Source: Ethanoligenens harbinense YUAN-3 (GTDB taxonomy: Bacteria; Bacillota; Clostridia; Oscillospirales; Ethanoligenentaceae). From it: a stretch of DNA of 64,000 nucleotides. The position numbers and the translations under genes are program-made. This document shows, piece by piece, positions 1 to 64,000 of this stretch. Every line of letters starts with the position of its first letter. Positions within the stretch are counted from its first letter, which is position 1. The stretch covers positions 891,501 through 955,500 of the forward strand of contig NC_014828.1 in assembly GCF_000178115.2 (NCBI RefSeq). Direction: 5' to 3'. The notes under the pieces are model-generated. The model saw only the letters and a program-made list of their open reading frames with translations, did no database searches and was not told the DNA's origin.

Positions 1-719
1 AGACCGGGGTAGATATTGTTGAGCGTTTTTTGCAGGTCGAGGATGGTCACTTTGCCGTTCATAATCGTCAGCGCGGTGGTGACATGGATCCAGGAGGCCG
101 ACACGCCGCCGATAACGATGGTGCCGATCATGGTGATGGCTTCGCGCATGGCGTTGGCTTTTTCACCGACGAGGATCTCCACGGCGCGGCCGCCGAGACG
201 GTAGCCGAGGTTGAACAGGAAGCGCATGCCGAAGATGGCGATGAGGTTCCAGACCACCATGTAGAAGATCGGACCGAGCGGGGAACCGCCGCCGGACATA
301 CCCAGCGAAACGCCCAACAGGATCGGGATGAGTGTGCCGACTACCAGCGAGTCGCCGATGCCGGCGAGCGGGCCCATGAGACCGGCGCGGATGGCGTTGA
401 TCGCTTCGCTGTCGATCGGCTCACCGTTTGCTTTGGCTTCTTCCATGCCGACCGTCATGCCTACCACCACGGAACCGACCTGCGGCTCGGTGTTGAAGAA
501 TACACGGTAGGTCTCCATAGCCTCGATCTGCTCTTCCTTGGTGTCATAGAGCTCTTCGATGACCGGCAACATGGCGCACATATAGCCGAAGGTCTGCATA
601 TGCTCCTGGGAGAAACAGGTGAGGTTGCCGTAAAACCATTCGCGGAAGGATTTTTTCAAGGTCTTTTGCGATACCTTTTTTACAGGCGTTTGGATCGTCT
701 TTTCAGCAGTAGCAGCCAT
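1..719 (-). CDS. PTS mannose/fructose/sorbose-family EIID component (C-terminus beyond window)
   Basis: This is the membrane subunit EIID, which works with EIIC to move a hexose across the membrane during phosphorylation. The reading frame starts at ATG 719 and stays open to base 1, so the 3' end lies outside the window. The visible part has about 239 residues, with the family's cytoplasmic N-terminus (FREWFYGNLTCFSQEHMQ), the GPLAGIGDSL motif and following hydrophobic segments. The start is one base beyond the EIIC stop, so the genes are translationally coupled as the last visible member of an EIIA-B-C-D operon. The family is certain; whether the sugar is mannose, fructose or another is not shown, but a mannose-6-phosphate-isomerase-like gene sits next door. 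Confidence 0.93.
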   Translation of the reverse strand, partial: MAATAEKTIQTPVKKVSQKTLKKSFREWFYGNLTCFSQEHMQTFGYMCAMLPVIEELYDTKEEQIEAMETYRVFFNTEPQVGSVVVGMTVGMEEAKANGEPIDSEAINAIRAGLMGPLAGIGDSLVVGTLIPILLGVSLGMSGGGSPLGPIFYMVVWNLIAIFGMRFLFNLGYRLGGRAVEILVGEKANAMREAITMIGTIVIGGVSASWIHVTTALTIMNGKVTILDLQKTLNNIYPG

Positions 720-720
720 T

Positions 721-1587
721 TCAGATATCCTCCTCATCATCGTCAGTTGTGGACAATTCGCCCGACGAGGTAGCAATCGCCGCCTTTTTGCTTGCTTTCA
801 AGGCGACCATCTGGATGTTGTAGGTGATGACGGCGAAGAACCCGGCGACCAGCGCGGCCGAAACAAGGTTCAGGCCCATGATGGCGCAGAGGGTGAAGCC
901 GAAGAAGAAACTGAGAAAATGAACTGGTTTGGTGATGACCTGTTTGAGCAGGATCGCAATACCGACGGCAGGAAGCAGGCTGCCCAGAGTGAACAGTGTC
1001 TTCATGGCGATGCCGTCCATCGGCAGGTAGGTTTTGATGGCGCTGACCATGGAGGAACCGACCAGGTTGATGGCAAACGCGGGGATAAAGCTGCAGATGA
1101 TGTGCGAGATCCACGGCAGGCCTTTATTGACCAGGTAGACCCTGTGCAGATTGCCCTCCTCGATGGCTTTCCAACCGATGTGCTGCCACACCAGGTTGAT
1201 GGTGGCGGTCAAGTAGAAGAGCACGGTGCCCACGGTGCCCACGGCGGCGCCCAAGCTGGTGGCCAGCTGCTGTGCCTGCGTGGTGGCTGGGGAGATGCCC
1301 AGGCCTTTGATGGCCATGATGGCGAGCGGGATGCCGATGTAGCTGACGGCACGCACGTCGGCCGAAACGGTGCCGCCCGGCGTGACCAGTGCGATGTACA
1401 CGATCTGGATCGCCGCGCCGACGATGACGCCGGTGGTCACATCCCCCATGATGAGACCGACGATCAGGCCCGCAACCAGCGGACGGCCGAGCGTGTAGTT
1501 GCCGATGGTGGTACCGCCCATACCGGGGAGACTGGCCAAGCATGCAAACAGGCCCAGCAGGGCTGCCTGCAGAATGTTGATTGACAT
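721..1587 (-). CDS. PTS mannose/fructose/sorbose-family EIIC component
   Basis: This integral membrane channel subunit has 288 residues and many hydrophobic helices. It contains the family-typical GxGGTTIGNY and IMGDVTTGVIVGAAIQ segments near the N-terminus. I chose the ATG at 1587 (MSINILQAALLG), because family members begin here. Upstream in-frame TTG 1608 and ATG 1599 are possible, but they lie too close to the GGAAAGG ribosome binding site or need a rare start codon. The C-terminus ends in an acidic tail (TTDDDEEDI). The gene lies between EIIB and EIID in the same operon. Confidence 0.93.
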   Translation of the reverse strand: MSINILQAALLGLFACLASLPGMGGTTIGNYTLGRPLVAGLIVGLIMGDVTTGVIVGAAIQIVYIALVTPGGTVSADVRAVSYIGIPLAIMAIKGLGISPATTQAQQLATSLGAAVGTVGTVLFYLTATINLVWQHIGWKAIEEGNLHRVYLVNKGLPWISHIICSFIPAFAINLVGSSMVSAIKTYLPMDGIAMKTLFTLGSLLPAVGIAILLKQVITKPVHFLSFFFGFTLCAIMGLNLVSAALVAGFFAVITYNIQMVALKASKKAAIATSSGELSTTDDDEEDI

Positions 1588-1623
1588 GGGATCACCCATC
1601 CTTTCCAATTACCCTCAGGTTTG

Positions 1624-2124
1624 TTAATCTTTATATCCAAACTGGCCGCGGAATTTTTCCCATGGCCCGATGGCGGCTTCTTTGATCAGGGCGAAATTGA
1701 TTTTATACCCGGCTTTGTAGATACGTTCCAGCGCCTCCGCTTCTTCTTTCGTGATGGACTGGTTGTTGCCGAGTTTGACGGTGCCGGGGCGGTCGTTGCA
1801 CGGCCCGATGATGACTTCCTTGATGCCGGGCTGGAATTTGTCATCCGCCAGAATCTTGGCCATGGTGAGCGGCTCTTTGGTGATGAGGAAATACCGGCTG
1901 TCGGAATCCAGCACCTTCTGGCATTTTGTTTTCCATTCCTCATAGGTCCAGACGAAGGTTTTTTTGCCGGCTGCGGCGTTTTTGTATGCCGCCTTGAGCA
2001 CCGGCGTGCTCGCCGCCTTGTCGTTAACGGCCACGATGCCGTCACACGGATATTCCAGTGCCCAACGGGTGCAGGTCTGTCCGTGCACCATGCGGTCGTC
2101 TACGCGGATAAAAGAAATGGACAT
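1624..2124 (-). CDS. PTS mannose/fructose/sorbose-family EIIB component
   Basis: This 166-residue cytoplasmic phosphotransfer domain takes phosphate from EIIA and gives it to the incoming sugar. The N-terminal motif RVDDRMVHGQ places the phosphorylated histidine at residue 14. Length and motif match the separate EIIB proteins of the mannose-sorbose family. It follows EIIA after about 40 bases and precedes EIIC after 36 bases, so it is transcribed with them from the right. Confidence 0.94.
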   Translation of the reverse strand: MSISFIRVDDRMVHGQTCTRWALEYPCDGIVAVNDKAASTPVLKAAYKNAAAGKKTFVWTYEEWKTKCQKVLDSDSRYFLITKEPLTMAKILADDKFQPGIKEVIIGPCNDRPGTVKLGNNQSITKEEAEALERIYKAGYKINFALIKEAAIGPWEKFRGQFGYKD

Positions 2125-2164
2125 ATTCAGTTTCCTCCCTTATACAGATACATTACGGACTGGT

Positions 2165-2590
2165 TCAGATCTCGTCCTCTTCACCGATTTCCAACTGCAT
2201 GGCCCGAAGTTGGCTGTGTGCCTCCTCCAGAATGGCTTCACGGACCGCGTCTTTGTCACTCAGGGTTTCGTCCAGCATGGCGGCTGTGATCACCATCGGC
2301 AGGTTCATGCCGGCGAGCGCGACGGTGTTGCCCAACAGGCCCGCTTCGGAAAGGGTGTTCAGCGCGTTGGTCATGGGCGAACCCTCGGCCAGGTCGGCCA
2401 GCAGAATGACATGGTCTTCGGCTGTGATCCCTTTGATGCGTTCGCGGAAGTTTTCCACGTAGACATCCGCGCCCATGCCGTCGAGCATGCTGTTGACCAG
2501 CAGGTTGTTCTGCGGCCCGATGAGCATGGAGGTCGCGTTCGCCAGACCGGGAGCAAATTCCCCGTGGCTGACTAGTATAATATATCTCAA
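2165..2590 (-). CDS. PTS mannose/fructose/sorbose-family EIIA component
   Basis: This 141-residue soluble subunit accepts phosphate from HPr. The start is a TTG at 2590, chosen because AAAGGAG (2600-2606) lies nine bases upstream and the protein then begins RYIILVSHGEFAPG, putting the active histidine at residue 9 as in the family. The acidic C-terminus ends EIGEEDEI. It is the promoter-proximal gene of the operon. The 5' region (2591-2805) holds several TTGTCAT/ATGACAA half-sites, listed separately. Confidence 0.92.
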   Translation of the reverse strand: MRYIILVSHGEFAPGLANATSMLIGPQNNLLVNSMLDGMGADVYVENFRERIKGITAEDHVILLADLAEGSPMTNALNTLSEAGLLGNTVALAGMNLPMVITAAMLDETLSDKDAVREAILEEAHSQLRAMQLEIGEEDEI

Positions 2591-2685
2591 AACCGTCAAC
2601 TCCTTTAAATAATTTTGTTTGTTTTGACAATACACAGTTTAACAAAAAGTTCACACAGTTTCATCTGTATTTTGTCATTAGTTTT

Positions 2686-2703
2686 ACATGACAATTGTCA
2701 TGT
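2686..2703. promoter_or_regulatory. 18-bp perfect palindrome, candidate operator
   Basis: ACATGACAATTGTCATGT is a perfect inverted repeat in the divergent region between the PTS operon and the isomerase gene. A further TTGTCAT half-site lies at 2672-2678. It sits just upstream of the rightward -35 box at 2718. The spacing and symmetry suggest a dimeric repressor or activator controlling both directions. No regulator gene for it is in the window. Confidence 0.55.
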
Positions 2704-2717
2704 TTCGGTTTCTGTAC

Positions 2718-2746
2718 TTGATTTATAAAAAAATGCGACATATTAT
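2718..2746 (+). promoter_or_regulatory. Sigma-A promoter for the mannose-6-phosphate-isomerase-like gene
   Basis: TTGATT (2718-2723), a 17-bp spacer and TATTAT (2741-2746) precede the rightward gene by about 60 bases. The palindrome at 2686-2703 ends 14 bp upstream of the -35 box. Confidence 0.65.
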
Positions 2747-2805
2747 ATGATTGTTGGACAATGTGCATAACCGAAAATAAGACAGCTTTTTGAGGAAGTG
2801 TAGCG

Positions 2806-4560
2806 ATGCAGAAGACCAGTTTGTATGACAAAACGCCCCGCCTGTGCATAGAAGGTGTGCAACACGTTGCGTGGAGGGGATATGAGGACATTGCGGTGGA
2901 GCTGACGGCGGCTGTGCGACGGCACGGCCGGCAAAAGACGATTCTTGCCGTTGACTGTTATGAGGGCGTGCGGGAACGGGAAGTGCTGCCCGCCCTTATC
3001 AACGGGCTTGCTCCGGCGGCGGTGGTGCGGACGGACGACGCCCTGCCCGATGCCGAGACGATTGAGAGGATGCTCCGCCTGCATCTCACCGACGACAGGG
3101 TGTTTGGCATCCTGTGCCATTATCCCATCGAATCGTTTTTCGACCCGCACAAATGGCGGCGGTTGCAGGAGGAGGTACGGGAATGTCCGGAAGGGCTCGT
3201 GCTGGTGTACGGCCCGGGGGCGGCCCTGTTGACACATCCGGATATTCTGGTCTATGCCGATATGGCGCGCTGGGAGATCCAGCAGCGCTTCCGTGGCGGT
3301 GAACTGGCCAACTGGTGCGCCGACAACCGTGGGCAGGACCCGCAGTTACAATATAAGCGGTCCTTTTTTGTCAACTGGCGGGTGCTGGACCGTTATAAGA
3401 AGACCCTGCTGCCCGGCCTGGATTATCTGCTGGATACCAACGCCAGAGACGATCCCAGGCTGCTGACCGGCGCCGCCCTGCGCGAGGGCTGGCGACAGGC
3501 GGTGCGCCGCCCATTCCGGTTGGTGCCGTATTTTGACCCTGGCGTGTGGGGCGGGCAATGGATGAAGCGGGTCTGCGGCCTCGACCCGGATAAGCCCAAT
3601 TATGCCTGGTGCTTTGACTGCGTGCCGGAGGAAAATAGTTTGCTGTTTGAGGTGGATGGCGTCACGGTGGAAACGCCCGCCATCGATCTGGTGTTTGCGC
3701 AACCCAAAGCACTGTTGGGCGAGCGGGTGCACGCGCGCTTCGGCGCGGAATTTCCCATCCGTTTCGATTTGCTGGACACGATGGGCGGCGGCAATCTGAG
3801 CCTGCAGGTACATCCGCTCACCGAATACATCCAGGATGCGTTCGGCATGCATTACACGCAGGACGAGAGTTATTACATCTTGGATGCAGAGAAAAATGCC
3901 TCGGTTTACCTCGGCGTGAAAGAGAAAACCCGGCCGGCACAACTGATCTCGGCGCTAAAGCAGGCACAGAAAACCGGGCGGTTCGACGCGGAGCGGTTCG
4001 TCAACCGGCTGCCTGCCAAAAAGCATGACCACTTTCTTATACCCGGCGGCACCATTCATTGTTCCGGTGCGGGCACCGTGGTGCTGGAGATCAGCGCCAC
4101 GCCGTATATTTTCACATTTAAGCTATGGGACTGGGGACGTCTGGGCATGGACGGCCGCCCGCGTCCGGTGCACCTCGGGCACGGTGCGAAAAACATCCAG
4201 TTTGACCGGGACACCGCATTTGTCCGCTCACAGCTGGCCGGGCAGGCCGGACAGGTTGCCTCCGGAGATGGCTGGACAGAGGAAGCCACCGGTCTGCACG
4301 AGCGGGAGTTCATCGAAACGCGCCGCCACCGGTTTTGCAGGACGGTTGCACACGACACGGGCGGCGGTGTCAATGTACTCAACTTGGTCGAGGGAGAGGA
4401 AGCGGTGGTGGAAAGCCCGGAGAGCGCGTTTGCGCCGTTCACGGTGCATTTTGCCGAGACGTTCATTGTGCCGGCGCAGGTCGGCGCGTACACTGTCACG
4501 CCCGTGGGGCGCAGTGCGGGACGGGAAATCGTTACCATCAAAGCTTATGTACGCACATAA
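2806..4560 (+). CDS. Class I mannose-6-phosphate-isomerase-like protein with a long N-terminal extension
   Basis: The C-terminal part, from about residue 215, is a cupin-type phosphomannose isomerase. It shows LVPYFDPGVWGGQWM, the zinc-ligand segment LSLQVHPLTEY, and IPGGTIHCSGAGTVVLEISA. It should interconvert mannose 6-phosphate and fructose 6-phosphate, matching the divergent mannose-family PTS. At 584 residues it is far longer than a usual short-form ManA (about 310). The first roughly 210 residues have no motif I can name, apart from a uridine-kinase-like or regulatory appearance that I cannot prove. ATG 2806 follows GAGGAAG at a good distance. A hairpin terminator follows at 4720. Confidence 0.78.
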   Translation: MQKTSLYDKTPRLCIEGVQHVAWRGYEDIAVELTAAVRRHGRQKTILAVDCYEGVREREVLPALINGLAPAAVVRTDDALPDAETIERMLRLHLTDDRVFGILCHYPIESFFDPHKWRRLQEEVRECPEGLVLVYGPGAALLTHPDILVYADMARWEIQQRFRGGELANWCADNRGQDPQLQYKRSFFVNWRVLDRYKKTLLPGLDYLLDTNARDDPRLLTGAALREGWRQAVRRPFRLVPYFDPGVWGGQWMKRVCGLDPDKPNYAWCFDCVPEENSLLFEVDGVTVETPAIDLVFAQPKALLGERVHARFGAEFPIRFDLLDTMGGGNLSLQVHPLTEYIQDAFGMHYTQDESYYILDAEKNASVYLGVKEKTRPAQLISALKQAQKTGRFDAERFVNRLPAKKHDHFLIPGGTIHCSGAGTVVLEISATPYIFTFKLWDWGRLGMDGRPRPVHLGHGAKNIQFDRDTAFVRSQLAGQAGQVASGDGWTEEATGLHEREFIETRRHRFCRTVAHDTGGGVNVLNLVEGEEAVVESPESAFAPFTVHFAETFIVPAQVGAYTVTPVGRSAGREIVTIKAYVRT

Positions 4561-4719
4561 TGTGCCATAGCCATAAAGGAAGGGCGACATGTTTGCCCGG
4601 ACATTGCCGGAATTCCCACCGCGGAGCCAATGGGTTTCGCAAACTGGGGTTTCGGCCCTGTGCCGGAGATGCGCAGGCTGAAGGCGTAAAAATTGGTTGC
4701 TCCCTGCGTGAAAACGAAC

Positions 4720-4755
4720 AAAAAGCGGGCGGATGCATTGCATCCGCCCGCTTTT
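4720..4755. terminator. Bidirectional intrinsic terminator between convergent genes
   Basis: A perfect 13-bp stem (arms 4725-4737 and 4739-4751) is flanked by A-runs on the left and T-runs on the right, so it can end transcription from both sides. The stretch 4561-4719 between the isomerase gene and this hairpin shows no gene. Confidence 0.88.
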
Positions 4756-4775
4756 CCGTGTGGCGTGGTCAGCCG

Positions 4776-6083
4776 TTATTGCTCCATATAATTCAGGATA
4801 TCCAGCCGCAGGGTGGCAAGTGCCGGTTCGATATCCCCGCCGTTGGAGATCAGAGTGTCGATGCGGCTGTCCGCCATCTGGATAACGCTGCTGTATTTGC
4901 GGAATTTGGGCGCGGTCACGGCGCTTTTCATGATTTCATCCAGTGTGGTGGTATCAATGGCCTGCCCGTCCAGATCGCTTTGCGAGAGCAGCGCCTGCGT
5001 CTGTGCCGACTCCGTGACTTGTTTCAAGACGGAAACGCCAGGCGAATACTGGAAAATCTGTTGTTGGGTCACAGGGTCCGCGGTGAGCATTTTCAAAAAT
5101 TCCCACGCCAGCCGGCTGTGCTGCGTTTTGGAGCTGATGCCCATCAGCAGGGTGTTCAGCTCCGAGACATTGCCGCCGCTTGGCCCGGCAGGCATCTTGA
5201 TGCAGTTCCAGTCGAACCCGGTGTATTTTTTGATACTCCATGGATAAGGCTTGTAGGTGCGGTAATCGGAAAACAAAAACGGGCGGAACGCGACCTGTCC
5301 CAGATCGAATTCACGCGACGTGGGTTCCGTGTTGCCTGAAAGCGCCGCGAGGTTTTTGACAAACTGTACCGCGCTCACCACCTTGGCGTTGTTGATATAA
5401 CAGGCGGTGCCGTTTGCATTGAACAGCGAAGCCCCGTTGGAATAGGCCGCTTCTTGCCAGGTGTAGTCGTAATAGCCAAAGAGGTCCGGGCGGCCGTCGC
5501 CGTTGGTGTCGCACGTCACCTGTTTGCAGATGCTGTAGAAATCGTCCCATGTCCAGTTGTTGGAGGGCATGGAGATGCCCGCCTGCTGCAGCAGTGTTTT
5601 ATTGACGAACATCATCACCGGCACGCTCTCATAGGGCAGGGCGTATTGGCTGCCCTGATACTGCCCGGCGTCGTAGGACGCCTTATAAAAGCTGCCGGGC
5701 TTGAAGGAAGAGTCCCCCGCGATGAGGTCGTTGAGAGATTTGAGCGCGCCGATGGAGGAAAAGGTGTTGAAATCGTCCGGTTGCACCATGAACACGTCGG
5801 GTGCCTGCCCGAGCAGCATCTGTTCCGACAGCCACTCCGAATAATCGCGTTTCAGGATGCCGCTGGTGTATTTCACCACCACACCCGGGTGGCTTTTTTC
5901 AAACCGCTGGATGGTCTGGTCGATGATGCGGTAGCAGTTGCCGTTGGGCACGTCCCAATAGCTGCCGGCCATCATGCCGAACGTGAGCACGGTCTGCTTG
6001 GGCCAGAATGTCCAGATGAAAAAGCCCCCCACGGCAAGAGCCGCCGCAATGACCGCCGCAATCAGCCGCCTTTTGTGCTTCAT
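4776..6083 (-). CDS. Extracellular sugar-type solute-binding protein, membrane-anchored (SBP_bac_1 family)
   Basis: This 435-residue protein resembles carbohydrate ABC-importer binding proteins, with regions such as GQAPDVFMVQPDDF, YALPYESVPVMMFVNKTLL and NNWTWDDFYSICKQV. The N-terminus is a basic stretch followed by one hydrophobic helix (about residues 7-28) with no lipobox cysteine, so it is probably tethered by an uncleaved anchor. The start overlaps the regulator's stop as ATGA. No permease or ATPase gene is nearby. As the last gene of a kinase/regulator operon, it may be an extracellular sensor rather than a transport component. That role is inferred from context. Confidence 0.85.
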   Translation of the reverse strand: MKHKRRLIAAVIAAALAVGGFFIWTFWPKQTVLTFGMMAGSYWDVPNGNCYRIIDQTIQRFEKSHPGVVVKYTSGILKRDYSEWLSEQMLLGQAPDVFMVQPDDFNTFSSIGALKSLNDLIAGDSSFKPGSFYKASYDAGQYQGSQYALPYESVPVMMFVNKTLLQQAGISMPSNNWTWDDFYSICKQVTCDTNGDGRPDLFGYYDYTWQEAAYSNGASLFNANGTACYINNAKVVSAVQFVKNLAALSGNTEPTSREFDLGQVAFRPFLFSDYRTYKPYPWSIKKYTGFDWNCIKMPAGPSGGNVSELNTLLMGISSKTQHSRLAWEFLKMLTADPVTQQQIFQYSPGVSVLKQVTESAQTQALLSQSDLDGQAIDTTTLDEIMKSAVTAPKFRKYSSVIQMADSRIDTLISNGGDIEPALATLRLDILNYMEQ

Positions 6084-6757
6084 GGCGTTTCTCCTGTTTC
6101 CTGGACCAAAATGCCGCTCTGCGTGGCCCAGATGGCCAACTGGGTGCGGTCACGCAGTTCCAGTTTGCTCAGAATGGTGCTGAGATAGTTGCGTACCGTG
6201 CCCTCGGACAGATTCAGCTTCCGGGCAATCTCTTTGTTGGAAAGGCCGCGGCCGACTTCCCGCACCACTTGTTTTTCTGTGCGGCTGAGCAGCTCCAGCG
6301 TTTTGCCGGCCGTCGGGGAAGTCAGGCTGCTCTGCGCCATTTTGGAAAACATGTGGACGACCTTGGTGGCGACCTCCGCGTTGATGATGGCCTGCCCGGC
6401 CGACACTTTGCGGATGGCGCCGGACAGTTCCTCCATCGACACGCCCTTGAGCAGATAACCGCTCGCGCCGTATTTGAGTGCGCTGAAGATATAATCGTCC
6501 TCATCGAAAGTTGTCAGGACGATGATCTTGATCTGCGGATACTGCTCCTTGATGATCTTGGTGCACTGCACGCCGTCCACTTCCGGCATGCGGATGTCCA
6601 TCAGGATCACATCCGGTTGGTCTTTCCGCACGCTGCGCAGCACGTCGCGGCCATCTGCGGCCGTGCCGGTCACCTCCATGTCCGCGTTGGCTCCCAGCAC
6701 GATCTGCAGGCTTTGCCGGATCAGTTCCTGGTCATCGGCAATGAAAACTCGGATCAT
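6080..6757 (-). CDS. NarL/LuxR-family response regulator
   Basis: The 225-residue protein has a receiver domain with acidic residues D8/D9, the phosphoacceptor D54 (VILMDIRMP) and K104 (YLLKG). A C-terminal LuxR-type helix-turn-helix follows (LSRTEKQVVREVGRGLSNKE, then IARKLNLSEGTVRNYL). The start ATG 6757 lies five bases after the kinase stop. It should be phosphorylated by the upstream HisKA_3 kinase and bind DNA as a dimer. Targets are unknown; the operon's own promoter at 9153-9181 is one candidate. Confidence 0.95.
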   Translation of the reverse strand: MIRVFIADDQELIRQSLQIVLGANADMEVTGTAADGRDVLRSVRKDQPDVILMDIRMPEVDGVQCTKIIKEQYPQIKIIVLTTFDEDDYIFSALKYGASGYLLKGVSMEELSGAIRKVSAGQAIINAEVATKVVHMFSKMAQSSLTSPTAGKTLELLSRTEKQVVREVGRGLSNKEIARKLNLSEGTVRNYLSTILSKLELRDRTQLAIWATQSGILVQETGETP

Positions 6758-6762
6758 CCACT

Positions 6763-8070
6763 TTACCCCCAACGGATCGGAATTCTGGCAGAAACGGTAA
6801 ACCCGCTGCCGTTGTCGTAAGAGACGCTGCCGCCCAGCAGACCGACGCGTTCTTCCATATGCTGCAGCCCAAACCCTTTCTGGATGCCGGAGCAGCCGCG
6901 GCCCGTGTCGCGGATGGTGAGCAGCAGCCATTTCTCTTTGCGTCCCAGTGTGACGTAGATGCGCTTTGCCTTGCCGTGCCGGATGGCGTTGGTGATGCTT
7001 TCCTGCACCACACGGTAGACCGTGTCCTCCTCGTCGGGATCGAAATGCAGCGGCCCGGCCTGGTTGTCATAGGTGATCGCCGTCTGGGTGGCGGTGCCGG
7101 CCGCTTCGATCATCTGGCGAAGCGCATCATCCAGAGGCATGTTTTCCAGCATGTCCGGCCGGAGCTTGCTCACGGAACGGCGCACGTCCTTGATACCCTG
7201 CCGGGCTACGGTCGAGATGCGCGCCAACTGCTCTTTGGTGCTTTCGGGAGAAAGGTCGATCATGGTTATGCAGGCGTCGATACCGGCGGAAATGCCGGTG
7301 AGCGAATGGCCGATGGTGTCGTGTATTTCCCGGGCGAGGCGGTTGCGTTCACGCACCTCGGCAATCTTTTCGGTCTTCTGCGCGTAATCCACCAATTTGG
7401 TATTCATCTGCTTGAGCTTCTCATTTGCCCGGTTGACGCGCTCGTTGAGCTGGCGGATGCGCTGGGTCTCTTTCTGCTGTGTGCGCATGAGAATGAGCAC
7501 ATAGAGCAGGAACAGGATGATGTTGACGGAGGAGAAGACGCTGCGGATACCAAGCAGCAGGTTTTGCAGCGCGGTGGAGTAGCCGGTGAGGTATTGCTGG
7601 AACGATACCATGGGGATCTGGAGGGAAATAATGTTGTAATCCGCGAAGATGTAGAGGATCAGGGAAATGGCCAGCAGCGCCAGCCGCCGCTCATGCGCTT
7701 GGATTCCCGTCATCAGGTCGATGATGATCAGCAGCAGGATGCCGCTGTAGCTCAAATTCAGCGCCAGCGAGACAAGGACGGCCAGCAGTGCTTCAAAGGC
7801 AACGGCGATCCATTTGAGGTTGGCGTGCTGCGGCAGATGCGCGCGTTTGTAAAACAGCACGGCGATGAGCGCAAGATAACCGCCGAGCGCCAGCGCGGCC
7901 GACCACCAAGGCGAATTGGGCACCACGGAAACCTGATTGAGGAACGCGCGGGCGGTTCCGGTATCGCAGGTGAGATAAGACGCGTGGATGGTGACGATGC
8001 AGAGGAATACAATCGCCCCCAGGTTCCAGACGCACATGAGGACATATATCGAAAAAAGACGTTTATACAT
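6763..8070 (-). CDS. Membrane sensor histidine kinase, NarL-type (HisKA_3)
   Basis: This 435-residue kinase has about six hydrophobic segments in its first 200 residues, a coiled coil near 205-245, then the HisKA_3 phosphoacceptor motif LAREIHDTIGHSL. A HATPase_c domain follows, with the N box (VQESITNAIRHG) and G boxes (DTGRGC, GFGLQHMEERV). The extracellular loops are short, so the signal may come from the membrane or from the two anchored binding proteins encoded by the flanking genes. It pairs with the regulator immediately downstream. Confidence 0.94.
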   Translation of the reverse strand: MYKRLFSIYVLMCVWNLGAIVFLCIVTIHASYLTCDTGTARAFLNQVSVVPNSPWWSAALALGGYLALIAVLFYKRAHLPQHANLKWIAVAFEALLAVLVSLALNLSYSGILLLIIIDLMTGIQAHERRLALLAISLILYIFADYNIISLQIPMVSFQQYLTGYSTALQNLLLGIRSVFSSVNIILFLLYVLILMRTQQKETQRIRQLNERVNRANEKLKQMNTKLVDYAQKTEKIAEVRERNRLAREIHDTIGHSLTGISAGIDACITMIDLSPESTKEQLARISTVARQGIKDVRRSVSKLRPDMLENMPLDDALRQMIEAAGTATQTAITYDNQAGPLHFDPDEEDTVYRVVQESITNAIRHGKAKRIYVTLGRKEKWLLLTIRDTGRGCSGIQKGFGLQHMEERVGLLGGSVSYDNGSGFTVSARIPIRWG

Positions 8071-8082
8071 ACGGTTCTCGCC

Positions 8083-9054
8083 TCACTGCCAGCCGTCCGT
8101 TCCAAAATCGCGCACGTTATCCTTTGTAATCAACTGTACCGGTACGGTGACGGCCCGTTCGTGCGGTTTTCCCTCGATGATGAGATTCATTTCCTGCGCG
8201 GCCGCTTTTCCAATTTTGGAAGGAAACTGCGCGGCGGTGGCCGTCATGTTGCCTTCTTCGATCATGCCCTTTGCCTCCGGCGAACCGTCTACGCTGTAGA
8301 CGAGCACTTTGGAGAGCAGACCGTGGTCTTTCAGGGCCGCCATGGCGCCCAGCGCGCTGGGATCGTTCAGTGCCATCACCACATCGGGCTGGGGCGCCTG
8401 TTTCAACAGCGTTTCCATCGCGGGCATGGCTTTTTCAAGTTGCCCCATGCAGTCGGCCCGCCCTACGATGTGGAACGTGCCGTGCCCCTTGAGGGTGTCT
8501 TCAAAGCCGCGGATGCGGTCTTGGGCCGACTGCGCGCTTTGCTGCTCCAGAATCAGGATATTGCCCCCGGTGCGGGTCCCCAGCAGATTCTGCGCGCAGA
8601 GCACGCCCGCGCCGTAGTTGTCGGATGTGACGGTGGAGGCTACAAGCGTCTGATCCGATACCTGCGAATCCACCACCACTACCGGAATACCTGCCTGCCG
8701 GGCTTCCAGCAGCACGGGGTGGAGTTTGTTCACATCCACCGGCGTCAGAAAAATGCCGCGCACGTGCATGTGGATGAAGTCTTCGATTTGCTCAATCTGT
8801 TTCTGTACGTCCAGTGCCGGGTCGCGGCTGACCAGTGTGTCGCCCCTGGACTCCAGTTCCGCGCGAATCTCATCGTCGATGATCGTATAAAACGGATTGT
8901 TTAACGTCATGTAGGTCGCACCGAATTTTTCTCCCTGCGCAGGTGTGGCAACGGATTGGTTGCTGCGGAGAAAGGCGGTGACGGTCATAACCAGCAGCAC
9001 CAGAATCAGACAGGCGGAAATGAAGATCAAGCGTTTGGAAAAAATGCGGCGCAT
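8083..9054 (-). CDS. Periplasmic-binding-protein-like sugar sensor (Peripla_BP_4), membrane-anchored
   Basis: This 323-residue protein has the ribose/galactose-binding-protein fold, with FGATYMTLNNPFYTIIDDEI, GIFLTPVD and VVMALNDPSALGA segments. The N-terminus has one hydrophobic helix (about residues 9-27) and no lipobox. It is the first gene of the operon, 12 bases before the kinase. Proteins of this type next to a two-component pair often present a sugar to the kinase. Without transporter genes, a sensory role fits best, though the ligand is unknown. Confidence 0.87.
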   Translation of the reverse strand: MRRIFSKRLIFISACLILVLLVMTVTAFLRSNQSVATPAQGEKFGATYMTLNNPFYTIIDDEIRAELESRGDTLVSRDPALDVQKQIEQIEDFIHMHVRGIFLTPVDVNKLHPVLLEARQAGIPVVVVDSQVSDQTLVASTVTSDNYGAGVLCAQNLLGTRTGGNILILEQQSAQSAQDRIRGFEDTLKGHGTFHIVGRADCMGQLEKAMPAMETLLKQAPQPDVVMALNDPSALGAMAALKDHGLLSKVLVYSVDGSPEAKGMIEEGNMTATAAQFPSKIGKAAAQEMNLIIEGKPHERAVTVPVQLITKDNVRDFGTDGWQ

Positions 9055-9152
9055 AGTGGTTTATCTCCCTGACGGCCGGATGGCGTTTGTAGAAAACGAC
9101 AGTTTCTTCCGAACACACGATGCTGTTTCTGTTTAGAAATATCAATGTTTCC

Positions 9153-9181
9153 AGTATAGCAAACTCCGCGCGCCTTTACAA
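9153..9181 (-). promoter_or_regulatory. Promoter of the four-gene sensory operon
   Basis: Read leftward, TTGTAA (9176-9181), a 17-bp spacer and TATACT (9153-9158) lie about 100 bases upstream of the first gene. Confidence 0.72.
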
Positions 9182-9210
9182 TTGCAGGGCGCCATTTTAT
9201 CCGTAAGACG

Positions 9211-9780
9211 TTACAGGATGCCCAGATGGCTCAGAAGGATTCTGACACCGATGACGATGAGAATCACGCCGCCCGCAATCTCGGCCTTTTTCCGGAAAAA
9301 CGCGCCGAACCGGTGACCGACGAACACGCCCAACCAGGAAAGTGCGAACGTAACACACCCGATGAGCGTGACCGACGGCACGATCGAACTGTGCAGGAAG
9401 GAGAACGTGACGCCTACGGCCAGTGCGTCCAGGCTGGTGGCAATCGCCAGCAGGAACAGCTCTTTCAGGTCGAGCGGGGCATACTTATTCTGGCAGATGA
9501 CTTCCTTGTCGTGCAGGGCCTCCCAAAGCATTTTTCCACCGATGAACGTGAGCAGCCCGAACGCGATCCAGTGATCCCATTGGGAGATGTAGCGCGAGAA
9601 CTGCTGCCCCAGCACCCACCCCAGAAACGGCATGAGCGCCTGGAACCCCCCGAAAAACAGGGCAATCACTGCCGCGCGGCGGGGCATGAAGCGCTGCATG
9701 CACAGCCCTTTGCAGACCGACACCGCGAAAGCGTCCATCGAAAGCCCGACGGCGATCAGCAACAGTTCCCAGATCCCCAT
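9211..9780 (-). CDS. mntP: Manganese efflux pump MntP
   Basis: This 189-residue membrane protein has six hydrophobic segments. The two half-repeats each carry the acidic motif SMDAFAVS and SLDALAVG, the hallmark of the MntP (YebN) family that exports Mn(II). The length is typical. The ATG at 9780 follows a GGAGG site at 9787-9791. No yybP-ykoY riboswitch is visible upstream. Instead, a hairpin terminator of the preceding gene sits immediately before the ribosome binding site. Confidence 0.95.
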   Translation of the reverse strand: MGIWELLLIAVGLSMDAFAVSVCKGLCMQRFMPRRAAVIALFFGGFQALMPFLGWVLGQQFSRYISQWDHWIAFGLLTFIGGKMLWEALHDKEVICQNKYAPLDLKELFLLAIATSLDALAVGVTFSFLHSSIVPSVTLIGCVTFALSWLGVFVGHRFGAFFRKKAEIAGGVILIVIGVRILLSHLGIL

Positions 9781-9795
9781 GATATATCCTCCAAT

Positions 9796-9829
9796 AAAAC
9801 GGCCCGGTCCGCATGGACCGGGGCCGTTT
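9796..9829 (-). terminator. Hairpin terminator/attenuator immediately before mntP
   Basis: Arms at 9799-9810 and 9815-9827 (one bulged base) are followed, on the leftward strand, by TTTTATT and then the mntP ribosome binding site. It ends the kinase gene transcript or attenuates read-through into mntP. Confidence 0.7.
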
Positions 9830-9876
9830 CCATACTTCCGTTATTTTTGTTTTGAGGCTGCGGTATGTGTCCGCGA

Positions 9877-10470
9877 TCAGGCGTTGGTTTCTTCCAAAAT
9901 GCCCAGCACGCGTTTCATCGAGGCTTGAAATTCCTCCTCGGAGGAATTCTGGAAGAGCAGCAGGTCATCCTTGACGGCTGGATTGTCCAGATTGGACGGG
10001 ATGCTGAAATTGCAGCCGGCGATATATTCGTCCCAGTGTGCGATCTTCCAGGTGTCGCGGTCGGAGTTGCGGGCGATCATCCGCTGTTTTACGACCTCGA
10101 TGTCCGTCATCACCCAGATAACGACCAGAGACGCCCCCTTTTCCTTCAGCCGGGCCTTCAGGCTGCCGATATAGGTGTTGTCACGGATCTCGCGTGTGAA
10201 CGGCGCGTTGATGAGCACGGTATGGTCGTAGTCAAGCGCCTCCAGAGCAAGATCAACGATCGTTTCGTATTCGTAGTCCCGGATATATTTGTTGAAGAAA
10301 TCCGAGCTGCGGTTGTATTCCTGTTCGGCGACCACGAAGATCTGCTTGGAAAGCGGGATGAGCGTGTCTTTATCCAGATAGACCACATGGCTCAGCGCCT
10401 TGGCCAGCTGTTTGGATACATACGTTTTGCCGCTGGCAGGCGGCGATGTGACCAAAATCAGTTTTTTCAT
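9877..10470 (-). CDS. P-loop (AAA/zeta-toxin-like) nucleotide kinase of unknown substrate
   Basis: The 197-residue protein begins MKKLILVTSPPASGKTYVSK, a Walker A loop close to the N-terminus, as in small metabolite or nucleoside kinases. YLDKDTLIP gives a plausible substrate-binding acidic residue, and VVIWVMTDIEVVKQRM resembles a lid or Walker B region. I chose the ATG at 10470, which has GGAGAAG upstream. Many bacteria have such single-domain AAA kinases without known function, and nothing nearby indicates a substrate. Confidence 0.8.
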   Translation of the reverse strand: MKKLILVTSPPASGKTYVSKQLAKALSHVVYLDKDTLIPLSKQIFVVAEQEYNRSSDFFNKYIRDYEYETIVDLALEALDYDHTVLINAPFTREIRDNTYIGSLKARLKEKGASLVVIWVMTDIEVVKQRMIARNSDRDTWKIAHWDEYIAGCNFSIPSNLDNPAVKDDLLLFQNSSEEEFQASMKRVLGILEETNA

Positions 10471-10640
10471 ACACTTCTCCAGTCCATACAGGCATATCGA
10501 AACAAAAATATTATACTGCCGCCGCGCCGAGATTACAATGAGGCTGCCGTGTAAATCGACAGGCCATCCGTCCCGTGAGGTGCCCTGTCTGCCAGGGGTT
10601 CTCCGAGGGGGGTGCGCCGCTCCCGCTTTGCTTTCCAAAC

Positions 10641-10683
10641 AAAGAGCCGGCAGCCCGTACCGGAACGGGCCTGCCGGCTCTTA
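10641..10683 (-). terminator. Intrinsic terminator of the sucrose operon
   Basis: AAAGAGCCGGCAG pairs with CTGCCGGCTCTT, with an inner CCCGT/ACGGG-type stem. On the leftward strand the hairpin is followed by TTTGTTT. It lies about 50 bases after the invertase stop. Confidence 0.8.
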
Positions 10684-10734
10684 TGACGTGTGCCGCAGAT
10701 GGTACGATTACGGCGGCCGTTTCGGGTGCGCCTG

Positions 10735-12147
10735 TCAGGCATGCATGGGGTAAAACTCCCCTTTGGTCAAAACAGCTTTGCCCTGTATGCCGACGTGTGT
10801 ATGGACGGCGTCTTCCTCCAGATAACACCGCAGGGAGAAGACTTCTTCGCCGCCGTTGACGTATATCTCCATAGCCGAGCGGTCGGACAGGATGCGCAGG
10901 TCCAGCTTTTCGGGGTGCCGCAGGCGCACCTCACGGACGGGATCGCCGGGCGCGTAAGCGGAGCGGCTGCGGTCGATGCGGAGGACGCTGTCGGCAAATG
11001 TGATGCGGATCTCCTGCTGTTCACTCTGCCGGAGGGATAGAGTGAGTGACTGCGCCCGGGTGGTGTCGAATGTCAGCCGCATGTCATAGCAGGCACCGGA
11101 AAAGTCCGGCAGTTTGGCGGCTTCGTTTTCCAGCGGCAGAAGCGAGATGCTCTGCTTTTCGCCGTGCAGTCCATCCAGTTCTTCCACCGGCCACTGGAAA
11201 AGTTTCCGGTTTTCCATCCATACGGTGCGCGGCACGGTGAGGCAGTGCATCCAGTTTTCTTGCGCGGAGGGTTGGTCTTCTTCTTCCGGCATGCCCATCC
11301 AGCCGATCATCAGTGTGCGTTTGCCGGCGGAAAATATTTGCGGCGCGTAGAATTCGAACCCGCGGTCGATCTCTTCAAACGCCGAGCCGCCGATGAACGC
11401 ACCGGTGCCGTTGAATGTCCGGGGGGCCACGATGTATCCGCACTGATACCGGTTGCGAAACCGCATGCCCCAGGGCTTCAGCCCCTGCGGGCAAAACAGC
11501 AGAACGGCGTGCTTTTGGAGCGTGGCCGCGTCGGGCAGTTCAAAGAGGTTCGGACATTCCCACATATAGCCGAAATCGTCCAGTTCCGGGTCGTCGAATT
11601 GCAGGGCGCCGTCCAATTTCCAAGAGAGCAGGTCGGGGGAACGATAAAGCAGCGCGCGACCGTGTTCGTCCGTTGTCTGCGCGCCTAAAACGAATGCATA
11701 ACCGTTTTGATCCGCAAAGACTTTGGGGTCGCGGAAATGTGCGGTATAGCCTGCGGCCGGGCCGGAGAGCAGCGGGTTTCCGGCATATTTGGTAAAATGC
11801 TCGCCGTCGTCCGATGCTGCCAGGCACTGATAGGTTTCGCGCTCGCAGCCGTCGTCACGCACATTGCCGGTGTAAAGCAGATGAATCTTGCCGTCCTTCA
11901 TGACGGCGCTGCCGGAATAACAGCCGCAGCGGTCATACCAGTTGTCCGGCAGCAGGGCGGGGGGCAGCTCTGTCCAGTGGATGAGGTCGGTCGAGCAGCG
12001 GTGTGCCCAGCCTACCCGCTTGCCGCCCGGATAGGACGGATTCCATTGGTAAAACACGTGATACTGCCCGTTCTCGTATAGCAGCCCGTTGGGGTCGTTG
12101 AGGAACGCGCCGTCTGAAAAGATGTGGTAAAGCGGTTTATAGCTCAT
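10735..12147 (-). CDS. scrB: Sucrose-6-phosphate hydrolase (GH32)
   Basis: This 470-residue cytoplasmic enzyme should split sucrose 6-phosphate into glucose 6-phosphate and fructose. It has the GH32 nucleophile motif NDPNG (Asp18), the RDP motif (Asp140) and the acid/base EC motif (Glu197 in MWECPN), plus a C-terminal beta-sandwich. ATG 12147 follows AAAGGAG. It has no signal peptide, which fits an intracellular phospho-sugar substrate. It follows the sucrose PTS gene after 44 bases. No fructokinase gene is in the operon; the ROK domain at 23131-25029 could serve, but that is inference. Confidence 0.93.
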   Translation of the reverse strand: MSYKPLYHIFSDGAFLNDPNGLLYENGQYHVFYQWNPSYPGGKRVGWAHRCSTDLIHWTELPPALLPDNWYDRCGCYSGSAVMKDGKIHLLYTGNVRDDGCERETYQCLAASDDGEHFTKYAGNPLLSGPAAGYTAHFRDPKVFADQNGYAFVLGAQTTDEHGRALLYRSPDLLSWKLDGALQFDDPELDDFGYMWECPNLFELPDAATLQKHAVLLFCPQGLKPWGMRFRNRYQCGYIVAPRTFNGTGAFIGGSAFEEIDRGFEFYAPQIFSAGKRTLMIGWMGMPEEEDQPSAQENWMHCLTVPRTVWMENRKLFQWPVEELDGLHGEKQSISLLPLENEAAKLPDFSGACYDMRLTFDTTRAQSLTLSLRQSEQQEIRITFADSVLRIDRSRSAYAPGDPVREVRLRHPEKLDLRILSDRSAMEIYVNGGEEVFSLRCYLEEDAVHTHVGIQGKAVLTKGEFYPMHA

Positions 12148-12191
12148 AAGCAACTCCTTTTTGGGGAAAGAACGGGGGAGTGTACGGGAGC

Positions 12192-13619
12192 TCATGCCTG
12201 CTGCCCTGCCGGCGTCTGAACCAGCGGAGCAGGTGTATCGTCGTCGGCGTCGAGGTCTTTATCCTGGAAAATCAAGGCCGTGACCAGGAACGCGACGCCG
12301 GCCGCGATGCCCATGCCGATGGTATAGTTGACCATGCTCCAGCCGCTGGTGATTGCGATGCCCGGGATGCCGGTGACACCAAGGCCGTTCATGCCGACTT
12401 TCATCAGGCCCATGTAGAGACCGCCGATTGCACCACCGATGGCACCGCCGATGAACGGACGGCCGTAACGCAGGTTTACCCCGAAGATGGCCGGCTCAGT
12501 GATGCCGAGGAAGCAGCTGAGAGCGGACGGAGGGGCAAGGGCCTTAATTTTTTTATTGGAGGTGCGGAAGTAAACAGCCAGCGCCGCGCCGCCCTGCGCA
12601 ACGTTGGCCATGGCCCAGATGGGCAGCAGAAAGTTGATCTTGATGGCGGGGTTGGCGAGCAGCCCGGCCTCGATGGCGTGGAAGCTGTGATGGATGCCCG
12701 TGATGACAATGGCCGAATAGAAGCCGCCGAAGATCAGGCCGGCGATCGGACCCGCCGCGATGTAGAAGTCTTTGAGGCCGAAGGAGATGCCGTCGCCGAT
12801 CAGGCGGCCGACCGGACCGATGAACGCCAGTGTGATGAAGCCGGTGAGCAGGACGGTGATAAACGGTGTCAGCAGGATATCCAGCACATTCGGTACAATC
12901 TTATGCACAAAATGCTCGATTTTGGACATTACCCAGACCGCGATGAGCACCGGGATGACGGTGCCCTGATAGCCGACCATGGCGATGTGCAGGCCGAAAA
13001 CATTCAGCGTGGTTGCTTTTTGCAGGCCGAGGTTCCATGCGTTGAGCAGATCCGGGTGGATCATGATGGCGCCGATGACCGCGGCAAGGAATGGATTGGT
13101 TTTGAAGGTTTTGGCCGCGCTGAACGCGATGATCATCGGCAGGAAGACGAACGCCGCGTTGGAGAACATATTCAGAAGCTGGTAGAGACCGCTGGTGGTG
13201 CCGATGACCTTGAAGCTGGTCAGGGTGTTCAGCAGGCCCATCAGCAGGCCACAGGCCACGATGGCCGGGATGATCGGCACGAAGATGCCCGAGAGCATCC
13301 GGCAGAAACGCTGTACGATGTTCAGCTTCTGGGCGGCCGCTACCTTCTGCTCATCCACAGAGGATTCCGTGATATGGGCCCGGTTCACCAGCGCATCATA
13401 TGCGTCGTTCACCGCGCCTTGGCCAATGATGACCTGGTATTGCCCCGCGCTGGAAAACGCGCCCTTCACGCCGTCGAGCGCGGCGATCTTTTTGGTCTGC
13501 GCTTTTGCGTCGTCTTTTAGAACGAAGCGCAGGCGGGTGGCGCAATGTGCGACACTGGAGATGTTTTCTTCTCCGCCGACGAGATCGAGCAGCTCTTCGG
13601 CTAGTTTGTTGTAATTCAT
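12192..13619 (-). CDS. scrA: PTS sucrose-type EIIBC component
   Basis: This 475-residue protein has an N-terminal EIIB domain with the phosphocysteine at residue 26 (SSVAHCATRLRF), followed by a glucose-superfamily EIIC membrane domain (about residues 100-460). No EIIA domain is fused or encoded nearby, so it must borrow one. ATG 13619 has GGAGGAAC upstream. Sucrose rather than trehalose is preferred because the next gene is GH32. Its promoter and two operators lie at 13666-13781. Confidence 0.9.
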   Translation of the reverse strand: MNYNKLAEELLDLVGGEENISSVAHCATRLRFVLKDDAKAQTKKIAALDGVKGAFSSAGQYQVIIGQGAVNDAYDALVNRAHITESSVDEQKVAAAQKLNIVQRFCRMLSGIFVPIIPAIVACGLLMGLLNTLTSFKVIGTTSGLYQLLNMFSNAAFVFLPMIIAFSAAKTFKTNPFLAAVIGAIMIHPDLLNAWNLGLQKATTLNVFGLHIAMVGYQGTVIPVLIAVWVMSKIEHFVHKIVPNVLDILLTPFITVLLTGFITLAFIGPVGRLIGDGISFGLKDFYIAAGPIAGLIFGGFYSAIVITGIHHSFHAIEAGLLANPAIKINFLLPIWAMANVAQGGAALAVYFRTSNKKIKALAPPSALSCFLGITEPAIFGVNLRYGRPFIGGAIGGAIGGLYMGLMKVGMNGLGVTGIPGIAITSGWSMVNYTIGMGIAAGVAFLVTALIFQDKDLDADDDTPAPLVQTPAGQQA

Positions 13620-13665
13620 GATAGTTCCTCCTTCAACCCTCAGGTGACGGTGATGTTGTTGGACA

Positions 13666-13679
13666 TGGTATCGATTACA
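13666..13679. promoter_or_regulatory. LacI-type operator, distal copy
   Basis: TGGTATCGATTACA matches the better half-symmetric site at 13725 (in reverse TGGTATCGATTCCA) at 13 of 14 positions. It lies in the untranslated leader of scrA. The two centres are 59 bp apart, a distance suited to looping by a tetrameric or paired repressor. Confidence 0.6.
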
Positions 13680-13724
13680 TATCAAGTACGATTGAGTGCG
13701 TGGACAAATGCAGGAAAGCAAATA

Positions 13725-13738
13725 TGGAATCGATACCA
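13725..13738. promoter_or_regulatory. LacI-type operator, proximal copy
   Basis: TGGAATCGATACCA is a near-perfect 14-bp palindrome around a central CG-type dyad, typical of LacI-family sites. It covers about +8 to +21 of the leftward promoter, where bound repressor would block transcription start. Confidence 0.7.
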
Positions 13739-13752
13739 TCATCGATGTATAT

Positions 13753-13781
13753 AGTATACCTGATGCAGATATTATGGTAAA
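13753..13781 (-). promoter_or_regulatory. Promoter of the sucrose operon
   Basis: Read leftward: TTTACC (13776-13781), a 17-bp spacer and TATACT (13753-13758). The proximal operator lies 15 bp downstream of the -10 box. Confidence 0.7.
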
Positions 13782-13858
13782 TGCCCATAATACACAAATA
13801 TAATTCTGGTTTTATATGCACATTGCATATGCTCGTTATGATTTTTGGAACGGGAATT

Positions 13859-13887
13859 TTGACATTTCCGCGTGCGTTTGCTATGCT
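13859..13887 (+). promoter_or_regulatory. Promoter of the LacI-family regulator gene
   Basis: A consensus TTGACA (13859-13864), a 17-bp spacer and TATGCT (13882-13887) lie about 50 bases upstream of the gene. Confidence 0.75.
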
Positions 13888-13944
13888 ATATACACTTGAG
13901 TACACCTGTTTTCACAGTGCCGAGGGGCCGGCCGCAAAACGGGT

Positions 13945-14946
13945 ATGAAGGGAAAGACCGCCTTGAATATCCATGATATCGCCAAGCTTGCCGGAGTTTC
14001 CAGCACGACCGTGTCCCGTTTTTTGAACAACGGATATGTGAGCCAGAGCAAACGCGAACAGATTCAGAAAGTGATCGAAAAAACAGGGTATGCCCCTCTG
14101 CTTGGCGCCCAAACTATGCGGACCAAACGGAAAAAGCTGATCGGGGTAATCATTCCCAAAATCAGTTCGGAATCCGTCAGCCGGACGGTGGACGGCATCA
14201 GCGAAGCAATCGCTGAGCAGGAATATCAGATCTTGCTGGGCAACACGAGCAACGATCCGGAAAAGGAGCTGCAGTACCTTTCCATTTTCCAAACCAATAC
14301 CGACGGTATTTTGTTCATGGCGACGATCCTGACCGAAAAGCACCGCCAGATGCTGCGCGGTATGAAAATCCCCGTGGTGCTGATCGGGCAGCGGCTGGAA
14401 GGCTTTGACTGCGCGTATTACGACGACTTCGGCGCGGCCGGAGAGCTGGCCTCTCTGCTGATCCGTTCGGGCTGCCGGCGGCCGGGGTTCATCGGCGTCA
14501 CGCTTGAAGACCGCGCCGCGGGCCTTGCAAGGCAAAACGGCTTTCTGGAAGCCATGCGGGAAGCGTCGGTGGATGTCCCGAACGAGCGCATGTGCTACGG
14601 CCCGTTCACGATGGAGTCGGGCAGGCGGAGCATGGAAAAGCTGCTGGCCGTTTGCCCGGATCTGGACGGCGTGTTCTGCGCCACGGATTCCATTGCAGTA
14701 GGCGCCATGCAGACTCTCCGCGCGGCGGGGCGAAAGATCCCGCAGCACGTCGCGGTGGTCGGCGTGGGCGACAGCCAGATCTCCGGCATCATCGAACCGG
14801 CGTTGACGACCGTCCACTACCACTACAAGACCAGCGGGGCGAAAGCGGCCGGCATGCTGCTGGACAGGCTGGAACACAATCCCCATAGTCCGCAGCAGGT
14901 CTCTCTGGGATTTGAAGTGGTGATGCGCGGCAGCTGCCGCTGCTGA
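13945..14946 (+). CDS. scrR: LacI-family transcriptional regulator, probably sucrose repressor
   Basis: The 333-residue protein has an N-terminal LacI helix-turn-helix (IHDIAKLAGVSSTTVSRFLN, about residues 8-28), the hinge helix, and a periplasmic-binding-protein-like effector domain to the C-terminus. It is divergent from the sucrose PTS gene, whose control region has two LacI-type operators. ATG 13945 is used; TTG 13963, with AAGGGA upstream, would also give a typical LacI N-terminus. The effector could be sucrose 6-phosphate or fructose, inferred from the operon. Confidence 0.88.
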   Translation: MKGKTALNIHDIAKLAGVSSTTVSRFLNNGYVSQSKREQIQKVIEKTGYAPLLGAQTMRTKRKKLIGVIIPKISSESVSRTVDGISEAIAEQEYQILLGNTSNDPEKELQYLSIFQTNTDGILFMATILTEKHRQMLRGMKIPVVLIGQRLEGFDCAYYDDFGAAGELASLLIRSGCRRPGFIGVTLEDRAAGLARQNGFLEAMREASVDVPNERMCYGPFTMESGRRSMEKLLAVCPDLDGVFCATDSIAVGAMQTLRAAGRKIPQHVAVVGVGDSQISGIIEPALTTVHYHYKTSGAKAAGMLLDRLEHNPHSPQQVSLGFEVVMRGSCRC

Positions 14947-14979
14947 CCGTCCGCGCGGCACGGCTGTGTCTGGGAACGT

Positions 14980-15678
14980 TCAGGAACCCACGAGCGCCTG
15001 GAAACGGGGGTCGTCCTTCAAACGTGAAAAATGCCGGTTCATATCGTCCTGAACTTGTGCCTTGACGCCGGACGGGTCGGTGTCGATCGCAAGCTTCAGG
15101 TATTGGAGCGCCTGGTCGGTTTGATCGGTATCGGCGTAGACCGTCGCGATCCCGTAGTAGGACCATGTATCGCCCGGCTTGAGCGCAAGCACTTTGTTGA
15201 AATTGGCGAGGGAGTCGTTCCAGTCCTTCAGTCCTTTTTGGATCAGCGCTTTGTTGAAATAGCCATAGCTGTAATCCGGATCAATCGTCGTGGATTTGTC
15301 GATCAGGTTCAGGCACGAAGCGGCCGCCGAGTTTCCATTTGCGAAATAGGTCGCGATGCCCTTGACGTTGTATGCCCAAAAACAATTTGGATTTGCAGCC
15401 AGTGCCTGGTTGCAGACGCTGATTGCGTCGTCGTACCGGTCGGCGGCATAGTACCCGTATGCCTTGACATAAAGCGGGTCGGATTCCGGAGCTGGAAAAG
15501 AGGACGCGGAAGAAGACGCGGCGGCGGATGAAGTGGAGGACGAGACGGCGCTTGCCGCGCTCCGGCTTGCCGTATTGGACGGCGCGGAGGTTTTTTGGGG
15601 TGTTTGTTTCTGGCAGGCGGCAAAAATGGCTGCCGTGGCCACAGCCAGAATGCAAAGGGCGGTGCTTTTTTTGAACAT
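14980..15678 (-). CDS. TPR-repeat lipoprotein
   Basis: The 232-residue protein has a lipoprotein signal (MFKKSTALCILAVATAAIFA, then AC at 22-23), a long Ser/Ala-rich low-complexity linker (about 30-65) and about four tetratricopeptide repeats (for example CFWAYNVKGIATYFANGN and DYSYGYFNKALIQKGLKDW). It is probably anchored outside the membrane as a protein-interaction scaffold. ATG 15678 follows GAGG. It converges with scrR and shares no obvious pathway with its neighbours. Confidence 0.82.
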   Translation of the reverse strand: MFKKSTALCILAVATAAIFAACQKQTPQKTSAPSNTASRSAASAVSSSTSSAAASSSASSFPAPESDPLYVKAYGYYAADRYDDAISVCNQALAANPNCFWAYNVKGIATYFANGNSAAASCLNLIDKSTTIDPDYSYGYFNKALIQKGLKDWNDSLANFNKVLALKPGDTWSYYGIATVYADTDQTDQALQYLKLAIDTDPSGVKAQVQDDMNRHFSRLKDDPRFQALVGS

Positions 15679-15903
15679 CTTGTTGTACCTCGTCGGATGG
15701 GGTTTTATAAAACCGTTCTCCCGGTGCATCTTTTAGGATGCTGCACGCGGGTGTTCTATATACGTCCGGGCCGGATCGTATCCGGCAGACGCGGCCGGTG
15801 GCCACGCCTGTTTTCGGGTCCATTCTATCATAGCAGCCGGGGGTTGACAAGGACGGGCGGGTTTCAACACCAAACCGGCATGCGGGAGCGGTGCGTGCTC
15901 GCC

Positions 15904-15932
15904 TTGCAAATGTCCTCGCAACGGTCTATAAT
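15904..15932 (+). promoter_or_regulatory. Promoter of xpt
   Basis: TTGCAA (15904-15909), a 17-bp spacer and a perfect TATAAT (15927-15932). The leader to the start codon is only about 45 bases, too short for a purine riboswitch. Confidence 0.8.
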
Positions 15933-15985
15933 TGTGTATCGCTTCGTATTGCAGAACAAGCAACATTTTTCGGTGGGGAAATAGA

Positions 15986-16558
15986 ATGGAACGGTTAAAA
16001 GAACGCATTCTCCGGGACGGCAGAGTCAAAGAGGGCAATATCATCAAGGTGGACAGCTTTTTAAATCATCAGATTGATATTGCTTTGTTAAATGAAATCG
16101 GGCGGGAATTCAAGCGGCTGTTCGACGGGGAAAAGATCACTAAAATCCTTACGATCGAAGCAAGCGGCATCGCCATTGCCTGTATTACGGCGCAGTATTT
16201 CCATGTGCCGGTGGTCTTTGCAAAAAAAGCGGCAAGCCAAAACATCGACGGGGATGTTTACACCTCCGCAATCATGAGTTTTACCCACGGGAACGAATAC
16301 ACCGCGATACTCGAAAAACGCTTTCTGACGCCCGAGGATCGGGTGCTGATCCTGGATGATTTTCTCGCCACCGGCAAAGCCCAGCTTGGTATGCTGGATA
16401 TTGCCGGGCAGGCGGGCGCTTCTGTTGCCGGCATCGGCATCGTAATCGAGAAAGGGTTCCAGGGAGGCGGCGATAAGCTGCGTGCGGCGGGGTACAATCT
16501 GCAAAGCCTCGCAATCATAGACGGCATGGAAAACTGCACGATTCGGTTCCGGGATTGA
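15986..16558 (+). CDS. xpt: Xanthine phosphoribosyltransferase
   Basis: The 190-residue enzyme converts xanthine and PRPP to XMP. The start MERLKERILRDGRVKEGNII is characteristic of Xpt, and the PRPP-binding motif RVLILDDFLATGKA is intact. ATG 15986 follows GGTGGGGAA. A HAD phosphatase gene follows 57 bases later, and adenine deaminase lies beyond, so this is a purine-salvage neighbourhood. Confidence 0.96.
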   Translation: MERLKERILRDGRVKEGNIIKVDSFLNHQIDIALLNEIGREFKRLFDGEKITKILTIEASGIAIACITAQYFHVPVVFAKKAASQNIDGDVYTSAIMSFTHGNEYTAILEKRFLTPEDRVLILDDFLATGKAQLGMLDIAGQAGASVAGIGIVIEKGFQGGGDKLRAAGYNLQSLAIIDGMENCTIRFRD

Positions 16559-16615
16559 ACGGATCGCGGATCGTGCGGTGTGAAGCGCCGGTTTTACCAA
16601 ATGGGAAGGGATGGA

Positions 16616-17278
16616 ATGAAACAGTTCGAGTATATCCTGTTCGATCTGGATGGAACGGTTACGGATCCGAAAACGGGGATAACCAAATCGATTGCGTATG
16701 CGCTTGAACATTTTGGCATAACCGTGGAAGATTTGGACGAGGTGACAAAATGCATAGGCCCGCCGCTCAAAGAATCTTTTATGCAATATTATGGATTCAA
16801 CGAACTGGAAGCAGACCGGGCGATTGCAAAGTACAGGGAATATTTTGGAACGACCGGGCTTTATGAAAACGCTGTTTATGCCGGGATGGAGCATCTTCTG
16901 AAAACGCTTGCGGATAGGGACAAGACGCTGATGATTGCGACATCAAAGCCAACGGTCTATGCCGTGAAGATCCTTGAGCATTTCGGTTTGATGCGCTATT
17001 TTCAGTTCATTTCCGGCAGTGAACTCGACGGAACAAGGACAAAAAAGAGCGAGGTGATCGCGCATGCGCTGGAGCAGAATGCAGTCACCGATCTTTCGGG
17101 CGTTGTGATGGTCGGTGACCGCAAGCATGATATTCTCGGGGCAAAAGAGATCGGCATTGCGTCGGTCGGTGTTTTATATGGTTATGGCAGCTTGTCAGAG
17201 CTCCAAAACAGCGGCGCGGATTTTATCGCGGAAGGGGTTGGTGATCTGCACCGGTTCTTTATGGGCGGGCGGCTTTGA
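16616..17278 (+). CDS. HAD-family phosphatase (phosphoglycolate phosphatase / 5'-nucleotidase-like)
   Basis: The 220-residue protein carries all HAD motifs: FDLDGTVTD near the N-terminus, the TSKPT segment, and VMVGDRKHDI, with an alpha-helical cap between. ATG 16616 is chosen for its GGGAAGGGA site; an earlier GTG (16580) lacks one. Co-transcription with xpt suggests dephosphorylation of a nucleotide or sugar phosphate in salvage. The substrate cannot be read from the sequence. Confidence 0.87.
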   Translation: MKQFEYILFDLDGTVTDPKTGITKSIAYALEHFGITVEDLDEVTKCIGPPLKESFMQYYGFNELEADRAIAKYREYFGTTGLYENAVYAGMEHLLKTLADRDKTLMIATSKPTVYAVKILEHFGLMRYFQFISGSELDGTRTKKSEVIAHALEQNAVTDLSGVVMVGDRKHDILGAKEIGIASVGVLYGYGSLSELQNSGADFIAEGVGDLHRFFMGGRL

Positions 17279-17351
17279 AGACGGAAGCGTCGAGTCCCGC
17301 CGGGCGGTTTTGGAGGACAGAGCGGACACAATCGCTGAAGATTTTAAACGA

Positions 17352-17385
17352 GCGCCCATCTGGATGGATGGGCGCATTTGTTTTG
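17352..17385 (+). terminator. Terminator after the xpt-HAD operon
   Basis: A nine-base stem (17352-17360 with 17367-17375) is followed by ATTTGTTTT. Confidence 0.75.
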
Positions 17386-17470
17386 CCTTTTTGTGGAGAA
17401 AGCGGATTTTGTACATGCATGTGCTTGCCGGAAGCCGCATGATGAAATGACAACGTACCGCAGTTCGGAA

Positions 17471-18031
17471 TCAAAATTTGTATGGAGAGGTTGAAACCAA
17501 CAGGATTTCGACCTCTTCGTCCGTATTGTTTTCCCAACGATGCCCGATATAATTGGGATAATATAATGTATCGTATGCGCTCAGCTCATATTTTCGTTTT
17601 CCCTGCAGGTCATACGTTGCGGTTCCCTTTAAAACGAAAACAAACTCCTCACCGCCATGGTGCGCATAGTCGCCGGAATCGGTGTGTGGCGGAACACTTA
17701 TCGTTGCGGCAAACATTTCGTTCTTTCCCTGTATAATCAAACGCTCCACCAGGGACTGTCCGTTGCTTGCATTGCGGATAAAGGTGATTTGGTTGCTTCT
17801 GCGCACAAGCCGTATCCGGTCTTCGTCTTCGTCCAGCAACAGAGAAAAGACCGGGATGTTCAATGCATCACATACCGCTTTCAGTGTCAGGAGATTGGGC
17901 GATGTTTTCCCGTTTTCTATCATGCTGATCGTGCTTGGCGATATCTCACAGGCGCTTGCAATTTCCCGGATTGATTTCCCCATTTTGATGCGTCTGTCCT
18001 TGATGGTCTGCCCAATCAGTGCCAAATCCAT
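17471..18031 (-). CDS. XRE-family regulator with C-terminal cupin
   Basis: The 186-residue protein has an N-terminal HTH_3 domain (about 7-61; IREIASACEISPSTISMIEN) and a C-terminal cupin_2 domain (about 108-180; DYAHHGGEEFVFVLKGTATY). This two-domain class senses small metabolites. It is divergent from adenine deaminase, and their promoters overlap (18070-18121), so it most likely controls ade and itself. The ligand is unknown; a purine is a reasonable guess from context. Confidence 0.88.
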   Translation of the reverse strand: MDLALIGQTIKDRRIKMGKSIREIASACEISPSTISMIENGKTSPNLLTLKAVCDALNIPVFSLLLDEDEDRIRLVRRSNQITFIRNASNGQSLVERLIIQGKNEMFAATISVPPHTDSGDYAHHGGEEFVFVLKGTATYDLQGKRKYELSAYDTLYYPNYIGHRWENNTDEEVEILLVSTSPYKF

Positions 18032-18069
18032 AATAATGCAGCCTTCTTTCTGTATATAACTGTAATTTC

Positions 18070-18099
18070 AGTATAACATAGTCAGGTAATGATTGACAA
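18070..18099 (-). promoter_or_regulatory. Promoter of the XRE-cupin regulator
   Basis: Read leftward: TTGTCA (18094-18099), an 18-bp spacer and TATACT (18070-18075). Its -35 box overlaps the -35 box of the divergent ade promoter by five bases. Confidence 0.7.
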
Positions 18100-18121
18100 A
18101 TCGAACAACGTACAATATAAT
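18093..18121 (+). promoter_or_regulatory. Consensus promoter of adenine deaminase
   Basis: TTGACA (18093-18098), 17 bp and TATAAT (18116-18121) form a full-consensus promoter. It overlaps the leftward regulator promoter back to back. Confidence 0.82.
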
Positions 18122-18138
18122 GAAATCAAGGAATAAAA

Positions 18139-19941
18139 ATGGAAAATATGTCGGATTTGGTGTTTGTCAGAAAGGTGGACGTTATGGACAAGAAGCTGCT
18201 GGATGTTGCGGTCGGTAGGCAAAAAGCGGATTTGGTCATTAAAAACGGACAATTGGTCAATGTGTTCACCAAGGAAATCTATCGGGGCGGAGTCGCCGTG
18301 GCCGGCGAAAAAATAGCGGCAGTGGGCGACATTGATTACACGATCGGCGAAAACACCCGGATCATTGATGCGCAGGGGAACTATATCACACCGGGCTTTA
18401 TTGACGGGCATATTCATCCAGAGAGCAGCAATTTGTCCATTCGGTCCTTTGCGGAAGCGGTGCTTCGGCATGGGACGACGACCATTATGACCGATTTGCA
18501 TGAATTGGGTGTGGTGGGCGGCTTAGAAGCCATCGAGGCGGTGCTCAAAGAAAATACGACTGATCTGAAAATTTATTTTGTTGTTCCCTCCCATGTGCCG
18601 TTTTCACCATTTTTGGAGACGAGCGGCGGGAAGTTTGATTTGCAGATCGTTCAGAAGGCATTGAGCAGGCCGGATGCGGTTGGATTATCCGAATGCGTGG
18701 GACAATACATAACGCGCGGGTTTCCTGGTTTGATGGAATCCATTGAATATGCCAAAGCCCATGGAAAATCGATCCATGGGCATCTCCCGGATATAAAAGG
18801 ACCGGAGCTGAATATGTGTGTGGCGGCAGGTGTGCGCACGGATCACGAGTCGCTTAGCGGGGACGATGCGGTCGAACGTCTCCGGGCGGGCTGCCACCTG
18901 ATGATTCGTGAAGGCTCCGCTGCCAAAAATCTGAAAGATTGCCTGCAGGGCATTTTGAAAAATAAGATGGATACGTCGCGTGTCAGCATAATCACCGATG
19001 ATCTGCATACGATTGATCTGGTGGACAAAGGGCATCTGGATCAAGCGGTGAGAGAGGCTCTGGCGGACGGCGTTGATTTTGCGACCGCGATCCAGATGGT
19101 CACCCTGAACGCGGCAAGGGCGTATGAACTGGACGACCAGCTCGGCGGATTGGCGCCGGGACGATGGGCAGATATCAATATCACGTCTGGTCCGGAGGAT
19201 TTTCAAGTGGAAACGGTTATCAGCAACGGGAAGCTGATCGCCCTGTATGATCAAATGCAAGTCCATTACCCAAAGGCTGTGCATGATTCGCGCCTGCTGC
19301 ACACGGTGACCTTGAAAAACCCCATTACACCAGAAAGTTTTGCAATAAAAGCCCCTGACGGAGCAAACAAGGTAAACGTTCAGGTCATGGATACGCTCCC
19401 CTTTATACCGATTACAGTGGGCAGAGAAGCAGCCTTGGATGTAAAAGACGGCGTCGTCCAGTGCGACGTTGCACAGGATGTCCTGTATATCGCGCAAGTA
19501 GAGCGATATGGAAAAAACGGGAACATCGGCAAAGCGTTTATGGGCGGTTTTCATCTGACCCGCGGGGCAATCGCTTCTTCGGTCGGCCATGATAATCATA
19601 ACATCATCGTCTTGGGCACGAATTTTGAGGATATGGCACTGGCGGTCAACCGGGTTGCCGAGTTGAACGGCGGGCAAGTGGTGGCGGATGGCGGACAAAT
19701 CCGGGCGGAACTTGCATATGAAATATGCGGCCTGCTGAGTGATTTGCCTGCTGATGAGCTGGCAGATAAAAAGAGGGAATTGAATCGGGTGATCCATGAC
19801 ATGGGTTGCCCCATTTCGATTCCCTTTATGTTTTTGTCATTTATTTGTCTGGCCGCTATCCCGTCTTTTGCGGTGACGGATCATGGTTTTATTGATGTTT
19901 TGCAACAAAAGGTTATCGATCCGATCATCAGTTATTCATAA
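18139..19941 (+). CDS. ade: Adenine deaminase
   Basis: This 600-residue amidohydrolase deaminates adenine to hypoxanthine. It has the metal-binding motif GFIDGHIHPESS, SIHGHLPDIKG, DHESLSGDDA and the C-terminal adenine-deaminase domain with SVGHDNHNIIVLG. Length and motifs match the bacterial Ade family. ATG 18139 follows AAGGAA; ATG 18184 also has a good site (GAAAGGTGG) and would remove 15 residues. The full-consensus promoter suggests high expression unless the divergent XRE-cupin protein represses it. Confidence 0.95.
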   Translation: MENMSDLVFVRKVDVMDKKLLDVAVGRQKADLVIKNGQLVNVFTKEIYRGGVAVAGEKIAAVGDIDYTIGENTRIIDAQGNYITPGFIDGHIHPESSNLSIRSFAEAVLRHGTTTIMTDLHELGVVGGLEAIEAVLKENTTDLKIYFVVPSHVPFSPFLETSGGKFDLQIVQKALSRPDAVGLSECVGQYITRGFPGLMESIEYAKAHGKSIHGHLPDIKGPELNMCVAAGVRTDHESLSGDDAVERLRAGCHLMIREGSAAKNLKDCLQGILKNKMDTSRVSIITDDLHTIDLVDKGHLDQAVREALADGVDFATAIQMVTLNAARAYELDDQLGGLAPGRWADINITSGPEDFQVETVISNGKLIALYDQMQVHYPKAVHDSRLLHTVTLKNPITPESFAIKAPDGANKVNVQVMDTLPFIPITVGREAALDVKDGVVQCDVAQDVLYIAQVERYGKNGNIGKAFMGGFHLTRGAIASSVGHDNHNIIVLGTNFEDMALAVNRVAELNGGQVVADGGQIRAELAYEICGLLSDLPADELADKKRELNRVIHDMGCPISIPFMFLSFICLAAIPSFAVTDHGFIDVLQQKVIDPIISYS

Positions 19942-20234
19942 GTACCACGGGACGAAGGATTGTAACGGCACCGCAATCCCCACAGAATGCATGTATGAGT
20001 TGTGCATCTTCCAGATAAGCGACGGTGGCTTTATCGTATGCCGGGCATATGAACGCGGTTTTTCGTTGCTTTTCTGTTTCATAGCGGCCTTTGTGCGGCT
20101 ATTTTAAACAAGTTGATTTTCGCTGTGATGGATTTTTCGAGTTTTGACATTGGAATTCTCCGGTCATTGATGATGGGTTTGTTATAACTTGTAATGGATG
20201 TTCTTCGCATTTGTGTAAGATGGGAGACGTTGGA

Positions 20235-20396
20235 ATGGCCGATTATCGAAAAATGTATTTGACGCTTTTTAATAAAATTACGGATGTGATTGAAGAACTT
20301 GAGGAAGTGCAGCAGATGGCGGAAGAAATGTATATAAATGAGGAAACCGTCCATCTTTCTCCATTGCCAAATCAGAACAATCGAATGAGCAGGTAA
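20235..20396 (+). CDS. Small conserved-looking protein of unknown function
   Basis: The 53-residue protein begins MADYRKMYLTLFNKITDVIE and continues as an amphipathic, acidic helix ending in a short tail. Short proteins with this MADYKxxYxxLF opening occur widely in Clostridia, often near phage or mobile DNA, without known function (recollection, not a search). ATG 20235 has GGGAGA ten bases upstream. The flanks are gene-poor. Confidence 0.6.
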   Translation: MADYRKMYLTLFNKITDVIEELEEVQQMAEEMYINEETVHLSPLPNQNNRMSR

Positions 20397-20927
20397 AACC
20401 GCCTGTGGATGCCGGTTGACAGCCTGGAAGCTTTGCAATCTGCGAATGACGATGGTGTTTGATGCAAGCAATTCGTTGGAAAGCGTTGGGGCAGTTGTTT
20501 TCCAGGATGATGGGCTTATGCTTTGCAATGGTGCCCGTCGGGTGTTCCGGTCTAATTGTTTTCTGGTCAAAAACCCATACGATTCAAAAAGCTGCGATGA
20601 GGGACGTTAAAAAGGACGTTCCTTTTTTGCGCTCATAATCAACGAACCGCTCTTCTCAATATAGTCGCGGGGGGCAGTTGAATCAACAATCCCCGTTTTC
20701 CCATAAATCAAAACCATATAAGGGCCTGTTTCCTGTGGCGGCGCCTTTAAGGGTGTACCGGATGGATCTGTTGCCACGAGCCTCTATTCGGGGGCATTTT
20801 TATGTCTCCTGCCTCTTTCGGTCCGCAAACGAAAAAAAATACATCGCTTAAAAATCCAATATTTTGTTTACTCTAAGCATATTGTTAGATTATTTTTCCA
20901 ATACGTAAACAAATATCTTGCCCCAGT
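20397..20927. other. Gene-poor region with only ORF fragments
   Basis: No full-length gene is visible. On the minus strand, 20607-20777 could encode 56 residues (containing GPYMVLIYGKTGIVDSTAPR) ending at the hairpin near 20609. It looks protein-like, but I cannot assign it, and it may be the tail of a decayed gene. The stretch 20820-20927 is AT-rich. Confidence 0.4.
20609..20628. terminator. Short A/T-flanked hairpin
   Basis: AAAAAGGA, a CGT loop and TCCTTTTT, with a T-run on the right. It could terminate transcripts of the small gene at 20235. Confidence 0.5.
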
Positions 20928-21434
20928 CTATACCAGGCTACGTGATGGATAGGCGATTGTTTCGGTCACCAATCCAGATGTCAAGCCGATTGGTATTGCA
21001 ATCGCCCCCGTTTTTGTTGCCTTATCCGGTTGTGTGTCCATTGAGGACTTGATTTTAATAAGCGCACTGAGACCGGAAAGCACAAGTACGCAGAAGATCG
21101 TTGCCAATTCATTCATGTGATTCGGTATCCGATTTCCGAGAGTTGCACCAATTACATCTAAAATGGCAAGCGATACAAAATAGCCATTCGCACCTGCTGT
21201 TTTTTCCAATTATTGAATTGCGGCGCCACTTAGCGTGATGGTGGAAAGTACAAGCGCTGTCGTTGCGGACGTTTTGCCAACAAGATGGAGCAGACTGTCC
21301 AGCAGACATACATGCAAAGGGATGCCCAAAGCCTCTTTGATTATCCGGACGGCGGGTAACGCTTTCTTGCCCGGCAGGGGAATCAATACGGCTATCCAAA
21401 CAGATGGAAATTTGTCGGAAATGATGAAAGCCAT
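20928..21434 (-). pseudogene. Remnant of a membrane protein, broken by an in-frame stop
   Basis: Read leftward from 21434, one frame gives 74 hydrophobic residues (PSVWIAVLIPLPGKKALPAV and beyond), a stop at 21210-21212, then 93 more in the same frame (GYFVSLAILDVIGATLGNRI, SGLSALIKIKSSMD). Two consecutive hydrophobic stretches in one frame separated by a single stop suggest a decayed transporter. The C-terminal end of the first part vaguely recalls cation symporters, but I cannot name the family. Confidence 0.4.
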
Positions 21435-21535
21435 CCGCTGGTTGATTTAAGAACGGTGCAGTGCAAGTCCGTCAAGATGCGTGTCCACTTCGGTTCGGCA
21501 TATACTGAAAAAGAAATGATACGGGAGGTAGCATC

Positions 21536-22852
21536 ATGGATATGCAATACCCACAGTCAAGGTACCGGGAAATGTGTGAGCAGACACAAGGTGGATTCTC
21601 CGCGTGGGCAACGCTCCCATGCAGCCATAAGAGAGGCAATGGCATGGAAACCATATTGGCCCCGGACTGTTTTCAAAACCCGGCGTGGTTGAAAAGCCAA
21701 GTTTTCAGTATTCTGAATTTTTATTATCCCCGCTGCATGGACGATGCAAATGAAGGCTATTATAACTGTTTTCTGGATGACGGAACCATCTGCGATCCGT
21801 ATAATAAGCATCTCGTCAGCACCACTCGGTTTATCTATGACTTCAGCATCGGATTGATATTGGGCCGGCAACCTGCCTGGTATAAGCGCGGGTTGGAAAG
21901 GGGCATCCACTACCTGCAGCGGTATCATCTCGATCCGGTGAACGGCGGGTATTACTGGATGCTCCGGAACCGGCAGGTGACGGATGCAACCAAATTCGCA
22001 TATGGCCACGCTTTTGTGCTGCTCGCGGCGGCGCGGGCGGCAAGTGCGGGCTTTCTGCAGGCGGAGCGGATCGTTTCCTATACCTACGACGTGCTGGAGG
22101 AGCATTTCTGGGAGCCGCGCTATGGCCTGTACCGGGATCAGATGAGCGCGGACTGGTCGAAAGTATCCCCCTACCGCGGGCAGAACGCAAACATGCATCT
22201 GTGCGAAGCCATGATTGCCGCCTATGAAGCGACTGGTGAATCGAAATATCTTGCTCGCGCCCACACCCTTGCGCAGAATGTGACGGTTGGGCTTGCGTCG
22301 CAGTCGGACGGTTGGATCTGGGAAAATTTCTACCCGGACTGGAGCATTGACTGGACTTATATTGAGCGGGATCCATTCCTTGTGCAGTTCCGCCCAACAG
22401 GGTTCGTGCCGGGTCATCAGATTGAATGGAGCAAGCTTCTGCTGATCCTAGATCGCTATGCGCACGAAAGCTGGATGCGGGAGCGTTCCGATTTTCTTTA
22501 CCGTGCCGGGTTCAGTCGTGGAGCGGATGAGGAGTACGGCGGCATCTTTTACCTGCTTTCCCCTCAGTGGGATGTGATCGATCCCCGCAAAATGCACTGG
22601 GTGCAGGCCGAGGCGATTGGGGCGTCCGCACTGCGGGCCGTCCGTCCGGGCAGCGAGTGCTCTTGGGAAACCTACACGGTGATGTTTTCTTATTGCTGGT
22701 CTCATCTGATCGACACGGTATACGGCGGGTGGTACAATATTTTGAGCCGCGAAGGAGTCCGGTTAAGCGATGTGAAAAGCCCATTGACCAAGACCGACTA
22801 CCACCCCATTTCCAATTGCTACGAAACGTTGCGTGCTCTGGGGGTCGCGTAG
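21536..22852 (+). CDS. AGE-family (N-acylglucosamine 2-epimerase-like) sugar isomerase/epimerase
   Basis: The 438-residue protein has the (alpha/alpha)6-barrel features of the AGE family, which includes mannose isomerases and cellobiose 2-epimerases: TKFAYGHAFVLLAAARA, NANMHLCEAMIAAYE, GFVPGHQIEWSKLLLI and TDYHPISNCYET. ATG 21536 has a strong GGGAGG site. ATG 21644 (METILAPDC) also has one and starts closer to family N-termini. The converging neighbour is a sugar kinase/phosphomannose isomerase fusion, so conversion of a free sugar to a mannose- or fructose-type product is plausible. The substrate is not proven. Confidence 0.85.
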   Translation: MDMQYPQSRYREMCEQTQGGFSAWATLPCSHKRGNGMETILAPDCFQNPAWLKSQVFSILNFYYPRCMDDANEGYYNCFLDDGTICDPYNKHLVSTTRFIYDFSIGLILGRQPAWYKRGLERGIHYLQRYHLDPVNGGYYWMLRNRQVTDATKFAYGHAFVLLAAARAASAGFLQAERIVSYTYDVLEEHFWEPRYGLYRDQMSADWSKVSPYRGQNANMHLCEAMIAAYEATGESKYLARAHTLAQNVTVGLASQSDGWIWENFYPDWSIDWTYIERDPFLVQFRPTGFVPGHQIEWSKLLLILDRYAHESWMRERSDFLYRAGFSRGADEEYGGIFYLLSPQWDVIDPRKMHWVQAEAIGASALRAVRPGSECSWETYTVMFSYCWSHLIDTVYGGWYNILSREGVRLSDVKSPLTKTDYHPISNCYETLRALGVA

Positions 22853-22903
22853 TCTTACCGATCCGCGGGCACGGCTTTTGAATGCCAAAGGTACATACGT
22901 AAG

Positions 22904-22955
22904 AAAAAGCGCAGATGCTAAGCACCGGATCGGTGCTCTGGCATCTGCGCTTTTT
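22904..22955. terminator. Bidirectional terminator after the epimerase gene
   Basis: AAAAAGCGCAGATGC pairs with GCATCTGCGCTTTTT, with an inner AGCACC/GGTGCT stem. A- and T-runs flank it. The stretch 22956-23130 before the converging fusion gene holds no gene. Confidence 0.88.
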
Positions 22956-23130
22956 ATAGTATCAGCATCTGCCTGGAACCATCCCGGCAGGAATATGGTC
23001 TCCGTGTCGTTTCCTTTGCTGTGCGGCGGGGGGAGCTTCGGTTTTTTTCAAAAGCCGTACGCCGACGCCAATGCGCATGGGACGTGTGCAAGCGGCAATA
23101 AGCCGGATGCGGGCGCAGGAATCGCCTGCA

Positions 23131-25029
23131 TTATCTGGTGGTAACAAGCAGTTCCGCATGTCCGGCAATCTTGTATCCGCCCATGTTTGCGGGGAGAAAC
23201 AGGCTGTCGCCCTTTTCAAACGCGGTGGCTTTGCCGTCATACAGCAACGCACCCTGCCCATTCAGGCAAAGCAGAGAGACAAAACTGTCCGCTGTGACGG
23301 TGCCCTCGATGCAGCCCGATACGCGTAAGCGTTTTACCGAAAAATACGGACATGCGGCAAGGGTGGTTTCCTCGCCGTCCGGCAGGGCGACGGGCGGCTC
23401 TGTAGGGCCCACGGGATGAGTGGGCGGCGCCAGATGCGCCACATCCAGCGCTTTCTGCACATGAAGGGTACGCGGTTTCCCGTCCGCCCCCAGTCGATTA
23501 TAGTCAAACATACGGTAGGTCGTGTTGGAGCTCTGCTGGATTTCGGCGGTCAGGATGCCCGCGCCGATGGCGTGCACCGTCCCGCTCTCAATGAAGAAGA
23601 CGTCGCCCTTGTGTACGGGAGCCGCATTGAGCAGTTCGGTCAGCGTACCGTCGGCGATGCGTCGTTCCACTTCATCCCGGGTAACTTCATGCTTGAAGCC
23701 GTAATACAAGAACGCATCCGGTGCGGCGTCCACAATGTACCACATTTCCGTTTTGCCGGGCTCGCCCTCTACCCGTTGTGCATATTCGTCGTTGGGATGC
23801 ACCTGGATGGAGAGCGCACGTGCTGCGTCGATCAGCTTGATGAGTATGGGGAACGTTCCGCCCGCAGCCTTGCTGCCTGCCGCCGTGGGTTCCGCCTTGA
23901 GATATTCGGGCAGTGTTTTACCGGCAAAGGCGCCGTTTTGGATTATAGAGGGGCCGTCCGGATGGGCGCTCAGTTCCCAGCTTTCCGCGAGCGGCGAAAG
24001 GCTGGTTTTTTTGTGAAAATCCGTTTTCAGCCGGTTGCCGCCCCAGAGGTAATCCTTGAAAGCAGGGGAGAGCTTCAGCGGTTCCCGGGAACTGCCGTGC
24101 AGACGCAGGGCCGCTGCGCCCACAATACCTGCCCGGTTGCCCAGCGCGGCTATTTTTACCGGCGTGACGAAGCTATGGTCACCGCCGAAACAATGCTGAC
24201 GCACATAATCGCTCAAACGGTCGGCTAACGGCGCGCCTTCTCCGGAGACACCGCCGCCGATGAGAAGCGTTTCCGGCCGGAAGATGTTGACCATATTCAC
24301 GATGGTCTCGCCCAGATACCGCTCATAGTTTGCCACCACCTCGACGGCGACGGGGTCGCCCGCACGCATGGCGTCATAGACTGTCAGGGCAGAGATCTCT
24401 CCCTTTGCCAGCAGGCTTTCCGGGTGGGTCGCCGCTGCTTCCGTTGCCTGGCGGATAAGTGCGGTGGCCGAAGCGTAAGCTTCGGCGCAACCCTCGCGCC
24501 CGCAGGTGCAATGCGCGCCACCCATTTCCAATGTGGTATGTCCCAGTTCGGCGCCGGCACTTTGAGTGCCCTCGTAGATATTGCCGTCGATGATGATACC
24601 GCCGCCCACGCCGGTTCCCAACGTAATCAGGATAACGTTCCGGCATCCTTTTGCTGCACCGGCCACCACTTCGCCCAATGCGGCGCAGTTGGCGTCATTG
24701 CTGATGCTGCACGGCAGTCCGGTGAGCCGGGTCATCTCCGGGGCAAGCGGTATATGCTCCCAGCGAATGTTGTTGGAGTATACAACCTCGCCGGTGTCGC
24801 TGTCGCAGGTGCCCGGGCTGCCGATACCCACACCCACACAGTCTGTCGCCGCAAGGCCTGCCTGCTGGATCACCGCGTTGACCAGGTCGGCCATATCGGC
24901 CACAATCTCCTGCCATGGCCGCTCGGCGCCGGTGGGAACGCTCTTTTTCTCAAGGATTTCATAGTTTTCGTTGACGATACCTGCGGCGATGTTCGTTCCG
25001 CCCAGGTCGATGCCAACCGCGTAAAGCAT
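23131..25029 (-). CDS. Fused ROK-family sugar kinase and class I mannose-6-phosphate isomerase
   Basis: One 632-residue frame holds two enzymes. Residues 1 to about 312 are a ROK kinase: the DLGGTN phosphate loop near residue 9, the LGTGVGGG motif, and the zinc motif HCTCGREGCAEAYAS. Residues from about 316 on are a short-form ManA: LSPAFKDYLWGGNRL, the zinc-ligand IQVHPNDEYA, HAIGAGILTAEIQQ and a C-terminal cupin. The parts join without a stop or frameshift. If the kinase accepts mannose, the protein would carry mannose through to fructose 6-phosphate; glucokinase or fructokinase activity is also possible. It may supply the fructokinase missing from the sucrose operon. Confidence 0.92.
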   Translation of the reverse strand: MLYAVGIDLGGTNIAAGIVNENYEILEKKSVPTGAERPWQEIVADMADLVNAVIQQAGLAATDCVGVGIGSPGTCDSDTGEVVYSNNIRWEHIPLAPEMTRLTGLPCSISNDANCAALGEVVAGAAKGCRNVILITLGTGVGGGIIIDGNIYEGTQSAGAELGHTTLEMGGAHCTCGREGCAEAYASATALIRQATEAAATHPESLLAKGEISALTVYDAMRAGDPVAVEVVANYERYLGETIVNMVNIFRPETLLIGGGVSGEGAPLADRLSDYVRQHCFGGDHSFVTPVKIAALGNRAGIVGAAALRLHGSSREPLKLSPAFKDYLWGGNRLKTDFHKKTSLSPLAESWELSAHPDGPSIIQNGAFAGKTLPEYLKAEPTAAGSKAAGGTFPILIKLIDAARALSIQVHPNDEYAQRVEGEPGKTEMWYIVDAAPDAFLYYGFKHEVTRDEVERRIADGTLTELLNAAPVHKGDVFFIESGTVHAIGAGILTAEIQQSSNTTYRMFDYNRLGADGKPRTLHVQKALDVAHLAPPTHPVGPTEPPVALPDGEETTLAACPYFSVKRLRVSGCIEGTVTADSFVSLLCLNGQGALLYDGKATAFEKGDSLFLPANMGGYKIAGHAELLVTTR

Positions 25030-25217
25030 AGCTTATTCCCTCTTTTCCAATAATCGACTGTATACTTCCAATTTGTTTTGTTTGGCCGCCGCTGCGGCCG
25101 CAACAATGCTATTGAGTATTACAGAAAGAAACATCGACGATAAATTGACCGTATCCATACGCGCTGTCTGGATAGAGTTCCACACTTGCCGGAGCCAAGG
25201 CCAACCGTGGGCATAAC

Positions 25218-26039
25218 TCAGGAGAGAGCGAACCGCTCGATGGCGTATGCAACCCCGTCCTGATTGTTGCGGAATGTGACAAAATCGGCCGCATCTTTGA
25301 CCATGGGATCGCCATTCTCAACGGAAACGCCGAGACCGGCCCAATCCAGCATTTCCAGATCGTTGCAGTTGTCGCCCATTGCCATCACCTCTTCCCGTTT
25401 GATGGCGAGATGAGTGCAGAGCTGTTCCAGAGCGGCTCCCTTGCTGGTTCCGCTGTTGGTGATCTCAAGGGTGTTCATGCCGGACGTCGTAACCGAAAGT
25501 GCATAAGGTTCCAGTTTTTTTTCGAGTTGCCGCTTCAAACTGCTGTTTTCCATCAGCAGTTCAATTTTTTCAATGCTTGCGCCGGTGCCGCACACAAAAC
25601 GGATCAGGTCATCCACTTTTTCGCGACGCAGAAACAGCGAAAGCAGAGGAAAATACAGTTTGTCTCGAAGAACCGGGGGAGCAGTGCCGCGCTGTGTATA
25701 GGCTTTTCCATCACGGTAAACTTCGGTGAATGTGTTGAATTGGCGCGTAACCGCAAGAATTTCCGTTGCCGTTTCCAAAGGAATCAGGTTGGTGTGGATG
25801 GGTTTCCCTCCATACAGGTCGGTAACACAGGCGCCGTTTGAGGTGATGGCATAGCGTACTCCCGAGATCGTCCGGATGGAGCGGGGAATACCCTGTAAAT
25901 AGCGACCGGTAGCCGGCACAACCCAAATCCCTTGTGCAATCGCCCTCTGAATGGCCCGGCGATTTTTGCGTGAAATGGTGAAGTGGTCGTCTTTCAAAGT
26001 TGTTCCGTCCATGTCCAGGGCGATTAGCTTGATTGGCAT
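25218..26039 (-). CDS. Cof-type HAD phosphatase
   Basis: This 273-residue HAD IIB (Cof) hydrolase has DMDGTTL at the N-terminus, the TSNGA motif, and MAMGDNCNDLEML near the end, with an alpha/beta cap between. It ends the cellobiose-type operon, 108 bases after the GH1 gene. Such enzymes often dephosphorylate sugar phosphates and may relieve sugar-phosphate stress. The substrate is unknown. Confidence 0.88.
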   Translation of the reverse strand: MPIKLIALDMDGTTLKDDHFTISRKNRRAIQRAIAQGIWVVPATGRYLQGIPRSIRTISGVRYAITSNGACVTDLYGGKPIHTNLIPLETATEILAVTRQFNTFTEVYRDGKAYTQRGTAPPVLRDKLYFPLLSLFLRREKVDDLIRFVCGTGASIEKIELLMENSSLKRQLEKKLEPYALSVTTSGMNTLEITNSGTSKGAALEQLCTHLAIKREEVMAMGDNCNDLEMLDWAGLGVSVENGDPMVKDAADFVTFRNNQDGVAYAIERFALS

Positions 26040-26147
26040 CGTATCTCCCGAATCCTTCCTGCCGGCGTTTGCCCGTTTGGGTGGATCATTTGCCGAGTGG
26101 GTTTATTTAAGAAGGTTTACGCAAAAGACGAGTGTGGAAAGGCACGT

Positions 26148-27551
26148 TTAGTCATGGTCGGAAAAACCGTTGGCATCCGCAAGCTGCTTGAACCAACGAC
26201 CGCTTTTTTTGATCGTCCGTTTTCCGTCCTGATCCAGATCGACCGATATGAATCCATAGCGGTTTTTGTAAGCGTTCGTCCAGGACCAGTTATCCATGCA
26301 GGTCCACATATGATACCCCTGAACGGCGCTGCCTTCTTGAATCGCCTGATGCACATAGCGCAAATGATCTTTTACGAACGCAATGCGATAATCGTCCTCG
26401 ATTACGCCGTCGGCATTTTTGAATCGCTCTTCGCCTTCGACGCCCATCCCGTTTTCGGAAATGAAGCAACGGATGTTGTCATAGTTATCGCGAAGATTGA
26501 TCAAGATATCGTAAATCCCTTTTTCATAGATTTCCCAGCCGCGATAAGGGTTCATCTTGCGCCCGGGAAGAATATAATAATCGAAATAGTCGTCCGGCAT
26601 AGGATGGACAGAACCCTCTTCGGATTCTTTTGCTTTCACACGCCGCGGTTGATAATAGTTGACTCCTAGCAAATCGACCGTGTTTTCAGCGATAATGGCT
26701 ACGTTCTCTTCGGTAGCGGATTCGGGAACCAAATCAAGCTCCTTGAGGATTTCCACGAGTTCTATAGGAAACGTTCCCTTGACTGCCGGGTCAAGAAAAG
26801 AACGGTTAAAAAAGGCGTCGGCCAGGACGGAGGCCTTTTTGTCGTCCGGGTTGCTGGCATCACGCGGATAGCTTGGCGTCAGATTCAGAATAATTCCGAT
26901 CTCCCCGTCATAGTTCCCGGCGTGATATTTCTGGATGGCCCGCGCGCTGGCCAGAATCTCATGGTAGCCCACAGTTACCGCATGAGCCATGTTTACTTCA
27001 TTGGGATAATGGAATTGGTACAGGTAACCGCCCTCAACGCAGACGATCGGCTCATTGAATGTAAACCATTTTTTGACGCGGTCGCCAAACAATTCAAAGC
27101 ATGTCGCCGCATACGCAACATAGGCGTCGACTGTCGCGGGATCAAGCCATCCGCCTTTCTCCTGAAGGGGATAGGGCATATCAAAATGGTAAAGATTGAT
27201 AAACGGCTCAATGCCGTTTGCAATCAACGTGTCGATTACCTCGTTATAGAAGCGCACGGCATCCGGGTTGACGGCTCCGGTGCCGTTTGGGATCAAGCGG
27301 CTCCATTGAATACTCGTTCGGAATGTGTTATGGCCGATTTCCTTCATCAGCCGGACATCGTCCTTGAACATTTTATAAAACTGCGACGTCTTATCGGGAC
27401 CGACACGATTGAAGAAATGTTCCGGCTCTTTTTGATACCAGTAATCCCAGATGTTCTCGCCTTTTCCGTCTCCATCGAATCGCCCTTCGGTCTGCGGTCC
27501 GCTTGCTGCTGATCCCCACCAAAAATGATCTGGAAATGTGTATGTCTGCAT
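26148..27551 (-). CDS. GH1 6-phospho-beta-glycosidase
   Basis: The 467-residue TIM-barrel enzyme has acid/base Glu167 (FTFNEP) and nucleophile Glu366 (ISENGMG). Near the end, DNWSWTNAYKNRYGFISVD has Ser in place of the Glu of true beta-glucosidases, together with Lys and Tyr. That is the phosphate-binding pattern of 6-phospho-glycosidases. It is the second GH1 gene of a PTS operon, so it probably hydrolyses an imported phospho-disaccharide, perhaps with a different linkage or aglycone from its neighbour. Confidence 0.92.
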   Translation of the reverse strand: MQTYTFPDHFWWGSAASGPQTEGRFDGDGKGENIWDYWYQKEPEHFFNRVGPDKTSQFYKMFKDDVRLMKEIGHNTFRTSIQWSRLIPNGTGAVNPDAVRFYNEVIDTLIANGIEPFINLYHFDMPYPLQEKGGWLDPATVDAYVAYAATCFELFGDRVKKWFTFNEPIVCVEGGYLYQFHYPNEVNMAHAVTVGYHEILASARAIQKYHAGNYDGEIGIILNLTPSYPRDASNPDDKKASVLADAFFNRSFLDPAVKGTFPIELVEILKELDLVPESATEENVAIIAENTVDLLGVNYYQPRRVKAKESEEGSVHPMPDDYFDYYILPGRKMNPYRGWEIYEKGIYDILINLRDNYDNIRCFISENGMGVEGEERFKNADGVIEDDYRIAFVKDHLRYVHQAIQEGSAVQGYHMWTCMDNWSWTNAYKNRYGFISVDLDQDGKRTIKKSGRWFKQLADANGFSDHD

Positions 27552-27623
27552 GGTATGATTTCCTCCTGACGTGAAATAGATTTCAAATGAAGAAAAAACG
27601 TCGGTGTTGTTGATTTTTCGTTA

Positions 27624-28379
27624 TCAAAAATCCTTCTTTTTCCAAGTAAAGGTTTTATCCATTTGTGTGACCTGGTTGTTGACCGAAACCCCGCCCTTAT
27701 CATAGCGATGACGGGATCGGGAATATTCAAAGGGCATGCCGTTGTCTAAATAGACAACCTGTTCAATTTCCAATACCGGGTCATTGTCGGAACATTCCAG
27801 GTATTTTCTGTCATATGCATCGGGGATATTGGCCCGGATAACTCGATAGCTGCTCCCGATTCTCAAACCAAGATCATTCTGAATATACGAATAAATCGAA
27901 TGTGTTAAGACCTCGGCGTTCAACCCGGGGATGATACCGATCGGCATATGAGTATATTCGAGCGTGTAGGGTTCTCCATCCAAGCAGCGAAGACGTATGA
28001 TTCGGTAGACGGGATCCGTTTCGTTCAACAGCAGCCTTTTTTGCTGTAAATTATCCGGGAAAACATGCTCAAATGCAATGACTTTACTCGACAGATTTCT
28101 TCCTTTTCCCTGCATGGTTGCAGAAAGGCCCAGATAAGACTTACCGCTGAAATCGAGTTCATTTGCAATCGGGTTTGACATCACATATGTACCGGAACCA
28201 CGAATGCTTACCAGAAGGCCCAAATAGATGAGTGAATCAATCGCCTTTTTTACCGTCATCCGACTTGTGCCGAATTCATCAGCCAATTGCTGCTGGGTTG
28301 GAATTTTCATAAAGGGAGGGTATATATGGTTCTTAATTCTTTCCTCTATCACTTTTGCAATTTTTGAATATTGAATCAT
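27624..28379 (-). CDS. GntR/HutC-family regulator with UTRA domain
   Basis: The 251-residue protein has an N-terminal winged helix (IPTQQQLADEFGTSRMTVKK) and a C-terminal UTRA effector domain (from about residue 90; VYRIIRLRCLDGEPYTLEYT). ATG 28379 follows GGAGGGAG. Located between two GH1 genes in the PTS operon, it is the likely autoregulator. Candidate sites are the tandem repeats upstream of the operon (32060-32097). The effector is probably a phosphorylated sugar. Confidence 0.92.
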   Translation of the reverse strand: MIQYSKIAKVIEERIKNHIYPPFMKIPTQQQLADEFGTSRMTVKKAIDSLIYLGLLVSIRGSGTYVMSNPIANELDFSGKSYLGLSATMQGKGRNLSSKVIAFEHVFPDNLQQKRLLLNETDPVYRIIRLRCLDGEPYTLEYTHMPIGIIPGLNAEVLTHSIYSYIQNDLGLRIGSSYRVIRANIPDAYDRKYLECSDNDPVLEIEQVVYLDNGMPFEYSRSRHRYDKGGVSVNNQVTQMDKTFTWKKKDF

Positions 28380-28401
28380 ATATGCTCCCTCCAATTTGAC
28401 T

Positions 28402-29778
28402 TTAGCCTAAATTTTGTCCGTTGGTTTGCGCAACCTGCGCAAACCAATAATAGCTCTTTTTGGGGATTCGCTTTAGATCTTTTATGTCTGTTTCATCACG
28501 ATTCACATAAACGAATCCATACCGCTTTTTCATTTGACCGGCAGAGCTTAAAATGTCAATGGCCGCCCAGGTCAGATACCCCATGCAATCCACACCGTCT
28601 TCCGTAACGGCCTTTTGCAATTGTTCAAGATGCTGGCGGTGATATGCGATACGATAATCATCCAGGATCATCTCATCGTCTATTGCTGTTTCGTCAACGC
28701 CGATCCCGTTTTCAATGGGGAAAACCGGAAGTCCATAGCGAATGGACATTCTGTCGAGAATCAAGCGGAAACCGACCGGATCGATCTGCCAATTCCATTC
28801 TGTCGTACCGGTAAATGGATTATCGACAAGACCAAACTCTTTATAGCGGTAAACCGGCATATTGACGGGTATTTTATTTGCACTGATCGTGGTGCTGCTA
28901 TAGTAACTGAAAGCGAGAAAGTCCACTTTCCCCATTAGCAAGTCGTCCACATCCGTCGCTTCGAACTTTGGAAGGCAACCATGCTTTTTCAGATATTCTA
29001 ACATATATTCCGGATATTTTCCATGACTGTATACATTCAGATAAAACTGGTTCAGGCGCTCATCGATCTCCTGGGCGATCAGTTGATCGTTTGGCGAAGC
29101 GGATGCCGGATAGACCAGTTGATAAGCGATCATGCCGCCGATCACCGCATTTTTTGCATGTTCATGCAAATAGCGGACAACCCTCGCGTGGGCAACCAGT
29201 GCGTTATGGTTTGTCTGGTACAAATTCCGCTCATTGACAGGCAAATAGCTGCCGCCTATGGACGGGTCCGTTCCGAACAAGTTCTGTTCGTTGAATGTCA
29301 GCCAATATTTCACTTTGTCCTTATAGCGGTCGATGATCGTTTGGCCATATTTGACAAAGGCGTTTACAACATATCGGGAGGAAAAGCCGTTGTATTCCCT
29401 TGCCAGGTGGGCAGGCATGTCAAAATGATAGAGGCAAATCATCGGTTCAATATGGTGCTCAAGAAGCCGGTCAATCAGGCTGTCATAAAAGGCCAGACCC
29501 TCCGGGTTGACTTCTCCGTCTCCTTCCGGAAAAACACGGGACCAGGAAATGGAAAAACGGTAGCAATTCATGTGCATGCCGGCCATAAGGGCAATGTCTT
29601 CATCATAACGGTGATAGTCGTCGATTGCCACGACCCAATCGGAAGATTTCCCGCGAACGCATAATTCCGGATCATCGTATATGGAAGGACCTTTTCCCCC
29701 TTCATGAACAGCGCCTTCCGTTTGCATAGAAGAGACGGAATTTCCCCACAAAAAATCCGGCTTAAAAGCATTTCCCAT
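28402..29778 (-). CDS. GH1 6-phospho-beta-glucosidase
   Basis: The 458-residue enzyme has acid/base Glu164 in TFNEQ (Gln replaces the usual Pro) and nucleophile Glu356 in PIENGIG. SAGQMKKRYGFVYVN near the C-terminus is the typical Ser-Lys-Tyr phosphate-binding set of 6-phospho-beta-glucosidases. ATG 29778 follows AAGGAAGG. It is the first glycosidase after the PTS genes and should cleave imported cellobiose-6-phosphate-like sugars to glucose and glucose 6-phosphate. Confidence 0.93.
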   Translation of the reverse strand: MGNAFKPDFLWGNSVSSMQTEGAVHEGGKGPSIYDDPELCVRGKSSDWVVAIDDYHRYDEDIALMAGMHMNCYRFSISWSRVFPEGDGEVNPEGLAFYDSLIDRLLEHHIEPMICLYHFDMPAHLAREYNGFSSRYVVNAFVKYGQTIIDRYKDKVKYWLTFNEQNLFGTDPSIGGSYLPVNERNLYQTNHNALVAHARVVRYLHEHAKNAVIGGMIAYQLVYPASASPNDQLIAQEIDERLNQFYLNVYSHGKYPEYMLEYLKKHGCLPKFEATDVDDLLMGKVDFLAFSYYSSTTISANKIPVNMPVYRYKEFGLVDNPFTGTTEWNWQIDPVGFRLILDRMSIRYGLPVFPIENGIGVDETAIDDEMILDDYRIAYHRQHLEQLQKAVTEDGVDCMGYLTWAAIDILSSAGQMKKRYGFVYVNRDETDIKDLKRIPKKSYYWFAQVAQTNGQNLG

Positions 29779-29838
29779 TGCGATTTGCCTTCCTTTCTTC
29801 CATTTGAGTAGAACGGTATGTCGTTTCAGTACGCAAAC

Positions 29839-29911
29839 ATAGCAAAAGCATGCAAGAAGAACCACGTTTCAAAGAACGAAACCAGTACAACCCGCATGCT
29901 TTATTTGCTAT
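29839..29911 (-). other. Intercistronic hairpin between PTS EIIA and GH1
   Basis: ATAGCAAAAGCATGC (29839-29853) pairs with the complementary 29894-29911 arm, with a small GTTTC/GAAAC stem inside. It starts directly after the EIIA stop and has no T-run. It may protect the upstream PTS mRNA or set the expression ratio across the operon. Confidence 0.5.
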
Positions 29912-29912
29912 A

Positions 29913-30248
29913 TTATTTGTTTTGAGTTGCAGATTGCCTGAGCGTATTCAGTTCGCTGTATACTGCCATGAACTCTTTCACCATTGTTTTAATTGTTTCT
30001 GCACTCATAAATTGATCTTCCGCGTGCACAAGGATCAGAGAAACATCCTGCGCATTACCGGATGCCTCCTCTTGAACCAGGCCGCTGTGAATCTTGTGTC
30101 CGTCGACCAGACACTGATCCCCCTCTTTCATCAATTTTTCGGCTTGCTCAACATTGTTCTTTTTATATTCATCGAGTGCCTTCATGTACATGCTCTTGGC
30201 TGTGCCGGTTGCACTGATGATTGTAAAAATTTGTTCTTCAGTTGCCAT
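29913..30248 (-). CDS. PTS lactose/cellobiose-family EIIA component
   Basis: The 111-residue helical subunit accepts phosphate from HPr. The active-site histidine is probably His75 in ILVHAEDQFMSA, matching the family HAQDH-type motif. It lies six bases after EIIB and is co-transcribed with it. Confidence 0.93.
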   Translation of the reverse strand: MATEEQIFTIISATGTAKSMYMKALDEYKKNNVEQAEKLMKEGDQCLVDGHKIHSGLVQEEASGNAQDVSLILVHAEDQFMSAETIKTMVKEFMAVYSELNTLRQSATQNK

Positions 30249-30254
30249 GTTTTT

Positions 30255-30560
30255 TTATTCCCCCAACAGTTTCAGTGCCTGATCCAGGACCGCTTTGCCA
30301 TCCATACGCCCGTAATGCAGCATATTGATCACACCTACGGGTATTTGACCTTTGGTGATATTTTTCACTTCTTTTTCCAGGAAGGAAACCTGCGGCCCAA
30401 GCAGGATAACGTCGGCTTTGTGCCATTCTTCGTTGAGGCTGACTTCGGGCACGGCCCAGACCTCGGCCTCAATACTCCGGGCATTTGCCTCTTGCTGAAT
30501 TTTTTTCACCATAATGCTTGTGGACATACCGGCGTTGCAAGTCAATAAAATTTTTATCAT
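30255..30560 (-). CDS. PTS lactose/cellobiose-family EIIB component
   Basis: The 101-residue protein begins MIKILLTCNAGMSTSIMVKK. Cys8 in the loop is the phosphorylated residue. Length and fold signature fit the cellobiose-family EIIB. It lies between EIIC and EIIA. Confidence 0.95.
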   Translation of the reverse strand: MIKILLTCNAGMSTSIMVKKIQQEANARSIEAEVWAVPEVSLNEEWHKADVILLGPQVSFLEKEVKNITKGQIPVGVINMLHYGRMDGKAVLDQALKLLGE

Positions 30561-30576
30561 GTTTATCGCCCTTTCT

Positions 30577-32037
30577 TTACGCGTTTTCGGCAGAATGCGC
30601 TTCAGCAGTTTTTTCCTTTTCTATCATTTCCATTTCATTTCGCTGAATACGCTCGCTGATTTTCAGGAATGGCAGATAGAGCATTACCTGCAGTGCAATG
30701 ACAATGACTTGAAGAACAACGGCACGCCAATCGCCTGCGGTGGCCAGGAACGGAGCAATCAGCGGAGGCGTCGTCCATGGCAGGAAAATAACGCAGGGAC
30801 TGATCAGATGCAACGCTGTTGCAAAATAGGCAATGGTTGTACCCATGACCGGAGCCAGAATGAACGGGATAATCATCGGGATATTAAAGACGATCGGCAA
30901 GCCGAAGATAACAGGTTCGTTGATATTGAACAAACCAGGTGCGATGGCCAGTTTGCCAACATCCTTATTGACCTGAGACCGTCCGAATACAAAGACGGCG
31001 ATGAGCAGGGAAAGCGTGCATCCGGAACCGCCGATCAAACCAAACGTATTATGGAACGACGTGTTAATGATTGTGGGAATGGTGTGGTGCGCCGCATAGG
31101 CGGCGGTATTCAGATTCATATTGATGAGCAGAAGAGGATCGAGCAGACTGCCGGACAGAACCGCCTGATGAATCCCGAAGGTGAACAGCAGGTTCGCGCA
31201 GGACAAAATCAGCAGATAGCCGGGCAGACTCGTGTTTACGCGCCGCAGGGGTTCCTGGATGATCATGGCGACCAAAGAAACGAAGTCCGTATGAAGAAAT
31301 GCCTGAATAAGGAATGAGCCGAAAGCAAAAATGGAGATCAACAGCATCGTCGGGATCATCATGTTGAATGATTTTGAAACAGCCGGCGGAATGTTGTCTC
31401 CCAAATTGATCCGCAGTTTCTTGGAGCGGGAGAGGGCCATAAACAATTCCGTGCCGACAAGGCCGACGATAATGCCGGTGAACATAGCCTGCGTACCGAT
31501 TTGCGCATACGCAATCGCACCAGACACCGCAATGGCTTTCGTGGCGCCCAACGGCGTTACATGTGCCGTCAGCGGGAGCATCGCCATCGTGCAGGCGAAG
31601 ACGCCGATTACTGCCGCGATTGGGTTGTCAAAACGCTTATTCATTGACAAGTGATATGCGATGGCCACTGCGATCAGAGGCGATGAGAGACTCAACGTTG
31701 CATTGGTGACGGTGTTGCCCCATCCCTGCCAGGTCGTTAAAACTTCCGGGCTGATGATATGCGACAGGAATCCGGTTGGTAAAAGTACAACGTTGTTGAT
31801 TAAAACGGCGATACCGGCGAGAATGAAAATTGGAATTGCCGTTGCGAACGCATCGCGCAACGAACGTAGATGAACCTGTGCCCCCAACTTTTGAGCAAAG
31901 ATCGTGAATTTGTCAATGAATGACATTTTTTCTGCTTTTGCACCAGCATTACCCATACTGATATCTTCCCCTTCCATAAACTCCGTAAAATGGTTCTTGA
32001 GCAATTTGTCTGAATAAGGCCCTTTATCCAGTGACAT
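30577..32037 (-). CDS. PTS lactose/cellobiose-family EIIC component
   Basis: This polytopic permease translocates the beta-glucoside, with signatures such as FTFGIHQAVLSGSLLDPLL and LFNINEPVIFGLPIVFNIP. It has 486 residues from ATG 32037 (AAAAGGTG upstream). A second start at 31956 (MGNAGAKAEK) has an even better GAAGGGGAAG site and would give 459 residues. It is the first gene of a seven-gene leftward operon: EIIC, EIIB, EIIA, GH1, GntR, GH1, HAD. Confidence 0.93.
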   Translation of the reverse strand: MSLDKGPYSDKLLKNHFTEFMEGEDISMGNAGAKAEKMSFIDKFTIFAQKLGAQVHLRSLRDAFATAIPIFILAGIAVLINNVVLLPTGFLSHIISPEVLTTWQGWGNTVTNATLSLSSPLIAVAIAYHLSMNKRFDNPIAAVIGVFACTMAMLPLTAHVTPLGATKAIAVSGAIAYAQIGTQAMFTGIIVGLVGTELFMALSRSKKLRINLGDNIPPAVSKSFNMMIPTMLLISIFAFGSFLIQAFLHTDFVSLVAMIIQEPLRRVNTSLPGYLLILSCANLLFTFGIHQAVLSGSLLDPLLLINMNLNTAAYAAHHTIPTIINTSFHNTFGLIGGSGCTLSLLIAVFVFGRSQVNKDVGKLAIAPGLFNINEPVIFGLPIVFNIPMIIPFILAPVMGTTIAYFATALHLISPCVIFLPWTTPPLIAPFLATAGDWRAVVLQVIVIALQVMLYLPFLKISERIQRNEMEMIEKEKTAEAHSAENA

Positions 32038-32059
32038 TATTGTACACCTTTTCGAATGT

Positions 32060-32097
32060 AATGTAAATACTTTTTAGAAAAAATGTATATACTTTTT
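32060..32097. promoter_or_regulatory. Tandem 16-bp repeats upstream of the cellobiose-type operon
   Basis: AATGTAAATACTTTTT (32060-32075) and AATGTATATACTTTTT (32082-32097) differ at one base and start 22 bp apart, two helical turns. The core GTATATAC is palindromic. They are candidate binding sites for the operon's GntR regulator. Confidence 0.55.
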
Positions 32098-32540
32098 TCA
32101 CATAAAGATGACGGTCTGTGCACATCGCGCTATTTGGCTGTACCGCTTTCAAACTCACCGGTATTGGCCGCTGGAGTGCGCCGGGCGTTTGTCCATATCC
32201 GGCGCGCGCTCATTGCGCTTCCACCTTACAAGTATGTGGTTCTGCGTTTAGAATATACCCTAAGCGCGCTCGCAGGCCAAGAAAGGCGGCCATGCCGTCC
32301 TCTTGTTCGACGATGCAGGCGCGGGATGCTTGCGTCGCGCCCGGAGATCCGCCATAAGTCGGTTGTGGTGCCCGCTCGATCCGGTTTTCCGATCTGCGCG
32401 GGATATGGCACAGGTGCCGTCGCCTCGCCTTCCGCCCGCTTGAGCGCATGCCGGTTGCACGTTGCGGACGGATAGGCGGCCGGCTGCTGTTCAAAACGAG
32501 AAATACGCGTCTATATTTCAGATGCAGTCAGCCAAAAATA
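32098..32540. other. Intergenic region without recognisable gene
   Basis: About 440 GC-rich bases separate the PTS operon promoter from the crcB promoter. Short open frames exist on both strands, but none has a ribosome binding site together with a recognisable protein pattern. I see no RNA gene. Confidence 0.5.
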
Positions 32541-32542
32541 TG

Positions 32543-32571
32543 TTTACAAAATCACCAAGATGGCTTATGAT
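32543..32571 (+). promoter_or_regulatory. Promoter of the fluoride-resistance operon
   Basis: TTTACA (32543-32548), a 17-bp spacer and TATGAT (32566-32571) place the start at about 32578, at the 5' edge of the riboswitch. Confidence 0.75.
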
Positions 32572-32576
32572 GTAAC

Positions 32577-32656
32577 ATATAGGCGAAGGAATTCGCCGCA
32601 ATGTACGCGGATGTTGATGGCTCCTACTTTATTGTTTAAAGTAGGAGTTGTTTTTT
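32577..32656 (+). promoter_or_regulatory. Fluoride (crcB-type) riboswitch with overlapping terminator
   Basis: GGCGAAGGAATTCGCC, then a short GTACGC helix and GATGTTGATGGCTCCTAC, match the conserved core of the fluoride riboswitch. The terminal CTCCTACTTTA is also the left arm of a terminator (CTCCTACTTTA/TAAAGTAGGAG, then TTGTTTTTT, 32620-32656). Fluoride binding would hold those bases in the aptamer and allow read-through into crcB. Confidence 0.9.
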
Positions 32657-32699
32657 AAGGTTGTGTTGTTGGACTTTAAAGGTGGGGGACAACTGAGAT

Positions 32700-33080
32700 A
32701 TGGAGATTCAAAGATTGTTGTTTGTGGGAGTGGGAAGCTTTCTTGGCGGCGCTCTGCGGTATGCAATCAGTACATGGACAGCACGCACGTTGGGCGTGTT
32801 TCCGGTTGGAACGCTGATCGTCAATGTTGCCGGGGGACTGCTCATTGGCTTTATCATGCAGGCAAGTATGACGTTTTGGCCCATTTCGACGGAAACCAGG
32901 CTTTTTCTGACCACCGGCGTTATGGGCGGGTTGACCACCTTTTCCACCTTCAGTTATGAATCGGTGCAATTCTTCGTTGAAGGGAAATTCGGGTGGATGG
33001 CTGTGAATGTGTGCCTGAATCTGTTTTTGGCGTTGTTTTTCTGCTGGCTGGGCGGAACAATCGCAAAAGCCGTATCGTGA
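32700..33080 (+). CDS. crcB: Fluoride channel CrcB/Fluc
   Basis: The 126-residue four-helix membrane protein exports fluoride. It has GSFLGGALRYAIS, PVGTLIVNVAGG and the GVMGGLTTFSTFSYE signature. It lies directly downstream of a fluoride riboswitch. One gene encodes one subunit here, so the channel should be an antiparallel homodimer. A DUF190 gene follows 25 bases later. Confidence 0.97.
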   Translation: MEIQRLLFVGVGSFLGGALRYAISTWTARTLGVFPVGTLIVNVAGGLLIGFIMQASMTFWPISTETRLFLTTGVMGGLTTFSTFSYESVQFFVEGKFGWMAVNVCLNLFLALFFCWLGGTIAKAVS

Positions 33081-33105
33081 AGATAGGAAAGGGTGGTTTG
33101 ATACG

Positions 33106-33738
33106 ATGAGATGCCTGCTTCGAATCGTCGTCGGCGAACAGGATCTTCCTCATTCCCAAGGAGTTTACGACTGGGTGAAAACCTTTTTGTGGAAGGAAGG
33201 GCTGCCGGGCTTGACGATCCGCCGCGGTGAAATGAGCCTGGATTATCGGGGCATGGTTCACGCGCCTGTTTTGGCGGATACGGAATGCAACGATCTGCCC
33301 GTCATTTTGGAAAGCATCACGGATATGGACACGGTTGATCGAATCAAACCGGAGCTGATGCGGCAGTTGCCTCATGGACAGATCAGTGTGGTACACGGAG
33401 TGGAGGAAGCCGGCATGGAAACATCCGATTATTTTGTGGTGAAGATCTATACAAAGCAGCAGAATTCCTGGTTTAAGGAATCCGAGTATGATAAGGTCCT
33501 GCGGTTTCTGCAAAACAAAGGGGTCATTTGGGCCACGATAACCAAAGGCGTCGCTGGGTATGGGAAAGATCACGTGATTCATAAGCAATCCTTCTTTTCT
33601 CTCAGTGAGCAGCTGCCCGTCGTCGTGGAATGTATCGTGCCTGCCCAATCCATTCAGGGACTGTTGGACCATTTGAAAAAAGTGGTCACGGAAGGCGCCG
33701 TTTTTACGAAAACAGTCGATCTGATTCAAAACGCTTGA
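33106..33738 (+). CDS. Double DUF190 protein linked to fluoride channel
   Basis: The 210-residue soluble protein contains two consecutive DUF190 (PII-like) domains, at about 1-101 and 105-207. Each has a pattern of a basic beta strand, KTFLWKEGLPGLTIRRG or RFLQNKGVIWATITKGVAGYG, then HxxxFFSLS or related segments. DUF190 genes commonly accompany crcB. It shares the fluoride-controlled transcript. The function is not established; a PII-like regulator of the channel is a guess. Confidence 0.88.
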   Translation: MRCLLRIVVGEQDLPHSQGVYDWVKTFLWKEGLPGLTIRRGEMSLDYRGMVHAPVLADTECNDLPVILESITDMDTVDRIKPELMRQLPHGQISVVHGVEEAGMETSDYFVVKIYTKQQNSWFKESEYDKVLRFLQNKGVIWATITKGVAGYGKDHVIHKQSFFSLSEQLPVVVECIVPAQSIQGLLDHLKKVVTEGAVFTKTVDLIQNA

Positions 33739-33840
33739 AAAACGCGCCTGGCTTACAGAGTGGCATCTACATGCCCAAACGCTTTGCGTGGAGAAGCATA
33801 AACCGAATCGGGGGCGGTTCTCCCCGCGGATATCCAGTGC

Positions 33841-33885
33841 AAAAAGGCTGACCGCTTCTGTGTAAAACAGGACGGTCAGCCTTTT
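33841..33885 (+). terminator. Terminator of the crcB operon
   Basis: AAAAAGGCTGACCG pairs with CGGTCAGCCTTTT across a short loop. A-runs on the left may let it work in both directions. Confidence 0.82.
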
Positions 33886-33990
33886 GAGGTTGCATGTTGA
33901 AGAGCGGTGGAGGAGTGGTCCGGTCAAAGCGTCATCCGCATGAGCGCCATTGCCATTGTCCGCTTGAAACGTTGAAAGGGTCTTGGCGCG

Positions 33991-34033
33991 TTCATCGCCC
34001 TTCCGGCTCCGCGGGAACCGGAAGGGCGATGAA
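33991..34033. repeat. Perfect 16-bp inverted repeat downstream of the binding-protein gene
   Basis: TTCATCGCCCTTCCGG (33991-34006) and its exact complement (34018-34033) form a strong stem. Neither side has a T-run, so it is not a classical terminator. It may protect the 3' end of the ABC transcript. Confidence 0.6.
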
Positions 34034-34048
34034 CAGGCAGGCTGTACT

Positions 34049-35173
34049 TTATTGTGGGACGGAATCTTTCAGGAGTGCCTTGACATCCGCCGTGGAGAGA
34101 TCCACATGATAGAACAGGTGATAGAATTTCTGCGTCACCTGCACAATGTCCACTTTGTAAACATCCGGATAAAGCAGGTTGGCCACCCACTGGATGCCAA
34201 GAAAACGGTTGATGGACGGCGGACGGTCCAGCCAGCTGAACGGCGTGTTGGGCATGGCATAGACCTTGCTGTTTTTCACCGCGCTGATGCCGGCCCAGTC
34301 CTTGTTCTGGCGGATGCTGCTGAACGCACCGCCGCTGGAGTCGCTCCAGGAGATGATGACCTGCGGGTCCCAGGAGATGACCTGCTCGAGCGAAACAGGG
34401 CTGAACCCGCTTCCCGCCTTGGCGTCCACCGCCGCCACGTTGAGGGCGCCGGCATATTTGAGGGCGGCCGCATGGCTGGAGCTGGTAGGCTCGGTGGAAA
34501 GGCCGTTGGCCTGTTCGGCATAATAGACCTTCACGCGTTTGCTGTCGAGGATCTTGTTCACCTTGTCCACCACGTTGGTGAACACGCTTTTGCAGTAATC
34601 GGAGAGCTCTTTAGCTTTCTGCTGCTCGCCAAAGATCTTGCCCAGCAACGTGTAGCTGTTGGCGATTTTGGTCATATCGCTGTTGAGGACCAGGACGGGG
34701 ATGTTCAACTGCTGCTGCAATGTGTCCGCATCGCTTGCGGTGGTGTTGGTAATGTTCTCGTTCGCGGAGATGATGAGCTGGGTCCCGGAGGAAACAAGGG
34801 CTTCCAGGTTGAGCTTGCCGCCGCCGTCCATGGCGCCCATATACGGCAGGCTTTTGGTGGCGTCCGGCAGGTATTTCAACTGCGCGTCGGAGAATTTCAT
34901 GGCGGTGCCGGCCATTTTGCTCGGGTCCAGGCTGTAAACGAACAGCATGCCCAGTGGGCTGGTGTAATATACCTTTTTGAGTTTGGACGGCGCCGGGATG
35001 GTCACCTTTCTGCCCACGTCGTCCGTGATCTGGACGGTGTCCGCCTGCTGCGATGAGCTGCCGCTCTGCGACTGGGCGGTGGTTTTGGGGGCGCATCCCG
35101 TCAAAACCTGCGCCGCTGTCAGCACGCTCAGCGCGAGAAGCAGGCATTTGACTGCCGTGTTGCTTTTTTTCAT
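34049..35173 (-). CDS. ABC-importer substrate-binding lipoprotein (Peripla_BP_2 / FecB-BtuF class)
   Basis: The 374-residue lipoprotein has a signal with lipobox LTGC near residues 24-27, then a Ser/Gln-rich linker. The two-lobed class III binding fold follows (DTVQITDDVGRKVTIPAPSK, NLEALVSSGTQLIISANENI, DPQVIISWSD). This class carries iron chelates, cobalamin, haem or molybdate/tungstate. It is the last gene of a leftward methyltransferase-permease-ATPase-binding protein operon. The divergent molybdopterin genes favour an oxyanion such as molybdate or tungstate, by inference. Confidence 0.88.
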   Translation of the reverse strand: MKKSNTAVKCLLLALSVLTAAQVLTGCAPKTTAQSQSGSSSQQADTVQITDDVGRKVTIPAPSKLKKVYYTSPLGMLFVYSLDPSKMAGTAMKFSDAQLKYLPDATKSLPYMGAMDGGGKLNLEALVSSGTQLIISANENITNTTASDADTLQQQLNIPVLVLNSDMTKIANSYTLLGKIFGEQQKAKELSDYCKSVFTNVVDKVNKILDSKRVKVYYAEQANGLSTEPTSSSHAAALKYAGALNVAAVDAKAGSGFSPVSLEQVISWDPQVIISWSDSSGGAFSSIRQNKDWAGISAVKNSKVYAMPNTPFSWLDRPPSINRFLGIQWVANLLYPDVYKVDIVQVTQKFYHLFYHVDLSTADVKALLKDSVPQ

Positions 35174-35277
35174 CTCTCCATCTTCCTTTCAGATTTCCGC
35201 TTTTCTTGCAGCTTGCAAGGCAGGGCTGCACGAGCGGTTTTCTGTATCTTTCTATATAATAAAGCTGTGCCGTCCGG

Positions 35278-36060
35278 TTAACGGTCCGGCACAGGAATAC
35301 AGACGGAGTAGGTTTTGCCGTCATCCAGCGTGACCCGTGCCACACTGACCCGCTTGCTGTAGATTTGGCCCATCGTGCATTCGGAAACCACTTCTTCCGG
35401 CGTGCCGGTCTGGAGCACTTTGCCGGATTTCAGCGCAACCACCCTGTCCGCGCAATAAAACGCGTGGTCGGGGTCGTGGGTGACCATGAGCACGCCCATC
35501 CCTTTTTGGGTCAGGCGGGCCACCTGTTCGAGAACGAGGTACTGGTTGCCGAAATCCAGGCTGGAAGTGGGTTCGTCCATCAGCAGGATGGACGGTTGCT
35601 GCGCCAGCGCCCGTGCGATGATGACCATCTGGCGCTGTCCGCCGCTCAGTTGGGTATAGCGCAGGTTTTCCATCCAGCCGATGCCCAGATACTCCATGAT
35701 TTCCCGCGCCAGCTCCACATCCGCCCTGCCTGGTATCTGCATGCCGTTCAGATGCGGCGTGCGTCCCATGAGCACGACGTCCAGCACGGTGTACGGGAAC
35801 GGGGGCACATGTGTCTGCGGGATATACGCCATTTTTCTGGCAAGTTCCTTTTCGCTCATCCGGTGGACATCCTCGCCGTCCAGCAGCACCTCTCCGGCGG
35901 AAGGGCGGATCATGCCGAGCAGGGTTTTGAGCAACGTGGTTTTCCCGCATCCATTGGCGCCCAGCACGCACACAAATTCGCCCTCTTTGATTTGAAAGGA
36001 GACGTTTTGGAGCACCTGCTTGTCGCCGTAGCCGGAGGAAAGGTTTTTCACATCGATCAT
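35278..36060 (-). CDS. ABC-importer ATPase (FepC/BtuD class)
   Basis: The 260-residue ATPase has Walker A (LGANGCGKTT), the Q loop, signature LSGGQRQ and Walker B (SILLMDEPTSSLDF), with the H loop THDPDHA. Start ATG 36060 overlaps the permease stop as ATGA; ATG 36069, nine bases earlier, is also possible. It energises the FecCD-type permease encoded just upstream. Confidence 0.94.
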   Translation of the reverse strand: MIDVKNLSSGYGDKQVLQNVSFQIKEGEFVCVLGANGCGKTTLLKTLLGMIRPSAGEVLLDGEDVHRMSEKELARKMAYIPQTHVPPFPYTVLDVVLMGRTPHLNGMQIPGRADVELAREIMEYLGIGWMENLRYTQLSGGQRQMVIIARALAQQPSILLMDEPTSSLDFGNQYLVLEQVARLTQKGMGVLMVTHDPDHAFYCADRVVALKSGKVLQTGTPEEVVSECTMGQIYSKRVSVARVTLDDGKTYSVCIPVPDR

Positions 36061-37112
36061 GTTTTCCATCCCCGTGTGTTGTGCCGGAAGATGACCCAGA
36101 AAACGGGCACCCCGAGCACAGAGGTCAAAATGCCGATGGGCGGCTCCACCGACCAGGCGCAACGCGCCACATTGTCCACCACCAGCAGGTAGCTGGCGCC
36201 CAGCAGCGCACTGGCCGGAATAAGCCGGTTGAAGTTGGGGCCCACCAGCGCCCGCGCCAGATGCGGGATGACCAGTCCCACCCAGCCCACCATCCCGCAG
36301 ACGGAAACGGCGGATGCGGTGATGAGTGTGGCGCCCACGATGATCCATCTGCGCGCGGCCGCCGTTTTCACGCCCATGGTGCGTGCTTCTTCTTCACCGA
36401 ACGAGAGCACATTCAGTTTCCAGCGCAGAATAAACAGCAGCGCATATCCCGCTCCCATCGGCAGCAGAATGCTGAGAAGGTTGGCGCGGGTGATGCCCGA
36501 AAAACTGCCCATCAGCCAGAACGTGATGGCGGGCAGCTTGTTGCTGGAGTCGGCCAGGATCTTGATGCCGGAGGTGATGGAGTTGAGCAGCGTGCTCACC
36601 ATGATGCCGCCCAGCACCAGGCCCAGCAGCGGGTCGTAGGAGAGTTTGCGGTTGACTGTCATGGTGAGAAATACCGCCGCCAGGCTTCCGAAAAAAGCAA
36701 ACAGCTGCACCATTCCGATGGACATCGAAAGCAGAAAAGCCAGCGAGGCGCCCATCCCCGCGCCGGCTGAAGCGCCGAGGATGTCGGGGGAAACCATGGG
36801 GTTTTTGAACATGCCCTGATAGGCCGCCCCCGCGATGGAAAGCCCTCCGCCGACGATCAGGGCCGTCAGCACACGCGGCAGGCGGATGTTGAACAGCACG
36901 GTCTGTAGATTGGGGTCGTGAATCTGGCTGGGATCTATGTAATAGTAGATCAGCGTGTGCAGAAGCTCGGAAACGGAGATGGGGTATTTGCCGACGGAAA
37001 AGGAAACGACGGCCAGGACCAACGGCAAAACGATCATCCCAAGCCAAAGGGCGCGGCGCCACAAACTGCCGGGTGCCTTTTCTATGTGGACGTCTTGCGC
37101 AGAATGAACCAT
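36057..37112 (-). CDS. ABC-importer permease, FecCD family
   Basis: The 351-residue protein has about ten hydrophobic segments and family motifs: RLPRVLTALIVGGGLSIAGA, QGMFKNPMVSPDILGASAGA and GMVGWVGLVIPHLARALVG. It would act as a homodimer with the ATPase and binding lipoprotein. Its start overlaps the methyltransferase gene by 31 bases, so expression is coupled. H. influenzae MolB shows that FecCD-type permeases can carry molybdate or tungstate. Confidence 0.93.
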   Translation of the reverse strand: MVHSAQDVHIEKAPGSLWRRALWLGMIVLPLVLAVVSFSVGKYPISVSELLHTLIYYYIDPSQIHDPNLQTVLFNIRLPRVLTALIVGGGLSIAGAAYQGMFKNPMVSPDILGASAGAGMGASLAFLLSMSIGMVQLFAFFGSLAAVFLTMTVNRKLSYDPLLGLVLGGIMVSTLLNSITSGIKILADSSNKLPAITFWLMGSFSGITRANLLSILLPMGAGYALLFILRWKLNVLSFGEEEARTMGVKTAAARRWIIVGATLITASAVSVCGMVGWVGLVIPHLARALVGPNFNRLIPASALLGASYLLVVDNVARCAWSVEPPIGILTSVLGVPVFWVIFRHNTRGWKT

Positions 37113-37735
37113 CTTCCACTGTCCTCGTTTTCTATGATCTCATAGGCTGCGTGCAGGTTTTCAAAGATTTCGCGGTAGGCCGGGGTGCTCAAAGTCTGCA
37201 TCTTGCGCTTCATGGAAGCCGGCCATTCCGGGTCCAGCACGTTGAGTTTCTCCCGTATCACCGCCTGTGTCTGCCGGTTGCCGAGGCCGCCGCCCACATA
37301 GGCCGTGCCACCGGGCGCCAGAATCCTCCAAATCTCGGAAAAGGCGATCTCGGGGGTTTTCCAGAACCCGAAAGACCCTCTGCTTACCACCAGGTCTGCA
37401 AACCCGTCCGGAAACTGCATGTTGTGCACATCCTGCACCATGGTTTTGGCGCGGTCGCTCAAGTTCCACTGTGTCGCCCGTTTGCCGGCAATTTCCACTG
37501 CATGTTCGTCCACATCCACCAGATACCCGCGCATGGAGGTCTTTTGGAGCAAGGTGAGGCCTAAATGCCCGCCGCCGCAGCCGATGTCCACCAAAACGCC
37601 CTCTGAAATGCCCGCTTTTTGCACAATGTGTTCGGCGATCACGTCATAGATCGGTGAAAAGACCGTGTCCGCCATGCGGTCGTATTCCAAAATATTCATG
37701 ATGATACCACTTGCCTTTTCACTGCGTTTTGCCAT
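37082..37735 (-). CDS. Class I SAM-dependent methyltransferase
   Basis: The 217-residue protein has the Rossmann methyltransferase motif I (VLVDIGCGGGHLG), acidic motif II (YLVDVDEHAVEIAG) and LVVSRGSFGFW. It is the first gene of the ABC operon and overlaps the permease gene. Its substrate is unknown; fixed linkage to the importer suggests it acts on an imported ligand or a chelator. ATG 37735 has a weak site; ATG 37699 (MNILEYDRM) is an alternative. Confidence 0.85.
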   Translation of the reverse strand: MAKRSEKASGIIMNILEYDRMADTVFSPIYDVIAEHIVQKAGISEGVLVDIGCGGGHLGLTLLQKTSMRGYLVDVDEHAVEIAGKRATQWNLSDRAKTMVQDVHNMQFPDGFADLVVSRGSFGFWKTPEIAFSEIWRILAPGGTAYVGGGLGNRQTQAVIREKLNVLDPEWPASMKRKMQTLSTPAYREIFENLHAAYEIIENEDSGRWFILRKTST

Positions 37736-37791
37736 GCTGCTGGCAGATGACTGTATAACGAAACGTGTTAAAATGAAATATATTATGAATC

Positions 37792-37821
37792 ATTATACAT
37801 ATTTAAGGCTCGTTCTGTCAA
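37792..37821 (-). promoter_or_regulatory. Promoter of the methyltransferase-ABC operon
   Basis: Read leftward: TTGACA (37816-37821), an 18-bp spacer and TATAAT (37792-37797), with the start codon about 50 bases further on. Confidence 0.78.
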
Positions 37822-37949
37822 TATATCCACTTTAAAAAGCGACGATGTGATCGTTTTTTTACATGGATTCAACCGAAATATGTCTTTTTCTGTACAAATC
37901 AATTCACAAAGATGAGAAAAGCGGTATGATTGCCATTTATAAATGCGTC

Positions 37950-37978
37950 TTGCGCCTTTTGACAATATATCGTATAAT
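37950..37978 (+). promoter_or_regulatory. Promoter of the moaA operon
   Basis: TTGCGC (37950-37955), a 17-bp spacer and perfect TATAAT (37973-37978). A TTGACA at 37959 is too close to this -10 box. Transcription would start near 37985, at the edge of the structured leader. Confidence 0.65.
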
Positions 37979-37984
37979 ATTTCA

Positions 37985-38085
37985 TATTTAACACGCCGGC
38001 CGCCTGCCATTTGCCGCCGCGCGGAAAGCTTCCGCTTTGCGAACCGTGGCCGCAGGTTTGCGCGCCTGTGAGCGGCCTGTATTCT
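37985..38085 (+). promoter_or_regulatory. Structured moaA leader, candidate Moco-type riboswitch
   Basis: The leader can fold into nested helices: GGCCGC (37998-38003) with GCGGCC (38072-38077), CCTGC (38003-38007) with GCAGG (38052-38056), and an inner GCGGAA/TTCCGC hairpin (38021-38035). The closing helix ends about ten bases before AAGGAG. Leaders of moaA are known sites of the Moco/Tuco RNA motif. I cannot match the conserved core base by base, so the class is inferred from position and architecture. Confidence 0.5.
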
Positions 38086-38105
38086 GAAGGAGAAAATGGG
38101 AACAC

Positions 38106-39080
38106 ATGGAGAACATGGAAAAGCGCGTGGTGGACTATCTGCGTGTGTCCATTACCGATCGGTGCAACCTGCGCTGCCGTTACTGCATGCCCGACAAAGG
38201 TATTTCCCTGGTGCCGCACAGCGAAACGCTTCGTTATGAGGAACTGCTCCGGGTGGTGGCATGCGCGGCTCGCGCAGGGATTCAAAAAATCAAGGTTACG
38301 GGCGGAGAACCGCTGGTCCGCCGCGGCGTGCTGGGCTTTTTGGAAAAACTGCGTGGGATAAAAGGCATCCGGCAGGTCACGATGACGACCAACGGCATCT
38401 TGTTGCCGCAATTTCTGCCGCAGCTTGCGCAGATCGGGGTGGAAGCGGTCAATGTCAGTCTGGATACGCTCAACCCGGAAACATTCCGTGCCATCACCCG
38501 CCGCGATGGCCTGGCGGATGTGCTGCGAGGGATAGACGCCGCGCTCACTTTGGGTCTGCGTATCAAGATCAATGCCGTGCCGATTGCCGGGCTCAACGAG
38601 GATGAACTGCCCGCATTAGCGGAGCTGGCCAAAGACAAGCCGTTGGATGTGCGGTTTATTGAGCTGATGCCGATCGGCTGCGGCGCGGCATTCACTCCGG
38701 TGAAAACCGACGAGGTGCGTCACCGTCTGGAGCAAGCCTTTGGGCCGCTCATGCCCTGGGAGGGTCGGAGAGGGAATGGTCCCGCGCGCTATGTGTCGGT
38801 GGAGGGGTTTGCCGGGAAGATTGGGTTTATTAGCCCGCTCAGCCATTCGTTTTGTCGGACGTGCAATCGCCTGCGGTTGACGGCCACCGGTTTGTTGAAA
38901 CCGTGTCTTGCCAGCGGAAACGCAGTCCCGCTGTGGCCGTTGTTGCGCACGGGTGCAGGCGATGCGCAGTTGACCGCCCTTTTGGAGAAAACGATCACGC
39001 AAAAGCCGCTGGCGCAGGATTTTGCGCAGATGAACGCGTCTTGCCCGGAGCAAAAGAAGATGGCGCAAATCGGCGGATGA
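38106..39080 (+). CDS. moaA: GTP 3',8-cyclase MoaA
   Basis: This 324-residue radical-SAM enzyme makes the first molybdopterin intermediate from GTP. The N-terminal cluster motif CNLRCRYC has Cys21, Cys25 and Cys28. The C-terminal cluster is CRTCNRLRLTATGLLKPC. The C-terminal double-Gly tail (IGG) needed for activation is present. The start follows AAGGAG. It begins the rightward moaA-mog-moeA operon, downstream of a structured leader. Confidence 0.96.
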   Translation: MENMEKRVVDYLRVSITDRCNLRCRYCMPDKGISLVPHSETLRYEELLRVVACAARAGIQKIKVTGGEPLVRRGVLGFLEKLRGIKGIRQVTMTTNGILLPQFLPQLAQIGVEAVNVSLDTLNPETFRAITRRDGLADVLRGIDAALTLGLRIKINAVPIAGLNEDELPALAELAKDKPLDVRFIELMPIGCGAAFTPVKTDEVRHRLEQAFGPLMPWEGRRGNGPARYVSVEGFAGKIGFISPLSHSFCRTCNRLRLTATGLLKPCLASGNAVPLWPLLRTGAGDAQLTALLEKTITQKPLAQDFAQMNASCPEQKKMAQIGG

Positions 39081-39113
39081 ACGATACCGGGACGAAAGGG
39101 AGGAGCATGTGGA

Positions 39114-39605
39114 ATGGGTTATACAGTTGCCATACTCACCGCGAGTGACAAAGGCGCGGCAGGTGAGCGCGAAGACCTCAGCGGCCCGGCCATTGCCGAA
39201 CTGGTGCGGCAGGCCGGCTATACGGTGGTGGATTATGCGCTGGTTTCGGATGACTACGACGGGCTGGCGGCACAGCTTTGCCGGATGTGCGACCGGAAAA
39301 AGGCCGATCTGGTGTTGACTACCGGTGGGACAGGCTTTTCCAAGCGGGACAATATGCCCGAAGCCACCCTGTCTGTTGTAGAAAAGCAGGTTCCGGGCAT
39401 TCCGGAAGCCATCCGTGCCTACAGCATGCAGTTCACGCCGCGTGCCATGCTCAGTCGGGCGGCGGCAGGCATTCGGGGCGGCACCCTCATCATCAATCTG
39501 CCGGGCAGCCCCAAAGCTGTGCGTGAAAGCTTGTCTTTTATCCTGCCGCAGCTTCCGCACGCACTGGGCATCCTCACCGGCTCGGACACGGACTGTGCCC
39601 GCTGA
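39114..39605 (+). CDS. MogA/MoaB-family molybdopterin adenylyltransferase
   Basis: The 163-residue protein has the MoCF-biosynthesis fold, with TASDKGAAGEREDLSGP, the TTGGTG nucleotide loop and the conserved MPEAT segment. It should adenylate molybdopterin before metal insertion by MoeA. MogA and MoaB cannot be separated by eye. It lies 33 bases after moaA. Confidence 0.92.
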   Translation: MGYTVAILTASDKGAAGEREDLSGPAIAELVRQAGYTVVDYALVSDDYDGLAAQLCRMCDRKKADLVLTTGGTGFSKRDNMPEATLSVVEKQVPGIPEAIRAYSMQFTPRAMLSRAAAGIRGGTLIINLPGSPKAVRESLSFILPQLPHALGILTGSDTDCAR

Positions 39606-39661
39606 TGTGTCGATTCATCTTTGTTTCTATCTGAAAATAAAAATGACAAGGGGAGACCGCT

Positions 39662-40867
39662 ATGTATCGTCCGTATCAATCGCATGATTTCACTCCCACC
39701 CGTGAGCAGATGATCCGGATCATCCGCGAGAACATCTCCCCAATATCTAAAACGGAGATCGTCTCGTTGGCGGACAGTCTCGGGCGCATCTGCGCGCAGG
39801 AAGTGCACTCCCAAAACCGGTTGCCAAACCGTCCGGCCAGCCAGTTGGACGGCATCGGCGTGCGCTTTGCGGATTTTCAGAACGGCATGCCGGACACCGC
39901 GCGCTGGAAAGAGGGCGAGGAATATTATTTCAGTAACACCGGCGTAGCCATACGGGACGGATACGACACCGTAGTGGTCATTGAGAAGGTATCGTTCGAT
40001 GCGGAAGGCCGGCTGCGGATCGCGCAAGTGCCGTCCGCTCCGGGCGAGCATGTGAGCCCTGCCGGTCATTTTCTGGAGATCGGCGAGCTGCTGGCAACAC
40101 CCGGTATGCGCATGGCCCCCGCCCACCTGGGCTGCTTCGCTTCCGGCGGAATCACCGAGGTGGAAGTGTATAAAAAACCCGTCGTGGCGATCATCCCGAC
40201 CGGTAACGAGCTGGTCCCGGCCGGGGGGCCGGTGCCTGCCGGTAAAAATGTGGAGTCCAACAGCGTGATGATGGCGGCGTTCCTGCGTGAATGGGGGGCT
40301 GAGCCGCTGGTTTTGTCCATCATTCCCGATGAGCCGCAGTTAATCCGCGCAGCGCTGGAAAGCGCGCTGGCCCGGTCGGATATGGTCATCCTTAATGCAG
40401 GCTCTTCTAAAGGCAGTATGGATTACAATATTGACGTGCTGGAGCAGATGGGCCGCGTGCTGGTTTATGAATTGGGGCACGGTCCGGGCAAACATGCCAG
40501 TTTTTCTATGGTGGGCAGCCAACCGGTCATGGGCATCGCGGGTCCGCCGGTCGGCGCGGAGATCACCACGGATTTTTACGTGCATGCGGCGGTTGACTTC
40601 TTTTTGGGGCAGCCGGATGTTGTGCCCCCTCTGCTGGAAGCGGCGCTGCAGGAAGATTTCGGCGGGATGCGGATCGATTTTTGTGCCAGGCTCCATATCT
40701 ATCTGGAAGACGGGGTCTACAAGGCGGTCACGGTGCCGCGCTCCATGTCGAGAGGTCGGTCGGTTTTGCACGCCAATGCGCGGCTTTACCTGCATGCGGG
40801 TGATACATATACTAAAGGCGACCTTGTACGGGCGGAACTGCTGGTTCCCAAAGAATATATCCGTTGA
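39662..40867 (+). CDS. moeA: MoeA-family molybdopterin molybdenumtransferase
   Basis: The 401-residue protein has the MoeA layout: an N-terminal segment with RPASQLDGIGVRF, the MoCF domain with IIPTGNELVPAGGPVPAGKN and LNAGSSKGSMDYN, and a C-terminal beta domain. It inserts molybdate (or tungstate) into adenylated molybdopterin. The motif GSSKG in place of the usual GGVSxG, and a rather divergent substrate loop, suggest a diverged paralogue. It ends the operon. Confidence 0.85.
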   Translation: MYRPYQSHDFTPTREQMIRIIRENISPISKTEIVSLADSLGRICAQEVHSQNRLPNRPASQLDGIGVRFADFQNGMPDTARWKEGEEYYFSNTGVAIRDGYDTVVVIEKVSFDAEGRLRIAQVPSAPGEHVSPAGHFLEIGELLATPGMRMAPAHLGCFASGGITEVEVYKKPVVAIIPTGNELVPAGGPVPAGKNVESNSVMMAAFLREWGAEPLVLSIIPDEPQLIRAALESALARSDMVILNAGSSKGSMDYNIDVLEQMGRVLVYELGHGPGKHASFSMVGSQPVMGIAGPPVGAEITTDFYVHAAVDFFLGQPDVVPPLLEAALQEDFGGMRIDFCARLHIYLEDGVYKAVTVPRSMSRGRSVLHANARLYLHAGDTYTKGDLVRAELLVPKEYIR

Positions 40868-40935
40868 CGGGCCGGTGCAGGCCGTGATTCAGCCGGCCCG
40901 CACCGGCGCCCGTTCATAAATGGAGATGATCCAGC

Positions 40936-40986
40936 AAAAGAAACGGAGCCGCCGATTTTTCCAAAATCGACAACTCCGTTCTTTTT
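40936..40986. terminator. Terminator between moeA and the glycosyltransferase gene
   Basis: AAAGAAACGGAG pairs with CTCCGTTCTTTTT, with an inner CCGATTTT/AAAATCG stem. A- and T-runs allow use from both sides. A second GC-rich stem lies at about 40870-40908 without a T-run. Confidence 0.78.
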
Positions 40987-41061
40987 GTGCGGCACGGGAT
41001 GGAAACGTTCCTTCGGACCCCGGCCGCAGCAGCGGCGGGCGGAATGCCTGTGCAATCGGTC

Positions 41062-43068
41062 TTATTCCGCGTTCCGCTGCAGGGTATAAGAGGGGACTCG
41101 GGACGTTTCCAGGTCGCTTGGGGCCTCCGGATGAAAATATCCGTTTGACCATTGGGTGAGGCACCGGATAATGCCCGCATATTGCTTTTCAGACAGCTCG
41201 GTGAACCGCAGTGCCATTTCGTCAGACCGGTTTTCCCATACCTTGCGGCGCACCACGGTTGCGCGTACACCGGTCGCATAGGGAAAATCAATCTGTACCC
41301 GGTCGCTTTTTTGCAGGTTCACCGTATCACATTCCAGACGCACGCCGGTTTCGGAAAGATCCAAAAGGCTGCAGGAGATCGGCTCTGTCCGTCCGGCTGC
41401 TCGGAGCAGTACGGCCGCCCGACCGGGAATCCGTTCGGTGGCACGAAGGTGCGGCTGCTCAAGGCACAGCAGGATGCCCGCCACGATTGCAATCATGTTA
41501 TAAACAGACCATACCGCATTGATCACGATGGCCTGCAGGACCGTCCCGCTGCAACCGCCGGACTGGATTCTCCAGAAGGTGATGGCCCAGCCGAGCACCG
41601 TGAGAGCAGACAGGACAATATGCGGCAGCGCCATGTGCCAGGAAAATGCCGCGCGCTTTGCAGTTCGTTCCTTCGGTGTCACATGAAATGGGACCGGCTT
41701 GCCGATCAGCCATTCTGTCAGGAACGCCGCCGCCAGGTAAGGCGCCATCGCCGCTTCGTAAATATGGCTCCACATAATCTTGCGATTTTGATGCCGGAAC
41801 GACCGGAAAGACAGAACAAGCCCGGCAAACGTAGGGAGCCACAGCATCAGCAGGCTGCAGGGCGTGGCGTTCAGGATGGTGAGCCCGCAGATGAGATACA
41901 GAAGAGGGCACAGGATGTAGATCATTTTCTGCACGCCGAAAAGCCAGTAGATCAGTTCATTGAAATAGATCAGCCGCTGCCGAAAGCGGAGGCCGGGCAT
42001 CTTGAGCACGTTCCATTTTTTTGAAACCTGAATATGCCCTCTGCACCAGCGCTCCCGCTGCTGGATCAGGTCGCTGAATCGGTCCACAGCCAGCCCCACG
42101 GCGAGAATTTTATTGACAAAAACGCTTGTGTACCCTTTCGCCTGGATCAACAGACCGGTGGCGATATCTTCCGTGATGGTGCCGGTGGGGATGCCCCCGA
42201 TTGCATCCACGGCTTTTCGCCTGAAAACCGCATTGGTGCCCACATGAAGCACAGCGTTGTAGCGTGCGCGGCTCTCCTGTATCTCACGCATGAAAAAATC
42301 CTGCTCGTTGGGGATGCGGTCGTAGAACTTCAGATTAAACTGGAACGGGTCCGGGCTGTAAAACACCTGCGGCGTCTGCACGAATCCTACGTTTGGGTCT
42401 GAAAAATATCCGATTGTTTCTTTGAGAAAATTCGGTTTCGGGATCATGTCCGCGTCAAAAAGCGCAAAAAAGGCGCCGGTGTTCTGCGCGAGCGCGTGGT
42501 TAAGATTGCCGGCTTTGGCAAACGAACGTTCTTTTCGTGCAATGTAACACACACCCAGTTCATCGCACAATGCCCAGGCTTCCGGGCGCGCGCCGTCGTC
42601 GCACAGGCAGATATGCAGCAGCTTTTCGGGATAGTCCATGTTTTTGCAGGCCACCAGCGTTTTGCGCAGGAGATTAATCGGTTCATTATAGGTCAGCACC
42701 AGAATGTCCACCCGGGGTAACGGGACATCCCGGGGCCAGATCACACGGGGCGGCTGATATTTTTTTAATGAAAAAAGGCTTAAGACAGTTGACTGCCATG
42801 CGCCCAACAATTCGGCAGATATAAGCGCGAGACCGCAGACCATGCTGAGAAGCCCGGCATGCAGGGGCAGCGTAAAGAAAATCCGCCATACAATATAAAC
42901 CGCCTGATACGCCATTACCGTAACAAGCAGAATTATTCGGAATCTGGTATGCAGTTTGGTTGCCCCAAATGCCGCCGCCAGCCAAAGCAGCAGCAGACAC
43001 GAGACGGACAATTCATATCTATGTCGAAAGATTGCTTGCAGCGAAAACGCGGCAGTTCCATATAGCAT
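41062..43068 (-). CDS. Cellulose-synthase-like GT2 glycosyltransferase with PilZ domain
   Basis: The 668-residue membrane enzyme has four or more N-terminal and several later TM helices around a processive GT2 core. That core shows VLTYNEP, DDGARPE, the metal site DADM, TED in TGTITEDIATG, and QQRERWCRGH. The C-terminus is a PilZ domain with RIPGR (RxxxR) and DLSETG (DxSxxG), so synthesis should be switched on by cyclic di-GMP. No BcsB, BcsC or cellulase gene is adjacent. ATG 43068 follows GGTGAG. The nearby GGDEF-EAL gene could supply the signal. Cellulose or another beta-glucan is likely, but the product is unproven. Confidence 0.92.
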   Translation of the reverse strand: MLYGTAAFSLQAIFRHRYELSVSCLLLLWLAAAFGATKLHTRFRIILLVTVMAYQAVYIVWRIFFTLPLHAGLLSMVCGLALISAELLGAWQSTVLSLFSLKKYQPPRVIWPRDVPLPRVDILVLTYNEPINLLRKTLVACKNMDYPEKLLHICLCDDGARPEAWALCDELGVCYIARKERSFAKAGNLNHALAQNTGAFFALFDADMIPKPNFLKETIGYFSDPNVGFVQTPQVFYSPDPFQFNLKFYDRIPNEQDFFMREIQESRARYNAVLHVGTNAVFRRKAVDAIGGIPTGTITEDIATGLLIQAKGYTSVFVNKILAVGLAVDRFSDLIQQRERWCRGHIQVSKKWNVLKMPGLRFRQRLIYFNELIYWLFGVQKMIYILCPLLYLICGLTILNATPCSLLMLWLPTFAGLVLSFRSFRHQNRKIMWSHIYEAAMAPYLAAAFLTEWLIGKPVPFHVTPKERTAKRAAFSWHMALPHIVLSALTVLGWAITFWRIQSGGCSGTVLQAIVINAVWSVYNMIAIVAGILLCLEQPHLRATERIPGRAAVLLRAAGRTEPISCSLLDLSETGVRLECDTVNLQKSDRVQIDFPYATGVRATVVRRKVWENRSDEMALRFTELSEKQYAGIIRCLTQWSNGYFHPEAPSDLETSRVPSYTLQRNAE

Positions 43069-43111
43069 GGCACTTCTCACCAACCCGCACCGTTACGCAT
43101 ATCATATGACA

Positions 43112-43140
43112 ACTATAAAGCGTGCGTCGAAATATGTCAA
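43112..43140 (-). promoter_or_regulatory. Promoter of the glycosyltransferase gene
   Basis: Read leftward: TTGACA (43135-43140), a 17-bp spacer and TATAGT (43112-43117), about 40 bases before the ATG. Confidence 0.75.
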
Positions 43141-43208
43141 TCCATTATAGATATTGTCGAAAATCGTGATCCGGCCGTTATGAAATTTTGTGCGCGGGGC
43201 GCGGCGAC

Positions 43209-43238
43209 TGGACATAAAAAACGCGGCTGTGTTAATAT
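43209..43238 (+). promoter_or_regulatory. Possible rightward promoter before the TfoX_C fragment
   Basis: TGGACA (43209-43214), an 18-bp spacer and TAATAT (43233-43238). Confidence 0.5.
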
Positions 43239-43356
43239 AGAAGCGACTTCCCGTTATGTAGCCGCGAGTGCATGCAGAGTGCAGGACATGGAATGAAAAC
43301 CGGTGCGGGGCTTAGGGCCGCCGGGATGAAACGGAAACGGCATGGAGGGCGATCAC

Positions 43357-43598
43357 ATGGGAGAGCTTGCAAAACTGGTAAATATCGGCCCCGATTTAGA
43401 GCAGCAGCTTGCGCAGGTGGGTGTTACCACTCTGGAAGAACTGAAAACGCTGGGCAGCCGGGAGGCATGGCGGCGCATCCGTGCCATCGTGTGATGCGCC
43501 TTTCGGCGCTGGGAGGCGCGATTCAAGGCATCCGATGGCACGATCTCGATGCGGATGTCAAAGAGAAACTGCGCCGCTTTTATTACGCGAACAAATAG
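43357..43598 (+). pseudogene. TfoX C-terminal-domain protein, frameshifted
   Basis: ATG 43357 with GGAGGG upstream gives MGELAKLVNIGPDLEQQLAQ and ends at TGA 43494 after RRIRAIV. The expected C-terminal half, SALGGAIQGIRWHDLDADVK, continues in another frame to the stop at 43598. Together they make one TfoX_C (competence-regulator C-terminal, helix-hairpin-helix-like) domain. A small indel near 43485-43495 explains the break. Sequencing error is possible. Bases 43599-43782 carry no recognisable gene. Confidence 0.72.
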
Positions 43599-43782
43599 AG
43601 AAACCATACGGAGCCGCCGTGTCCGCGCGGTGCGGCACCTTTTTGCGGGGCGTGAAGATCCAATGGCGGCAAGATCCGCATGGATGCTCTACGCACGGCG
43701 GCAGGCTGATCGTCCGCAATGGGAACGCCATCGAAAAATGGTGCGGCTGATGCGGAAGCGCGGCAGAAAGGACTGTAAAACC

Positions 43783-44139
43783 ATGCTGTTTATCTGTTAT
43801 CCCAAGTGCGCGACCTGCCGGAAAGCGCGCGGTTGGCTGGATACACACGGTATTGCCTATACGTTCCGCGACATCAAGGCCGAACATCCCACCGAGAATG
43901 AACTGCGCAACTGGCAAAAAGCGAGCGCTCTGCCCCTCAGGCGATTTTTTAACACGAGCGGTCTGCAGTACAGGACACTTGGGCTTAAAGAAAAACTTCC
44001 TGTTATGCGGGAGGATGAGCAGTTTGCTCTGCTGGGTACCGACGGCATGCTGGTCAAGCGCCCGATCGTTGTCGGGGACCATTTCGTGCTGGTGGGATTC
44101 AAAGAAGCGGAATGGGCGGAAAGACTGCTGGGAAAATAA
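43783..44139 (+). CDS. ArsC/Spx-family thioredoxin-fold protein
   Basis: The 118-residue protein begins MLFICYPKCATCRKARGWLD, with a CxxC motif (CATC) in an ArsC/Spx-like fold and the family features LPLRRFFNTSGLQYR and MLVKRPIVV. It lacks clear arsenate-reductase neighbours, so it belongs to the YffB/Spx-like group of uncertain function. ATG 43783 has AGAAAGGA upstream. Confidence 0.9.
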   Translation: MLFICYPKCATCRKARGWLDTHGIAYTFRDIKAEHPTENELRNWQKASALPLRRFFNTSGLQYRTLGLKEKLPVMREDEQFALLGTDGMLVKRPIVVGDHFVLVGFKEAEWAERLLGK

Positions 44140-44164
44140 AAGCGCGCACTCATGATCGAGATGC

Positions 44165-44202
44165 AAAAGCGGATGTCCCGGATCTTCGGGACATCCGCTT
44201 TT
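44165..44202. terminator. Terminator after the ArsC-like gene
   Basis: AAAAGCGGATGTCCCG pairs with CGGGACATCCGCTTTT across a six-base loop. It can serve both strands. Bases 44203-44385 contain no gene. Confidence 0.86.
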
Positions 44203-44385
44203 GTTGAGCGGCTATGTGATTTGTTTGTGTCAGAATCGCTCCGCCGAAAGGTTTTTGCCGGGCCGCGTGGCGGATCGCTGGAAGCTGTGTTTCCGCTCCC
44301 GTGTGTTTTTTCCGGTCGATTTGCCGAGCGGAGAAAAGCGCCGTCCTGTTTGTCGTTCCTTCCGGCAGCGGGGCGGGAACGGGGA

Positions 44386-45303
44386 TCAGGCATGCACCTT
44401 CGACTTGATGGAGTCGTAAAACGTTTTGGCTACGTCTTCATAGTTCTGTTTGTTCACATCCACTTTCGCGTTGAGCTGCGTCATGGTTTTGGTGTTGATC
44501 AAAGCGGAAACCTTGTTGAGTACGGTCGCAATCTTCGCGTTTTTGTCCAGCACCTGCTTGCGCACCACGGGGGCAAGGTTGTATGGTGGCCAGACATGCT
44601 TATCATCTTCCAGAACGAGAAATTTTGAGGTGTCCGACAACTGGCCTTCGGTCGCGTAGGCGACGGTTACGTCGGCTTTGTCGTTGGCAAGGATCTGATA
44701 TTTCAGGCCGTTGTCATAGGTCTGCTCGGATTTGAAATGAAACGGGCCGTACGCCACGGTTAGAGCCGGCATGCCGTCGCTGCGCTGGTCGAATGGGTCC
44801 TGCGAAGCGAACCGGATCTGGCTGGCGCCCTTCTGGAGGTCGGAAATGGTCCGGATGTTGTATTTGGCGGAAGCTGCTTGGGTTATGACCAGGCACTGGG
44901 AATCGTTCGCGGGGGAATAGTTGAGCCAGACGAGGTTGAATTGCTTGAGGTAATCGACTTTTACCGTATTATACACATTTTGGGGATCGGTGATCAGAGG
45001 CAGCTTGAGAACAGCCAGCAGTCCGGTGCTCGTATATTCTGGATAGAGATCAATCTGCCCGCTGGTGAGAGCGCTGTGTATGAGCGTACTGTTGATTTTA
45101 AATTTCCGGTTTACATGGAAACCGTTGTCTTTCAGCGCGAGCGCATACACTTCGGCTACGAGCAGATTTTCCGTGGAATCCTTGGAGCCGATGGTTACGG
45201 TCGTGCCGGACGAGTTGCCGTTTTTTGTGCAGGCCCCCAGTGTGAACACCGTTGCAGCGGTCAACAGGAGAGAGATTGCCGACCGGATTGTTTTTTTCAT
45301 CAT
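44386..45303 (-). CDS. Orphan osmoprotectant-type ABC substrate-binding lipoprotein (OpuC/OsmF class)
   Basis: The 305-residue lipoprotein has a lipobox LGAC near residue 26. The glycine betaine/choline-binding fold follows: VTIGSKDSTENLLVAEVYAL, IDLYPEYTSTGLLAVL and VWLNYSPANDSQCLVIT. ATG 45303 follows AGAGGAG. The usual permease and ATPase genes are absent on both sides, so it either feeds a transporter encoded elsewhere or acts as a sensor or scavenger. Confidence 0.88.
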   Translation of the reverse strand: MMKKTIRSAISLLLTAATVFTLGACTKNGNSSGTTVTIGSKDSTENLLVAEVYALALKDNGFHVNRKFKINSTLIHSALTSGQIDLYPEYTSTGLLAVLKLPLITDPQNVYNTVKVDYLKQFNLVWLNYSPANDSQCLVITQAASAKYNIRTISDLQKGASQIRFASQDPFDQRSDGMPALTVAYGPFHFKSEQTYDNGLKYQILANDKADVTVAYATEGQLSDTSKFLVLEDDKHVWPPYNLAPVVRKQVLDKNAKIATVLNKVSALINTKTMTQLNAKVDVNKQNYEDVAKTFYDSIKSKVHA

Positions 45304-45936
45304 GCACACACTCCTCTGGTTGAAGTTGCATTGTTATCGCAGGCGCGCACTTGCCGCCCGGCGTGCGGTTCCGTAACAGACGCGCGGGGTCGGCCGGCAG
45401 CGAAAGGACGGCGCCTGAAGGGCCGCCGTAAGGAGGCGTATGACGCACTTGCGGTGTGAAAACCCGGCTGTGGATTTTCCGTCCGTATCAGGTGATCCGG
45501 TTCCGTTCCTTTCTGGTGCGGCCCTTGTTTATGGAAATAGTAAGGGCTTTTCTATCGGATGTCAATATTTATTTCCGGTTTTTGGATAACCGCTGTCCGG
45601 CTTGCAGATACACATGGGTATGCATGCACCGTGAAAAACAACAGGATGCAGAGCGATGCTCCATTGATATGGAAAAATTAAATAAGAATAGAATGAAATA
45701 TAAAAAGACATGCGAATGAAAGCGCATTTTATGAGTCAACCGGCGTTCCGTCTGTTGATTTTTAGGCGTTTGTGCCGAAATAGTATATAGATCGATCCGA
45801 TGCGGCAATTCCCGTGGAATCGTATTATACCCGCTGCCCTTTGTGGTGTGAATTTTTTCTGCATCGGTATCAATGAAATGTCCTGTTCTGGGTCGCTCAT
45901 TGCTCGGATGCCAACATGGAAAGGCGGACAAACCGA
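45304..45936. other. Intergenic region between divergent lipoprotein genes
   Basis: About 630 bases, GC-rich to 45540 and AT-rich after that. It should hold both divergent promoters, but I found no convincing -35/-10 pair and no gene with a plausible protein pattern. Confidence 0.5.
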
Positions 45937-46992
45937 ATGAAACGAATCGCCGTACTGCTGGCGGCTGCGCTTGGGGTTACTGTTCTTTGCAGTGCATGTT
46001 CAAATGGGAAAAGGCCTTCCGCTCCGTCTTCCGCCACGGTCTATAAGGTGGGCATGGTGTGCAATATGGCAGTCAATGACCAATCATTCAACCAGTCTGC
46101 ATGGTCGGGCCTGCAGGCATTGCATCGGCTTGCTCCTTCCTTTCAGGTGGGGTATCTGATCGGCGGCACAACCTCCGTTGTAGATGACCGGGGTTGTTTC
46201 GACCGGTTTGCCCAGTCGGGATATGATCTGGTTTGGGGCATGAGTTTTCTAATGAAAGACAGCATCGTGTCCGCGGCACAGGCCTATCCGTATGTGCATT
46301 TTGCCCTTGTGGACGAATCGGTGCCAAATGCGCCGGCCAACCTTACCTGCCTGACCTTTCGCTCGCAGGAGGCGGCGTTTCTTGTCGGGTATATCGCCGC
46401 GCTGAAAACGGGAAGCGGAGAGGTCGGGTTTGTCGGGGGCGTCCGGGGGGCGGCGATCGACCAGTTCGAGTATGGTTTCCGCGCGGGGGTGGCTTATGGA
46501 GCCAAACAGAAGGGGAAACGTGTAGAGATGGATGTTCAATATGCCGATTCCTTTACCGATTCCGATCTGGGGCGGCGCATCGCAAAGGGGATGTATGACG
46601 AAGGCTGTGACATCATCTTTGCTGCGGCCGGCAACGTGGGAAAGGGCGTGATTGACCAGGCGAAACAGTCTGGAAAACTGGCCGAAGGCGTCGATCTGAA
46701 CCAGTCCTATCTGGCACCCGATAACGTCTTGACCTCGGCGCTGAAAAACGTGGGCGACGCAATGAGCAACCTTTCCCAGAACATCCGCAGCGGGGAAAAC
46801 GACAGCGGTAAAACCATTGAGTATGGGCTGAAAGAAGACGCAGTTGGCATTCCCTATACCGATCAGGCCGTTCAGATGTGCGGGGAGGACGTGCTGGAGG
46901 AAACGAAAGTTGTTCAGAATTCGATTATCCAGGGAACGGTCGTGCCGCCGGCGACCGCGTCGGATTTCAACCACTTCATGAGCAGTATGTGA
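45937..46992 (+). CDS. BMP-family lipoprotein (PnrA-like nucleoside-binding)
   Basis: The 351-residue protein has a lipoprotein signal ending CSAC and the basic-membrane-protein fold: KVGMVCNMAVNDQSFNQSAW, VGFVGGVRGAAIDQFEYGF, and the typical DIIFAAAGNVGKGVIDQAK. Family members bind purine nucleosides for ABC import. No transporter genes follow. Instead a GGDEF-EAL receptor with an extracellular domain comes 76 bases downstream, so it may report a ligand to that receptor. ATG 45937 is used; ATG 45916 is also in frame. Confidence 0.9.
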   Translation: MKRIAVLLAAALGVTVLCSACSNGKRPSAPSSATVYKVGMVCNMAVNDQSFNQSAWSGLQALHRLAPSFQVGYLIGGTTSVVDDRGCFDRFAQSGYDLVWGMSFLMKDSIVSAAQAYPYVHFALVDESVPNAPANLTCLTFRSQEAAFLVGYIAALKTGSGEVGFVGGVRGAAIDQFEYGFRAGVAYGAKQKGKRVEMDVQYADSFTDSDLGRRIAKGMYDEGCDIIFAAAGNVGKGVIDQAKQSGKLAEGVDLNQSYLAPDNVLTSALKNVGDAMSNLSQNIRSGENDSGKTIEYGLKEDAVGIPYTDQAVQMCGEDVLEETKVVQNSIIQGTVVPPATASDFNHFMSSM

Positions 46993-47068
46993 ACCATCGC
47001 ACGATTGGAGACATATCCGGTGCTCTTGCGCGGCCGCGCTTAAAATAACAACGATATGGGTGGCAACG

Positions 47069-49666
47069 ATGGCAAAACGGGAAAAAAGGCTGTTCACGAG
47101 GAATTTGTTCAAAGGGATCCGGTTTCATATTGTATTGCCTGTCACGCTGCTGATGCTGGGTTATGCGGTGGTTGCGATTCTGTTGCAAATCTACAGTCTG
47201 AACACGCTTAATATGTACAATCTCCAGAACAGCCTGCGCGGGCAGTCCAATTTTACTATGCAGCTGCTTGACCAGCTGTATCCCGGCGAGTGGGCAAACA
47301 TTGGAGGAGCTTTGTATAAAGGGGATCACCGCGTTACCGGCGATACGGCCATTGTCGATATGGTGCAACGTGAAACAGGATATGCCGCCACGATCTATGA
47401 GGGCGTTTGGAGCGTTTCCACCAATATTGCGAACGGAAACCAGCGTCTGCTGGGATTTCCCATGGACAAAGCGGCGTCGTCGAGCGTGCTGACCCGCGGA
47501 AAGCAGTATCTTGGGATCGTGAAGATCGCGGATGTACCCTATATCGGGTATTACGTACCGCTCAAGGATGCGGATGGGAATGTGGTGGGGGCCATTCTGA
47601 CCGCCAAATCGCAGGAGGAAGAGCGGACGATGATACAAAACCAGGTGACCAGCCTGCTGGTCGTTCTGGTTGCGCTGTTGATGATAGCCATCTTTCTGGT
47701 TCTGCTTTCGGCCATGTTTATCACCAACCCGCTGGATTTTATCGTGCGGTCCATGGATATTGCAAAAGACGGCGTGTATTCCTTTCCGTTTCCTGAAAAA
47801 CTGCGCAGGCGCACGGACGAGATCGGGAAGCTGGTCCGTTCTTTTGAGCGCTTGTTTGACAGGATCGACGGGTACCTGAATGCGCAGAAGCTCATCACGG
47901 AAACGTCCACCGATTTCATCTCTGTAAACCGTACGAATTTAAACGCGAAACTGGATAGCGCGGTCATGCGGATTGGAAGCCTGTTGCAGATAGACACCGT
48001 GTGCATCTGCCTGGATGGCACGGGGGAAGGAAGCGCGGCAATCCGGAGTGAGTGGCACCGGCCGAATGCATCGGGGGCGCAGCACTTCCCCGTGCGATAT
48101 GCCGACTTTTTCAGCAAGGACCAGGTTCATATCCTTCCAGACATCCATTCTCTGCCGGAAGAAGAGGCCGTGTTTAAACAACAGTTGCTGGATCTTGGTT
48201 TGCGGTGCCTGCTTTCGGTTCCCGTTCTCATCAACAGCGGTCCGGCGGGGCGTCTGATTCTGGCGTCCGGCACGTCCGGCTGTGAATGGGACACCGGCCG
48301 GGTCAATGTCATCCGCGCTTTGGCCCAGATCATTGCAGACGGTTTGGCAAAGGTGCGGGCATATGAAAAGATCGAGTTTATGGCCTATTATGATAACCTG
48401 ACAAAACTGCCGAACCGCTCGATGTTCTACAAAGAAGCAGGGACAGCCATCCGGGCTGCCCAGCAGGGCGCAAGGCAAGTCGGCGTCATGTTCCTGGATC
48501 TCGATTCGTTCAAGTCGATCAACGACACCATGGGCCACCAGACCGGGGACAGGCTGATACGGGATGTGGCGCAGACACTTTCCCGGCAGTTATCGGATAT
48601 GGCCGTGCTGGCCCGTTTTGGCGGAGATGAATTTTTGGTTTTGTGCCCCGCCGGGCAGGGAGAAGCGGAAATCCGCATGATCGCCGACAGGATTATGACG
48701 GTTTTTAAGCGCCCGTTCCTTATTAAGGGCAATGAGGTCTTCATAACGGCCAGCATGGGAATCGCTCTCTTCCCACAAGACGGGGAAGACCCCGAATCCC
48801 TGATCAAGCATGCCGATATCGCGATGTATCAGGCAAAAGAAAAGGGAAAAAACCAATATGCGATTTGTTCTGCGGAAATGAAAAGGGTCGTGCAGGAGAA
48901 CGTGCTGCTCGCAAACGACCTTTACCACGCGCTGGACCGTAATGAACTGGAGGTCTATTATCAGCCACAGGTGGACATCCGGTTCGGCAGGATCGTGGGG
49001 CTGGAAGCGCTGCTGCGGTGGCACCATCCTTCGCTGGGTATGGTTCCGCCATCGGTCTTCGTCCCTCTTGCGGAACAAACCGGGCTCATCAATCCCATCG
49101 GCCGCTGGGTGCTGGAAACGGCGTGCAGGCAGTGCCGGCGTTGGTATGAAGGTGACCAGCCGGTTCATATGGCGGTCAATATTTCTATTGTGCAGCTGCT
49201 CAACGCAGATGTGGCGGACCAGATCTCTCGTATTCTCCGGCAAACAGGGCTGGAACCGCATGCCCTGGAGCTGGAAGTTACCGAGAGCGTGACTCTGCGG
49301 GAAACGGAGGCTACCATCTACGTCCTCCAACAACTGAAAGCGCTGGGCATCAGCCTGTCCATTGATGATTTCGGTACGAAGTATTCCTCTCTGAACCGAT
49401 TGAAACAGCTTCCGATTGATAAACTGAAAATGGACATCCAGTTTGTCCGGGGAATCGGCAGGGGAGAGAAGGACAGAGCCATCGTACGAGCAATCATCAA
49501 TCTGGCAAAGAGTCTGGATCTGCGGCTAATCGCCGAAGGGGTGGAGACCCAGGCTGAATGGGACTTTTTAAAGGAAAATCTATGCAACGAAGTGCAGGGA
49601 TATTATTATTACAAACCGATGCCGGCAGAACAATGCGGCGCAATCTTGAAGCATCACAATGGGTGA
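47069..49666 (+). CDS. Membrane GGDEF-EAL protein with extracellular Cache-like and GAF-like domains
   Basis: The 865-residue protein has TM1 (about 20-42), an extracellular Cache-like domain (about 45-190), TM2 (about 195-220), a HAMP-like region, a GAF-like domain (about 290-425), GGDEF (about 430-600) and EAL (about 615-865). RFGGDEF is intact, so cyclase activity is possible. EALLRW, NIS, and DDFGTKYSSL are also intact, so phosphodiesterase activity is possible. It may set the cyclic di-GMP level read by the PilZ glycosyltransferase at 41-43 kb. ATG 47069 is preferred over GTG 47060. Confidence 0.94.
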   Translation: MAKREKRLFTRNLFKGIRFHIVLPVTLLMLGYAVVAILLQIYSLNTLNMYNLQNSLRGQSNFTMQLLDQLYPGEWANIGGALYKGDHRVTGDTAIVDMVQRETGYAATIYEGVWSVSTNIANGNQRLLGFPMDKAASSSVLTRGKQYLGIVKIADVPYIGYYVPLKDADGNVVGAILTAKSQEEERTMIQNQVTSLLVVLVALLMIAIFLVLLSAMFITNPLDFIVRSMDIAKDGVYSFPFPEKLRRRTDEIGKLVRSFERLFDRIDGYLNAQKLITETSTDFISVNRTNLNAKLDSAVMRIGSLLQIDTVCICLDGTGEGSAAIRSEWHRPNASGAQHFPVRYADFFSKDQVHILPDIHSLPEEEAVFKQQLLDLGLRCLLSVPVLINSGPAGRLILASGTSGCEWDTGRVNVIRALAQIIADGLAKVRAYEKIEFMAYYDNLTKLPNRSMFYKEAGTAIRAAQQGARQVGVMFLDLDSFKSINDTMGHQTGDRLIRDVAQTLSRQLSDMAVLARFGGDEFLVLCPAGQGEAEIRMIADRIMTVFKRPFLIKGNEVFITASMGIALFPQDGEDPESLIKHADIAMYQAKEKGKNQYAICSAEMKRVVQENVLLANDLYHALDRNELEVYYQPQVDIRFGRIVGLEALLRWHHPSLGMVPPSVFVPLAEQTGLINPIGRWVLETACRQCRRWYEGDQPVHMAVNISIVQLLNADVADQISRILRQTGLEPHALELEVTESVTLRETEATIYVLQQLKALGISLSIDDFGTKYSSLNRLKQLPIDKLKMDIQFVRGIGRGEKDRAIVRAIINLAKSLDLRLIAEGVETQAEWDFLKENLCNEVQGYYYYKPMPAEQCGAILKHHNG

Positions 49667-49699
49667 ACCGTTATGTTGCCGGTCGTGCGAAAAACACCG

Positions 49700-50251
49700 C
49701 TTCAGCGTAAAGCTACAGCAATATTGCCGTGGAGATACTTGTCCTGCGTTGTGAGGTCGCGTATTTCCTGTTCCAGCCGAGCTTTGCTCTCATTTAACGC
49801 TGGCTTTGCGGATGAGCACCGCCAATTCTTCCGGTTCCGCAGCAAGTAGGATCTGTGGCGTCGGATACGCCGCCCAAACGGCGAGTGAACCTGCTCCTCC
49901 GACATCTGCAAAAACTTTGTCATAGTCGGGGAATATCTGATCCAGTAGGGCCGTCAGGCGGTTCTTGAAGCGGGTTATATTGCACATCAGCTCCGAACGC
50001 TGCCGGCAAAGCAGGCGCAGTCCGCGCATGGCATCCATTGGCACCTGCGAAGGGCGCAGTACCTTGACACGATGCGGCATGGCGAGTTTGTAAGTATCCA
50101 CTCTGTCAGTTTTGAGCTTTCTGACCTGAATGTTTTTCAACGCATTGCTCTGGAGGGGGGTGATAACAATGACCTCATAACCGTTTTCCTGAAAGAACTG
50201 AAACAGTAGTAAATGGTAATGTGATGTCGATTCCACTGTACCTGCACGCAA
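49700..50251 (-). pseudogene. IS110-family transposase remnant
   Basis: Read leftward, the frame gives the IS110 DEDD-domain pattern VESTSHYHLLLFQFFQENGY, EVIVITPLQSNALKNIQVRK and LKTDRVDTYKLA, then a stop at 49790. A further piece in another frame (LNESKARLEQEIRDLT) runs to about 49702. The first roughly 50 residues and the Tnp_IS110 C-terminal domain are missing. A CCAAAGGGG/CCCCTTTGG hairpin (50262-50283) borders it. The element is no longer functional. Confidence 0.82.
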
Positions 50252-50425
50252 AGTGAGTGTGCCAAAGGGGTAAGCCCCTTTGGAAACCCGATCGCCTTTT
50301 CAGTCAACGGCGCTTAAGCCTCGTGCCGCCATTCCGTTGCAATATGGCTTGAAACAGGCCGTTTCCCTATGGTACTATGAGTATTGAAATCCGCTAATGG
50401 ATTATTGGGGGAAGGAAACGGACTT

Positions 50426-52102
50426 ATGCAGACAGTCGTTACGGTGTTACTTGGCATATCAGTCATTCTGGGAATTCCTCTCATTATATATTCCAATAAA
50501 AGACGTTCCCAACCCGGTGCGGCCGATTTCATCTGGCTTGCCTTTACGATTATGATTGTCAACGGCGGGTATATCGGGGAAATCAATGCCGGCACGATGC
50601 AGGCTGCTCTTTTCTGGTCAGGTGTCGAACATCTGGCTCTGCCGCTCAACCCCTATTTTTGGCTGGCGATGTGCCTTGACTACACCCGTGCGAGGCATCG
50701 GAAAACCATCCAAAAAATACTGCTGTTTTTTCCGGTATTCTATTATTTCGTATTCTATACCAACGACAGGTTCCACTTGTATATCATAAAATACGATTTT
50801 GTCAGCAACGGCTATTTTTCCGTGCTCGTTTCCGAAAAGGGTCCTGCATTTCTGGTAATCATGCTGGTCATCACCGCTATCGGCATCACCTGTATGGCAC
50901 TCTATTTTCGGGGATACCTGCGGTCGGCGCGGATATACCGAACCAGCTATCTGTTGATGATTCTGGCCTCCGCGCTTCCCTGGGCGGCGGTCTATTTTAA
51001 TATCTATAACGCAACGTTTTTGCGCATTGATTATTATTCTCTGATGATGGTGGCCACCGCCGTTTTATACCTGTTGGGGCTATTCCGTTACAGCATCTTC
51101 AGCACCATGCCGATTGCGACGGAAACGGTTTACCGGCTTTCCGAAGACGCCATCGCGTTGATGGACGGAAACGGGCGCATCACAGATGTAAACGACGCCT
51201 TTCTGCGGCAATACCCGGAAATGAGCCGCTTGACCGCCAAAAGCACAGTAGATGCTTTTTGTGCGCACCATAATGAATTTCGCGGCCTGTCGCCGGAAAC
51301 TCCGGAACTGCATTTTCACCTGTCGTCCGGCGGCAGCACACGGTATTATTCCGCAAAGCTGACCGGCATCTTTTCCGAAAACGGTATCCATGCCGGCAAC
51401 ATCCTGCAAGTGAAGGATATTACCGTTTTTATGGAATACCAGAACCGGCTCCGGCAGTTGGCCGAGCAGGCCACGGAGCGGGCGGATACCAACGAGCTTT
51501 CTTTTTTGCAGGCGCAAATCAGTCCGCATTTCATTAACAATACGCTCGGTGCTATCTCCTCCCTGATTACGCGGGATGACGAAGCCGCGAAAAACCTGGT
51601 GGTGGATTTGAGCGAATACCTCATCCACTGTTACCGCATTGGAAATGCTTCGCCGATGGATTCGCTGAAACACGAGCTGGAGGCCGTGAACACCTATATC
51701 AAAATCATAAAGGTTCGTTTCGGCGGCAGAATCTGCTATGCCGAGCGGGTGGAGGTGCCGATGGACATGATACTGCCGCGTCTGGTGCTCCAGCCGCTGG
51801 TGGAAAACGCCGTGCGGCACGGTGTGCAGTCCAAAAAAGACGGCGGCACCGTCCGACTCAGCACCGTAGGAAAAGATGGTTACGCTTGCTTTGAAATCAG
51901 CGACGACGGCGTCGGAATCAAGCTGGAAAGAATTCAGAACTTGCTTTCCGGAAAAGACGATAAGCAGGGCGTTGGAATGATCAACATTCACAGGCGGCTG
52001 ATCAAATATTATGGCGAAGGCCTGCATATTCAAAGCGGAAACGGAACAGTGATCACTTTCCGCATCCCGCTTACCCAAACGGGAAAAAAGGCTTTCACAT
52101 GA
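50426..52102 (+). CDS. Orphan LytS-like sensor histidine kinase
   Basis: The 558-residue protein has about seven hydrophobic helices (1-225, 7TM-type sensor), a PAS-like region (about 235-345; EDAIALMDGNGRITDVNDAF), and a His_kinase domain with QAQISPHFINNTLGAISSLI. A HATPase domain follows (PLVENAVRHG, DDGVGI). ATG 50426 follows GGAAGGAAA. No response regulator is adjacent, and the gene ends just before the first giant secreted protein and its PhoB-like promoter. A link to that promoter is speculative, since LytS kinases usually pair with LytTR regulators. Confidence 0.92.
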   Translation: MQTVVTVLLGISVILGIPLIIYSNKRRSQPGAADFIWLAFTIMIVNGGYIGEINAGTMQAALFWSGVEHLALPLNPYFWLAMCLDYTRARHRKTIQKILLFFPVFYYFVFYTNDRFHLYIIKYDFVSNGYFSVLVSEKGPAFLVIMLVITAIGITCMALYFRGYLRSARIYRTSYLLMILASALPWAAVYFNIYNATFLRIDYYSLMMVATAVLYLLGLFRYSIFSTMPIATETVYRLSEDAIALMDGNGRITDVNDAFLRQYPEMSRLTAKSTVDAFCAHHNEFRGLSPETPELHFHLSSGGSTRYYSAKLTGIFSENGIHAGNILQVKDITVFMEYQNRLRQLAEQATERADTNELSFLQAQISPHFINNTLGAISSLITRDDEAAKNLVVDLSEYLIHCYRIGNASPMDSLKHELEAVNTYIKIIKVRFGGRICYAERVEVPMDMILPRLVLQPLVENAVRHGVQSKKDGGTVRLSTVGKDGYACFEISDDGVGIKLERIQNLLSGKDDKQGVGMINIHRRLIKYYGEGLHIQSGNGTVITFRIPLTQTGKKAFT

Positions 52103-52216
52103 TTTGGAAGCGTTACAACGTCTTTTACACGTTTCATCTGCGGATAATGGTTCCAACCGTATTACACCAACGCGTTACACACATAACCAGTTGAGGATGA
52201 TCCGTTGTTTCTTATC

Positions 52217-52250
52217 AGAGAGCGCCGATTTCGGCGCTCTCTGCGTTTTG
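52217..52250 (+). terminator. Terminator after the histidine kinase gene
   Basis: CAGAGAGCGCCGA/TCGGCGCTCTCTG stem (52217-52244) followed by CGTTTTG. Confidence 0.8.
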
Positions 52251-52261
52251 TGAAAGGCGCT

Positions 52262-52295
52262 TTGTCAGAATCCTGTCAAAATCGGGTGATAAAAT
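52262..52295 (+). promoter_or_regulatory. PhoB-box-like promoter of the first giant secreted protein
   Basis: TTGTCAG (52262-52268), four bases, CTGTCAA (52273-52279), then exactly 10 bp to TAAAAT (52290-52295). Two 7-bp direct repeats at 11-bp pitch replacing the -35 box are the layout of OmpR/PhoB-activated promoters. The same arrangement recurs at 56579. Confidence 0.65.
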
Positions 52296-52410
52296 GTGTT
52301 TAATCGCCTTATACGAAAAGAATCAGCCGTTTTGCGGGTGTAAAATAAAGCCTGCAGGGATGGAAAACGGAGAGCGGGGCGATGATACCGGCAGACAGGA
52401 GGAAGTATTG

Positions 52411-55400
52411 ATGGCTAAATTCCAAAACAGGCTGTTAAAAGGAGGTACGGTGTTTCTCTCTGTAGCAATCATCATGTCTATGTCCACGTTTGCTTTATGG
52501 GCGAACGCGGATAGCGATACGCAGACCACGCTGGATATCAGCAAGGGTTCGATTTCGATTGGGGACGGTACGGTCAATGGTTACGACAGTGCGGGCGACC
52601 ATATTACAATTCCGAACCAGAAGGGATATATTCTGACGGGCTCTGCCATCGGTACCGCGGACGGCGTTACGATTGATGGTGCCTCGTGTAACATCACCTT
52701 AGACAACCTGACGATTTGTGTCACGGGTGATAATGCCTATGCCGACCGCGCCGGTGCCTTCAAAATTGAGAATGGCGCAAAGGTCAATCTGACCCTTGAG
52801 GGCGCAAATCTGCTGGATACCAGCAACAGCAACAGCGATTATGGCGGTATGGAAGTAGACGCGAACTCATCCGTTACCATCAACGGCACGGGAACGCTTA
52901 TGGCCAAAGGTGATTTTGATTGTCCGGGAATCGGCGGATCTGAAACAGGGACCAACGGCTTGATTCAGATTAACAGCGGTACGGTGACAACAGTCGCGTC
53001 CGGTGACGGCGTGACTGGATGCGGCGGCGGCTTTATGGGAAGCAATGTACCGGTCATAATCAACGGAGGCTCCGTCAACTCGTCGGTGGGCGGCGGCGTG
53101 CGGGACAGCAATGGGAATGCCGAGTATCTGGATACGATTAAGGTTACCGGCCCCAACGGCACCCCGCTTGCGAACACTCTGGTGCAGTATGCGGTTGACG
53201 GCGCGTCGCAATCCATTTCTGCGACAACCGATGCAAACGGGAAACTCTATTTATGGCTGACGCAGGGGCAACACAGCATTTCAATCGCCGACTGTGCCGG
53301 GCAGGTTCTTGCGTCTGTATCCGGCATGGTCGCAAATAACGGCAGCACCGCCATGACTGTGCAGATTGCCTCTAATGTAACAAGCTATGCTGTGCAGTGC
53401 GATGCATCCATGAAAAACGGTACGGTTGCGGTAGATAGAACATCGTATTATACAGGTCAGCCTGTGACGCTTACGGTGGAACCGTTCGACGGCTACCGGC
53501 TGACGACCGGTTCGCTCCAGTGTACCGCGGCGGACGGCAGCAGCGTTCCCTTGACGGAATCCAACGATACATACACTTTTGCTATGCCCGCTTCAAATGT
53601 AACTGTATCCGCCGAATTCGAAGCATTGCCGCTTCATACGGTCTCGTTTGACGCAAATATGCAGGACGGCACACTTACCGCAGACCTACAGACGGCACGA
53701 GCAGGTACGACTGTGACGGTTACGCCGAAACCGGCTGACGGCTATTTTTACGTCGCCGGCACGCTTTCTTACACATACGGTGGTAAGAGCTATCCGATTT
53801 CGTCCGGCAGTTTTATCATGCCGGATGCGGATGTCACGCTTTCGGCGCAATTTGAAAAAAATCTGACAGTGGATACGCAGGGTGGTAGTGTTTCTACAGA
53901 CGCTTCCGGGGGAAAAACCATTGCGTCAAGTGGCAGCTACAGCATCAGCGGGAACGGTGTGACGGGAGGGATCACCGTCGCGGCAAATCTGGGTACGGTC
54001 AACATCACGCTTGATTATTTGAATATCGACATGTCTAATGTAGCCGGCGGCTCACCTTTCACAATCGGGAGAGGTACAACGGTCAATCTGACCGTTGAAG
54101 GCACCAATGTGCTAATAGGCGGTCAAAACATGGCGGGCGTAGCCGTACCGGACGGGGCTGCTCTCGTGATTGACCAAACCAGCACCGGCACGCTCAACGC
54201 AAACGGAAATGGCACTGCCGCAGGTATCGGCGGAAACAGCAACTCGGGAGCCGGCAGCATTACCATCAACGGCGGCACAGTCAATGCTTCTTCCAATGGT
54301 GATGGAGCCGGCATCGGCGGCGGGCGTCTGGGAGGCTGCGGCACAATCACCATCAACGGCGGCAATGTGACCGCACAGGGCGGGGCTTATGGCGAACTGG
54401 AATCAACTGGTGGAGTTTACGGTTCCGTTTATGCCGGGGGGACTGGTATCGGCGGTGGAGCGTGGGGAAACGGTGGACAGATTTCTATTAACGGCGGCCA
54501 TGTCAAAGCCGCTTCTTCCCCCAATTTCGGCGTGTCAATCGGCAACGGTTATGGCGGCAGCGGTGTCACGGTTGCAATTCAGGGCGGAACGGTTCAAACA
54601 GGGTCGGCGACATGGGCCAGTGTCATTGATGCCGCGAGTTGTGTTTTGAACGGCGGGTCCATTTATGTCGGTAAAGCAACGGAGGCCGCGCAATTTAGCG
54701 CCAACCCCGTCAATGCCGGAAACTCCAAAGTGTATCTCGACACAGTGATGGTATGTAATGCAAACGGAAGTGCTCTGAAAAACACCGATGTCACTTATTC
54801 GGTGGACGGCAGTTCTGATGTGGTCGCGTCTACCGATGCTCACGGAATGCTTTACCTTTGGTTGTCTAACGATGATCACATTGTTTCAGTGCACAGTGGT
54901 GATGAGGGAGGCAGCGACGAAACCTTTGTGGACAAAAGCGACAGCACGACAGACAGCATTACACTGGTTGCTGATGATTTTACAGTGACGGTTGCAGACA
55001 CCGCGCACGGCGCGGTTACGGCGAGCAAAACGGTCGCGACGGGCGGAGATACGGTAAAGCTTACGGTCACGCCCGACAACGGCTATTTTCTCAAATCGCT
55101 CACGTACAACGACGGTACGGATCACGACATTTCGGAGAACGCGGACGGCAGTTATTCGTTCACCATGCCTGAAGATGATGTGACGATCAGCGCGCAGTTT
55201 GAACAGGCACCATGTATTGTAACCGTCAGTTCAGCCAATGCGAATGAGGGCACGGTTGCGGTCAGCGGGGCGTCTTCCATAGGAAACGGGGCCTATCTGG
55301 TCAATGGCGGATCGTCGTTTGTCCTATCTGCGATTTCCAAACAGGGTTATACGTTTTCGGGCTGGTATGATGGTAACACAAAAGTGAGCGATGCCCCGAC

Positions 55401-56475
55401 GTTTGCGGTCACACCGTCGGCAGGCGCATGTTATAATGCGGTTTTTACCGCGATTCCAAGTGAAAGTCTGACAGTGGACATCACAGGTTTTGGTTCGGTG
55501 AGCGCAAACGGCGTGTCTGTCGGAAGCGGAGTGGCTCAATCGTTCACGCTCGGCAGTTCCGCCACGCTGACGGAGACACCGGCCGACGGTTACCAGTTTC
55601 TGTACTGGCAGGATACAACAAGTGGGAAAATCCTTTCGCAGTCGGCTTCCTATACGTTCACGATGGACAGCGATATGTATATGACGGCCGTTTTTGAACA
55701 AACGAAGACGGCTACACACATGGTGACCTTTGTGAACGGCATTACGGGAGAAACCATCAAAAGCGTTACGGTTGACAATTCGGTAACGGATATCAGCTCT
55801 TACGAACCCGCCGACCCGTACGCATTCGGCTGCACCTTCAAAGATTGGAAAGAAACCAAAGAAGCGGACGGCAGCATCGTCGAAACGGCGGAGTTTACAC
55901 CGGCGTCTTTAACCGATTCACTGACTGTAACCGGCGGCACCCAGAGCGGAAGCGGCAGCTACGCGCCCAAAAGCGTCGTGACTGTCACCGCGGATGCGGC
56001 GCCTTCCGGTAAGCAGTTCTCATGCTGGCAGGACGCAAGCGGAAATATTTTGAGCTACGGCGCAATATACAGTTTTTGCATTACGGGCGATCTGTCGGTC
56101 ACAGCCGTTTATGTGGACAGCACTTCAACGGTGGAACCCGAGGCGGATACTACTCTGACGGGCGTAACGCCGAATCCCTCGGCGGCAACCATCTCGTTTT
56201 CCTCGCAGTGGTATGTTCCCGGCGGCTGCACCATGGTTTCCCATGGCATTCTGGTGACGAAAGGCGCAAACCATACGGCGGATACGTTTGTCATCGGTGC
56301 GGAAAGCGTATTAAAGGCAACAGCAAAAAACAATCCGTCCGCCGGCACCTATGTGGTGAACAAGTGCAATGTCACAAAGGGAGACCTGTGGTACGGACGA
56401 GCGTATCTTGTGTATCGGGATGCTTTCGGAAATATCGTGACCATTTACGGCAACATTCTGTCAGGGTCATTTTAG
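52411..56475 (+). CDS. Giant secreted beta-helix carbohydrate-binding/InlB-repeat protein 1
   Basis: The 1354-residue protein has a Sec signal peptide (hydrophobic core LSVAIIMSMSTFALWANA). Two copies of a module follow. Each has a right-handed beta-helix-like, DUF4353/Cthe_2159-type carbohydrate-binding region rich in ITINGGTVNAS and GAGIGGG turns (about 30-230 and 490-770), then an Ig-like linker (YLDTIKVTGPNGTPLANTLV), then InlB-type repeats ending TFAMPASNVTVSAEFE. The last roughly 310 residues are nearly identical to protein 2. There is no LPXTG, SLH or dockerin motif, so how it stays with the cell is unclear. ATG 52411 follows GAGGAAG. Adhesion to polysaccharide is likely. Confidence 0.88.
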   Translation: MAKFQNRLLKGGTVFLSVAIIMSMSTFALWANADSDTQTTLDISKGSISIGDGTVNGYDSAGDHITIPNQKGYILTGSAIGTADGVTIDGASCNITLDNLTICVTGDNAYADRAGAFKIENGAKVNLTLEGANLLDTSNSNSDYGGMEVDANSSVTINGTGTLMAKGDFDCPGIGGSETGTNGLIQINSGTVTTVASGDGVTGCGGGFMGSNVPVIINGGSVNSSVGGGVRDSNGNAEYLDTIKVTGPNGTPLANTLVQYAVDGASQSISATTDANGKLYLWLTQGQHSISIADCAGQVLASVSGMVANNGSTAMTVQIASNVTSYAVQCDASMKNGTVAVDRTSYYTGQPVTLTVEPFDGYRLTTGSLQCTAADGSSVPLTESNDTYTFAMPASNVTVSAEFEALPLHTVSFDANMQDGTLTADLQTARAGTTVTVTPKPADGYFYVAGTLSYTYGGKSYPISSGSFIMPDADVTLSAQFEKNLTVDTQGGSVSTDASGGKTIASSGSYSISGNGVTGGITVAANLGTVNITLDYLNIDMSNVAGGSPFTIGRGTTVNLTVEGTNVLIGGQNMAGVAVPDGAALVIDQTSTGTLNANGNGTAAGIGGNSNSGAGSITINGGTVNASSNGDGAGIGGGRLGGCGTITINGGNVTAQGGAYGELESTGGVYGSVYAGGTGIGGGAWGNGGQISINGGHVKAASSPNFGVSIGNGYGGSGVTVAIQGGTVQTGSATWASVIDAASCVLNGGSIYVGKATEAAQFSANPVNAGNSKVYLDTVMVCNANGSALKNTDVTYSVDGSSDVVASTDAHGMLYLWLSNDDHIVSVHSGDEGGSDETFVDKSDSTTDSITLVADDFTVTVADTAHGAVTASKTVATGGDTVKLTVTPDNGYFLKSLTYNDGTDHDISENADGSYSFTMPEDDVTISAQFEQAPCIVTVSSANANEGTVAVSGASSIGNGAYLVNGGSSFVLSAISKQGYTFSGWYDGNTKVSDAPTFAVTPSAGACYNAVFTAIPSESLTVDITGFGSVSANGVSVGSGVAQSFTLGSSATLTETPADGYQFLYWQDTTSGKILSQSASYTFTMDSDMYMTAVFEQTKTATHMVTFVNGITGETIKSVTVDNSVTDISSYEPADPYAFGCTFKDWKETKEADGSIVETAEFTPASLTDSLTVTGGTQSGSGSYAPKSVVTVTADAAPSGKQFSCWQDASGNILSYGAIYSFCITGDLSVTAVYVDSTSTVEPEADTTLTGVTPNPSAATISFSSQWYVPGGCTMVSHGILVTKGANHTADTFVIGAESVLKATAKNNPSAGTYVVNKCNVTKGDLWYGRAYLVYRDAFGNIVTIYGNILSGSF
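55546..56474 (+). repeat. 929-bp direct repeat, copy 1 (3' end of secreted protein 1)
   Basis: It matches 59047-59975 at a constant offset of 3501 bp. I counted about seven base differences by eye, nearly all in the second half. Confidence 0.93.
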
Positions 56476-56533
56476 AGGGATAGGCCGGAAAAGAGCGGTG
56501 TGGCTTCATACGGTATTTTTGCAATATTTATTC

Positions 56534-56562
56534 AAGAAAAGACGCCTTTGGGCGCCTTTTCT
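56534..56562 (+). terminator. Terminator between the two giant genes
   Basis: AAGAAAAG with CTTTTCTT, and CGCC with GGCG inside, followed by CT-rich bases. It separates the two transcription units. Confidence 0.7.
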
Positions 56563-56578
56563 TCTAAAAACCATTGGT

Positions 56579-56612
56579 TTGTCAGAATCATGTCAGAACC
56601 GGATGATATGCT
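56579..56612 (+). promoter_or_regulatory. PhoB-box-like promoter of the second giant secreted protein
   Basis: TTGTCAG (56579-56585), four bases (AATC, as in copy 1), ATGTCAG (56590-56596), exactly 10 bp, then TATGCT (56607-56612). Sequence and spacing repeat those at 52262. Confidence 0.65.
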
Positions 56613-56733
56613 AATCTTGCCGTGTGGATACAGAGAATTCTGTGGGTTGCTTTGCAGGTATAAAAAACGGAATTGCGGGGTCAGAAAGCCGGTCACACGG
56701 CATCGCTTGAACATTGGGAGGGATGTCAAAGAT

Positions 56734-59700
56734 ATGTTCAAAAGAAAAAGGACGTCAAAAAAATGCCTGATGTCTATATTGGCTTCCGCAGTGGCGGTCA
56801 CTATGTTGCCGGGGGTGCTTTTACCAGTTTGGGCGGAGGAAAGTGGGAAAACAACGCTCGATATTAGCCAGGAAAGCATCGTTATAAGCGGCAATGCTAT
56901 TACCGGCAAAGACAGCAGCGGCCATGACATCACGCAGGTCAACTCAAACGGGTATGTCATTACCGGCAAATCGATGTCAAACACGGTCACCGTGAAAAAC
57001 GGAACCACGGATATCACGCTCAGCAATGCGGATATTGAGGCAAGCGGGGGCTCTGCATTCTCCATTCAGGGGGGAGCAACGGTGGATTTGGAACTCAGCG
57101 GAGCAAACACCCTGACAGGCGGAAATGATTGCGCCGGTTTGGAAGTGCCGGAAAGCACTTCCCTTACGATTGATTCCCTGAGTGGGGACAACTGCACTGA
57201 TACGCTGAATGCCACCTCAACGGGAGATGGCGCCGGAATCGGCGGAAACAGCGGCGCCGATTGCGGAACCATCACCATCAACAGAGGCTCGGTCAACGCA
57301 ACCTCGACGCAAGACGGCGCCGGAATCGGCAACGGCTGTCAAGCCGATGGGGATACCCGCGGCATGGTCACTGTTAACGGTGGCTCGGTTACAGCGCTTA
57401 CCAAAGGCTACGGCGCCGGCATCGGCGACGGAAATGGCGGACACGGAATCAACGTCGCCATCAACGGCGGCACAATCGATGCCGAGTCTCGCACTGGCTC
57501 CGGAATCGGAGAGGGCGCTTATTGCTTCAGCAGTACATTTGCCATCAAAATCGCCGGCGGAACCATCGTTGCGAAAGGCGAAACGTCCGGGTCCGGAGAA
57601 GGGGTTGGTATCGGTAGTATGTACGATACCAACTCTATGAGCATTATTATGGCCGGCGGCTCGGTAAGCGCGTCTCCCTCTTTCGCACAGTTTAATCCAA
57701 AGCCCACCAATGGGTTCGCACGTCTTGACCTTTTTACGGTCGTGCTACCCAAAGCCGCCACCGTGACAAGCGTCGATGTCGAACAGAATGATAAGCAGGT
57801 TTCCTACAATGGCGCTGGTATGAAAACCGACGCACAAAACGAATTGTACTTATACCTGCCCGAGGACGACAACGGCGTCACCAAGGTGACACTGCAAACG
57901 TCCGACGGGAATACTTATGTCAGATGTTCCCCTCCGTTTATCATTGCGGATATTCCGGAGCAAACCTATACCGGAAGTGAAATCAAGCCGGCGGTTACTG
58001 TAGAGGATATCCTTACCGGCAACGTCCTAAAGGAAGGAACCGATTACAAGCTGGTCTATAACGACAGCCTGCCGACGGATTCGGAAGGTTACGACGATTA
58101 TACAAGCGGCGGGGAACATAATTTTCAGGTGGTCGGATTAAATCAGTATCTTGGTGAAACGCAGGAGGTATCATTCAATATTACCTGTCCCGTCACCATT
58201 ACCGGCATCAGCCCCGACAGCGGCCCGGATTACGGTGGCACGAAGGTCACCATCACGGGGTCCCATTTTGCCGGCGCCACAGAAGTTTCATTCGATTACA
58301 ACGACTGCGGCAGTTTTACGGTAGTGAATGATTCAACCATCATTGCCTGTGCACCAGAATGGAACAGCGCCATGAACGATGGTGACGTCTATATCGAGGT
58401 GAATACCCCGGCCGGTTTCTGCGAGTCGGATGCAACATTCCACTACCAAAAGACCGTTCAAAAAGTCACGTTAACCGGCGGCTCGGCCATCGCGCAAGGC
58501 AATTCGGAACAGATGACCGCCACGGTGCTGTGGGGAAATAACACCAGTGAGGATATTACGGATCGGACTTCTACGACATGGAGCAGCAGCGATACCGGCG
58601 TTGCAACGGTAGACGCTGACGGTAACGTTTCGGCCGTCAGCCCCGGTACGGCAACCATCACGGCTTCCTATGAGGGTATCAGCGCAAGTCTCACAGTAAC
58701 GGTGCAGAGCAGCCACAACATTACAATCTTGAACGCATTGGCAGAAAACGGCTCGGTTCTGTTATCCGGTCAAAAACTCACCTCGTGCAATTTTAAGGAG
58801 GCCGACGGCTCCACGGTTGTGTTGACCGCCGTTCCGCAAAGCGGCTATACGCTGACCGGATGGTATGACGAGAACGGAAATTTGGTAAGCAGCAACCCGA
58901 CGTTTGTCTTTACGCCGACCGCCGATGTTACCTATTGCGTGGGATTTGTACGAATTCCTTCGGTCACGCTTACGGCAAATGTCAGTGGAAACGGAAGCGT
59001 CAGCATAGGCAGTGCAACCCCGTCCGCTACAGCAACCCAATCATTTACGCTCGGCAGTCCCGCCACGCTGACGGAGACACCGGCCGACGGTTACCAGTTT
59101 CTGTACTGGCAGGATACAACAAGTGGGAAAATCCTTTCGCAGTCGGCTTCCTATACGTTCACGATGGACAGCGATATGTATATGACGGCCGTTTTTGAAC
59201 AAACGAAGACGGCTACACACATGGTGACCTTTGTGAACGGCATTACGGGAGAAACCATCAAAAGCGTTACGGTTGACAATTCGGTAACGGATATCAGCTC
59301 TTACGAACCCGCCGACCCGTACGCATTCGGCTGCACCTTCAAAGATTGGAAAGAAACCAAAGAAGCGGACGGCAGCATCGTCGAAACGGCGGAGTTTACA
59401 CCGGCGTCTTTAACCGATTCACTGACTGTAACCGGCGGCACCCAGAGCGGAAGCGGCAGCTACGCGTCCAAAAGCGTCGTGACTGTCACCGCGGATGCGG
59501 CGCCTTCCGGTAAGCAGTTCTCATGCTGGCAGGACGCAAGCGGAAATATTTTGAGCTACGGCGCAATATACAGTTTTTGCATTACGGGCGATCTGTCGGT
59601 CACAGCCGTTTATGTGGACAGCACTTCAACGGTGGAACCCGAGGCGGATACTACTCTGACGGGCGTAACGCCGAATCCCTCGGCGGCAACCATCTCGTTT

Positions 59701-59976
59701 TCCTCGCAGTGGTATGTTCCCGGCGGCTGCACCGTGGTTTCCCATGGTATTCTGGTGACGAAAGGCGCAAACCATACGGCGGATACGTTTGTCATCGGTG
59801 CGGACAGCGTATTAAAGGCAACAGCAAAAAACAATCCGTCCGCCGGTACCTATGTGGTGAACAAGTGCAATGTTACAAAGGGAGACCTGTGGTACGGACG
59901 AGCGTATCTTGTGTATCGGGATGCTTTCGGAAATATCGTGACCATTTACGGCAACATTCTGTCAGGGTCATTTTAA
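56734..59976 (+). CDS. Giant secreted beta-helix carbohydrate-binding/InlB-repeat protein 2
   Basis: The 1080-residue protein has a signal peptide cut near LLPVWA. One beta-helix carbohydrate-binding region follows (about 40-330; repeated GDGAGIGGNSG and TINRGSVNATS turns). Next come a linker region, an IPT/TIG domain (VTITGISPDSGPDYGGTKVT), a Big_2 domain (WSSSDTGVATVDADGNVSAV), an InlB-type repeat (GYTLTGWYDENGNLVSSNPT), and the C-terminal domain shared with protein 1. It lacks a visible wall anchor. ATG 56734 has GGGAGGG upstream. Its stop overlaps the ribosome binding site of the 32-codon peptide gene, so the two are co-transcribed. Confidence 0.88.
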   Translation: MFKRKRTSKKCLMSILASAVAVTMLPGVLLPVWAEESGKTTLDISQESIVISGNAITGKDSSGHDITQVNSNGYVITGKSMSNTVTVKNGTTDITLSNADIEASGGSAFSIQGGATVDLELSGANTLTGGNDCAGLEVPESTSLTIDSLSGDNCTDTLNATSTGDGAGIGGNSGADCGTITINRGSVNATSTQDGAGIGNGCQADGDTRGMVTVNGGSVTALTKGYGAGIGDGNGGHGINVAINGGTIDAESRTGSGIGEGAYCFSSTFAIKIAGGTIVAKGETSGSGEGVGIGSMYDTNSMSIIMAGGSVSASPSFAQFNPKPTNGFARLDLFTVVLPKAATVTSVDVEQNDKQVSYNGAGMKTDAQNELYLYLPEDDNGVTKVTLQTSDGNTYVRCSPPFIIADIPEQTYTGSEIKPAVTVEDILTGNVLKEGTDYKLVYNDSLPTDSEGYDDYTSGGEHNFQVVGLNQYLGETQEVSFNITCPVTITGISPDSGPDYGGTKVTITGSHFAGATEVSFDYNDCGSFTVVNDSTIIACAPEWNSAMNDGDVYIEVNTPAGFCESDATFHYQKTVQKVTLTGGSAIAQGNSEQMTATVLWGNNTSEDITDRTSTTWSSSDTGVATVDADGNVSAVSPGTATITASYEGISASLTVTVQSSHNITILNALAENGSVLLSGQKLTSCNFKEADGSTVVLTAVPQSGYTLTGWYDENGNLVSSNPTFVFTPTADVTYCVGFVRIPSVTLTANVSGNGSVSIGSATPSATATQSFTLGSPATLTETPADGYQFLYWQDTTSGKILSQSASYTFTMDSDMYMTAVFEQTKTATHMVTFVNGITGETIKSVTVDNSVTDISSYEPADPYAFGCTFKDWKETKEADGSIVETAEFTPASLTDSLTVTGGTQSGSGSYASKSVVTVTADAAPSGKQFSCWQDASGNILSYGAIYSFCITGDLSVTAVYVDSTSTVEPEADTTLTGVTPNPSAATISFSSQWYVPGGCTVVSHGILVTKGANHTADTFVIGADSVLKATAKNNPSAGTYVVNKCNVTKGDLWYGRAYLVYRDAFGNIVTIYGNILSGSF
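59047..59975 (+). repeat. 929-bp direct repeat, copy 2 (3' end of secreted protein 2)
   Basis: Nearly identical to 55546-56474. The repeat stops at the end of the coding region; sequences after the stop codons differ. Confidence 0.93.
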
Positions 59977-59989
59977 GGAGGTGAGCCGA

Positions 59990-60088
59990 ATGAAGAGGCA
60001 CTACGAAACGCCGGAAATCGAAATTCAAGAGTTTGTCGTAGAAGATATCTGCACCACAAGTGCACCATACGAAGAGGGAAATATTTAA
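59990..60088 (+). CDS. 32-residue peptide, candidate RiPP precursor
   Basis: ATG 59990 follows a near-perfect AAGGAGGTGAG (59975-59985) that overlaps the stop of the giant gene. The peptide begins MKRHYETPEIEIQEFVVEDI and ends CTTSAPYEEGNI. The first 20 residues look like a conserved leader (YETPEIEIQEF), and the last 12, with Cys-Thr-Thr-Ser, like a modifiable core. Small Clostridial peptides with a YxxPExEIxEFxxEDVxxTS pattern occur next to kinase/PqqD clusters (recollection, not a search). A terminator follows, then the kinase, PqqD-like, peptidase and ABC genes. Co-translation with the secreted protein is unusual. It could instead be a small accessory protein. Confidence 0.68.
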   Translation: MKRHYETPEIEIQEFVVEDICTTSAPYEEGNI

Positions 60089-60143
60089 TTGATTCCGCGC
60101 AGATGTTTTCCTACACTTGTCTGTTTATACCGGATTATCCGGG

Positions 60144-60170
60144 AAAAGACGCCTTTCGGGGCGTTTTTTC
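60144..60170 (+). terminator. Terminator after the peptide gene
   Basis: An ACGCC/GGCGT stem preceded by AAAAG and followed by TTTTTTC. It leaves the giant gene and peptide as one transcript, separate from the cassette downstream. Confidence 0.78.
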
Positions 60171-60231
60171 CTTACAGAAGAACTGAAGCTAGCTGTTTAA
60201 AATATCCATGTACTTTATAAAGGTAATTATA

Positions 60232-60417
60232 ATGAATATAAAGATTGGTGATAGAGTCAGAACAAACGAATATTATAACACATCTCCTTTTTTGGGACGT
60301 TCAGTCAAAACGGGGATTGTGGTGGGAGTCTATGAAGATGCTTTCGAAAGAGTGATATCCGTTCGTGAAAAAGATCGGGTTATCAAAATAGACGCCAAAT
60401 ATATCGAAAAATTTTAA
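60232..60417 (+). CDS. Small SH3-like protein of unknown function
   Basis: The 61-residue protein begins MNIKIGDRVRTNEYYNTSPF, and GIVVGVYEDAFERVISVREK has the alternating pattern of a small SH3/KOW-like beta barrel. ATG 60232 follows AAAGG. It is AT-richer than its neighbours and sits between the peptide gene and the kinase gene. Its relation to the cassette is unknown. Confidence 0.6.
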   Translation: MNIKIGDRVRTNEYYNTSPFLGRSVKTGIVVGVYEDAFERVISVREKDRVIKIDAKYIEKF

Positions 60418-60466
60418 TTGCAACGGGTTTCAGTATTATCCAAAGAAGCGCTGGAATCCAAAAGTT

Positions 60467-60490
60467 CTGTCAGAACCTGAACAATAAAAT
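60467..60490 (+). promoter_or_regulatory. Degenerate PhoB-box-like promoter before the kinase gene
   Basis: CTGTCAG (60467-60473) with AACC, then TAAAAT (60485-60490) 11 bp later. Only the -10-proximal repeat is well preserved compared with 52262 and 56579. Confidence 0.4.
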
Positions 60491-60543
60491 CAAAAATACA
60501 AGAACATATTCCGCTCTGATTTTTATAAGAGGGAGCGATGCCG

Positions 60544-61269
60544 ATGGCCAGCTATCAAATTGCAGATCTAAAAGTAGATGTTTCGGGTCAAAACACCATT
60601 TTGGAACGGCAGGGCAGCGCCTATCAGGCGAAGTGGTGCGGGCAGCCTGATATCCGTATTGTTGTGGGGGAAAGCGTTTCGGAAAAGGCACGTCTGTATC
60701 CAACTATGACACCAGATGAGCAAGGATATTTTTTGAGCGGCGGGCAATTTTACACGCAGCTTCCCGATTTCGACGGCTTTGTACTGCATGCGTCCGCAGT
60801 TGAAGTGGATGGTTCGGCCTATCTTTTTTCAGCGGGGAGCGGTACCGGAAAATCAACTCACACGATGCTTTGGCAAAGCTGCCTGGGATCGGACCGTGTT
60901 CGAGTGATTAACGACGACAAACCGGCCATTCGGTTAATAAATGGTATCTTTTACTGCTATGGAACACCGTGGAGTGGTAAAAGTGGCCTTAGCCGCAATG
61001 TCCGTGTTCCACTGGGAGGTATCGTTTTTCTCGTACAGTCGCCTCAAAATCATATTGCTGGCCTGAACGGGACCAAGGCACTGAAGCTGTTGTTACAAAA
61101 CACGATCCGGCCAAGAGATCTTAATCGTCTGGAAACACTGCTTATGCTGTTTAACGGGCTGATGGTATCCATTCCCGTTTATGAGTTGCACTGCACCCAA
61201 GAACCCCACGCAGCCTTGCTTTGCTGTCAAACGATTTTGCACGCCAAACAGAAAGGAATGTTACGGTGA
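60544..61269 (+). CDS. HPr-kinase-like (SynAP-type) peptide kinase
   Basis: The 241-residue protein has the HPr kinase C-terminal fold: the P-loop SAGSGTGKSTHT (residues 96-107), preceded by LHASAVEVDG, and RVINDDKPAI as the metal/catalytic segment. Such truncated HPrK homologues occur in lasso-peptide clusters, where one phosphorylates the precursor's terminal Ser (paeninodin). Here the Thr/Ser of the 32-residue peptide are possible targets. ATG 60544 has GAGGGAG eight bases upstream; ATG 60538 is too close. The stop overlaps the next start (GTGA). Confidence 0.88.
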   Translation: MASYQIADLKVDVSGQNTILERQGSAYQAKWCGQPDIRIVVGESVSEKARLYPTMTPDEQGYFLSGGQFYTQLPDFDGFVLHASAVEVDGSAYLFSAGSGTGKSTHTMLWQSCLGSDRVRVINDDKPAIRLINGIFYCYGTPWSGKSGLSRNVRVPLGGIVFLVQSPQNHIAGLNGTKALKLLLQNTIRPRDLNRLETLLMLFNGLMVSIPVYELHCTQEPHAALLCCQTILHAKQKGMLR

Positions 61270-61529
61270 AGCTTTCAGATGAATTTATTCTTCGAGAAGT
61301 AGCAGGCACGTATATCGTCATGCCGTATGGTGAAAAATCGGTTGATTTTAATTCCATGATTACATTAAATGAAACCGGTGCATTTATATGGAAGAAATTA
61401 GAGCAAAACCTGCCCAGAAGCGAACTTGTTTTGGCTCTGGTGAGCGAATATGAGGTTACGGAAGAACAAGCCTCTGAAGATGTCTGCCGTTTTTTTTCCA
61501 AACTGAAAGATGCCCACATGTTGGATTAA
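61266..61529 (+). CDS. PqqD-like peptide-recognition protein
   Basis: The 87-residue protein starts at GTG 61266, overlapping the kinase stop, with AAGGAA upstream. KLSDEFILREVAGTYIVMPY and FNSMITLNETGAFIWKKLEQ are typical of PqqD (RRE) domains, which bind precursor leader peptides and present them to modifying enzymes. It is the strongest sign that a ribosomal peptide is being processed here. Confidence 0.93.
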   Translation: MKLSDEFILREVAGTYIVMPYGEKSVDFNSMITLNETGAFIWKKLEQNLPRSELVLALVSEYEVTEEQASEDVCRFFSKLKDAHMLD

Positions 61530-61534
61530 AAAAT

Positions 61535-61981
61535 ATGGATAAAAAAACAGTTTATACATCGCTCGACAATCTGTCGCCGATCTTCCTCACTATGCTATCG
61601 AAAAAAGTTGATATTTTGTTAGGTATCACCGGAACGAGTATGCTGCCAATGCTGAAACCGGGACGGGATCAGGTAGAACTGACAAACTGCCGCCAATGGA
61701 AGTTTGGAATTGGGGATATTCCGCTTTACCGCCGAACAAACGGGCAGTATGTGCTACACCGAATTGTCCGTATGGATCGCAGCGGATATGATCTCTGTGG
61801 GGATCATCAGATTCGTGTTGAAAAGGAGGTTCCCCGTGGGAACATGCTGGCCGTGGTAAAACGCTTCCGTCGGAAAGGAAAGTGGCATAGCTGCGGCGAA
61901 TCCGGTTATCAGGTTTATTGGCACCTGTGGATATTTCTGTCTTCGTTTCGGAGACTTGTTTACAGGGCCTGTAGAAGGTGA
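61535..61981 (+). CDS. S24/S26-family peptidase with Ser/His dyad
   Basis: The 148-residue protein has the signal-peptidase-like motif GTSMLPMLKPG (Ser35) and YVLHRIV, where His75 replaces the usual Lys general base, as in SipW/ER-type enzymes. A C-terminal hydrophobic stretch (WHLWIFLSSFRRLVY) may touch the membrane. In this cassette it is the best candidate for leader removal, taking the place of the B2 protease of lasso clusters. Its stop overlaps a GTG upstream of the ABC gene. Confidence 0.88.
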   Translation: MDKKTVYTSLDNLSPIFLTMLSKKVDILLGITGTSMLPMLKPGRDQVELTNCRQWKFGIGDIPLYRRTNGQYVLHRIVRMDRSGYDLCGDHQIRVEKEVPRGNMLAVVKRFRRKGKWHSCGESGYQVYWHLWIFLSSFRRLVYRACRR

Positions 61982-61989
61982 TCGAACCG

Positions 61990-63744
61990 ATGAAAAGAAA
62001 AAAGAAGGGCGCTTTTCGCTGGATATTTCGATATTCCAGAAAGCAGATGCTGCGAATCGTTCTGATCGCCTTGGTCGGCATCGTGTCGGCGTTGTCCTGT
62101 ATTGTCTTGGCCGTTTTTTCGCGGAAAGTAATCGATATTGCAACAGGCAGGCTGAAAGGCAGCGTTTTCGTTTATTGCATCCTGCTACTCGTTGTCATCG
62201 GCGTACAGGCGGTACTGAATATTCTGGAAAGTAACCTGACCGTCAGGGCCGGTTGCAAAATAGAAATCGATATGAAGCAGGGCGTCTTCGGTGCAATTTT
62301 GAAAAAGCAGACGTCGCAGACCGCCTCCTATCATTCGGGGGATTTTTTGAACCGATTGACCAGCGACGTAGAGGTAGTCGTAGGCGGATGCGTAGTTTCG
62401 TTGCCCCAAAGCTTATCTCTGGCGGTAAAATTGGTCGTAGGGTTCGTCGTGCTTCTGCTGATGAATGCGAAATTCACCTGTTTTCTTGCCATTGTCGGCG
62501 CAGTGGCGTTCCTGTTCAGTTTCGTGTTGCGCAACCGCTATAAAAAACTGCACCGGGAGATTCAGCAGAAGGATGGAAAAGCGCGGTCATTCATGCAGGA
62601 ATGCTTGGAGAATATTTCCATCATCAAATCCTTTGTAAAGGAGAAAACCATCCTTGCCAACCTTTTGAGACTGCAAAATGACACCTACCAAGTCAGGCTA
62701 AAACGGAATGCAGCTGCCAATATCGCTAATACAGGCGCTCTGACCCTTTTTTCCGGTGGGTATTATCTGGCACTCGTTTTCGGTGCACTGCAAATTGCCG
62801 ATGGAAAAATTTCCTATGGGATGCTAACGGAATTTCTGTTAGTTTTCAATCAGGTCATCGACCCGTTCAAGAGCATGTCAGGGATATTGTTACAATTCTT
62901 TTCCGTGACTGCGTCGGCGGAACGCCTGATGGAAATCGAAAATCTATGTGACGAACCGGAACCAAAAAGCAAGCAGGCCGATGCTGAAAAACTATATCGG
63001 GAAATGAACTGTATTCGAATTGACCGGATCAGCTTTCAGTACGGGACAGAGCAGGTGTTTAAAAACGCTTCCGGCGTGATCAAAAAAAACACGCTGACTG
63101 CCATCGTCGGTTGTTCGGGAGTAGGAAAAAGTACGCTGCTGAAGCTAATGCTTGGTCTGGTCGAAGCGGATAGTGGTGAAATTCGTATTGAAATGGCGGA
63201 CAAAAACCGTAGAATTAATACCGAGACTCGCCGCCTTTTTTCCTATGTGCCGCAGGGAAATATGATCCTGTCGGGAACCATTAAAGAAAACATTACCTTC
63301 TTTCGCGATGGTATCGAGGAAAAGACGCTTCGGGCTGCCTGCTGGGCTGCCTGCGTTTCTGATTTTACGAACAACCTTTCGGAAGGTCTTAATACCGTGA
63401 TCGGAGAGCGCGGCATGGGCCTTTCAGAGGGGCAGAATCAGCGAATCGCCGTTGCGCGCGCTCTATTGTCCGATTCTCCGGTTTTGCTTTTTGATGAAGC
63501 TACTTCGGCGCTGGACAATGAAACGGAGAAGAAACTTTTACGCAATCTGAAAACGTTTAAAAACAAAACTTGCATTTTCGTTTCGCACAGGAATTCGACG
63601 GTAGAGGACTGTGATGCCGTCCTGAGAATTGAAAATGGAAAGATTCGGGAGGAAATCTGGAATGGACAGGAATGGATTATGTTTTCTGCAGTTGCTGGCA
63701 ACATTTCTAAACAATACGCTTCCCGTGACTCCGAGAGACGTTGA
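61990..63744 (+). CDS. Exporter-type ABC transporter (fused permease-ATPase)
   Basis: The 584-residue half-transporter has six TM helices (about 20-310) and a C-terminal ATPase: Walker A VGCSGVGKST, signature LSEGQNQR, Walker B VLLFDEATSALD and H loop VSHRNS. There is no C39 peptidase domain, so the separate S24/S26 enzyme would handle cleavage. It should work as a homodimer to export the mature peptide. ATG 61990 follows GAAGGTG. The next gene starts inside its 3' end. Confidence 0.94.
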   Translation: MKRKKKGAFRWIFRYSRKQMLRIVLIALVGIVSALSCIVLAVFSRKVIDIATGRLKGSVFVYCILLLVVIGVQAVLNILESNLTVRAGCKIEIDMKQGVFGAILKKQTSQTASYHSGDFLNRLTSDVEVVVGGCVVSLPQSLSLAVKLVVGFVVLLLMNAKFTCFLAIVGAVAFLFSFVLRNRYKKLHREIQQKDGKARSFMQECLENISIIKSFVKEKTILANLLRLQNDTYQVRLKRNAAANIANTGALTLFSGGYYLALVFGALQIADGKISYGMLTEFLLVFNQVIDPFKSMSGILLQFFSVTASAERLMEIENLCDEPEPKSKQADAEKLYREMNCIRIDRISFQYGTEQVFKNASGVIKKNTLTAIVGCSGVGKSTLLKLMLGLVEADSGEIRIEMADKNRRINTETRRLFSYVPQGNMILSGTIKENITFFRDGIEEKTLRAACWAACVSDFTNNLSEGLNTVIGERGMGLSEGQNQRIAVARALLSDSPVLLFDEATSALDNETEKKLLRNLKTFKNKTCIFVSHRNSTVEDCDAVLRIENGKIREEIWNGQEWIMFSAVAGNISKQYASRDSERR

Positions 63745-64000
63745 CTGGAATCAGGTGTACGAGCTTTCTAAGATTCATTCTTTAAGTGGCGCTGTCTACA
63801 CTGCCGTCAGGAAACTTCCCGTCGCGCAAAGACCACCGAGAGAAACGTTCAATCGGTTTGCGTCGGCATTTTACGCCACTGTTTTGCGCGCGGAAAAGCA
63901 GAGTGCACTCATTGAAAATATATTGGAAAAGCTTAACGAAAAGAAAATTCCGCATCTTCTTATAAAAGGTGCTGTTTTACGAGCGTTTTATCCTGTTCCA
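63662..64000 (+). CDS. Nucleotidyltransferase-family protein (NTP_transf_5-like), C-terminus beyond window
   Basis: ATG 63662, with GGGAGGA eight bases upstream, opens a frame that overlaps the ABC gene by 83 bases and runs off the right edge; 113 residues are visible. PVTPRDVDWNQVYELSKIHS and IPHLLIKGAVLRAFYPVP match the N-terminal part of NTP_transf_5 proteins found in lasso-peptide and related clusters. The catalytic Asp pair would lie past base 64000. In such clusters this protein may nucleotidylate or otherwise modify the peptide, an inference from context. Confidence 0.85.
   Translation, partial: MDRNGLCFLQLLATFLNNTLPVTPRDVDWNQVYELSKIHSLSGAVYTAVRKLPVAQRPPRETFNRFASAFYATVLRAEKQSALIENILEKLNEKKIPHLLIKGAVLRAFYPVP

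Follow-up and report, generated by a model that had tools for sequence, protein, structure and literature searches.

The question raised by this locus is why a gene of only 32 codons should lie directly behind the gene for a very large secreted protein and ahead of a set of genes that resemble a peptide modification cassette. The window, by which we mean the whole 64,000-nucleotide stretch of Ethanoligenens harbinense YUAN-3 DNA that was analysed, comes from a closed genome of 3.0 Mb in which the peptide gene and the gene for an HPr-kinase-like (HPrK) protein each occur once. We believe that the ORF at 59990-60088 probably encodes a RiPP precursor of the linear polyphosphorylated peptide (LPP) type, which would be processed in trans and would act together with the co-encoded secreted protein. 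The parts of such a system, namely the leader, the RRE, the kinase fold, the peptidase triad, the exporter, the NTP_transf_5 protein and the gene order, are evident from sequence and homology. The peptide gene and its immediate surroundings comprise the following features.

52411-56475, forward strand: second secreted protein, with a near-identical C-terminal region and without a peptide gene behind it
56734-59976, forward strand: 1080-aa secreted repeat protein, partner of the peptide (ORF; Pfam)
59599-59973, forward strand: C-terminal domain of the 1080-aa protein, common to other peptide-preceding proteins
59976-59981, forward strand: Shine-Dalgarno sequence AGGAGG, sharing one base with the stop codon of the secreted-protein gene (sequence)
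59990-60088, forward strand: precursor peptide MKRHYETPEIEIQEFVVEDICTTSAPYEEGNI, 32 aa (ORF call, family comparison)
About 60143-60170, forward strand: Rho-independent terminator-like hairpin with a T run, closing the secreted protein-peptide unit

The strong ribosome binding site that the sequence-only reading had ascribed to this small gene is indeed present, with AGGAGG placed 8 nt before the ATG and the start codon itself 13 nt beyond the TAA of the gene for the secreted protein. The product has a leader that includes YETPEIE, a Thr-Thr-Ser at the putative leader/core border and a core of approximately APYEEGNI, and searches of Pfam, NCBIfam and PHROGs returned zero matches to it. Between the peptide gene and the cassette, the segment 60128-60176 folds into a hairpin with a predicted energy of -23.1 kcal/mol (z -4.9). 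Because this terminator is strong, the peptide is probably not cotranscribed with the HPrK-PqqD-S26-ABC genes; rather, the peptide and the secreted protein probably share one transcript, and the cassette from 60538 onwards probably forms a separate unit.

Used as a query by itself, the peptide recovered similar short ORFs from 21 of 98 order genomes, and in these relatives a tail that varies follows the common leader MKK-x-Y-x-x-P-E-I-E-I-x-x-F-x-x-E-D-V-I-T-x-S. The anticipated combination of a conserved leader with a variable core was found across 83 distinct peptides of 29-119 aa (median 42). Asp, Gly, Ser, Glu and Asn are abundant in their tails, and a Trp stands near the end in 43 of the 83. 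In the leader of the family, the Pro and Asp are nearly invariant and the Tyr/Phe position is at least 70% conserved. A site resembling a ribosome binding site precedes 71 of 81 relatives, compared with 13.5% of background ATGs. The ORF is conserved in relatives at the amino-acid level, and among 43 pairs of similar leaders there are 283 silent codon differences against 225 that change the residue, an excess that is indicative only, given that the pairs were picked for similarity and form a biased sample. These comparisons, made at the level of sequence, confirm that the 32-codon ORF is real and not a product of chance. In loci L074, L095 and L102, two unlike leader-bearing peptides stand in tandem after one secreted gene, one with a tail resembling ...VPWSDFFQ and the other ending in DGWY.

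The genes that follow the terminator had been proposed to be what a RiPP pathway needs, and this proposal has gained in precision, as they match both the set and the order of genes known from LPP clusters.

60538-61269, forward strand: HPrK-like protein (LppK-like) with the P-loop GTGKSTH (weak NCBIfam match; structure model)
61266-61529, forward strand: PqqD-like discrete RRE (LppB-like) with a GTG start (PF05402, 1.9e-17)
61535-61981, forward strand: S26 archaeal-type signal peptidase-like leader peptidase (LppS-like; TIGR02228, E 2.6e-4)
61990-63744, forward strand: MsbA-like ABC exporter (LppD-like; PF00664, PF00005; TIGR02204)
63662-64000, forward strand: NTP_transf_5 nucleotidyltransferase (LppN-like; PF14907, 1.4e-51), running past the window (L003:3662-4861)

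The identity of the HPrK-like protein was decided by its structure model (pLDDT 93), for which the best PDB matches in Foldseek were HprK/P proteins with 1kkm at the top, whereas a PDB search by sequence gave no true match. In the peptidase, the triad S35/H75/D90 is invariant in 50 of 50 relatives and corresponds to S29, H68 and D93 of LppS. A HisKA_7TM sensor kinase just upstream (window 50384-52102) and a response regulator just downstream (L003:5245-6354) may form a flanking two-component system. On the 3' side of the cassette, the region L003:9264-15367 contains transposase-like genes (an IS21-like pair and an IS66-like set) and RHS-type fragments, all recognised by eye, and looks mobile.

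LPPs were described from Bacilli by Popov et al. in May 2026, with the gene order A-K-B-S-D-N (PMC13381572). There, LppB binds a YxxP leader through contacts made by N33, D70 and F74, LppK polyphosphorylates Ser3 of the core and acts on Ser, not Thr, at its site, and LppS cleaves off the leader with the aid of LppB (PMC13381572). Each cluster encodes one to three precursors of 35-200 aa with the leader consensus YxxPxVLxHQxIxFETxxS and the RRE-binding motif YxxPx[V/L/I], and what LPPs do biologically is not known (PMC13381572). The locus under study, taken from the window together with L003, has the same six parts in the same order, and each of the conserved core genes (SpI-like peptidase, discrete RRE, HprK-like kinase, NTP transferase and MsbA-like transporter) is present. 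Further points of agreement are the small precursor with its conserved N-terminus and variable C-terminus, the YETPEI that conforms to the RRE-binding motif, the Tyr pocket of the RRE, a leader peptidase of the archaeal signal-peptidase type with a Ser/His/Asp triad, and the lack of any recognised lasso cyclase nearby. In the window RRE, N35, D72 and F76 align with the Tyr-pocket residues of LppB, and over 55 relatives these positions hold Asn in 54, Asp in 44 and Phe in 46. As the paeninodin RRE PbaB1 has Gly and Gln at the positions of the Asn and Asp, this match with LppB marks the RRE, on the evidence of its pocket residues, as one of the Tyr-reading type, and the leader peptide does contain a Tyr.

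The Clostridial system nonetheless departs from the described one in several respects. Its leader follows YxxPEIEIxxFxxEDxxTxS, without the HQ or the FET of the full consensus, and its Tyr-to-Thr spacing is two residues longer. The hosts are Clostridia instead of Bacilli, the precursor gene lies behind a gene for a secreted protein, a terminator separates A from K in the window, and no capsule locus was seen beside the window cassette. Up to 25 precursors are spread over a Clostridial genome, where an LPP cluster has its one to three. By sequence, PbaB1 (E 3e-5) is also a better match to the window RRE than LppB is (E 0.57), and with the RRE of L034 neither match is clear. Because the HQ and FET elements and the spacing differ, and because the window RRE stands nearer to PbaB1 than to LppB, we would class the Clostridial form as a variant, not a plain member, of an already known pathway type. 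No description of the Clostridial arrangement, with its secreted-protein pairing and many-to-one organization, was found in the open-licence papers searched, and the LPP paper does not use the word 'Clostridia' in its main text (PMC13381572).

Pairing a precursor with a surface protein had at first been regarded as unusual; it has proven to be the rule. The gene upstream of the peptide encodes a predicted secreted and soluble protein in 49 of 57 cases (86%), compared with 111 of 530 control genes (21%; odds ratio 23), where secretion was called by a home-made hydrophobicity rule, the 57 genes had an intact 5' end and belonged to peptides taken from the peptide search or from near cassettes without regard to the upstream gene, and the controls were other genes of the same loci. 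The median distance from the upstream gene to the peptide is 20.5 nt. In the window, the partner had been described as a secreted beta-helix protein that binds polysaccharide. Its secretion holds, since a signal peptide is present, but the beta-helix is reduced to weak Pfam repeat matches and the polysaccharide binding finds no support, with Pfam reporting TIG, Big_2 and InlB-type B repeats.

The C-terminal domain of this partner is modelled as a seven-stranded Ig/FnIII-like sandwich (pLDDT 83), for which Foldseek returned generic Ig/FnIII-like folds and nothing else, and PDB sequence searches with it were empty. As a universal feature of partner proteins this domain was rejected, since an iterative HMM finds it in 22 of 58 upstream proteins; the remaining partners have C-terminal domains of other kinds. 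The host genome has two copies, both within the 64-kb window, the other belonging to the secreted protein at 52411-56475. Over their final 942 bp (55537-56478 and 59038-59978), the two genes are 98.9% identical, with homology stopping near the stop codons, and this near-identity suggests a recent duplication or gene conversion.

Similar peptides also occur beside other copies of the cassette, among them those in L034, L035, L039, L045, L057, L058, L060, L063, L064, L070, L074, L081, L088, L090 and others. The full order of secreted protein(s), peptide, HPrK, PqqD, S26, ABC and NTP transferase recurs in unrelated Clostridia, namely in L034, which came from the order search, and in L057 (Desulfotomaculaceae), L058, L060 (Herbivorax) and L070 (Acetivibrio alkalicellulosi), which were reached via HPrK relatives. 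In those five loci a secreted SLH-repeat protein (Pfam-confirmed in L057), or one obviously similar, lies between the peptide and the kinase; the window lacks an SLH-type protein at this place. It is from gene order, which is very regular, that a functional link between the peptide and the secreted protein is proposed.

Peptide and kinase genes occur in the same genomes to a striking degree. Among 295 genomes of the order, 75 have both the peptide and HPrK, 9 only the peptide, 11 only HPrK and 200 neither, such that HPrK is found in 75 of 84 peptide genomes (odds ratio about 150); in a class sample of 292 genomes, scored for full-length HPrK, the corresponding numbers are 41, 11, 5 and 235. 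Both samples hold related genomes, and Fisher p-values would overstate the independence of these counts. In the class sample, 13 genomes have between 5 and 25 peptide genes, and at least one full-length HPrK is present in each of them. As many as 25 scattered peptide genes accompany one or two kinase cassettes. The genome with 25 peptide matches (G490) has two HPrK loci. For 17 of its peptide genes the sequence on the upstream side is visible, and the preceding gene lies at a distance of -8 to +30 nt; where the 5' end of that preceding gene can be seen, inspection reveals a signal peptide at the start in 14 of 14. The G490 cassette is split in two, with HPrK-PqqD-ABC lying beside SLH-like genes in L222 and with L226 carrying HPrK-S26-NTP. 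In G228, which has ten peptide genes, HPrK was not found, an absence that is uncertain in a genome that is 81% complete. Some class genomes, G323, G352, G400 and G461 among them, encode a further HPrK-like subfamily, about 300 aa long, that matches only model residues ~70-240; it occurs mostly in genomes without the peptide and is perhaps the kinase of another RiPP or lasso pathway. Given the co-occurrence and the presence of up to 25 peptides for one or two cassettes, a single cassette probably works in trans for a whole family of pairs, each made up of a surface protein and its peptide.

Exosortase/PEP-CTERM-like and sortase-like systems likewise use one maturation cassette for many scattered surface-protein genes. 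Unlike those systems, the one described here would operate on a separate peptide instead of the protein's own C-terminal tail, and it has no transpeptidase.

Several cassettes are further accompanied by a gene for an SLH protein, a lipoprotein or a single-TM protein with a low-complexity linker, which ends just before HPrK. In L035 (10454-11593, peptide strand), a wall-anchored SLH-like protein and the peptide both end in EGDNGTGWG. In L090 (9044-9929, peptide strand), DNDIADPWG, with which the peptide ends, recurs unaltered in a wall-anchored SLH protein, 37 residues before the C-terminus of that protein. A TM-anchored protein encoded in the same L090 region has the related tail motifs EDPWADI and GWSGIY. 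Over 11 cassettes, matches between core and tail within the same locus exceed those in permuted pairings (p ~0.001-0.003). We rejected resemblance between core and anchor tail as a general rule, as the excess rests on the two exact 9-residue matches and is not significant when L035 and L090 are left out (p 0.16).

Alternative explanations differ in how much of the system they would set aside. The most radical, that the ORF arose by chance or serves purely in translational coupling with an irrelevant product, takes its appeal from the extreme shortness of the ORF and its place just behind a stop codon. We give this idea hardly any credence, in view of a leader kept across the class, the excess of silent substitutions among similar leaders, the ribosome binding sites of the relatives and the near-complete co-occurrence with the kinase. 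A lasso peptide locus resembling paeninodin is very improbable as well, even though paeninodin clusters likewise combine a YxxP leader, a discrete RRE, an HPrK and an NTP transferase (PMC13381572) and sequence places the window RRE closest to PbaB1. Gln79 of PbaB1 lies near the Trp of its leader (PMC13381572), whereas the window has Tyr in the leader, Asn and Asp in the RRE pocket, and an S26 leader peptidase where a lasso locus would be expected to show a B2 peptidase and a macrolactam cyclase. The sole PF13471 (B2 peptidase) match in the whole genome is borderline and lies ~716 kb from the peptide, with none in the cluster, and inspection by eye of L003 on the 3' side of the cassette revealed no ORF resembling an asparagine-synthetase-like cyclase.

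The remaining alternatives accept an LPP-type precursor and differ over what the mature peptide does. It could be an ordinary diffusible product, such as a signal, a metallophore or an antimicrobial, that is co-regulated with the secreted protein through a common promoter and is not physically linked to it. Every biosynthetic part matches LPP, and the partners are diverse, with one recognisable C-terminal domain common to only 22 of 58; yet the high rate of partner secretion argues against this proposal, and a separate precursor for each surface protein, in up to 25 pairs per one or two kinases, would then be needless. We regard such a product as rather unlikely. Alternatively, the modified core may join the C-terminal domain of the partner to a component of the envelope, with the SLH, lipoprotein or TM anchors that bear the same tail serving as alternative or competing partners. 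Surface display of this kind draws on the exact cores in the SLH proteins of L035 and L090, on the permutation result, and on an Ig-like C-terminal domain that, as modelled, is plausible as a binding module. Weighing on the other side are the loss of significance without those two cases, a C-terminal domain that is not universal, and a window that has neither an anchor gene beside the cassette nor, anywhere in its genome, a second EEGNI-stop like the tail of its own peptide. We consider display possible but on the doubtful side.

For the LPP-type precursor that acts with its co-encoded protein, the reading that we prefer, the following sequence of events can be envisioned. The precursor would be made from the same mRNA as the secreted repeat protein, and one cassette would serve many scattered pairs in trans. 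The RRE would hold the leader while the kinase phosphorylates, and perhaps polyphosphorylates, a Ser or Thr at the TTS border, by analogy with LPP chemistry (PMC13381572). The S26 peptidase would then take off the leader, the ABC transporter would export the core, and the NTP transferase may attach a further group. The most likely purpose of the modified core would be to work outside the cell with the secreted protein encoded beside it; the core might, for instance, bind the C-terminal domain of its partner or link that partner to an envelope polymer. A bolder extension, which we offer tentatively as something short of likely, is that the LPP-like cassette performs maturation genome-wide, such that secreted surface proteins, up to about 25 in a genome, would each have their own phosphopeptide, needed for anchoring, assembly or regulation at the cell surface, with the anchors of identical tail providing the docking sites.

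The pairing seen in Clostridia, with one cassette for many peptides, suggests a concrete role for LPPs that can be tested, namely that of a peptide partner of surface proteins. The Clostridial precursors also greatly widen the range of the LPP family. Furthermore, they provide a simple rule for genome mining, which is to look for short ORFs with a YxxP leader behind genes for secreted proteins in HPrK-positive genomes, and application of this rule would give access to a large set of RiPP precursors, so far unannotated, from bacteria of the gut and rumen.
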